From NCBI GenBank assembly GCA_021159015.1, contig JAGGSQ010000054.1:1-32386 (forward strand): 32,386 nt of DNA, written 5' to 3'. Made by a program: the position numbers and the translations under genes. Below are positions 1 through 32,386 of the stretch, piece after piece; the stretch's first letter is position 1, and each line of letters begins with the position of its first letter. A model generated the notes under the pieces. That model made no database searches. It saw nothing but the letters and a program-made list of their open reading frames with translations, and was not told where the DNA came from. The DNA is from Candidatus Omnitrophota bacterium. GTDB taxonomy: Bacteria > Omnitrophota > Gorgyraeia > Duberdicusellales > Duberdicusellaceae.

Positions 1-76
1 TTCTTCTTTGAAATATTTACGGGGTAAGCAGCGAGCAAAGTTTTGCTTCTTGGGTTTGCTTCTTTGCGAGCGTCAA
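1..76. repeat. 76-bp direct repeat, copy 1
   Basis: These 76 bases recur at 202-277 with one substitution (T at 56, C at 257), a fixed offset of 201. The unit contains an internal near-palindrome (AGCAAAGTTTTGCT, 35-48). It may begin before the window. No credible reading frame runs through it, so I treat it as a non-coding repeat. Confidence 0.9.
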
Positions 77-131
77 TAGGGGCAGAGCCCCTATTGAAGT
101 GCCATGCACGGTGCTTTAGCACTATGGCACT
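73..131. other. Two tandem strong hairpins inside the repeat interval
   Basis: Bases 73-83 and 87-97 form an 11-bp perfect stem with a 3-nt loop (AGA). Directly after it, 98-105 pairs with 124-131 (8 bp), enclosing a nested 5-bp stem 110-114/119-123. The sequence follows copy 1 of the 76-bp repeat and has no counterpart after copy 2, so it looks like an insertion or a structured RNA segment. The first hairpin has no U-tract and is not a classical terminator. Confidence 0.7.
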
Positions 132-142
132 GGCAGAGGGTT

Positions 143-167
143 GGGCGTTCGATTCGCCCCGGGCGCA
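143..167 (+). other. tRNA T-arm-like fragment
   Basis: Bases 143-147 (GGGCG) pair with 155-159 (CGCCC) around the 7-nt loop TTCGATT, the signature of a tRNA T-arm, followed by a GC-rich stretch like a 3' acceptor strand. I find no matching 5' acceptor strand, D-arm or anticodon arm upstream and no CCA. It could be the 3' end of a degraded tRNA or a T-arm mimic. Bases 278-331 hold nothing else I recognise apart from the leader of the next gene. Confidence 0.35.
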
Positions 168-201
168 AGTTAACTCTTTACAACGCCGGTTATAAAAACA
201 G

Positions 202-277
202 TTCTTCTTTGAAATATTTACGGGGTAAGCAGCGAGCAAAGTTTTGCTTCTTGGGTCTGCTTCTTTGCGAGCGTCAA
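202..277. repeat. 76-bp direct repeat, copy 2
   Basis: Second copy of the unit at 1-76 (75 of 76 identical). It ends 54 nt before the start codon at 332, so it may contribute to the upstream region of the AsmA-like gene. Confidence 0.9.
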
Positions 278-331
278 GAAAAAAAGATATAACACCATAG
301 AATAGAAGAGAGTCAAAGCAGGAACGCAGAG

Positions 332-1516
332 ATGATGAAGTTTTTAGTAAAATCTCTTATAGTTTTAGTAGGGATAGTTTTAATTATATATTTCAGTCTC
401 TGGCTTTACATTGACGTGCGGGGAAATATATGGGTAGAGAGTATGTTGCGGGAGATTCTGGGAAAGCAAATAACCGTAAAGAAAGTATATTTCCGGCCTC
501 TGTGGGGGTTAGAGATAGAGGGAGTTAAAGCTAAAGATATTTCTTTGCAGGATATGGTTGTAAAAATAGGATTAATAAAGAGTTTAGGAGGAAGGCTGTA
601 TTTAGAAGGAGTTAGGGCTAATGGTGTGCGCTTCTGGATTTACAAAAGGAAAGGTAAACTTAGCCGCATTATAAGATATAAGAAATGTGCCTTGCCGTTT
701 GCAGCAGTTTATAACCCCTTTATCGCGAGGCCTGCTTTTGCTGTTTCTAATGTAGTACTGCCTTCTTTGCCGCTTTTTATAAAAAAACTTCAGATTACAG
801 ATTCCTCATTAGTTTTTTCTGATGAAGATATCCGGCAGATTTTTGCTTTTGAGAATATAAAATTAGAAGCAACAAACATTGATGGAAAGCTCAGGAGTAA
901 GACAAAACTGGTGCTTAATGCAGATATAAATGATAATTTAACAGATAAAAGAGCAAGGGTTGTAGTAAAAGGGATTGCATTTTTACCTCATCGATTTATA
1001 GAAGCAGAGATAAAAGTTTCTCATATAGATTACTTTGGAATTGCCAGATATTTGCCTCCTTCCTGGAGTCCTGAAAATATAGGTTTAGAAAAAGCTTTTT
1101 TCTCCCTAAGAGTAAACCTAAAGAGCAAAGAAAAGTCTCTCCTTGTTACTTTTAGCTTGCTAGTGAATGAGTATAAATTTAAAACACTAGAAAATCCTCC
1201 TTCTAGCAGCTACTATATGCTAAAAAGTATTATGAATATATTTAAAAGCCATAATTCCGAGCCTTTAGTACGTTTCTCAGTAGAAATTCCCTGGGATGAT
1301 ATGAACTGGGATAATGTTTGGCAAAGGATTAAAGGACGTCTGGAGCATCTCAGCTTTAAACTTGCCGGTGCAGGTATAGCTGCTAATATAGAGAATGCAA
1401 TAAAGGCGCCGCAAGGAGAGGAAAGTAGTGGGAAAGAGACCGTTTCAGGTCCGGGAGAGCTTCTAGATATAGTAGATGAAATTAAAACTGGGTTTAAGAA
1501 ATCGCTCAGTAATTAA
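332..1516 (+). CDS. AsmA-like membrane-anchored protein (DUF748-type)
   Basis: 394 aa. An N-terminal hydrophobic anchor (about residues 4-27) is followed by a soluble, beta-rich region without cysteine motifs. Its early part (IDVRGNIW..LREILGKQITVKKVYF) is the pattern of AsmA/DUF748 proteins, which sit in the inner membrane with a periplasmic body and are linked to envelope or lipid homeostasis. The C-terminus is hydrophilic and low in complexity. The start could be either of two adjacent ATG codons (332 or 335); only a weak ribosome binding site is visible. It stands alone before tRNA-His, and a specific role cannot be inferred. The family call rests on the N-terminal pattern and overall character, so it is moderate. 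Confidence 0.6.
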   Translation: MMKFLVKSLIVLVGIVLIIYFSLWLYIDVRGNIWVESMLREILGKQITVKKVYFRPLWGLEIEGVKAKDISLQDMVVKIGLIKSLGGRLYLEGVRANGVRFWIYKRKGKLSRIIRYKKCALPFAAVYNPFIARPAFAVSNVVLPSLPLFIKKLQITDSSLVFSDEDIRQIFAFENIKLEATNIDGKLRSKTKLVLNADINDNLTDKRARVVVKGIAFLPHRFIEAEIKVSHIDYFGIARYLPPSWSPENIGLEKAFFSLRVNLKSKEKSLLVTFSLLVNEYKFKTLENPPSSSYYMLKSIMNIFKSHNSEPLVRFSVEIPWDDMNWDNVWQRIKGRLEHLSFKLAGAGIAANIENAIKAPQGEESSGKETVSGPGELLDIVDEIKTGFKKSLSN

Positions 1517-1537
1517 ACCTTATCTTCCTATAATTTT

Positions 1538-1616
1538 GGTGGGTGTAGCTCAGTTTGGATAGAGCACCTGACTGTGGCTCAGGTTGTCGTGGGTTCGAAT
1601 CCCATCACCCACCCCA
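1538..1616 (+). tRNA. tRNA-His (GTG anticodon)
   Basis: A full cloverleaf is visible: acceptor 1539-1545 (GTGGGTG) pairs with 1606-1612 (CACCCAC); anticodon stem 1567-1571/1579-1583 with loop CTGTGGC and anticodon GTG at 1574-1576; T-stem 1589-1593/1601-1605 with loop TTCGAAT. Two features confirm histidine: the extra G(-1) at 1538 and the C73 discriminator at 1613. The CCA end is encoded at 1614-1616. Confidence 0.97.
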
Positions 1617-1663
1617 GAATTCTATCTGGCGATTTTGGAGCAAAAAGGAATAGGAAATTTTTC

Positions 1664-1692
1664 TTGACAAAGAGAGAAACTGCCTATTTAAT
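1664..1692 (+). promoter_or_regulatory. Promoter of the chemotaxis-receptor gene, near-leaderless
   Basis: TTGACA (1664-1669), 17-nt spacer, TTTAAT (1687-1692). The start codon at 1703 begins only 11 nt past the -10 element and has no Shine-Dalgarno sequence, so the predicted mRNA would be nearly leaderless. Confidence 0.6.
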
Positions 1693-1702
1693 AAAAAATA
1701 AA

Positions 1703-3619
1703 ATGAAAAAGCGAGATTTTTCCCTTAAAGAGCAGCTAATAATTTTAATAATCATTGCCGGGATTATTCCTATAATCGTTACCAGCGTTTTTTTCTATCG
1801 TAGTGCTTCTCAAATGGCCTTCAACAATTTTTATCGCCATGTAATGTACTTAATAGACAGGGCAGAGCGGGAAGTTGAATATAACTTAGGCGAATTGCGG
1901 GAAAGCACTGTAGCCGTAAAGAGGTTAATTATGCCCTTTTTCTTAGGCGAGGCAAAATATGAAGAATTAAAAGAGAAAGTCGCGCGTTATTTAAAAAAGA
2001 GTAATTCTTTTACCAGAATAGACGCTATATCTGCAAGGGGAAATTTATTCTCTTCTCAAGGTATTCCTTTTAATTGGCCGAAAGAAATTATCGAGAAGGT
2101 GAAGCGAGATAAATATTACTTAGATATTTCTGTTGCTAAGGCATCGAAACGTTCAGTTTTGAATTTTTATGTGGCAGTGTATGAAAATAAAACTTTTTTA
2201 GGCATTCTGCACCTTGAAGCACAACCGGCGGCGTTAGGGGTAATAAAAACATTGGGCGCTAACATAGGGGCAGTAAGCCTTATTTATGATAAAAGAGGAA
2301 AACTTTTATTCCCGCTTCATAATAAGAAATTGGTTGATTACTATGAAGGAATTGTAAAACGTGACGGTAAAGATGCTTTCTCTGGCGCGGCGAAAAAGAC
2401 TTCTATAAAAAACTACCTAGTTTTAGGACATAAGAAATATTACCTTTTCTTTTCTCACCTTGCCGTCTCGGACTGGTTTATAGGTATGATTATTCCTAAA
2501 AATGTCTTGTTTTATCAGGCGGGGATTAATTCTTTGAGAAGTGCTATATTTGGGATGAGTTTTTTGTTTTTAGTTTTAGATATATTGCTTCTCTTATTTT
2601 TGCCAGAGAAATTTGTTTCTCCTCTTAAACAGGTTACCAGTGTCTTAGCCTTCTTAGCGGCAGGGGAAGGGGATTTATCTAAAAAGATAGAGATATCAGC
2701 TAATAATGAGATAGGAGAAATAGCCTTTCTTTTTGATAAGTATCTTGAGAATCTAGGGAAGATGGTTTCGCAGATAAGATGGACAGCAAATGAGGCGCTT
2801 GATTTTTCCCAACGTCTTAGTGCTTCAACTAAGGAAATAAGTTCTACAGCAGTAGATATTACCGCAAATGTACAGGGTGTTTCAGAAGAAGCAACAGTAC
2901 AGAGAGAAAAGGTAAAGAAAATCTTGGAGCTTTCTGAAGAGTCTAAACGAGCCGCAGAAAGGATAGTGAAGAGTGCAGAAGAAGCTTTGGGTGCTATGGG
3001 TATGGCCGTACATAATAGCTATGGGGCGGGAGAAAGTTTTTCGGCAGGTTATGCCACAGAGGTTATGGATAAGTTGTCCGAAATTATAATAAAAAGTTCT
3101 AACGACGTAAAAGAATTAGGGCAGCAAAGCCAGAAAATATCAGATATAGTCAGAATGCTCAATGAAGTTTCAGAGAAAACTAATCTCCTTTCCTTAAATG
3201 CTGCCATAGAAGCCGCTCATGCAGGAGAGGCCGGCCGGGGATTTGCAGTGGTGGCAGAGGAAGTAAAGAATCTTGCGGACGAATCGAGAAGGTTTTCCAT
3301 AGATATTGAAAGGTTTATCAGTGGATTGCAGGTAGTCTTAAGCAGAGTCTTGGATACAACGGAAGGGACTTATGTAATGATGAACAATATAATTAATGCT
3401 ATTGTGGTACAGCTGAAGAATTCAGGTGATATTTCTAAGATTGTAGAGAAACTTTCGGAGATTTCCGAGAACAATGTTATAGCCTCTCAAAAAGTTGCCT
3501 CTGCTACGCAGGAACAGACTTCGGCCTTAGAGGAACTCTCTGCTTCTTCTCAAGAACTTCTGCGTTTGGCTACTTCTTTAAATGAGATAGTTACCCGTTT
3601 TAAAACATCCTCTTCTTAA
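1703..3619 (+). CDS. Methyl-accepting chemotaxis protein
   Basis: 638 aa from ATG 1703. I prefer this start because it places a short cytoplasmic tail ([11 protein letters not shown]) before transmembrane helix 1 (about 12-33); frame upstream of it would run into the tRNA. Next come an extracytoplasmic sensor region (about 34-279), helix 2 (about 280-301), a HAMP-like segment (about 302-355) and a long coiled-coil signalling domain. The hairpin tip, about residues 491-528, has the canonical [20 protein letters not shown] and [15 protein letters not shown] motifs that contact CheA and CheW. The ligand is unknown. No che genes are nearby, so this is an orphan receptor for a chemosensory array elsewhere. 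Confidence 0.95.
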
Positions 3620-3651
3620 TTCGGTAAAAAATTATTTGGAAGTCTTTAAGT

Positions 3652-3681
3652 TTGTGATAAACTAATATTTTTAACTATAGT
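3652..3681 (+). promoter_or_regulatory. Probable promoter of pckG
   Basis: TTGTGA (3652-3657), 18-nt spacer, TATAGT (3676-3681), about 30 nt before the chosen start codon. Confidence 0.45.
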
Positions 3682-3711
3682 TACAGTATAGAAATAATGA
3701 GGGGTGCCCAT

Positions 3712-5574
3712 ATGGAAATTCTAAAGAAAAAGCTCAGTAATGATAATTACCGCAAACTAAAAGCCTTAGACAACTTTTACGTTGAGAGATTAATTACAGA
3801 AATCATAGATTTGTGCAAACCCGCTTCGGTATTTGTACGCACTGATGTTCCTCAAGATGCTCTTTACATTCGCAAAAAAGCCATAGCCAACAAGGAAGAG
3901 GCTTACTTAAAAACCAAAGGCCACACGGTTCATTTTGATGGATTTTATGACCAGGCGCGCGATAAGAAAAATACAAAATATTTGGTTTCTTCTACCAGGA
4001 GCACTCCTTCTTACTTAAATTGTATTGATAAGAGAAAGGGGCTTTCTGAGATTAGGACTCTTATGCAGGGAATTATGAAAGATAAAGAGATGTTTGTTTG
4101 TTTTTTCTGCCTGGGGCCTAAAAATTCTATGTTTTCTATCCCCGCCTTGCAGATTACGGATTCTGCTTATGTAGCTCATTCGGAGGACATTCTGTACCGG
4201 CCGGGATATGAATTCTTTAAGAGGCATGCGGGAGGGGGGAATTTTTTTAGGTTTATTCATAGTGCAGGAGAACTAAAAAATGCTGTTAGTAAAAATGTGG
4301 ACAAAAGAAGAGTTTATATAGACCTTGATTCCAATACAGTTTATAGTCTCAACACGCAGTATGCGGGCAATACCGTCGGGCTTAAAAAGCCAGCCTTGCG
4401 CTTAGCTATAAATAAAGCTGCCCAGGAAGGATGGCTTACCGAGCATATGTTTCTTATGGGAGTATATGGAAAAGGGCGGAAGAAAACTTATTTTTGTGGT
4501 GCTTTTCCTTCTGCCTGCGGTAAGACCTCTACTTCTATGCTCAAGGGAGAAAGAATTGTCGGCGATGACATTACTTATCTGCGCAAATTTAAAGGTAAAG
4601 CTTATGGGGCAAATGTGGAAAGAGGTATATTTGGCATTATTCAGGGTATTGATTCTAAAGACAACCCTCTTCTTTACGGAGCTCTCCATAGAGAGGGGGA
4701 GATAATCTTCTCAAATGTATTAGTGTATCGCGGCCGTCCTTATTGGGTAGGTAAAGATAGGAAGATTCCGGCCGAAGGTATTAATTTTTCAGGGGAATGG
4801 TTTGAAGGAAAGAAAGACACCCAGGGGAATCTTATTCCCCCTTCCCACAAAAACGCCCGTTTTACCCTGCGTCTTAAGTATTTGAGCAATGTAGACAAGA
4901 ATCTAGAGAGCCCTCAGGGAGTAGAGATAGGAGGCTTTATCTACGGAGGCAGAGACTCTGATACCTCAGTTCCTGTGGAAGAAGCTTTTTCCTGGCAGCA
5001 TGGCATTATTACTAAGGCCGCGAGCTTAGAATCAGAAACTACTGCCGCTACTTTAGGTAAGGAAGGAGTACGAGTATTCAATCCTATGTCTATTTTGGAC
5101 TTTCTCTCTATTCCTTTATTTAAATATATTAAAAATAATCTAGATTTTGCTAAAGGCTTAAAAAGAGTCCCAAAGATTTTCTCTGTCAACTATTTTCTAA
5201 AAAGTAAAGACGGCAGTTATCTTAATGATGTCTCTGACAAACACGTATGGCTTAAATGGATGGAAAAAAGAGTTCACAATCAGGCTGGAGCTCTCGTCTC
5301 TCCCACTGGCCTTATTCCTATTTATGATGATTTAAAACTTCTTTTTCGCAGCGTTCTTAAGAAAAACTATGCTTATGAGGATTACGAGAAGCAATTTACT
5401 ATCAGAGTGAAGGAGAATCTGGATAAGATGGAAAGAATTTGGGCAATTTACCAAAAAGAGAAGTCAATCCCTAAGGTTTTATTTAAGGAGCTAAACGCAC
5501 AAAGAAAGCGTTTAGAAAACTATAGGAAAAAATTTGGAGATTACATATCTCCTTCTTATCTTAAGCTTGCATAA
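3712..5574 (+). CDS. pckG: Phosphoenolpyruvate carboxykinase (GTP)
   Basis: 620 aa from ATG 3712. An ATG at 3697 is in frame, but GAGGGG at 3699-3704 is a ribosome binding site placed 7 nt before 3712. The enzyme interconverts oxaloacetate + GTP and PEP + CO2 + GDP. The GTP-class P-loop with its reactive cysteine is present (FPSACGKTS, C269 and K271), followed by GDDI with the metal-binding aspartates. The segment ALQITDSAYVAHSEDILYR matches the family pattern IQLTDSPYV. The length fits the GTP class and excludes the ~530-aa ATP class. It heads a group with purC and an aminotransferase, and fbaB lies downstream, so a gluconeogenic or anaplerotic role is likely; direction cannot be read from sequence. 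Confidence 0.95.
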   Translation: MEILKKKLSNDNYRKLKALDNFYVERLITEIIDLCKPASVFVRTDVPQDALYIRKKAIANKEEAYLKTKGHTVHFDGFYDQARDKKNTKYLVSSTRSTPSYLNCIDKRKGLSEIRTLMQGIMKDKEMFVCFFCLGPKNSMFSIPALQITDSAYVAHSEDILYRPGYEFFKRHAGGGNFFRFIHSAGELKNAVSKNVDKRRVYIDLDSNTVYSLNTQYAGNTVGLKKPALRLAINKAAQEGWLTEHMFLMGVYGKGRKKTYFCGAFPSACGKTSTSMLKGERIVGDDITYLRKFKGKAYGANVERGIFGIIQGIDSKDNPLLYGALHREGEIIFSNVLVYRGRPYWVGKDRKIPAEGINFSGEWFEGKKDTQGNLIPPSHKNARFTLRLKYLSNVDKNLESPQGVEIGGFIYGGRDSDTSVPVEEAFSWQHGIITKAASLESETTAATLGKEGVRVFNPMSILDFLSIPLFKYIKNNLDFAKGLKRVPKIFSVNYFLKSKDGSYLNDVSDKHVWLKWMEKRVHNQAGALVSPTGLIPIYDDLKLLFRSVLKKNYAYEDYEKQFTIRVKENLDKMERIWAIYQKEKSIPKVLFKELNAQRKRLENYRKKFGDYISPSYLKLA

Positions 5575-5580
5575 GTAAAG

Positions 5581-6447
5581 GTGAGGGAGAAAATAGGCAA
5601 ATATAAGCTGATTAAGCAGGGAAAAGTTAGGGATATATATACAGACGGCGATGTGCTTTTAGTTGTTGCCAGCGACCGCATTTCTGCTTTTGATTATATT
5701 TTACCCAGTCTTATTCCGGATAAAGGCAAAGTATTAAATCGCCTGTCTTGTTTCTGGTTTGATTTCTTATCAGACATAGTTGATAACCATAAAATAACTT
5801 GCGATCTGCCTGAGGAAGATTTTAGCCGGGAAGAAATAGATTATCTGAAAGAGAGAAGTATGCTGGTCAGAAAAGCAGAAGTATTTCCTTTTGAGTGTGT
5901 AGTAAGAGGCTACCTTTCTGGTTCTGGCTGGAAAGAGTACCGGCAAAAGGGAGAGGTATGCGGGATAAAACTTCCCGCCGGGCTACTGGAGTCTCAAAAG
6001 CTGCCCCAGCCAATTTTTACTCCGGCCACTAAAGCTGAGAAAGGCCATGATGAAAATGTTACTTTTGAGTATATGAGACAGCAAATTGGTGAGGTAGCTG
6101 ATTATATTAAAGAGAAAAGCCTGGCTCTTTATAATAAAGCTTATAACTATGCGTGGGAGAAAGGGATAATTATAGCTGATACTAAATTTGAGTTTGGCCG
6201 TATACAAGGAAAGGTAGTATTGATAGATGAAGTTTTCACGCCTGATTCTTCTCGTTTTTGGCCTCAGGAGGAATATAGTCCTGGCTTGCCTCAGAAGAGT
6301 TTTGACAAGCAGTTTGTGCGCGATTATTTGTCAGGTTCCAGCTGGGACAAAAATTCTCCTCCTCCGGCGTTGCCGCAGGAGATAATAAATAAGACCAGAG
6401 AGAAATATATTGAGATAGGGAGAAAATTCACAGGGGAGAGATTATGA
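5581..6447 (+). CDS. purC: Phosphoribosylaminoimidazole-succinocarboxamide synthase
   Basis: 288 aa, GTG start. It catalyses CAIR + aspartate + ATP to SAICAR in purine synthesis. Visible signatures are the N-terminal ATP-binding segment (GKVRDIY, VASDRISAFDY), the CAIR-binding region FECVVRGYLSGSGWKEY, DTKFEFG and the DEVFTPDSSRFW segment near the C-terminus. The length matches the longer (~300 aa) class rather than the 237-aa E. coli form. It starts 6 nt after pckG with no clear ribosome binding site, so translational coupling is likely. Its stop overlaps the next start (ATGA). The aspartate consumed here could come from the adjacent aminotransferase. Confidence 0.95.
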   Translation: MREKIGKYKLIKQGKVRDIYTDGDVLLVVASDRISAFDYILPSLIPDKGKVLNRLSCFWFDFLSDIVDNHKITCDLPEEDFSREEIDYLKERSMLVRKAEVFPFECVVRGYLSGSGWKEYRQKGEVCGIKLPAGLLESQKLPQPIFTPATKAEKGHDENVTFEYMRQQIGEVADYIKEKSLALYNKAYNYAWEKGIIIADTKFEFGRIQGKVVLIDEVFTPDSSRFWPQEEYSPGLPQKSFDKQFVRDYLSGSSWDKNSPPPALPQEIINKTREKYIEIGRKFTGERL

Positions 6448-7634
6448 TTGCCCCAAGGGTAGATTTGATGCAGGAGTCTCAAACTTTGGCCATTTCAGCT
6501 AGAGCCAAAGTTTTGCGGGCTGAAGGTAAGGATGTAGTAGGTTTTGGCGCGGGAGAGCCTGATTTCGATACGCCTGCTTTTATCAAAGAGAAAGCTAAAG
6601 AGGCGATTGAGAAGGGTTTTACTAAATATACTCCTGCCAGTGGCATCAAAGAGCTTAAGGAGGCGGTAAAGGAGAAATTTTTGCGCGACAATAATCTTGC
6701 TTATGATATAGACCAAATTATTATTGGCAGCGGTGCTAAATACCTTATCTTTGAGGCTCTCTTCAGCTTATTAGAGGAGGGCAATGAGGTAATTATTCCT
6801 GTACCTTATTGGTTAAGCTATCCTCAGATGGTAACTGCCTGTGGGGCGCGTTCTGTCTTTGTCAATACCGCGTCTGAAAATAACTTTAAGCTAACCGCTG
6901 AGAATCTATCAGCGGCTATTACTTCCCGCACCAGGATTCTTATTCTCAATTCTCCTTCTAATCCTACAGGTAGTGTATATGAAGAGGCAGAATTAAAGAA
7001 GATAGCAAAAATTATAGTTGAAAATGACATATTCTGTATTTCAGATGAGATTTATGAAAAGTTAGTATATGATGGAGTCTCCCATGTGAGTGTAGCTTCT
7101 TTGTCAGAAGAAATAAAGAAAAAGACAATAGTTATAAACGGCATGTCTAAAGCTTATGCTATGACTGGGTGGCGCATAGGTTATGCCGCAGGTCCCCCAG
7201 AAGTAATCAAAGCCATAAGCAAACTACAGAGTCATACTACTTCTTGCCCCAGCTCCATATCGCAGTATGCGGCACTGGCGGCTCTGGAGGTGCCGCAGGA
7301 TGAGGTTGGGGCTATGGTTTCAGAATTTGAGAAGAGACGCAACTATATGGTGGATAAGTTGAACTCTATAGAGGGAATTAAATGTGGCTTGCCCCAAGGC
7401 ACCTTTTATTGTTTTGCCGATATATCTTCTTTATTCGGCAAAAGTGCCGGCGGCGAAATAATCAACAGCTCTCTAGACTTTAGCCGGCTGCTTCTGGAGC
7501 ATGCTTTAGTGGCGGTAGTGCCGGGAGTTGTGTTTGGTGACGATAAATTTATCCGTTTTTCTTACGCTGCTTCCTTTTCTAATATGAAAAAGGGTCTTGA
7601 GAGGCTGGAATCTTTCGTTCGGGCCTTACAATAA
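6444..7634 (+). CDS. aspC: Class I aspartate-type aminotransferase
   Basis: 396 aa, fold-type I PLP enzyme of the aspartate aminotransferase Ib group. The N-terminus has the substrate loop GFGAGEPDFDTP. Further on are NSPSNPTGSVY, SDEIYEKLVYDG and the PLP-lysine motif GMSKAYAMTGWRIGY, with Schiff-base Lys236. The C-terminal arginine region that binds substrate carboxylate (KFIRFSYAAS) is present. The start overlaps the purC stop by 4 nt behind a GGGGAGAG ribosome binding site. Aspartate/oxaloacetate exchange fits between PEPCK and purC, but members of this group also accept other amino acids or prephenate, so specificity is open. Confidence 0.88.
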   Translation: MIAPRVDLMQESQTLAISARAKVLRAEGKDVVGFGAGEPDFDTPAFIKEKAKEAIEKGFTKYTPASGIKELKEAVKEKFLRDNNLAYDIDQIIIGSGAKYLIFEALFSLLEEGNEVIIPVPYWLSYPQMVTACGARSVFVNTASENNFKLTAENLSAAITSRTRILILNSPSNPTGSVYEEAELKKIAKIIVENDIFCISDEIYEKLVYDGVSHVSVASLSEEIKKKTIVINGMSKAYAMTGWRIGYAAGPPEVIKAISKLQSHTTSCPSSISQYAALAALEVPQDEVGAMVSEFEKRRNYMVDKLNSIEGIKCGLPQGTFYCFADISSLFGKSAGGEIINSSLDFSRLLLEHALVAVVPGVVFGDDKFIRFSYAASFSNMKKGLERLESFVRALQ

Positions 7635-7639
7635 AACAT

Positions 7640-7668
7640 TTGCATTTTTTGGTTTATTTTAGTAAGAT
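7640..7668 (+). promoter_or_regulatory. Possible promoter of the citrate/homocitrate synthase-like gene
   Basis: TTGCAT (7640-7645), 17-nt spacer, TAAGAT (7663-7668), then AAGGAGG at 7690-7696 before ATG 7704. Match is partial. Confidence 0.35.
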
Positions 7669-7703
7669 AAACTGCTTTGATAAACTTTCAAGGAGGCAGA
7701 GAA

Positions 7704-8936
7704 ATGGGAATGATTTATATAATTGATGTTACTAATCGGGATGGAGTGCAAACTTCGCGTATTTGCTTGTCCAAATTGCAGAAAACCATGCTTAACCTTT
7801 ATCTGGATAAAATGGGTATATTTCAAAGTGAATTTGGTTTCCCTTTTACGCATCACGAAATAAATTATCTTAATGCCAATCTGGAACTGGCTCAAAGAGG
7901 TGTAATTCAAAACTTGCGGCTTTCCGGATGGGTGAGGGCGATAGAGAAAGATGTAGAGCTTGCTTTTAAGAATGTGCCGCAGATTAAATATCTTAACCTT
8001 TCTATTTCTACTTCAGAGCAGATGATTAAACATAAGTTTCAGGGAAAGTTAGATTATGCCAAAGTTATCAAATCTATGGAAAAAGCAACCAAACTTGCCC
8101 TGTCTAAAGGGGCCCTCGCCGTAGGGGTTAATGCAGAGGATGCCTCGCGTACAGATATGAATTATCTTATTGAATTTTCTCAAGCGGCTAAAGAAGCGGG
8201 GGCCTGCCGCCTGCGTTATTGTGATACTTTAGGCTATGACAGCCCTTTTTCTATCTATGAGAGAGTAAAAAAGCTGGTATCTAAAGTGAAGATTGATATA
8301 GAAATCCACTGCCATAATGATTTAGGTTTGGCAGTAGCTAATTCAGTTGCGGGCGCTAAGGCGGCGGTGGAAGAAGGAGCTGACGCTTATATTAATACCT
8401 GCATAAACGGCATTGGCGAGCGGGCAGGAAATGCTGATTTGTTGAGTGTGATTTTAGCTATGAAATATGCTTCCGGTATCGGAGGCAGGTACCATTTGGA
8501 CAAAAAAATCAAGCTTAAGCATTCCTGGCGTCTGGCTAAATATGCTTCTTATGCTTTCGGTATACCTATTCCTATAAACCAGCCGGGTGTAGGAGCTAAT
8601 GCTTTTGCCCATGAATCAGGCATTCATGCCGACGGAGCTTTGAAGAACCGGCGCAATTATGAACTCTACGATTATGAGGAGCTGGGAAGAGGTGAGCCGG
8701 AAATAATTGATACCGGCCGGCAGATTACGGTAGGAGAATATTCCGGCATAAAAGGATTTCGTAATGTTTACGAGCGCCTCTCTATAAAGTTTAAAGACGA
8801 CAAAGAGGCGGCTGAGATCCTGGAGCTGGTAAGATATGCTAATGTTCACAACCAGAAGCCTCTGGTAGAGGATGAGTTGAAATTTGTAGCTGGCTTTCCT
8901 GATATTGCACGCAAAATATTTACTATGAACCCTTAA
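7704..8936 (+). CDS. Homocitrate synthase / Re-citrate synthase-like enzyme
   Basis: 410 aa from ATG 7704, set by AAGGAGG 7 nt upstream (a TTG at 7677 is less likely). It belongs to the DRE-TIM metallolyase superfamily, which condenses acetyl-CoA with a 2-oxo acid. Visible are the N-terminal R-D-x-x-Q motif in DVTNRDGVQT, the metal-binding HCHNDLG, NGIGERAGNADL and the GVGANAFAHESGIHADG segment. The opening differs from the D-T-T-L-R-D-G of LeuA, NifV and CimA. From memory, the DVTNRDGVQT form with FGFPFTHHEINYLNANLEL is typical of proteins annotated as homocitrate synthase in anaerobes, the group that includes the Re-citrate synthases. No leu or lys-pathway genes are adjacent; PEPCK and an aspartate aminotransferase are, which favours citrate formation. 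Confidence 0.8.
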   Translation: MGMIYIIDVTNRDGVQTSRICLSKLQKTMLNLYLDKMGIFQSEFGFPFTHHEINYLNANLELAQRGVIQNLRLSGWVRAIEKDVELAFKNVPQIKYLNLSISTSEQMIKHKFQGKLDYAKVIKSMEKATKLALSKGALAVGVNAEDASRTDMNYLIEFSQAAKEAGACRLRYCDTLGYDSPFSIYERVKKLVSKVKIDIEIHCHNDLGLAVANSVAGAKAAVEEGADAYINTCINGIGERAGNADLLSVILAMKYASGIGGRYHLDKKIKLKHSWRLAKYASYAFGIPIPINQPGVGANAFAHESGIHADGALKNRRNYELYDYEELGRGEPEIIDTGRQITVGEYSGIKGFRNVYERLSIKFKDDKEAAEILELVRYANVHNQKPLVEDELKFVAGFPDIARKIFTMNP

Positions 8937-8941
8937 AGTTT

Positions 8942-9196
8942 TTGGTTTCTTTAAGAAAAAGAATAGACATATTCCTCACCCGGAGAGCTTTTTCTCTTTT
9001 CTCTGTCTGCAGCTGCGTTTGTTTCTATAAAAGAGCTGTTCTTAAAGAAGTGAGGTTTTATTTAGAGAAAGAGAAAAATTTTCCTTATCATTTCTCTCTG
9101 GTAATAAAAGAATTTCCAGGACGTCTGTCACGAAAAGCGTGGGAAGCTTATAGAAAGTATCACTTTTTTTCTTATGGATTACAGCAAGTTTTTTAG
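8942..9196 (+). CDS. Doubtful small protein, 84 aa
   Basis: An open frame with a TTG start, no ribosome binding site and no family I recognise. The first half is cysteine-rich and hydrophobic, the second half basic. It overlaps the start of the RluA-type gene by 23 nt. It could be a real short gene coupled to rluA or chance coding in a 237-nt gap. Confidence 0.25.
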   Translation: MVSLRKRIDIFLTRRAFSLFSVCSCVCFYKRAVLKEVRFYLEKEKNFPYHFSLVIKEFPGRLSRKAWEAYRKYHFFSYGLQQVF

Positions 9197-9842
9197 AGTT
9201 GTCTGGGAAGACGACTATCTTATAGTTTTAGACAAATCGCCCCAGGTTCTAGTAGTAGCTGCTCCTCGCCGTCGTGAGCCCGTATTGGCTGACTTAGTTA
9301 ATGAATATCTCGCTCCTCAAAAAGAGAAGGCTTATCCCGTTCACCGTCTGGATAGGACAACTTCAGGCTTGATAATTTTTGCCAAAAGCATTTTTTGCCA
9401 AAGAAACCTTATGGAGCAGTTCCGCGGGAGAAAGGTCCATAAAAAATATGTGGCTTTTGTTAACGGGCATCCTCCTGAAAGAAAAGGAACTCTAAAGGGA
9501 CTTATCAAAAAGACGCCTCGTGCCGCGGCAAAATTAGCAGTAACTAAATACCGTCTTATGAGGAAATTTTCTGACTTTTCTATTTTAGATATTCAGCCTC
9601 TTACCGGCAGATATAACCAGATAAGAATTCAGCTAGCACAGCTGGGTATTCCTTTGGTGGGGGAGAGGAAATATGCTTTGGGCCGGCAGGGGCTCAGGTT
9701 TTCCCGTCCCGCTCTGCATAGTTATTTTGTGCAGTTCCGTCATCCCGTGGGCAAAAGCCTTATTGAGGTAAAGATAGACCTGGCTTCTGATATGTGTGAG
9801 TTTTTAAAAAAAACAGCTGAATTAGACAAATTTGTGATATAA
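9174..9842 (+). CDS. RluA-family pseudouridine synthase
   Basis: 222 aa. It isomerises uridine to pseudouridine in RNA. The catalytic motif HRLDRTTSG carries Asp60, and the downstream segments (GRYNQIRIQLAQLGIPLVGE, then R..LHS) match the RluA/RluC/RluD family. There is no N-terminal S4 domain, so this is a short form like RluA itself, and rRNA versus tRNA target cannot be decided. No clear ribosome binding site precedes the ATG. The open frame at 8942-9196 overlaps its first 23 nt. Confidence 0.9.
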   Translation: MDYSKFFRVVWEDDYLIVLDKSPQVLVVAAPRRREPVLADLVNEYLAPQKEKAYPVHRLDRTTSGLIIFAKSIFCQRNLMEQFRGRKVHKKYVAFVNGHPPERKGTLKGLIKKTPRAAAKLAVTKYRLMRKFSDFSILDIQPLTGRYNQIRIQLAQLGIPLVGERKYALGRQGLRFSRPALHSYFVQFRHPVGKSLIEVKIDLASDMCEFLKKTAELDKFVI

Positions 9843-9843
9843 T
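9835..9843 (+). promoter_or_regulatory. Extended -10 promoter of the small membrane protein
   Basis: TG-A-TATAAT (9835-9843) with no good -35 hexamer, overlapping the stop codon of the pseudouridine synthase. AAAGGAGG follows before ATG 9867. Confidence 0.5.
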
Positions 9844-9866
9844 CTTTTCTTAAAAAAGGAGGCAGT

Positions 9867-10052
9867 ATGCTAATTGGTTTTATGATAATTTTAGCCGGGA
9901 TTCTAATTGCGGTATTTCCTCAGCTTCTTTCGCTAATTGTAGCTCTCTTTCTTATTATTATCGGCAGCTGGGTAGTTATTGTTAGCTATTATTACAAGAA
10001 GATATCCAAACATTTTGAGAATCCTTTTTTGGATTTTTTTGTCCGCTTTTAA
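9867..10052 (+). CDS. Small DUF3096-like membrane protein
   Basis: 61 aa with a strong ribosome binding site (AAAAAAGGAGG). The first 45 residues form two close hydrophobic helices (about 3-20 and 22-44), with a short basic and aromatic C-terminal tail. The pattern (GFMIILAGILIAVFPQLLSLIVALFLI) resembles the DUF3096 family of tiny integral membrane proteins, whose function is unknown. It has its own extended -10 promoter and ends 5 nt before the uracil-DNA glycosylase gene, so the two may be co-transcribed. Confidence 0.75.
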   Translation: MLIGFMIILAGILIAVFPQLLSLIVALFLIIIGSWVVIVSYYYKKISKHFENPFLDFFVRF

Positions 10053-10057
10053 TCTAA

Positions 10058-10636
10058 ATGGGCAGCCACAAACTGGAAGAACTTAAAGAGGAAGTAAAGA
10101 AATGCCGGAAGTGCGCCTTAGCTTCTATACGCCATAATGTAGTAGTAGGCGAAGGAAATGAGAAGGCAAAAGTTATGTTCATCGGCGAAGCCCCGGGCTT
10201 TAATGAAGACCAAAAAGGCGTACCTTTCTGCGGCGAAGCCGGCAAAGTGCTAGACCGTCTTCTGGCCGTGGCAGGGCTGAAGAGAGGAGATATATATATC
10301 ACCAATATTCTTAAATGCCGCCCCCCGCATAACCGCGACCCCAAAAAAGAAGAAATTGAGGCTTGCCGTCCTTTTTTGGAAAGGCAGCTGGAGATAATTA
10401 AACCAGAAATTATCTGTACTTTAGGAAACTATGCTACCAGTTTTATTTTAACCAGGTTTTCTTTGGCTTCTCAGATAAAGGGTATCAGCCAGATTCATGG
10501 GAAAATATTTGAATATTCTGATATTTTTAGTAAGATTAAGATAATACCGCTTTATCATCCGGCAGTAGCGACCTATAACCGCAATATGGAGCCGGTTTTA
10601 AGGAAGGATATAGAAATAATCAGTAAAATAATTTAA
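10058..10636 (+). CDS. udg: Type-4 uracil-DNA glycosylase (Fe-S)
   Basis: 192 aa. It removes uracil from DNA. The four cysteines that bind the [4Fe-4S] cluster are all visible: C16 and C19 (CRKC), C87 (KCRPP) and C103 (ACRPF). Motif [10 protein letters not shown], is the family-4 form, and the C-terminal HPAV motif is present. This is the thermostable-type UDG common in thermophiles and many anaerobes. It may form a base-excision pair with exonuclease III 1.1 kb downstream. No ribosome binding site of note; 5 nt after the preceding stop. Confidence 0.93.
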
Positions 10637-10653
10637 TTAAGCAGGAGGAGAAA

Positions 10654-11709
10654 ATGAGTGTAGACAAAATAGTAGAGATTTTGGGAGTTGAGGCAAAAGA
10701 TTTGCTGGAACATAAGTGCCAAACTATTCCTAAACAGATGCTGCATCTTCCCGGGCCCGACTTTGTAGAGAGAATCTTAGAAGTCTCTGACCGTCCCATT
10801 GCCGTATTGCGTAACTTGCAGATGGTTTTTAATCATGGGCGTTTAGGAGGGACGGGTTATCTTTCTATCTTGCCCGTAGACCAGGGCATAGAACATTCCG
10901 CCGGCGCCTCTTTTGCGCCTAATCCGATTTATTTTGACCCTGAAAATATTATAAAACTGGCTATTGAAGGCGGCTGTAATGCGGTAACTTCTACCCTGGG
11001 AGTGATGGGGGCAGTGGCACGTAAGTATGCTCACAAAATCCCTTTTATTTTAAAAATAAACCACAATGAACTCTTGAGTTATCCTAATACTTTTGACCAG
11101 CGGCTTTTTGCCTCTGTGGATCAGGCGTTTGAAATGGGAGCGGTAGGGGTAGGTGCCACTATCTACTTTGGCTCGGCTGAGTCGCGTCGCCAAATAGAGG
11201 AGATTTCTCAGGCTTTTGAATATGCGCATAAATTAGGTATGTTTACCGTTTTATGGTGTTATCTAAGAAATTCAGCCTTTAAGAAAGATAAGGTTGATTA
11301 TCACACTTCTGCCGACCTTACTGGCCAGGCCAATCATTTAGGGGTAACGATTGAAGCAGACATAATAAAGCAGAAGCAGCCTACTAATAACGGGGGTTAT
11401 ACTGCAATACAATTTGGCAAAACTAGCCCTCTGGTGTATGAAAAACTTACTTCTTCTCATCCTGTAGACCTCACCCGTTACCAGGTAGCTAATTGCTATA
11501 TGGGAAGGGCAGGGCTGATTAATTCAGGAGGTCCCTCAGGCAAAAATGACCTGCAGCAGGCGGTAAAGACAGCGGTAATTAACAAGCGAGCCGGCGGCAT
11601 GGGGCTTATTTCCGGCCGCAAAGCCTTTCAGAAGCCGATGGAAGAAGGCATAAAAATATTGCATGCTATTCAGGATGTGTATTTAGCCAGGGAAATAGAT
11701 GTAGCTTAG
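10654..11709 (+). CDS. fbaB: Class I fructose-bisphosphate aldolase (DhnA/FbaB type)
   Basis: 351 aa, practically the length of E. coli FbaB (350 aa). It cleaves fructose-1,6-bisphosphate into DHAP and GAP through a Schiff base. The family signatures [10 protein letters not shown] near the start, [21 protein letters not shown] and the ADIIKQKQP segment with probable Schiff-base Lys239 are visible. A phosphate-binding NSGGPSG motif follows. Ribosome binding site GCAGGAGGAG. Together with PEPCK it supports a gluconeogenic or glycolytic block. Confidence 0.95.
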
Positions 11710-11721
11710 TTTCTCTGAACA

Positions 11722-12492
11722 ATGGAGCTTAAGCTTCTTTCGTGGAATGTAAATGGTCTAAGGGCGGTAGCCCGCAAAGGGTTTCTGGATTGGCTTAAGA
11801 GAGAAAAGCCTTATCTTCTCGCTTTGCAGGAAACCAAAGCTTCACCTCAACAGCTGGATAAAAAAATTTTAGAAGTAGAAGGCTACTTTACCTATTGGAG
11901 CTGGCCAGACAAAAAAGGCTATAGTGGTGTAGGAGTATATACTCAGGAGAAGCCAATCAAAGTTTATAAAGAAATAGGCGTTGCTTGGCTAGATCGGGAA
12001 GGACGCACTTTAATCTTAGAATATCCTCACTTTATCTTATTCAACCTATATTTTCCTAATGGCAAGAAGAGTAAAGAACGTCTGGAGTTTAAGCTCTCAT
12101 TCTACCAACAATTTCTGAAGGCTTTAGATAAATTCAAAAAAAAGCATAAGCCGCTAATTGTATGCGGCGATTTCAACACTGCCCATAAAGAGATAGATTT
12201 GGCCCGTCCTAAGGAAAACAGCAAAGTTTCCGGCTTCTTGCCCCAGGAGCGGGCTTGGCTGGATAAGTTTATAGATTGGGGGCTGGTGGATACTTTCCGT
12301 GTTTTTAACAAAGAGGCAGGGCAATATACCTGGTGGGACCTAAAGACTCGCGCCCGCTTGCGTAATATCGGCTGGCGGCTTGATTATTTTTTTATTCAAA
12401 AAGAATACTTGCCAAAGTTGAAGAAAGCTTTTATTCTAAAAGATGTTGAAGGTTCGGACCATTGTCCGGTAGGAATTATTTTTAGGATTTAA
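11722..12492 (+). CDS. xth: Exodeoxyribonuclease III (AP endonuclease)
   Basis: 256 aa of the endonuclease/exonuclease/phosphatase fold. It nicks abasic sites and degrades DNA 3' to 5'. All catalytic blocks are present: SWNVNGLRA, LQETKAS (metal-binding Glu), YFPNG, GDFNTAHKEID (Asp/Asn), the WRLDYFF segment, and GSDHCPVG with the catalytic His at the C-terminus. Full length. It begins 13 nt after the aldolase stop, without a clear ribosome binding site, and completes a uracil-to-abasic-site repair route with the nearby UDG. Confidence 0.95.
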   Translation: MELKLLSWNVNGLRAVARKGFLDWLKREKPYLLALQETKASPQQLDKKILEVEGYFTYWSWPDKKGYSGVGVYTQEKPIKVYKEIGVAWLDREGRTLILEYPHFILFNLYFPNGKKSKERLEFKLSFYQQFLKALDKFKKKHKPLIVCGDFNTAHKEIDLARPKENSKVSGFLPQERAWLDKFIDWGLVDTFRVFNKEAGQYTWWDLKTRARLRNIGWRLDYFFIQKEYLPKLKKAFILKDVEGSDHCPVGIIFRI

Positions 12493-12506
12493 GGGGAGGT
12501 GCGGAT

Positions 12507-13241
12507 ATGCGTTCTGGTAATCCTATGTTAAGAGAAAGTATTTTTGCCGAGGCTAAAACTTTAGGCGGCCGGATGAGTATTGAAGGGGTTGTCAACAAAA
12601 CAGGAGTTCTTATTAGCTTAGTGCTTTTGGCTGCGGCTTGGGTATGGTCACGCTTTATGACCGCAGGAATAGAGGCAATAAGCGGTTATATGATACTGGG
12701 GGTGATAGGAGGGTTTATCCTGGCTATGATTGTTTCTTTTCGTCCCACTTCCGCCAGAACCCTGGCGTGGATCTATGCGCTAATGGAGGGTCTGTTTCTG
12801 GGAGGAATATCTGCTATGTTTGAGGCGAGATACCCTGGTTTAGTTATGCAGGCGGTAATGCTTACTTTTGGGGTTTTCTTCTCCCTCTTGTTTGCCTATA
12901 AAGCGAAGATAATTAGAGCCAGTGCCAAATTTAGAATGGGAGTGGTGGCAGCTACGGGCGGTATAGCTTTATTTTATTTTGCCGCGATGATTCTGGGTTT
13001 TTTCCACGTAAATATTCCTTTTCTTTATTCTGCTTCTCCTTTAGGTATAGGCTTTAGCATCTTCGTAGTAATTATAGCTGCTTTAAACTTAGTTTTAGAT
13101 TTTGATTTTATTGAGCAAGCAGCCAGAGAAGGAGCGCCGCAATATATGGAGTGGTACGCTGCTTTTGGGTTGGTAGTGACTCTGGTCTGGCTTTACATTG
13201 AAATATTAAGGCTCCTGGCTAAATTAAACGAAAGAAGATAG
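12507..13241 (+). CDS. Bax inhibitor-1/YccA-type membrane protein
   Basis: 244 aa with seven predicted transmembrane helices from about residue 30 to 240. The N-terminal region (MSIEGVVNKTGVLISLVLLAAAW) is the pattern of the bacterial Bax-inhibitor-1/YccA-type family. Members of the wider TMBIM superfamily include the calcium-leak channel BsYetJ, but conduction here is only possible by analogy. Ribosome binding site GGGGAGGTG. The stop codon overlaps the GTG that could start the next gene. Confidence 0.85.
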   Translation: MRSGNPMLRESIFAEAKTLGGRMSIEGVVNKTGVLISLVLLAAAWVWSRFMTAGIEAISGYMILGVIGGFILAMIVSFRPTSARTLAWIYALMEGLFLGGISAMFEARYPGLVMQAVMLTFGVFFSLLFAYKAKIIRASAKFRMGVVAATGGIALFYFAAMILGFFHVNIPFLYSASPLGIGFSIFVVIIAALNLVLDFDFIEQAAREGAPQYMEWYAAFGLVVTLVWLYIEILRLLAKLNERR

Positions 13242-13246
13242 TGCTA

Positions 13247-13975
13247 ATGAGAATCAGTTTTATTCTCCTGCTGTTTCTGGGCGAATTGGTCGTATCTACT
13301 TCTGTTGCTTTTGCCCGCTATTTTTATGCGGGAGATAGATCTTTTTCTTTTCAGTTGCCGGCTTCCTGGCAAGAGATACCCAAAGAAGAATTAGATAAAC
13401 GCCAGAAGGCAATCAAAAATATGTGGAAGCTTAATCCTCAGGCAGCTAAGATTAATTATGAGTATGCTTTTCAGCCTGCAACGCAGACAGGATACTTCAA
13501 TCAAAGCTATCTCTTGATAAGAGTAGTGAGACGACCTTTGACTATAAGAGAAGCTAAGTCTGCTCTTGATTTTTTTAGTCAGAAAATCACGCGGGTGCGC
13601 GGTAGCGACCTTAGTAATTTAAGCCTTTATCTTAATGATATAAAAGACAAGCTCCCCTTGGATCAGCTTATTTTTTTCCAGAGAGAGAAGATGTTTCTTT
13701 TTACTTTCTTAGTGAGGCTTTTTACTCATAAGGAGTATAAAGGAGCGACAGCTATATTTCTGGGTAGAGACCGCTACATTATTCTCTATTTTTATTTCTC
13801 TCCCCAGGATGAAGCTAAAGCAATAAGGGGTTTTAAAACTATACTCTCTACTTTTCATGTTAAATATCCTTATGTTCGCCCTAAAGAGAATAAAGTAAGG
13901 ATATTGATACTTTTAGGTATGATAGTCTTCCTTCTTCTCTTATTTTACCGCGTTTTTCATAGCTTGCAGACGTAA
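13247..13975 (+). CDS. Secreted/membrane-anchored hypothetical protein
   Basis: 242 aa from ATG 13247; a GTG at 13241 would add two residues. A signal peptide (about 1-23, ending AFA) precedes a soluble domain of about 195 residues with FSFQLPASWQEIP near its start, reminiscent of PsbP-like or DUF1795 lipoprotein folds. A C-terminal transmembrane helix (about 219-237) and a short tail follow, giving a type I topology. I do not recognise a specific family. Adjacent to YccA- and BASS-type membrane proteins in what looks like one transcript. Confidence 0.75.
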   Translation: MRISFILLLFLGELVVSTSVAFARYFYAGDRSFSFQLPASWQEIPKEELDKRQKAIKNMWKLNPQAAKINYEYAFQPATQTGYFNQSYLLIRVVRRPLTIREAKSALDFFSQKITRVRGSDLSNLSLYLNDIKDKLPLDQLIFFQREKMFLFTFLVRLFTHKEYKGATAIFLGRDRYIILYFYFSPQDEAKAIRGFKTILSTFHVKYPYVRPKENKVRILILLGMIVFLLLLFYRVFHSLQT

Positions 13976-13980
13976 GATTT

Positions 13981-14904
13981 ATGAAAACAATATTGAAGCT
14001 GGCTAATTTCATTAATCGCTATTTTATCATTTGGGTTATTTTGTTCTCGCTCTGGGGCGGTATACACCCTAATGCTTTTCTCTTCTTAAAGAAGTATGTA
14101 GGTTTGCTTTTAGGTTTAGTTATGTTGGGGATGGGGCTTACTCTGGATAGTTCAGATTTTAAGCGTATTTTTGTAAGGCCGCACTTAATAACTATAGGGT
14201 TATTCTGCCAGTTTACAGTAATGCCGCTGACCGCCTTTTTTATAGCTAAATTGTTACATTTTTCTTCTTTTCTTACGGCGGGCATGGTACTATTAGGTTC
14301 TTGTCCCGGGGGGACTGCTTCGAATGTAATTTCTTATTTAGCCGGTGCCGATGTAGCACTTAGTGTTTCTCTTACTACTTTTTCTACCCTGCTTTCGCCG
14401 CTTCTTACGCCTTTTCTTATGTATATTTTGGTGAGAAAGATTGTTCCTGTAGATTTCCTGGCTATGTTTATAAATATTTTGAAAATAGTGATTATCCCTG
14501 TGTTTCTAGGTGTAATTTTGCGTTCTTTGTTTAGGAAGAACATTGTTTCTTTGGAAAAAATATTTCCGGCTGTTTCAGTATTGTCTATCGCGGTAATAAT
14601 AGCGGTAGTAGTCGCTTCTAATCGTCAGAATCTTCTGTGTTTAAATCCTTTGATTCTTTTAGGAGTAGCGCTGCATAATTTGAGTGGCTTAAGTGTAGGT
14701 TATGGATTGGCTAAGTTGTTTAGGCTAAATAAAGCGGGAGCGCGCACCATTGCTATTGAAGTAGGCATGCAAAATTCCGGTTTAGCGGTAGTGCTGGCTC
14801 TGCGTCATCTTTCTTCTTTAGCGGCAGTTCCTGCCAGTATTTTTAGTATTTTTCATAATATAAGTGGCTCTCTTCTGGCGAGTTACTGGCAGAAAAGAAA
14901 ATAA
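13981..14904 (+). CDS. Bile acid:sodium symporter (BASS) family transporter
   Basis: 307 aa with about nine to ten transmembrane helices. The family core LGSCPGGTASNVISYLAGADVALSV is visible around residues 102-126, followed by the second crossover region EVGMQNSGLAVVLA that, in the structure of the Neisseria homologue, helps bind sodium. Bacterial members carry organic anions such as pantoate, pyruvate-like acids or bile acids; the substrate here is unknown. It starts 5 nt after the previous stop and is followed 13 nt later by a cupin gene. Confidence 0.88.
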   Translation: MKTILKLANFINRYFIIWVILFSLWGGIHPNAFLFLKKYVGLLLGLVMLGMGLTLDSSDFKRIFVRPHLITIGLFCQFTVMPLTAFFIAKLLHFSSFLTAGMVLLGSCPGGTASNVISYLAGADVALSVSLTTFSTLLSPLLTPFLMYILVRKIVPVDFLAMFINILKIVIIPVFLGVILRSLFRKNIVSLEKIFPAVSVLSIAVIIAVVVASNRQNLLCLNPLILLGVALHNLSGLSVGYGLAKLFRLNKAGARTIAIEVGMQNSGLAVVLALRHLSSLAAVPASIFSIFHNISGSLLASYWQKRK

Positions 14905-14917
14905 AAGGAGGAGGATT

Positions 14918-15190
14918 ATGCCAAAAATAAAAGTAGAAAGGCCTGCGCCCCAGAAGCTGCAGGAATTGGGCGTGTCTCGTTGGCCGGTTTGGGAAAAAGA
15001 AGTCTCGCGCTTCGATTGGTATTATGATACGCAGGAGGTTTGTTATTTTCTGGAAGGGAAGGTGGTTGTGGAAGAAGAAGGGGGAGAGAAAGTAGAAATG
15101 GGCAAAGGTGATTTGGTAACTTTTCCGCCAGGGCTTGAGTGTGTATGGGATATTAAGAAGGCGGTTGAAAAACACTATAATTTTGGATAA
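14918..15190 (+). CDS. Small cupin protein (Cupin_3/DUF861 type)
   Basis: 90 aa from ATG 14918, set by AAAGGAGGAGG just upstream. A single-domain cupin: the segment WPVWEKEVSRFDWYYDTQEVCYF leads into the cupin core LEGKVVVE..GDLVTFPPGLECVW. The first-motif histidines of classical metal cupins are absent, as in the DUF861 group, so catalytic activity is uncertain. Possible roles are sugar or ureidoglycolate-like ligand binding; nothing nearby decides this. Confidence 0.85.
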   Translation: MPKIKVERPAPQKLQELGVSRWPVWEKEVSRFDWYYDTQEVCYFLEGKVVVEEEGGEKVEMGKGDLVTFPPGLECVWDIKKAVEKHYNFG

Positions 15191-15247
15191 GCCGCGAGAG
15201 AAATATTGATTAGTGCCTTATAATAAAAGATTTTTAGGGAATTTTTA

Positions 15248-15276
15248 TTGACTAACCAGGATATTTTAAGTAAAGT
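15248..15276 (+). promoter_or_regulatory. Promoter of the DEAD-box helicase gene
   Basis: TTGACT (15248-15253), 17-nt spacer, TAAAGT (15271-15276). The same -10 variant with the same spacer occurs at 21221-21249. Predicted transcription start near 15283, giving a leader of about 70 nt. Confidence 0.6.
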
Positions 15277-15283
15277 AGGTTAG

Positions 15284-15339
15284 CTTTAGAGCCGTGCTTT
15301 TAGCGCAAAGTTCTAAAGAAAAGGGCTTTGCGCTTTTTT
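15284..15339 (+). terminator. Leader attenuator: terminator and mutually exclusive hairpin
   Basis: An intrinsic terminator lies inside the helicase leader: AGCGCAAAG (15302-15310) pairs perfectly with CTTTGCGCT (15326-15334), followed by a T-run to 15339, only 6 nt before the AGGAG ribosome binding site. A competing hairpin pairs 15284-15292 with 15310-15318 (9 bp, one G-U) and can add an inner stem 15294-15297/15303-15306. It would trap the 5' arm of the terminator, so both cannot form together. This is the layout of a transcription attenuator; the signal is unknown. Confidence 0.6.
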
Positions 15340-15354
15340 ATTTTAGGAGTAAAA

Positions 15355-16941
15355 ATGCTTGAAGGTTTTAAAAAATTAGGGATTTCTGACAATATACGCG
15401 TAGCTTTAGCTAAAAAAGGGTTCGAAGAGCCCACACCTATCCAGAAAAAAGTTATACCTCTGCTTTTAAGGAGCAAAAAAGGGTTAATCGGCCGCGCTCA
15501 GACTGGTACGGGTAAAACGGCAGCATTTGGAATTCCTTTAGTTGAAAGATTGTTTTCTCAAGGAGTGGTACAGGCGTTAATTCTTACTCCTACCAGGGAG
15601 CTGGCGCTTCAGGTAGCAGAAGAGATTAATTCTCTGCGGCATAAGAAAGCTCTGCGTATAGCTGCTATCTATGGCGGCCAGTCTATGGAATTACAGCTGC
15701 AGCGTCTGCAGAGAGGTGTGGATATTGTAGTGGGGACACCGGGGAGAATAAAAGACCACTTGAAGAGAGGAACACTTGATTTGAGTCAGGTAAAATATGT
15801 CATTCTGGATGAGGCTGATGAAATGCTCAATATGGGCTTTATTGAGGATGTAGAGGAAATAATTTCTTTTACGCCGCCGCAAAAGCAGATGCTCCTTTTT
15901 TCTGCCACTATTCCGCCGCGTATATTGAGCCTGGCTAAAAAATATATGCCCGATTTTGAACTAGTAGAGATAGACAGAGAGACGCCTACCACGACTCTGG
16001 CGGAACAGATTTATTTTGAAGTGACGGAGGCAGATAAAATGGAGGCGCTGTGCCGTATTGTTGATTCAGAACCAGATTTTTACGGGCTGGTTTTTTGCCG
16101 CACTAAAGTCGACGTGGATATACTGGTGCGGAGGCTTTCTGACCGAGGCTATGAAGTAGACGGCCTGCATGGGGACATATCTCAGCATCAACGGGAGAGA
16201 ATCCTGAATAGATTCCGGCGCCGCCGCATAAAAATTCTGGTGGCCACGGATGTAGCAGCACGAGGTATAGATATAAACAGTCTTACCCATGTGATAAATT
16301 ATTCTCTGCCTCAAGAGCCGGAACGTTATGTGCATCGCATTGGCCGTACCGGCCGGGCAGGAAAAGAAGGTATAGCTATCACTTTTGTTACTCCCAGGGA
16401 ATACTGTAATCTGCTGATTATTCAGAAAGTAGCCAAGGCCAATATTCGCAGGGAAAAGATTCCCACTATTGCGGATATTTTGTTAAATAAACAAAAGCGG
16501 ATAGAACGCGCTGTTAGTGAAATTATAGAGAAGGGCGGATTTGAAGAATATCTTGATTTTGCAAATCAGATAATAAAAGAGAAAGATCCTCAGGTTGTCT
16601 TGGCTTCCTTTATAAAGTACACCTTAGGCGATGAGCTTAGCTCTCGTAACTACCGTGATATTCGTGAGGTCTCAGTAGATAAAAAAGGTACCGCCCGCCT
16701 TTTTGTAGCCAGAGGGCGGCAGGATGGTATGAATTTTCGCAGTTTGTCTAAAATGATAAGAGAGGTCTCGGGGGTGGAGGAAAGAAAAATAAGAGATATA
16801 CGCATCTTTGAGAGGTTTTCTTTCATTAGTGTGCCCTTTGCCGAGGCAGAACTTATTCTGCACGCTTTTAAGAAAAAAAATCTAAGCAAAAGGCCGCTTG
16901 TTTCCCGCGCGCGCCAAAAGAATGTCAGCCGCAAAAGATAG
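15355..16941 (+). CDS. deaD: DEAD-box ATP-dependent RNA helicase (DeaD/CsdA type)
   Basis: 528 aa from ATG 15355, behind AGGAG. All helicase motifs are present: Q motif (GFEEPTPIQ, Q30), Walker A AQTGTGKT (K54), PTRELA, TPGR, DEAD (152-155), SAT, then TDVAARGID and the arginine-finger motif HRIGRTGRAG. After the RecA domains, residues about 446-515 form a DbpA/DeaD-type RNA-binding domain, followed by a basic tail. CsdA-type helicases remodel RNA in ribosome assembly and cold adaptation. It has its own promoter and attenuator-like leader. Confidence 0.95.
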   Translation: MLEGFKKLGISDNIRVALAKKGFEEPTPIQKKVIPLLLRSKKGLIGRAQTGTGKTAAFGIPLVERLFSQGVVQALILTPTRELALQVAEEINSLRHKKALRIAAIYGGQSMELQLQRLQRGVDIVVGTPGRIKDHLKRGTLDLSQVKYVILDEADEMLNMGFIEDVEEIISFTPPQKQMLLFSATIPPRILSLAKKYMPDFELVEIDRETPTTTLAEQIYFEVTEADKMEALCRIVDSEPDFYGLVFCRTKVDVDILVRRLSDRGYEVDGLHGDISQHQRERILNRFRRRRIKILVATDVAARGIDINSLTHVINYSLPQEPERYVHRIGRTGRAGKEGIAITFVTPREYCNLLIIQKVAKANIRREKIPTIADILLNKQKRIERAVSEIIEKGGFEEYLDFANQIIKEKDPQVVLASFIKYTLGDELSSRNYRDIREVSVDKKGTARLFVARGRQDGMNFRSLSKMIREVSGVEERKIRDIRIFERFSFISVPFAEAELILHAFKKKNLSKRPLVSRARQKNVSRKR

Positions 16942-16970
16942 ACTTTTTGCCTGCGTGAGTTCAGTTTTCC

Positions 16971-16979
16971 TGATATAAT
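16971..16979 (+). promoter_or_regulatory. Extended -10 promoter of the fetAB-like genes
   Basis: TG-A-TATAAT (16971-16979), 9 nt before the start codon at 16989, with AAAGG in between. Same extended -10 as at 9835-9843. The short distance suggests a very short leader. Confidence 0.5.
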
Positions 16980-16988
16980 AAAGGCACG

Positions 16989-17621
16989 ATGATAAAATTT
17001 GAAAGAATAACCCTCCGGTATAAAAACAAAGAGGTATTTTCTAACTTGACGCTGGAAATACAGGAGGGCGAGAAGGCAGTAATCAGTGGCTATTCCGGTT
17101 TGGGGAAATCTTCCCTGTTTTATTTATTACTGGGGTTTGTGAGGCCGGCAGAGGGTACAGTTTATTTTTCCGGCCGGCCGCTCAACAGCCATTCTATATG
17201 GAATGTAAGAAGAAAAATCAGTTATGTAGACCAGGACATCAGCTTGTTTGGGGGGAAAATAAGACAGCAGTTTGAGTTTCTTTTCTCTCTGCGGGCAAAT
17301 TCCCATCTCAGCAAAGGCTGGGACTACATTATAGAACTTCTTAATTATTTTAGCTTGGGGCGTGATATTCTGGATAAGGATATAGAAGAGGTCTCAGGAG
17401 GGCAGAGGCAGAGAATAGCGCTGATAAATGCCATTCTGCTCAGAAGAAATGTTTTTTTGCTTGATGAGCCGACTTCCTTTCTAGATGAGAAGCTGAAAGA
17501 GAAAGTGGCGGATTTCTTCCTGCAGAGGCCTTATACAGTAATTGTTGCTTCACATGACCAGGTATGGCAAAAGAAAGCTGTAAAAGTGTTTGATTTGGAA
17601 AAGAAACAATGGGTGCAGTAG
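16989..17621 (+). CDS. ABC transporter ATPase, FetA-like
   Basis: 210 aa. Walker A GYSGLGKSS (34-42, K40), signature VSGGQRQR (135-142) and Walker B FLLDEPTSFLD (about 156-166) are complete, with a switch His in VASHD. It overlaps by 13 nt a gene for a FetB-type (UPF0014) permease, which assigns it to the E. coli FetAB-type system (YbbL/YbbM), reported to help export iron and resist oxidative stress. The assignment rests on the partner rather than on the ATPase sequence alone. Substrate in this organism is untested. Confidence 0.85.
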   Translation: MIKFERITLRYKNKEVFSNLTLEIQEGEKAVISGYSGLGKSSLFYLLLGFVRPAEGTVYFSGRPLNSHSIWNVRRKISYVDQDISLFGGKIRQQFEFLFSLRANSHLSKGWDYIIELLNYFSLGRDILDKDIEEVSGGQRQRIALINAILLRRNVFLLDEPTSFLDEKLKEKVADFFLQRPYTVIVASHDQVWQKKAVKVFDLEKKQWVQ

Positions 17622-18394
17622 ATATTTCTCCAGGGTCTTTGTTGGTAGTATTTCTGTTGCTGACGGTGCCGCTCTTTCTCAGCTATGCCTACAGCCTAAA
17701 AATTGCCCGCTCGCTTTTCTATTCTGTATCTAGAATGTGTGTCCAGCTGGTTCTAATAGGGTTTTTCTTGAAGTTTCTCTTTCTGCGCAATAATGCTTTT
17801 TTTAATTTATTGTGGCTGGTAATTATGGTATTGGTAGCAGTGTATTCGGCTTTAAGCAATTTTTCTATGAGAGCGAGCAAAGTTTTGCTTCCCGCCTTTA
17901 TATCTTTTTTCTTGGCTACTTTCAGTGTAGTTTTGTTTGTGAATGTTTTTGTGATTAAGATTGTTTATGTGTTTGATGCCCGCTACTTAATAATTTTAGG
18001 GGGGATGCTTCTGGGCAATTCCCTGCGGGGAAATATTATTGGCATTTCTCATTTTTATCAGACTATCCGTAAAGATAGAAAGAGATTTCTTTATGTTTTG
18101 TCTCTCGGCGCCTCTTTGAAGGAGGCTACTTTGCCTTATTTGCGCCAAAGCCTTAGCTTGGCGCTTAAGCCGACACTGGCGGCAATGGCGACAATGGGAA
18201 TCGTGGCTCTTCCGGGAATGATGACCGGTGTTATTTTGGGAGGCGCCTCACCTCAAGTGGCGATAAAATATCAGATTATGATTATGATTGCGATTGTAAC
18301 CAGTACGATGTTAAGCGTTTTTCTTACCATTGTTATGACCCGGCGTTCTTGTTTTACTAAATACGGCATTTTAAAGTCTGATATATTTATTTAG
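17609..18394 (+). CDS. FetB-like ABC permease (UPF0014)
   Basis: 261 aa, about seven transmembrane helices. The conserved C-terminal half is clear: GASLKEATLPYLRQSL followed by ALPGMMTGVILGGASP and AIKYQIMIM. It partners the upstream ATPase, with overlapping frames suggesting translational coupling. Codons at 17872-17891 coincide with a 20-nt sequence shared with the 76-bp repeats at the window start, encoding RASKVLL. This stretch lies between helices, so it would be tolerated. Confidence 0.9.
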   Translation: MGAVDISPGSLLVVFLLLTVPLFLSYAYSLKIARSLFYSVSRMCVQLVLIGFFLKFLFLRNNAFFNLLWLVIMVLVAVYSALSNFSMRASKVLLPAFISFFLATFSVVLFVNVFVIKIVYVFDARYLIILGGMLLGNSLRGNIIGISHFYQTIRKDRKRFLYVLSLGASLKEATLPYLRQSLSLALKPTLAAMATMGIVALPGMMTGVILGGASPQVAIKYQIMIMIAIVTSTMLSVFLTIVMTRRSCFTKYGILKSDIFI

Positions 18395-18398
18395 AGAA

Positions 18399-19127
18399 AT
18401 GATTGAGAAAGCCGCCCAGATTATTAAATCTTCCCGTCATACCTGCGCTTTTACCGGCGCCGGAATTTCTACCGAAAGCGGCATCCCCCCTTTTAGGGGA
18501 AAAGATGGGCTGTGGAGCAAGTTTGACCCTATTTTTTTAGATATTAACTATTTCCATCGCCGGCCTGAGGAAAGCTGGAAGCTTATAAAACAGATTTTTT
18601 ATGATTTCTTCGGCAAAGCCCGGCCTAATCCTGCCCATTATGCCTTGGCAGAGCTGGAGAAGAGAGGTTTTGTGAAGACGGTTATTACCCAGAATATTGA
18701 TAATCTGCACCAAGAAGCCGGCAGCAGGAGGGTGATAGAATTTCATGGGAACTCGCGCTTTTTAGTGTGCGAGGGCTGTAATGAGAAAATATTAGTAAGT
18801 AAAGAGATACTAAATGTAATACCGCCTCTTTGTCCTAAATGCGGCGGAGTACTTAAACCAGACTTTGTTTTTTTTGGCGAGCCGATTCCTTCTTCCGCCA
18901 GCAGAGATTCCTTTCGCGAGGCAGAAATATCCGATGTATTTCTGGTAGTTGGCACTACCGGTCAGATTCAGCCGGCATCGTCTATTCCCTATCTGGCAAA
19001 GGAAAGAGGGGCAAAGATTATTGAAGTAAACATTGAGCCTTCTGCCTATACTTCAACTATTACCGATGTATTCTTGAGGGGGAAGGCTTCGGAACTGCTC
19101 CAAAAACTTTTATTAGCTGTTTCTTAG
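18399..19127 (+). CDS. cobB: NAD-dependent protein deacylase, Sir2 family
   Basis: 242 aa. NAD-binding GAGISTESGIPPFRG (20-34), TQNIDNLH (97-104) with catalytic His116 in FHGN, and four zinc cysteines (C124, C127, C145, C148). The acyl-pocket segment (FDPIFLDINYFHRRPEE) lacks the Tyr-x-x-Arg pair typical of desuccinylating class III sirtuins, so deacetylation is the more likely activity. It starts 4 nt after the permease stop and probably belongs to the same transcript. Confidence 0.93.
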   Translation: MIEKAAQIIKSSRHTCAFTGAGISTESGIPPFRGKDGLWSKFDPIFLDINYFHRRPEESWKLIKQIFYDFFGKARPNPAHYALAELEKRGFVKTVITQNIDNLHQEAGSRRVIEFHGNSRFLVCEGCNEKILVSKEILNVIPPLCPKCGGVLKPDFVFFGEPIPSSASRDSFREAEISDVFLVVGTTGQIQPASSIPYLAKERGAKIIEVNIEPSAYTSTITDVFLRGKASELLQKLLLAVS

Positions 19128-19151
19128 ATTTTACTTTCTGTTTGACGAAGT

Positions 19152-20009
19152 ATGATACGGAAAAATATAAAAAAATTTATTTTTTCTTCTGTAATACTTC
19201 TCTTTGTATCTTTTTCTGTAAGAGGAGAAGAGATAGAAGTGAGCGATACCGAGAAAGAGGCAGCATTGCAGGAATTAGCTGAGAAATATTCAGCAGATAA
19301 CTATAGGGGAGTTAATAGAGTTGAGTTGATGGACGGGATTATTCTTTGTCCCGATGTTATAAAGGCCAGCCCCAGCGGTTTTCTGCAGATGTTTTTTAAA
19401 GGTAAGGTGCCCCCAAATGAAGATAGATATGAAACTGTAGTGTATTTTCCTCTAAATTCTATCGAGGCAATCAACGGACAATATGTGGATCAATATGCTG
19501 CTAACTTAACCTTGGGCAATTATTACTTTTACTTAGCTAGAAACCTGCAAAAAGCAAAAGAGTGTTATGAGAAAGCATTAAAAATACACCCCGAAGAAAG
19601 AGTGGTAATAGAGAATTTGGGATATTGTTATATGAAGACAAAAGAGTTCAAAAAAGCGGTAGAATTAGGGGAAAAAGCAATAAATCTTTATCCTCACAAT
19701 GAGAATGTTTGGTTTAATCTGGGTATGGCTTATTTAGCTCTCGGAGATAATCAAAAAGCAATAAAGTGCTACGGGAAAGTGCTCTTGTTAAATCCTGACT
19801 CTAAAGCAGCTGGCATGGTGCATGCGAATTTAGGCAGTATTTATTATCATGAAGGTAAAATAAAGGAAGCAGAGTATCATTTAAAAAAGGCAAAGACTAT
19901 TTTTAAAGTTAAAAATGACAAAAGAGAAATAGAGATTGTAGATAAGGTTCTTAAAAAAATACAAAGCCCTCTCTCAGGGCAGAAGACTACTGAATTAGAT
20001 GAGAGGTAG
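19152..20009 (+). CDS. Exported TPR-repeat protein
   Basis: 285 aa. A signal peptide (about 1-25: basic start, hydrophobic core, then VRG-EE) is followed by an N-terminal region of about 85 residues and then at least four tetratricopeptide repeats from about residue 115 to 255 (for example YYFYLARNLQKAKECYEKAL, then NLGMAYLALGDNQKAIKCYG). TPR arrays scaffold protein complexes, here outside the cytoplasm. Partner unknown. It is the last gene of the ordinary chromosomal block before the hairpin-rich stretch. Confidence 0.85.
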   Translation: MIRKNIKKFIFSSVILLFVSFSVRGEEIEVSDTEKEAALQELAEKYSADNYRGVNRVELMDGIILCPDVIKASPSGFLQMFFKGKVPPNEDRYETVVYFPLNSIEAINGQYVDQYAANLTLGNYYFYLARNLQKAKECYEKALKIHPEERVVIENLGYCYMKTKEFKKAVELGEKAINLYPHNENVWFNLGMAYLALGDNQKAIKCYGKVLLLNPDSKAAGMVHANLGSIYYHEGKIKEAEYHLKKAKTIFKVKNDKREIEIVDKVLKKIQSPLSGQKTTELDER

Positions 20010-20298
20010 AAACATATCGCTAAAAGAGTGTATTTGCAAAAGATAAATCTCTTTCCGGATTACATTTATCTTTACACTATTGGCGGGGCGATTTTGATGT
20101 TTTTGTCCCGAACCAGTGATGCTTCACATCACGGTACGGGGCAGGCGTCTTGCCAGACAATTCCCCAATTGTAGGTATAGGTAAAAAGTTTTAATCCAGA
20201 ACCGGACTCTGTTCTGGTTCGGGGCAGAGGAAAATAATCCTCTCTTAGAATATCTAAGTCCGATTCTTACCTTTTTAGACTAGCTTTTGAGGTTTATT
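20010..20298 (+). other. Hairpin-rich non-coding stretch at the island edge
   Basis: No credible gene. At least six local hairpins have perfect stems: 20039-20048/20064-20073 (10 bp), 20116-20121/20127-20132, 20157-20162/20167-20172, 20196-20202/20211-20217, 20226-20231/20238-20243 and 20244-20249/20253-20258. The strand CCCGAACCAG (20107-20116) has a perfect 10-bp complement at 20214-20223. Its first eight bases can pair instead, with one mismatch, with the near-copy at 20133-20140. A structured RNA or a repeat cluster are both possible; I do not recognise tmRNA, RNase P or 6S features. Confidence 0.55.
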
Positions 20299-20326
20299 TT
20301 GACAACGTTGGTGCAAGGATTATAAT
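20299..20326 (+). promoter_or_regulatory. Consensus sigma-70-type promoter of the NYN gene
   Basis: TTGACA (20299-20304), 16-nt spacer, TATAAT (20321-20326): both hexamers perfect. CCAGGAG follows ahead of ATG 20349. Confidence 0.8.
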
Positions 20327-20348
20327 ATTAGCATATCCAGGAGAAAAA

Positions 20349-21080
20349 ATGTTTAACGCCAAAAGTAATCGTATTGATGAGTTAGCCAAATTGTATAAGA
20401 ATAGAATCAATGAATTAGAGACAATATTTGATAAAAGGACTAATGTTTATATTGATTTTGCTAATATAATCCATTGGCAGGATAAACTTGGTTGGCATAT
20501 TGATTTAAAAAGATTACAGCAATTTTTGCACTCTTTTGATACAGTCGGCGATATTAAATTTTACAATGGTTATATACCAAATGATCCTAAGTCAAATAAA
20601 GTTATCGAAAAAGCCAGAAAGCGAGGGTATATCGTAATTACGAAACCCGTTAAGTTTATAAAATTATCCATTGATGCCTCAAGCGTCTCACCCCATTCAA
20701 CAGAGCTTATTAAACAGTTTGTAAGAAATACGCTTTTACGAAAGCTCAATGTGGAGACAATTGAATATTTGAATAAACGATTGAAGGAATTGAACCAGCA
20801 AGGAATCAAGGTGTTAGAAGATCGAAAGTGTAATTTTGATGTGGAGATAGGCGTGGATATGCTTTTAGATTTCCATATTAGCAAGCTTGAAAATTATATC
20901 TTGTGGAGTGGAGATAGCGATTTTGCCGGTCCGATTGAACAATTGCTTGAAAAAGGTAAAAAAGTTGTCTTATTTGCTACAGCCAGGAGGGTTGCTACAG
21001 AGTTAAACGATTTACGCAGCAAAGGGCTATTAATATTCGATATCCAAAAGATTCGTAATTTTATATGCTATAAGAAGTAA
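20349..21080 (+). CDS. NYN-domain (LabA/DUF88-like) ribonuclease
   Basis: 243 aa. NYN proteins have a PIN-like nuclease fold with clustered acidic residues that bind a metal ion. Here these are YIDFANI (D36, N39), FDVEIGVDMLLD (D164, E166, D170) and SGDSDFAGPIE (D189, D191), followed by the typical GKKVVLFATAR strand and helix. The N-terminal 30 residues form a helix. Single-gene transcript with a consensus promoter and good ribosome binding site. Family members act in RNA turnover or as toxins; location at the start of a defence-like island makes the latter possible. Confidence 0.85.
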   Translation: MFNAKSNRIDELAKLYKNRINELETIFDKRTNVYIDFANIIHWQDKLGWHIDLKRLQQFLHSFDTVGDIKFYNGYIPNDPKSNKVIEKARKRGYIVITKPVKFIKLSIDASSVSPHSTELIKQFVRNTLLRKLNVETIEYLNKRLKELNQQGIKVLEDRKCNFDVEIGVDMLLDFHISKLENYILWSGDSDFAGPIEQLLEKGKKVVLFATARRVATELNDLRSKGLLIFDIQKIRNFICYKK

Positions 21081-21088
21081 ATTAAAAT

Positions 21089-21153
21089 CGATAAAGGCTT
21101 GATAAAAGCAAAAGGGACCCACTCACCTGGGCCCCTAAGCTTTTGATTTATCG
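21089..21153. terminator. Long interrupted hairpin after the NYN gene
   Basis: Nested stems 21089-21095/21147-21153 (CGATAAA/TTTATCG), 21104-21109/21139-21144, 21113-21116/21133-21136 and 21118-21121/21128-21131 form one long hairpin with small internal loops. It begins 9 nt after the NYN stop. The T-run is weak, so it is either a terminator or 3' structure protecting the mRNA. Confidence 0.5.
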
Positions 21154-21220
21154 GCATTTCTGCCTGTATAAAATTTAACATTTTGTTAGAAATTAGTCAA
21201 GACGAAAAATAAATATTTTT

Positions 21221-21249
21221 TTGACAGATACTGTAAAAAACTGTAAAGT
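21221..21249 (+). promoter_or_regulatory. Promoter with 10-bp-spaced direct repeats (candidate operator)
   Basis: TTGACA (21221-21226), 17-nt spacer, TAAAGT (21244-21249). ACTGTAAA occurs at 21230-21237 and again at 21240-21247, exactly one helical turn apart and overlapping spacer and -10. The start codon at 21259 is 10 nt after the -10, so the message would be almost leaderless. Autorepression by the HTH protein it drives is plausible. Confidence 0.6.
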
Positions 21250-21258
21250 AGGTTCACT

Positions 21259-21435
21259 ATGGAAAAGCGATATAATTTGTCAAAAGCGGCGAAAGAACTA
21301 GGCGTTACACGCCAGACCCTTTATTACTGGTTTAAAAAGGGGTGGGTAAAACCAAAAAGAGACTATCGTAATTACCCGGTGTTTACAGAGGAAGATATTA
21401 GAAGCATTCAGAAATGGCGGAATACTTTAGAATAG
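21259..21435 (+). CDS. Small MerR-like helix-turn-helix protein
   Basis: 58 aa, beginning MEKRYNLSKAAKELGVTRQT. The segment LSKAAKELGVTRQTLYYWFK is a MerR/excisionase-type helix-turn-helix, and the wing-like YPVFTEEDIRSIQKWR follows. There is no dimerisation coiled coil or effector domain. Such single-domain proteins act as excisionases, AlpA-type regulators or antitoxin-like repressors. It lies 13 nt ahead of the HEPN gene, which in turn overlaps a serine-recombinase start, so it may regulate both. Confidence 0.8.
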   Translation: MEKRYNLSKAAKELGVTRQTLYYWFKKGWVKPKRDYRNYPVFTEEDIRSIQKWRNTLE

Positions 21436-21448
21436 GTATTTAATATCT

Positions 21449-22339
21449 ATGTCGCACAAATTGGGATATATATTTTTTGAGTGTTTAGGGGAGGATCTGG
21501 CACTAGATTTTTCTTATGATTTTGAGAATAATGTGAGGTTTATGCGCAAAATTCCATCAATTAACGAAGCACCATGGCACGAGTGGCTAGGTCTTCAATG
21601 GCAAGATGTTGTAACATCTAATGCAGTCATTGAGGTTAAATCTGAGACTCAAAACCCTAAAATTCTTGATAACGAAAATAAAGAATTAGAATTTAAATGT
21701 CGAAAGTTATGGCTTTCGCTTATGCTCACAGGTCCATTTTATTTGGATAATGCCTATTTTTTAACAGGTAGTGAAATAAATAATAAAATTGAGATTCGGC
21801 GATTTTTTAAGTTTGATAGATGGTTTCATCCTGGTGATAATTTTGTCGAGACAATAACTGATATTGAAGTAAATAAATGGAAAAATATTTTTTTACAGAT
21901 AGAAGAAATTTATAAGCGTAAGGAAGATTTTACAAGATTTAAAAGAGGCTTGCTTTGTTTTTTAAAAGGATGCAATGAATCGCAAGTGTTTTTTCGTCTC
22001 CCGTATTTTGTGCGTTCACTGGAAGCCTTAAGTATTCCTGATAAAGGCAAAACCGCAAGACAATTTAAATCGAGAGTTAGCCAATGGTGGCCAGCTAATA
22101 GCCAAAAAGGTCACTTTTCTGAGGATGCTATGATAACTTTATCAGAGATATATGATTTACGATGTGATTTTGAGCACATGCACCCTCCTAAAATTGATGA
22201 CGTTAATAAACAGCTTTTGCGTTCCTATCAGTGTGAAAAAGTGGCGAGAAATGCATATTATGATATTTTGATGAATAGCAATAAACTTAAGATGTTTATA
22301 AACGACGACACCATAAAAAGATTTTGGGTGAATCAATGA
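21449..22339 (+). CDS. HEPN-domain-like protein
   Basis: 296 aa. The last ~110 residues resemble Apea-type HEPN domains: RSLEALSIPDKGKTARQFKSR (about 189-209), then YDLRCDFEHMH, which supplies the R-x4-H catalytic motif (R238, H243) of HEPN ribonucleases. The first ~180 residues are unassigned and rich in aromatic and acidic residues. HEPN proteins of this size are often RNase toxins in abortive-infection systems. No antitoxin is obvious beyond the HTH gene upstream. Stop and next start overlap as ATGA. Confidence 0.65.
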   Translation: MSHKLGYIFFECLGEDLALDFSYDFENNVRFMRKIPSINEAPWHEWLGLQWQDVVTSNAVIEVKSETQNPKILDNENKELEFKCRKLWLSLMLTGPFYLDNAYFLTGSEINNKIEIRRFFKFDRWFHPGDNFVETITDIEVNKWKNIFLQIEEIYKRKEDFTRFKRGLLCFLKGCNESQVFFRLPYFVRSLEALSIPDKGKTARQFKSRVSQWWPANSQKGHFSEDAMITLSEIYDLRCDFEHMHPPKIDDVNKQLLRSYQCEKVARNAYYDILMNSNKLKMFINDDTIKRFWVNQ

Positions 22340-22461
22340 AAGTAGCAATTTATCTTAGAGTAAGTACCGAAGACCAAGCCAAAGAAGGATATTCTCTTGA
22401 AGTACAAAGAGAATATCTTGAATCCTTTGCCAAATATAATAATTTCGGATTTCGAATTTAG
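22336..22461 (+). pseudogene. Truncated serine recombinase (N-terminal 41 aa)
   Basis: The frame begins MKVAIYLRVSTEDQAKEGYS, the start of the resolvase/invertase catalytic domain including the nucleophilic Ser10 and the following arginine-rich strand. It stops after 41 codons (TAG 22459-22461), whereas full enzymes have 180-550 residues. No further recombinase sequence follows before the DUF3800 gene, so the rest was deleted or replaced. Its ATG overlaps the HEPN stop by 4 nt, suggesting it was once in the same operon. Confidence 0.85.
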
Positions 22462-22485
22462 TTGTGAAATTTGCAGGAAAGATGA

Positions 22486-23136
22486 ATGGTATATCTTTAT
22501 TTGGATGAGAGTGGAGATTTAGGGTTTGATTTTGTCAATAAGAAGCCGTCAAGATTTTTTACGGTTTGTATTGTTGTAATTAAGGGCAGGAAAAGCCGGG
22601 ATAGGATAGCGAGAATGGTTAAAAGGACTTTGCGTAAAAAACTGAACCCTAAGAATAGACGTAAAAGAATGGTGCAGGAACTGAAAGCTACATCAACAAC
22701 ATTGAAAGTAAAGGAGTATTTTTATCACAAGGTAAAGAATGAGAAATTTTCCATTTATGCGCTTACTCTAAATAAAAAGAGAGTTTATAACCGCTTAGTT
22801 AAGGATAAATCCAGAGTGTATAATTGGATTGCAAGATTATTAACAGATGAGATTGATTTTTCTTTGGCAAATATGCGGATTGAGTTTGTTGTTGACAAAT
22901 CTAAAAGCAAGCCGGAGATAATAGAATTCAACAAATATGTTAAGGCTTTTGTCGAAGGAAGAGTCGACCCGCAAATTCCATTTGTCATCAGACATGAGGA
23001 TTCTAAAAAAGATCTTTGTTTAAATATGGCGGATTTATTTGCATGGGGGATATTTAGAAAGTATGAACGGCGGGATCATAGGTGGTATAATGTTTTTAAA
23101 GACAAGGTAAAATTTGATGATGTGTATCTTAAATAA
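22486..23136 (+). CDS. DUF3800 protein (RNase H-fold-like)
   Basis: 216 aa, behind GCAGGAAAG. The hallmark N-terminus YLDESGDLGF provides acidic residues D7, E8 and D11. Further conserved acids occur in VVDKSKSK (about 140) and in the C-terminal NMADLFAWGIFRKYE motif. The pattern suggests an RNase H/resolvase-like nuclease fold, but biochemical function is not established. The gene is immediately followed by a foldable non-coding stretch; several published RNA motif classes are named after DUF3800 because they neighbour such genes. Confidence 0.9.
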   Translation: MVYLYLDESGDLGFDFVNKKPSRFFTVCIVVIKGRKSRDRIARMVKRTLRKKLNPKNRRKRMVQELKATSTTLKVKEYFYHKVKNEKFSIYALTLNKKRVYNRLVKDKSRVYNWIARLLTDEIDFSLANMRIEFVVDKSKSKPEIIEFNKYVKAFVEGRVDPQIPFVIRHEDSKKDLCLNMADLFAWGIFRKYERRDHRWYNVFKDKVKFDDVYLK

Positions 23137-23141
23137 AAAAC

Positions 23142-23231
23142 GAGTGAGCCTTTCACGCGTATTTTCTTTGAGGCTTTTGCCAACCAGATGGATGGGAACA
23201 CCTCAAAACGCCTGAGAAGGACTTACCACTC
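23142..23231 (+). ncRNA. Candidate structured RNA next to DUF3800
   Basis: Begins 5 nt after the DUF3800 stop. A coherent fold can be drawn: GAGTG (23142-23146) with CACTC (23227-23231); AGCCTT (23147-23152) with AAGG-a-CT (23217-23223); GCGT (23157-23160) with ACGC (23208-23211), stacked on TTTGAGG (23167-23173) with CCTCAAA (23201-23207). A terminal stem follows, 23180-23182/23193-23195 and 23184-23185/23190-23191, around an A-A mismatch and an AGAT loop. An alternative short hairpin (23144-23147/23153-23156) competes with the basal helix. No terminator-like T-run follows. The fold is drawn by eye without covariation support. Confidence 0.55.
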
Positions 23232-23294
23232 TTTCTAGAGTATAATATAAAGGAAATAAGTTGTCAAGAGAGAGATAAATACTCAGTAGGTATC

Positions 23295-23321
23295 TTGACG
23301 TGTGTTATTTTCTGCTATAAT
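23295..23321 (+). promoter_or_regulatory. Promoter upstream of the methylthiotransferase remnant
   Basis: TTGACG (23295-23300), 15-nt spacer, TATAAT (23316-23321) preceded by TG-C, an extended -10. The next ATG is 23330, again with almost no leader. A second isolated TATAAT lies at 23241-23246. Confidence 0.5.
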
Positions 23322-23329
23322 AACAAAGT

Positions 23330-23491
23330 ATGAAGAGGCGGGTTTATGTGAAGACGTTCGGCTGAGCGTTGGTGCAAGTGCCGAGAGATGATTCTGGGAA
23401 TATTGAGGAGTCTGGATGGTTAATAACAGACAGCGGGAAAATAAAAAAGAAATTGGATAAACTCGTTGTCATAGTCTGCATTATGGTATAA
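23330..23491 (+). pseudogene. Decayed MiaB/MtaB-like methylthiotransferase N-terminus
   Basis: The frame reads MKRRVYVKTFG, an in-frame TGA (23363-23365), then ALVQVPRDDSGNI, EESGWLITDS and VVIVCIMV up to TAA. This follows the N-terminal UPF0004 domain of radical-SAM methylthiotransferases (VYxxTxGC, E.GxxI.D, VVVxTCxV); the TGA sits where the first cluster-binding cysteine is expected. Only 53 codons remain, with no radical SAM domain. I read it as a relic; the match is by pattern, not alignment. The rest of 23137-23582 contains only the RNA candidate, promoters and operators listed. Confidence 0.4.
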
Positions 23492-23512
23492 AAAGATTTA
23501 AAAAACCACCTC

Positions 23513-23568
23513 TTCGTTACAATAACGAAAGACTTGACAAAAAGACTATAATTCGTTACAATAACGAA
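23513..23568 (+). promoter_or_regulatory. Promoter flanked by twin palindromic operators
   Basis: The 17-nt palindrome TTCGTTA-CAA-TAACGAA occurs identically at 23513-23529 and 23552-23568 (39 bp between centres). Between and within them lie TTGACA (23534-23539) and, 17 nt on, TACAAT (23557-23562), so the second operator covers the -10. GAAGGAG and ATG 23583 follow directly. This is a typical repressor-controlled promoter of a toxin-antitoxin-like operon. Confidence 0.8.
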
Positions 23569-23582
23569 GGAGAAAAGCAAAA

Positions 23583-23951
23583 ATGGGTGATTTCAATAAA
23601 CATCTGAAGCTGGCAAAAGAAAAATTAAAAGCCACCCTTACTGCTTACCAGAATAAACAGACGACAGTAGTGGGTGATTTAGGCATAAAGGTGGTTGAAC
23701 AGTTGGTAGAGGCTGATGCTGCAGAACATGAGGAGCATTTTGGCGACCATAAGTCAAGGCATGAATATTCCAACAGGAATTTTCCTTCTGAGGTAAATAA
23801 AGCAATGCGAAAAGTGTGATTTGCATATGGTGATTTGGGTTATGACGGGATTAATGGCAGGAGGGCGAAGATTGTAATGGATAATCTCAAAATAATAATC
23901 AGATTTTTTGAAAAAAGATTTGGGGTAAAAATTTATGAAGAGGATACTTAA
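23583..23951 (+). pseudogene. HEPN-like small protein interrupted by in-frame TGA
   Basis: The first segment is 78 aa (to TGA 23817-23819). The same frame continues with FAYGDLGYDGINGRRAKIVM and FFEKRFGVKIYEEDT to TAA 23951, giving a 122-codon gene with one internal stop. The combined sequence is helical, with a basic SRHEYSNRNFP centre and a C-terminal GRRA helix, resembling small archaeal-type HEPN partners of nucleotidyltransferases. It overlaps the nucleotidyltransferase start by 17 nt. A nonsense mutation is the simplest reading. A truncated 78-aa product could still be made because promoter and ribosome binding site are intact. Confidence 0.55.
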
Positions 23952-24513
23952 GAAGATAGCAAAGAAGCTTTCTGAGATAGAAGATGTAAAGGCTGTTATC
24001 CTTTACGGCAGCCTTGCCAGAGACGAATATACATCGCGTTCTGATATTGACTTGTTCATACTTACTACCAGGAGCGAGACGCAGGATTTGATATATAACA
24101 AGATAATAGAGATTGAGAATGAGACAGGAATAAATATACAGCCTACTATAAGAACTCTGAATGAATTACATAAAACGGATACAGGGCTTCTGCAGAACAT
24201 TTTTCAGGAAGGAAAAATTCTGTATCTTAGAGAACCATCCGATATACCCTCCGCAATACTGCTTCAGCAGAAACCTTACCTCATTTATTCTTTTCAGATA
24301 AGCAGCCTGCCGCAGAAAGACAAGGCAAGGTTCAACAGACAACTTTATGAACAGAAAAGGAAGGAGTATAAATACAAAGGTCTGCTGCAGGAGATAGGCG
24401 GCAGAAAACTTTCATCAGGTTGTGTAATGATTCCCTATGCACATAAAGAAAGAATAGAGAAGTTTTTCAGGAAATTCAGGGTTAAATTTCAGCAGTTAAA
24501 GGTGTGGAGATAG
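23935..24513 (+). CDS. Pol beta-type nucleotidyltransferase (MNT-like)
   Basis: 192 aa. The minimal-nucleotidyltransferase signature GSLARDEYTSRSDIDLFIL (25-43) gives the GS motif and metal-binding D38 and D40. The third acidic strand is less clear (about NIQPTIRTLNEL). A basic C-terminal region of ~85 residues, not seen in ~100-aa MNT antitoxins, may bind nucleic acid or a partner. HEPN-MNT pairs usually work as RNase toxin and AMP-adding antitoxin; here the upstream HEPN-like partner is interrupted, leaving the NTase possibly orphaned. Weak ribosome binding site (GGGG 8-11 nt upstream), coupled by overlap. Confidence 0.85.
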   Translation: MKRILKKIAKKLSEIEDVKAVILYGSLARDEYTSRSDIDLFILTTRSETQDLIYNKIIEIENETGINIQPTIRTLNELHKTDTGLLQNIFQEGKILYLREPSDIPSAILLQQKPYLIYSFQISSLPQKDKARFNRQLYEQKRKEYKYKGLLQEIGGRKLSSGCVMIPYAHKERIEKFFRKFRVKFQQLKVWR

Positions 24514-24521
24514 GACCATTT

Positions 24522-24544
24522 TTGTCCACCCGCCGGGTGGACAA
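24522..24544. terminator. Perfect 10-bp hairpin after the nucleotidyltransferase
   Basis: TTGTCCACCC (24522-24531) pairs with GGGTGGACAA (24535-24544) around a 3-nt loop, 8 nt after the stop. It is followed by GGTTTATTT, an imperfect T-tract, so it probably works as a terminator. As a palindrome it could also bind a protein. Confidence 0.6.
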
Positions 24545-24645
24545 GGTTTATTTAGTAACATATCTTAGCGATTCTACGTAACGAACGGACACAGGAAAAA
24601 TTATTGTTTTTTTGGTTATTTTAATAAATTACAAATGTATACTTC

Positions 24646-25086
24646 ATGAAGTGGTTGACATTGACGACACGAGGAGGGTTAAGAAAGCGAAAAAGCTTCG
24701 AGTGTGTTTATGATTTGTTGGGGAAGAAATTACTAATTAAAAAGCAAGATGGGAAGAGGCTGGAGTTCAATCTGGTAGAAATAAAAAATATCCTTGAAAA
24801 GATTAAAGCGTCTTTTGGTGACGGATGGTTTCCGTTGGGGAACAATGTTGAGAAGTTATACAACAAAACAGAAAGAATCGGGCTTGGTGTTATTGTTTAC
24901 CAACAAAAACCCAATGATACATTTCATGCTCAGGGAGCGAGTTATCTTGGATCTGTGCTTGAGAAGGTGGGCATTTTGGAGTGGAACGGGAAGTCTTACC
25001 GTATTAAATGGAGACTGCGAGATATAGACATCTCAACAGAAAATATTAAGAGAAAATTACAAAAGATAAATTATATTGAGTCTTAA
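24646..25086 (+). CDS. Hypothetical protein, 146 aa
   Basis: No family recognised. It is a mixed alpha/beta soluble protein with a basic N-terminus (TRGGLRKRKSFECVYDLLGKK region), a central SFGDGWFPLGNNVEKLYNKT segment and a winged-helix-like C-terminal half (ASYLGSVLEKVGILEWNGKSYRIKWRL) that could bind nucleic acid. The ATG at 24646 has no ribosome binding site and sits in the palindrome CTTCATGAAG; the true start could be slightly downstream. Flanking genes are accessory and do not clarify function. Confidence 0.6.
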   Translation: MKWLTLTTRGGLRKRKSFECVYDLLGKKLLIKKQDGKRLEFNLVEIKNILEKIKASFGDGWFPLGNNVEKLYNKTERIGLGVIVYQQKPNDTFHAQGASYLGSVLEKVGILEWNGKSYRIKWRLRDIDISTENIKRKLQKINYIES

Positions 25087-25174
25087 GTTGAAACAGGAAG
25101 CAAAAAGTACCCCTTAAACTTTCCGGCAAAAAGATTATTGTTGAGGATTGGAAGAGATAATCAAGGAGGGCAAT

Positions 25175-25351
25175 ATGGCAGATGGGGGATTTTTAGTAAG
25201 GTTTTTAGACAAAGACGGCAAAGCAGAAGAATACCGTTGTTATGAGGTAACATTCAGTTTTGACGCATGGACTTATAAACTAAACAACGAAGAGCCGAAA
25301 CATTTCCCGCCACTGACAAAGATAGAGGTTATTCCGGAAGAGGGGGAGTAG
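25175..25351 (+). CDS. Small hypothetical protein, 58 aa
   Basis: Start chosen at ATG 25175 because AAGGAGGG lies just upstream; the frame is open from 25148. An acidic, beta-rich little protein (MADGGFLVRFLDKDGKAEEY at the start, PPLTKIEVIPEEGE at the end) without cysteines or a helix-turn-helix. No family recognised. It ends 11 nt before the promoter of the next cassette. Confidence 0.6.
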   Translation: MADGGFLVRFLDKDGKAEEYRCYEVTFSFDAWTYKLNNEEPKHFPPLTKIEVIPEEGE

Positions 25352-25362
25352 TTAAGTTTTAT

Positions 25363-25420
25363 TTGCCAGCAAATGCTTTGGGTTATATAATATGGAATCG
25401 TATGGAATATTGTGGAATGA
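25363..25420 (+). promoter_or_regulatory. Promoter followed by three 10-bp tandem repeats
   Basis: TTGCCA (25363-25368), 17-nt spacer, TATAAT (25386-25391). Starting with the last T of the -10, three tandem decamers follow: TATGGAATCG (25391-25400), TATGGAATAT (25401-25410) and TGTGGAATGA (25411-25420), sharing T-x-TGGAAT. They cover the predicted start of transcription (about 25398), the place for an operator read by the HTH protein encoded next. Confidence 0.65.
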
Positions 25421-25457
25421 GAAAATTGGTTAAAGAATCCTTTAGAAAAGGTGTAAA

Positions 25458-25631
25458 ATGGACTTGAGGGATTATTTAACAGTACCAGAAGTTGCAAAAA
25501 GAATTAATCTTACAGAAGAACGAGTGAGGGAGCTTATTAATCTTAAGCAGATTAAAGCTGTGAAAATAAAAAGGTGGTATATCCATCCGAAGGATTTGGA
25601 GGAGTTTATTAAGAGTAGGAGTAATAGATGA
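25458..25631 (+). CDS. Excisionase-family helix-turn-helix protein
   Basis: 57 aa, beginning MDLRDYLTVPEVAKRINLTE and ending HPKDLEEFIKSRSNR. The HTH_17/excisionase pattern is clear: LTVPEVAKRINLTEERVREL, then a beta-hairpin IKAVKIKRWYIH and a closing helix. Its stop overlaps the start of the next gene as ATGA, so the two are coupled. Given the decamer repeats upstream, autoregulation or an antitoxin role is likely. Confidence 0.85.
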   Translation: MDLRDYLTVPEVAKRINLTEERVRELINLKQIKAVKIKRWYIHPKDLEEFIKSRSNR

Positions 25632-26365
25632 GGAAAGATATACCTCAAATAAACGAGATTCTTTCGAAGAGAATTAAGATTGTAAGGAGAGATATAGGAG
25701 ATCTACTTTTTCATTTTACCAGAACACCTGATAAGGATATGAGTATACAAGTTGGTTATGAAGCCAAAAGCGCACTTGATGTTTTAAAAAAAATTTTAGA
25801 AGAAGGTAGATTGTTAGGTTCATCTAAATGGATAAAAGATAAGAGTAAATACATTTGCTTTACGGAAGCGCCTATTCATGAATTTGCGGCTGTATTTTCC
25901 TTAGTAAAGATGGCTGCTGATAAAAAGGAACGTCCTCGTTATGAGCCTTATGGAGTAGCTGTGAAGAAGGAGTGGTTTTATAATAAAGGAGGTCGACCAG
26001 TTATTTATGATAGTGAGGAATTATACGAGAAACTGCCGGAAGATTTAAAGTATCGTTATGTGCCATTTAATCCCCAAAAAGGAATTGATTGTACTTGGGA
26101 AAGAGAGTGGAGGATTCGATGTGATGAGTTGCTGTTAGATCCAAAGAATACCTTGATAGTTGTTCCTGACGCAGAGACGGCATTTGATATAGCCTATACT
26201 TATTCTAAAGAATATTTATCCGACGATACTACAACAGATACTAGTACATATGAAGGAGAGATGGGACAGAAAGAAAGTCAGGCAGAAGCGCAGTTACAAG
26301 TATTGATTCGTAAACCTACTTGGATGACGGTATCCTTAGACTTATTTGATATTAAAGTTGAATAA
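25628..26365 (+). CDS. Putative effector, DUF2971/AbiGi-like
   Basis: 245 aa, coupled to the HTH gene. Segments LLFHFTRTP (26-34), ALDVLKKILEEGRLLGS, YICFTEAPIHEF (74-85) and CTWEREWRIR (near 160) recall the layout of DUF2971 and AbiGi-type proteins, thought to have an ADP-ribosyltransferase-like fold. The order H-F-T, C-F-T-E, E-x-E-W-R fits, but I cannot confirm catalytic residues. A polar, Thr/Glu/Gln-rich linker occurs around 200-220. Next to an HTH protein it looks like a toxin or defence effector; confidence in that role is limited. Confidence 0.55.
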   Translation: MRKDIPQINEILSKRIKIVRRDIGDLLFHFTRTPDKDMSIQVGYEAKSALDVLKKILEEGRLLGSSKWIKDKSKYICFTEAPIHEFAAVFSLVKMAADKKERPRYEPYGVAVKKEWFYNKGGRPVIYDSEELYEKLPEDLKYRYVPFNPQKGIDCTWEREWRIRCDELLLDPKNTLIVVPDAETAFDIAYTYSKEYLSDDTTTDTSTYEGEMGQKESQAEAQLQVLIRKPTWMTVSLDLFDIKVE

Positions 26366-26389
26366 TAGGTTTAGAAAAGGAGGTCCAAA

Positions 26390-26782
26390 ATGAGAATAGA
26401 AGTTTTTGCTTTATGTGATGCAGCAACAGGAGATTTAGGAAAGCTCAGTATGCTTGGTGCGTTTGATACTATTTGGACATCAAGAATGCCTGCAATACAT
26501 CCTCAATGTACAATTGCTTTAAGAATCAGATTTGAGCGAGTTGAAAAGGGAGAACATAAAGTATTGGTGCATTTTGTCAATAGCGATGGGAAGAATGTTG
26601 TTCCTCCTGCTCATGGTACTGTGACGGTAAATTTTGCCGACGAACGGATGTCTACAGTAGTAAATTTAATTTTTAATATCCAAGGACTAAAACTTGATAG
26701 ATTTGGAGAATATTCAATTGATTTAGCAATCGATGGTCTACAAAAAGCGTCATTACCGCTTTTTGTAAAGGAACGTAGATAA
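26390..26782 (+). CDS. DUF6941-like protein
   Basis: 130 aa with a strong ribosome binding site (AAAAGGAGG). The sequence pattern EVFALCDAATGDLGKLSMLG, AFDTIW, LRIRFERVEKGEHKV and IQGLKLDRFGEYSIDLAIDG is that of a widespread bacterial family of unknown function (DUF6941). All-beta, no catalytic motif visible; possibly a binding or sensor module. It lies 24 nt after the putative effector gene and probably belongs to the same transcript. Bases 26783-26872 hold only a possible -10. Confidence 0.75.
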   Translation: MRIEVFALCDAATGDLGKLSMLGAFDTIWTSRMPAIHPQCTIALRIRFERVEKGEHKVLVHFVNSDGKNVVPPAHGTVTVNFADERMSTVVNLIFNIQGLKLDRFGEYSIDLAIDGLQKASLPLFVKERR

Positions 26783-26851
26783 ATTGTAAGAGAAAACAGT
26801 AAATAAAATAAAATGGATGTTAAGTCTAGGCTATTTTGTAATTGTTTAAAC

Positions 26852-26857
26852 TATAAT
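26852..26857 (+). promoter_or_regulatory. Possible -10 of the restriction-modification operon
   Basis: TATAAT at 26852-26857, 16-25 nt before the two candidate start codons (GTG 26873, ATG 26882). No matching -35 is seen and no ribosome binding site follows. Confidence 0.3.
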
Positions 26858-26872
26858 TTTAACTAGATATAA

Positions 26873-27553
26873 GTGAATACGATGACAAAACAGCTTATAA
26901 AATCTAAATCCCGGATTCGTAATCACGGAGAAGTGTTTACTCCGGATTTTATAGTTGAGGATATGCTTGATTTGGTTAAATCTGAAACGGAGCGGATAGA
27001 CTCGCGTTTTTTAGAGCCTGCTTGCGGGGAGGGAAATTTTCTTATAAAGATTTTGGAGAGGAAATTAGACGTTGTGGATAAAAGATATAAAAAAAATCAA
27101 TTTGATTATGAAAGAAACTCTTTAATTGCTATTTCCAGCATATATGGAATAGAATTGCTTGATGATAATGTGCTGAAAGCAAGAGGAAGACTGTACGATT
27201 ACTTTCTTAAAAGATATACAGAGCTATATAAAGATAAAATAAACAATTTGTTTCTGGAAAATATCAAATTTATTTTGGAGAAAAATATTATCCAAGGAGA
27301 TGCTTTGACATTTAAGGATAAGGATGGGAAAGCAATAATATTTTCTGAGTGGTCTGCGGTTAACGGAACGCTTATAAAAAGAAGAGATTTTCAATTTAGG
27401 AACTTAGCGAATTTTGACTCTAAACAGCTTACTTTTAATACAATAATTGAAAAGTCTGATGATGGGAGAACGGTTTGGCTTCCTAAGCCTATTAGAGAAT
27501 ATCCCGCAGTTAATTTTCTAAAATTAAAAGAACAGGAAGAAAGTGTTAAATAG
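26873..27553 (+). CDS. N6-DNA methyltransferase-like protein without NPPY
   Basis: 226 aa from GTG 26873 (223 from ATG 26882). [17 protein letters not shown] and the SAM-binding motif [12 protein letters not shown] (47-57) are standard for adenine-N6 methylases, and IIQGDAL marks a later strand of the Rossmann fold. The catalytic NPPY/F motif is missing, and the C-terminus ([16 protein letters not shown]) is unlike a target-recognition domain. It overlaps the next gene, a methylase that has NPPY but a changed motif I, so the two may form a split or heteromeric enzyme. Alternatively it is a degenerate subunit. Confidence 0.75.
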
Positions 27554-29090
27554 AAACTTAAGTTATAATCCCGATGTTCTTGACGCTTTGGCTAATTTAA
27601 GCAGTGACGAGGTTTTTACACCGCCAAAAATTGCCAATCAAGTTTTAGATTTGTTGCCTCAAGAGTTATTTAAAAATCCAAATACCACTTTTTTAGACCC
27701 TGCAAGTAAATCAGGAGTTTTTTTAAGAGAAATTGCTAAAAGGTTGATTGAAGGCTTAGAAGAGAAAATTCCGGATTTACAAAAGAGGTTAAATCACATT
27801 TTTACAAAACAATTATTCGGCATTGCTATTACTGAACTGACCGCTTTGCTTTCAAGAAGGACAGTTTATTGTTCAAAAAAAGCAAATGGAAAATATTCTG
27901 TGTGCACAGCATTTAATAATGAAAAAGGCAATATATATTTTGATAGGATTGAACATACTTGGGAGAATGGAAAGTGTAAATTTTGCGGGGCAAGCCAAGA
28001 GGTTTATGAAAGGGATGATATTTTAGAAACTCATGCTTATATATTTATTCATAAAAAACCGCAAGAGATATTAAATATATTTGGAGGTGAAAAAATGAGA
28101 TTTGATGTAATTATAGGAAATCCGCCTTATCAGTTGAACGATGGGGGAGCGCAAGCAAGCGCAACTCCTATATACCATGAGTTTGTAGAGCAGGCCATAA
28201 AATTGAGTCCAAGATTTCTGACTATGATTATTCCTTCGAGGTGGTTTTCAGGGGGAAAAGGATTAGATAAGTTTAGAGAGGAAATGCTGAATGATAAAAG
28301 GATTAGGGTTCTGGTTGATTATCCATCGTCTCAGGATGTTTTCCCTGGTGTTCAAATAGAAGGTGGCGTGTGTTATTTTCTTTGGGAGAGGGATAGTAAA
28401 GGAAAATGTTTAGTAAAAACTATTAGAGGGGGCAAAGAGGATATTCTGGAGAGACATTTATTAGAGAAAGGATATGATACGTTTATTCGTTTTAATCCAG
28501 CAGTGTCAATTGTCAGAAAGGTAAGTAAATTTAAAGAGGAGAGTTTCAGTAAAATAGTAAGTTCGAGAAAACCTTTTGGTTTCGCAACGAATTTTACTGA
28601 TTTTAAGGATAAAGAATTCAAAAATTCTATAAAGATTTATGCTAATAAAAGAATTGGTTTTCTGGATGAAAAATTAATTAAACAAAATCAAAGTTGGGTA
28701 AATAAATATAAAGTTTTTATAACAAAAGCTTATGGAATGGGTAACAATACTCCATATCAGGTTATAAATAAACCATTTTTAGGTGAGAAAAATACTTGTT
28801 GCACAGAAACTTATTTGGTTATTGGTCCTTTCAATTCAAAAAAAGAAGCCGAAAATGTCATTTCTTATATCAAGACAAATTTTTTTAGGTTTTTAGTTAT
28901 GTTAAATAAGCCAACTCAAGATGCCACTAGTAAAGTCTATAAATTCGTTCCTTTCCAAGATTTCACCTCAGGATCAGACATAGATTGGAGCAAACCTATT
29001 TCTGAAATAGATAAACAGCTTTACAAAAAATACGGTTTAACGAAAGAGGAAATTGATTTTATTGAATCAATGATTAAACCAATGGAATAA
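27543..29090 (+). CDS. Eco57I-type DNA methylase/restriction protein
   Basis: 515 aa, GTG start overlapping the previous gene by 11 nt behind AGGAAG. Motif X-like [19 protein letters not shown] (20-38), motif I in the altered form [11 protein letters not shown] (51-61) and catalytic motif [13 protein letters not shown] (190-200) are visible. Between them C110, C121, C145 and C148 (CKFC) could bind zinc. The C-terminal ~300 residues probably recognise DNA. From family memory, proteins with D-P-x-x-K-S-G and this spacing form a common Eco57I-like group. The sequence preference cannot be read. Confidence 0.85.
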
Positions 29091-29092
29091 AA

Positions 29093-30112
29093 ATGAAAGG
29101 AATAGAACTAAAAGATTATAAAGCTCTTAAACAGCAAATAAAAAATTTGTTGATAGAAGGCCGGCAAAAAGCCTATCAATCTATTAACACGATTTTATTG
29201 CAAACTTATTGGAATATAGGGAAATATATTGTTGAATATGAGCAAAAAGGCAATGTAAAAGCCAAATATGGCGAGCAGTTATTAAAAAAGCTGTCAAAAG
29301 ATTTAACTTTTGAGTTTGGAAAAGGATTTAGCAGGTCCAATCTTACTTATATGAGAAAGTTTTATCTTATGTTTCCGAAAAGTGAGACGGTGTCTCACAA
29401 ATTGAGCTGGAGTCATTATTTTGAAATACTTAAAACAGATGACAGATTAGAGGCTTCTTTTTATGTTAAGCAATGTGAAAAAGAGAATTGGAGCGTCAGA
29501 GAGTTAAAAAGGCAGATTAAAAGTATGCTTTTTCACCGCCTTGCTTTAAGCAAGGATAAGAAAGGAGTAATTAAGCTGGCAAAGGCCGGCCAGGATATAT
29601 CAAGGCCGAATGATATTGTGAAAGACCCTTATGTGTTTGAGTTTTTGGATATTCCCCGGCAGAATTTATATTTAGAGGGAGAGATTGAGAAAAGATTGAT
29701 TGACAACCTTGAAAAATTTTTATTGGAGTTGGGAAAAGGGTTTGCGTTTGTGGGTAGGCAGTACAAGATTTCAATAGGAAACAGGCATTTTTATGTGGAT
29801 TTGGTTTTTTATCACCGAATTCTAAAATGTTTTGTTCTTATTGATTTAAAAAGAGGAGAAATTGAGCATAACGATATCGGGCAAATGAATTTATATCTTA
29901 ATTACTTTGCTGAAGAAGAAAATGAAAAGGATGATAATCCGCCAATCGGCATTGTTTTAGGAGCATATAAGGATAAGATCCTTGTTGAGTATTCGGTTAA
30001 AAATATATCCAATAAGCTGTTTGTAAGCAAATATCAGCTCTATTTGCCTAATAAAGAGGAACTTCAGAAAGAATTAATTAAGATTATTGAGGACGGCGAA
30101 AATGGGTGGTAA
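29093..30112 (+). CDS. DUF1016/YhcG-type PD-(D/E)xK nuclease
   Basis: 339 aa. The N-terminal DUF1016_N region (about 12-105) is a helical, probably DNA-binding domain (GRQKAYQSINTILLQTYWNI, YMRKFYLMFP). The C-terminal nuclease domain has KDPYVFEFLD, then VDLVFYH (D236), then LIDLKRG (D251, K253) for the PD-(D/E)xK core, followed by GQMNLYLNYF. Related YhcG proteins are frequent beside restriction systems; their exact role is unclear. It begins 2 nt after the methylase stop, and its end overlaps the helicase gene by 11 nt. A 7-bp inverted repeat lies at 29382-29398 inside the gene. Confidence 0.92.
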   Translation: MKGIELKDYKALKQQIKNLLIEGRQKAYQSINTILLQTYWNIGKYIVEYEQKGNVKAKYGEQLLKKLSKDLTFEFGKGFSRSNLTYMRKFYLMFPKSETVSHKLSWSHYFEILKTDDRLEASFYVKQCEKENWSVRELKRQIKSMLFHRLALSKDKKGVIKLAKAGQDISRPNDIVKDPYVFEFLDIPRQNLYLEGEIEKRLIDNLEKFLLELGKGFAFVGRQYKISIGNRHFYVDLVFYHRILKCFVLIDLKRGEIEHNDIGQMNLYLNYFAEEENEKDDNPPIGIVLGAYKDKILVEYSVKNISNKLFVSKYQLYLPNKEELQKELIKIIEDGENGW

Positions 30113-32386
30113 ATATTTTATACAAAGGCCGAAACTTAAGCCGAAAATTTATGCTTACGAAATTCCTGATGCTGAAAATAGAAAGGGATTGCTTAAAATA
30201 GGATACACCACAAGAGATGTAAGAGAAAGGATAAAGGAACAATTGGGAACCGCCGGGCTTAATTATAGGCTTCTTTTAGAGGAAGATGCAATCAGAAATG
30301 ACGGGACGACTTTTACCGATAAGGATATACACAATTGGTTAAGAAGAAATGATTTTGCAAATCCCGACGGAGAGTGGTTTGCTTGCCGGGTAAAAGACAT
30401 AAAAGCTGCGATACTGGCAATAAAAAACCGGACGGAAAATATCCAAAAAAGAGTTTACGATTTTAAAATGAGGCCTGAACAAAAAGAGGCGGTTAGAAAA
30501 ACGATGAGTTATTACAAAAGGTTCAAAAAAGAAGCGCTCAGAAAATCGCCGCGCTTTTTGTGGAATGCGAAGATGAGGTTTGGAAAAACCTTTGCCAGCT
30601 ATCAGTTAGCTAAAAAGATGGGTTTTAAAAAAATACTTGTTTTGACATTCAAACCCGCTGTGGAAAATGCTTGGGAGGAAGATTTGCTATTGCATAAAGA
30701 TTTTGAAGGTTGGCAATTCTATTCAAAAAACAACAACTTAGATTTTAAAGATTTAGACCAATCCAAACCTTTTGTTGTTTTTGGTTCTTTTCAGGATTTC
30801 TTAGGTAGAAATCCTGCCGGAGGCATAAAAGAGAAAAATAAGTGGGTACATACTACCAACTGGGATTTGGTGATTTTTGATGAATATCACTACGGGGCTT
30901 GGCGGGAAGGGGCAAAGAACCTTTTTGACAAGGAGGAGGACACGTCTAGAGAAACAGATTCTATTGCCAAATTAGCATTTGAGGAAGGAGTTGAGCAGGC
31001 TGAGAAAATAATTCCTATTAAGACGAGACATTATTTATATCTTTCCGGAACTCCGTTTAGAGCCATAGCTACGGGAGAATTTATAGAAGAGCAAATTTTT
31101 AATTGGACGTATTCAGATGAGCAGAAAGCAAAAGAGGATTGGGATGATTCCAAAGGCCCTAATCCATATTTGGAGATGCCAAAGATGATAATGATGACTT
31201 ATCAGATGCCTGACAGTATCAAACATATTGCAGAGGGAGGCGAGTTTAATGAGTTTGATTTAAATGTGTTTTTCTCGGCTAAGGATAAAGATGAAAGTGG
31301 TAATAAAATACCCCTTAACAAGATAGAGTTTGTTTATAAAGATTATGTGCGGAAATGGTTGGATTTAATTAGAGGAGCTTATTTGGAAACCGCTCTTGAC
31401 GAATTAAAGCTTGGGGCCAAAAAGCCTCCTTTTCCTTTTTCAGACGCAAGATTATTGCAAATATTAACTCATATTTTTTGGTTCTTGCCGTCGGTTGCTT
31501 CTTGTTATGCAATGAGAAATTTAATGATGGAAAGGCAAAATACTTTTTACCATGATTATAAAATAATTGTTGCCGCAGGAGCTCAGGCCGGAATAGGGGT
31601 AAAAGCATTAGAGCCGGTTAAGAAAGCAATGAAAAATCCTTTGGAAACTAAAACTATAACTCTTTCTACGGGAAAGCTTACAACCGGGGTAACTGTGAGG
31701 CCTTGGTCGGCAGTGTTTATGTTAAGAAATTTAAAAAGCCCGGAGACATATTTCCAGACAGCATTTAGAGCTCAATCGCCTTGGGTGGTTGATAATCCCG
31801 ATGGAAAATCGCCTAATAAAAAAGAGATTCTAAAAAGAGAATGTTATATTTTTGATTTTGCACCGAATAGGGCGTTGTCTCAGATTGCAGATTACAGCTC
31901 TAAATTAAACATAAACGAAGATGACCCAGAGAAGAAAGTTGAAGAATTTATTCAATTTCTTCCCGTGCTTGCTTATGACGGAAGCTCAATGAAAGAGATT
32001 GATGCTAAAGGCGTGTTGGATATTGTTATGAGCGGTACAACTGCGACACTTCTTGCCCGCCGGTGGGAAAGCGCTTTATTAGTAAATGTCGATAACGAAA
32101 CTTTGCGGAGATTGATGGCGAATGAAAAAGCTATGAAAGTTTTAATGAACATCGAAGGGTTTAGGTCGTTAAATAAAGACATTGAAACAATTATCAATAA
32201 GTCAGAATCTGTTACAGAGCTGAAAAATAAAGCAAACGAGAAAAATTTAACAAAAAAGGAGAAAAAACAATTAACTGAAGAAGAAAAAGAATATAAAAGC
32301 AAAAGAAAGCAGATACAACAAAAATTAATAAAATTTGCGACAAGAATTCCTATTTTTATGTATTTAACAGATTATAGGGAAAGGAC
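30102..32386 (+). CDS. GIY-YIG/T5orf172 nuclease-helicase fusion (partial)
   Basis: At least 761 codons from ATG 30102; the frame is open to the window end. The N-terminus holds a GIY-YIG-related T5orf172 domain (about 12-105): KIYAYEIP, then LLKIGYTTRDVRERIKEQ. It is followed by MRPEQKEAV and an SF2 helicase core with Walker A AKMRFGKTF (K162), DEYH (260-263) and LSGTPFRA. Later come STGKLTTGVTV and the motif VI-like QTAFRAQSPW. A charged Lys/Glu-rich helix lies near residues 700-735. It pairs nuclease and DNA translocase in one chain, as restriction subunits do, and is coupled to the DUF1016 gene by an 11-nt overlap. Confidence 0.88.
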   Translation, partial: MGGKYFIQRPKLKPKIYAYEIPDAENRKGLLKIGYTTRDVRERIKEQLGTAGLNYRLLLEEDAIRNDGTTFTDKDIHNWLRRNDFANPDGEWFACRVKDIKAAILAIKNRTENIQKRVYDFKMRPEQKEAVRKTMSYYKRFKKEALRKSPRFLWNAKMRFGKTFASYQLAKKMGFKKILVLTFKPAVENAWEEDLLLHKDFEGWQFYSKNNNLDFKDLDQSKPFVVFGSFQDFLGRNPAGGIKEKNKWVHTTNWDLVIFDEYHYGAWREGAKNLFDKEEDTSRETDSIAKLAFEEGVEQAEKIIPIKTRHYLYLSGTPFRAIATGEFIEEQIFNWTYSDEQKAKEDWDDSKGPNPYLEMPKMIMMTYQMPDSIKHIAEGGEFNEFDLNVFFSAKDKDESGNKIPLNKIEFVYKDYVRKWLDLIRGAYLETALDELKLGAKKPPFPFSDARLLQILTHIFWFLPSVASCYAMRNLMMERQNTFYHDYKIIVAAGAQAGIGVKALEPVKKAMKNPLETKTITLSTGKLTTGVTVRPWSAVFMLRNLKSPETYFQTAFRAQSPWVVDNPDGKSPNKKEILKRECYIFDFAPNRALSQIADYSSKLNINEDDPEKKVEEFIQFLPVLAYDGSSMKEIDAKGVLDIVMSGTTATLLARRWESALLVNVDNETLRRLMANEKAMKVLMNIEGFRSLNKDIETIINKSESVTELKNKANEKNLTKKEKKQLTEEEKEYKSKRKQIQQKLIKFATRIPIFMYLTDYRER

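Follow-up and report, generated by a model that had tools for sequence, protein, structure and literature searches.

A convergent DUF3800-V RNA beside a DUF3800 gene of predicted RNase H fold in an Omnitrophota genome, and a candidate two-part module

The DUF3800 RNAs are named for their location near DUF3800 genes and, to our knowledge, no function has been assigned to them. The original description of the DUF3800-V RNA is reportedly that of Weinberg in 2017. Type VII retrons offer a related arrangement, as there too a DUF3800 protein is partnered with a structured RNA. On the protein side, an RNase H fold has been reported earlier for DUF3800 (PMC10910872), the accessory nucleases of some CRISPR loci include DUF3800 (PMC12669027), and DUF3800 proteins adjoin some type V-A2 and VI-F CRISPR effectors (PMC10910872, PMC12669027).

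The stretch of 32,386 nucleotides analysed here (hereafter the window) comes from a Candidatus Omnitrophota genome and holds one such gene and RNA. Measured against RF02964, the window RNA has the same structure, a full-length covariance match and an adjoining DUF3800 gene; it shows no substantive difference and is an ordinary member of the known DUF3800-V family. The convergent promoter, the fixed junction at the stop codon and the nesting of DUF3800-V loci were measured in the present analysis, and it is the overall design of DUF3800–RNA modules, rather than the window entry itself, that is of interest.

The DUF3800 gene of the window (22486..23136, plus strand) is intact and encodes 216 amino acids. 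An earlier note on this DNA had recognized it from the sequence, and the Pfam search agrees (PF12686, E 4.6e-12, 47.3 bits against a cut-off of 21). An AlphaFold2 model (pLDDT 85.6) finds its best Foldseek matches in the PDB among RNase HII and HIII (E 1.8e-4 to 5.6e-4, TM ~0.5). Among 63 aligned DUF3800 proteins D7 and E8 are kept in 62 and D183 in all, and position 137, an aspartate in the window protein, is D or E in 58. The order D-E-D-D resembles the type 2 RNase H set. The RNase H-like acidic motifs that the note had proposed are borne out, on this model, as D7-E8-D137-D183 in a predicted RNase H-type fold. In overall fold (Foldseek E 1.8e-4) and in the ordered D-E-D-D the modelled protein is like RNase HII and HIII, a relation that stands at the level of the fold and of residue order rather than of superposed residues; but DUF3800 has DESGD where those enzymes have DEAGRG, and an RNA gene adjoins it. 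Membership of RNase HII by sequence homology is rejected, since hhalign of the DUF3800 profile against 18 RNase HII proteins gave a probability of 0.1%, that is, no sequence relation. A PDB sequence search with the protein returned no match.

PADLOC assigns the window protein to DUF3800_VII (E 4.6e-7), which we take to be the type VII retron effector. Type VII retrons have a DUF3800 protein too, but the window locus has no neighbouring reverse transcriptase: no such family was found in the nine proteins scanned between 20349 and 26779. The adjoining RNA is DUF3800-V, not msr-msd, and the locus is not counted among these retrons.

Just past the DUF3800 stop codon the earlier note had drawn a foldable RNA, with a basal helix, stacked helices and a capped terminal stem. 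These elements exist. The minimum free energy of the ~100-nt stretch is -31.7 kcal/mol on the plus strand and -35.4 on the minus strand; both strands fold ~4 standard deviations below dinucleotide shuffles (z -3.9 for the plus strand), so single-sequence folding is unable to tell them apart. The Rfam search which the note had suggested does so. RF02964 is matched over its full model (1-96) on the minus strand, from 23236 to 23137, at 61.1 bits against a gathering cut-off of 37.4, as one long bulged stem of four helices. The supposed membership in a DUF3800 RNA class is confirmed in this way, with class V as the class. The RNA is present in a single copy in the source genome.

The covariation test, also suggested by the note, likewise upholds the fold. 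In a consensus of 27 pairs over 22 aligned DUF3800-V RNAs, 95.1% of pair cells hold standard pairs and 18 of the 27 pairs show two-sided (compensatory) changes. The covariation score is 0.57; shuffles give 0.24, and slid structures never exceed 0.18. Read on the minus strand, the consensus pairs contain 40 G-U cells against 7 A-C cells (one pair, U-G nearly everywhere, is excluded from this count), and this excess indicates that selection acts on the minus-strand RNA. Several loops are kept as well. A GGUAAG loop motif (23222..23227, minus strand), separating the basal helix from helix 2, is kept among DUF3800-V RNAs and is present in some other DUF3800 RNAs too; in the alignment GUAAG and GUGUUCC loops are kept, and conserved loops of this kind are what a protein-bound RNA would be expected to show.

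A sigma70-type promoter for this RNA is predicted on the minus strand (23239..23267), with TTGACA at 23267-23262, a spacer of 17 nt and TATACT at 23244-23239. It agrees with the consensus at 11 of 12 bases and reads toward the DUF3800 gene, and a promoter-like element lies at the matching place in nearly all 23 DUF3800-V loci and on a gammaproteobacterial plasmid. The RNA would start ~7 nt past this promoter, right at the basal helix. Its terminator-like 3′ end (23131..23148, minus strand), as read from the sequence, comprises the 3′ arm of the basal helix followed by a U-tract which overlaps the DUF3800 stop codon (23134-23136). A simple terminator scan scores no 3′ terminator because the loop is the whole RNA. 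Judged from sequence, the class, the minus-strand orientation and the structure of the RNA are established.

The plus-strand drawing of the note does not survive these results. It would make the RNA the 3′UTR of the DUF3800 gene, and a role as plus-strand 3′UTR or terminator of the DUF3800 mRNA is hardly credible: the plus strand does fold (the z score given above), but the Rfam match and the excess of G-U over A-C cells fall on the minus strand, and the minus-strand promoter is kept at a fixed place.

Wherever the sequence of the cognate gene is present, the DUF3800-V RNA and the cognate stop codon lie ~0-7 nt apart, tail to tail. L012 and L186 are exceptions, with another DUF3800 gene and another RNA between the V RNA and the position of the cognate gene. 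No DUF3800 gene was found beside the V RNA in L011 and L193, nor in L187, where 430 nt separate the RNA from the end of the contig.

Such a layout recalls convergent type I toxin–antitoxin loci, in which the RNA gene is likewise convergent with the protein gene and the 3′ ends meet. The RNA might then act mainly in cis, either by antisense pairing with the 3′ part of the DUF3800 mRNA or by blocking its transcription. This reading, which we regard as unlikely though the strongest of the alternatives, draws on the convergent layout, on an RNA that terminates on the stop codon and on the full complementarity that a read-through DUF3800 mRNA would have to it. However, antisense pairing requires no conserved fold, yet loops and compensatory pairs are kept across distant genomes, and DUF3800 is a 216-aa nuclease-fold protein rather than a small hydrophobic toxin. 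On both counts, a large nuclease-fold protein by prediction and an RNA with conserved covarying structure, the locus is unlike type I systems, and it is not assigned to them. Type III toxin–antitoxin systems, with a tandem-repeat RNA upstream on the same strand, are also set aside, as the window has a single RNA on the opposite strand, downstream. The omega RNA of IS200/IS605-type elements lies on the same strand, overlaps the gene and carries a terminal guide; here the RNA is on the opposite strand and closed by its basal helix.

The note had further offered the RNA as a possible guide, substrate or antitoxin, of which the last two would be candidate roles. A nuclease-fold protein with an RNA partner, and the proximity of DUF3800 to some type V-A2 and VI-F CRISPR effectors cited above, would fit an RNA that directs DUF3800 to nucleic-acid targets. 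We nevertheless consider this very improbable, because the RNA runs from its promoter to a terminal U-tract, with the basal helix closing it, and leaves no free variable segment. Most 5′-side loops are conserved, and variable unpaired letters occur only in short 3′-side internal loops.

On balance we favour, by a modest measure, a two-part module: a DUF3800 nuclease of RNase H fold (RNase HII-like) together with its own ~100-nt structured RNA, which would control or arm it. A sigma70 promoter of its own would drive transcription of the RNA, convergently with that of the gene, as far as the basal helix and the U-tract lying on the DUF3800 stop codon. The RNA would then bind the cognate DUF3800 protein in trans, and the bound RNA would hold or direct the nuclease activity. 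Most likely it would be a restraining (antitoxin-like) or an obligatory partner, in a defence or addiction module. The module reading is supported by the RF02964 match, by the compensatory changes and the G-U excess, by the convergent promoters, by the class match described below and by the fold model. Counting against it are the 25 of 55 non-V genes for which the scan below found no strong promoter, the ~10 V loci whose RNA adjoins no intact gene and, for the enzyme, the missing profile relation to RNase HII and the TM of ~0.5. As far as sequence can tell, the promoter-like site, the fixed tail-to-tail layout and the match of RNA class to protein subfamily are established; the last of these is also explicable by linkage alone.

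Covariance searches place DUF3800-V in 11 of 384 genomes of the window's phylum and in 6 of 246 genomes from the phylum to which the contig L044, labelled Planctomycetes, belongs. Further loci are labelled Elusimicrobia and Atribacterota, and one is on the gammaproteobacterial plasmid; L002 and L033, labelled Omnitrophota, are the same contig. Across these loci the gene and the RNA hold as a conserved pair, as the note had supposed. The V gene beside the RNA is truncated, frameshifted, stop-containing or missing in ~10 of 23 loci (a frameshift in L002 and an in-frame stop in L044/L185, read from the sequence), and no intact V-type gene lacking a DUF3800-type RNA was seen. Comparing gene loss with RNA loss was tried as an antitoxin test and dropped: loci with a broken gene and an intact RNA are common, but the comparison has no discriminating power because it was the RNA that led to most of the loci, and the gene offers a larger target. 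The RNA being a short target, the asymmetry is weak evidence. Pattern scans of genome and viral contigs, with matches checked by a looser regular expression and a DUF3800 protein search, gave few genuine members (L014, L033, L044 and L074) and none in viral contigs; the protein search of viral contigs confirmed none, and phage records gave no match. At L002 the DUF3800 unit is bracketed by a direct repeat of ~80 bp, whose copies stand ~890 nt ahead of the 3′ edge of the RNA and 190 nt past it; the repeat adjoins what appears by eye to be a truncated IS21-type IstB gene.

DUF3800 is more widespread than class V, and a Pfam search finds it in 57 of the 384 genomes of the window's phylum. For a promoter test we assembled 55 distinct non-V DUF3800 genes, each with the 200 nt that follow it; almost all came from that search, to which three divergent loci and three plasmid matches were added. 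At a threshold of at least 10 of 12 consensus bases, an opposite-strand promoter-like site lies just past the stop in 30 of the 55, compared with 2 of 105 control ORFs (Fisher p 3.7e-15; 2.6% of shuffles score). The same strand carries such a site past the stop in 5 of 55, and the scan found no strong opposite-strand promoter in the other 25. It seems that most relatives of the gene, too, abut their own small RNA at the 3′ end, and enzyme plus RNA looks like a general module.

Few of these RNAs are catalogued. The DUF3800-IX RNA (RF02968) lies tail to tail with the gene in L254, L258 and L267, a placement like that of DUF3800-V, but its fold and sequence differ and its partner belongs to a different DUF3800 subfamily. 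Among the other non-V loci scanned in the phylum, none had a DUF3800 RNA reaching the Rfam gathering cut-off; L250 showed a DUF3800-I match below threshold. Most RNAs at non-V genes have no Rfam match, which suggests that for many DUF3800 genes the partner RNA is still to be catalogued. When the downstream RNAs were classed by similarity to hand-picked representatives, drawn from those same loci, every gene belonging to a class of two or more members shared its RNA class with its nearest classified protein relative (36 of 36; shuffled labels gave 3.4 on average and at most 13). Since gene and RNA are adjacent, this match shows that they travel jointly and does not prove binding.

Two further RNAs at DUF3800 genes are recorded as side observations. 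A near-identical convergent RNA of ~33 nt (GCGGGCGTTGACTGGGTCGATGGCTCGC), with its own strong promoter and little beyond one hairpin, is found at the DUF3800 stops of L302, L305, L306, L307 and L309. On a Ligilactobacillus salivarius plasmid (L239, 2284-2737), three salivarius-1 RNAs (RF03030) stand in tandem upstream of a DUF3800 gene and point away from it; salivarius-1 is another candidate for an association between an RNA and DUF3800.

Four loci carry at least two RNA classes in a row, and in each the innermost class fits the gene. Counted from the innermost, they are B then V in L012, C then V in L186, B, C and a D-like hairpin (by eye) in L251, and D then E in L310. An older, foreign RNA would thus lie outside the innermost one, as if modules replace one another. 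L004 and L012 represent the same locus from a pair of related genomes, syntenic on either side, where the V gene has been exchanged for a B gene with its B RNA; one junction lies immediately ahead of the start codon, the other where the V RNA has its 3′ end. L191 and L195 share 96% identity as far as a point just outside the -35 box, where the similarity stops abruptly; beyond it they are unrelated. The unit of L310 likewise ends just outside its -35 box, beside the apparent last codons of another DUF3800 gene, a suggestive remnant, only a few codons long, of what may be an older one.

These junctions, together with the scattered single copies in dissimilar contexts, favour a small mobile element in which gene, RNA and promoter move as a unit, perhaps by an RNA-dependent action of DUF3800, and may enter or replace other units. 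We judge it improbable, a shade more so than the antisense reading. Terminal repeats, a target duplication and an empty site were looked for and none was found, and one to two copies per genome fit passive transfer and replacement by recombination. Searches with the joined flanks of L194, whose right flank is a dispersed repeat, and of the window returned no intact empty site, so transposition is not shown. A GGATTTGA-like sequence recurs ahead of several DUF3800 genes and, by eye, might be a target site.

Beyond the favoured module of nuclease and RNA, a wider picture may be entertained, tentatively and with more doubt than belief. DUF3800 would be a large family of RNase H-fold nucleases, each paired with a class-specific small RNA in a convergent module of fixed layout. 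Such modules would invade and replace each other where gene and RNA meet, and the old RNAs left there would form a layered record (L012, L186, L251 and L310).

The neighbours named in the note are confirmed in part. The NYN gene stands, and so does the recombinase relic, the first 41 aa of a serine recombinase (22336..22461, plus strand; PF00239, E 1.6e-5), cut off just upstream of DUF3800; DNA resembling its start occurs elsewhere in the genome and in relatives. The HEPN call, made solely from an RCDFEH-type motif spotted by eye, finds no match in Pfam or PADLOC. A defence-like island, as the note had it, is plausible for the window, given NYN and the Alw26I/Eco31I-like methyltransferases, but is not the rule for the module, because relatives often sit between housekeeping genes (L010 between queA and tgt, L007 before priA, named by eye). 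At 26873-30112, a pair of neighbouring genes with matches to Type II / Alw26I-Eco31I-like methyltransferases is followed by a 339-aa protein (phrog_22762), which presumably resembles DUF1016/YhcG-type nucleases; the whole looks like a restriction-type cluster. A nucleotidyltransferase like the MntA antitoxin family (23935-24513; 41.8 bits, below the family cut-off of 60) has no evident HEPN partner directly adjoining. Two copies of the palindrome TTCGTTACAATAACGAA (23513-23529 and ~23552-23568), operator-like by eye, stand upstream of a 78-aa ORF (23583-23819).

For the family, DUF3800 RNA–gene pairs gain a testable frame: a strand predicted to be transcribed, a putative promoter, a predicted 3′ end, candidate nuclease residues and the tracking of RNA class with protein subfamily. 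The uncatalogued partner RNAs suggest that the pairing of DUF3800 with RNA may reach far beyond the Rfam classes. If the RNA-controlled nuclease proves true, it would be a new two-part system among bacterial defence or addiction modules.
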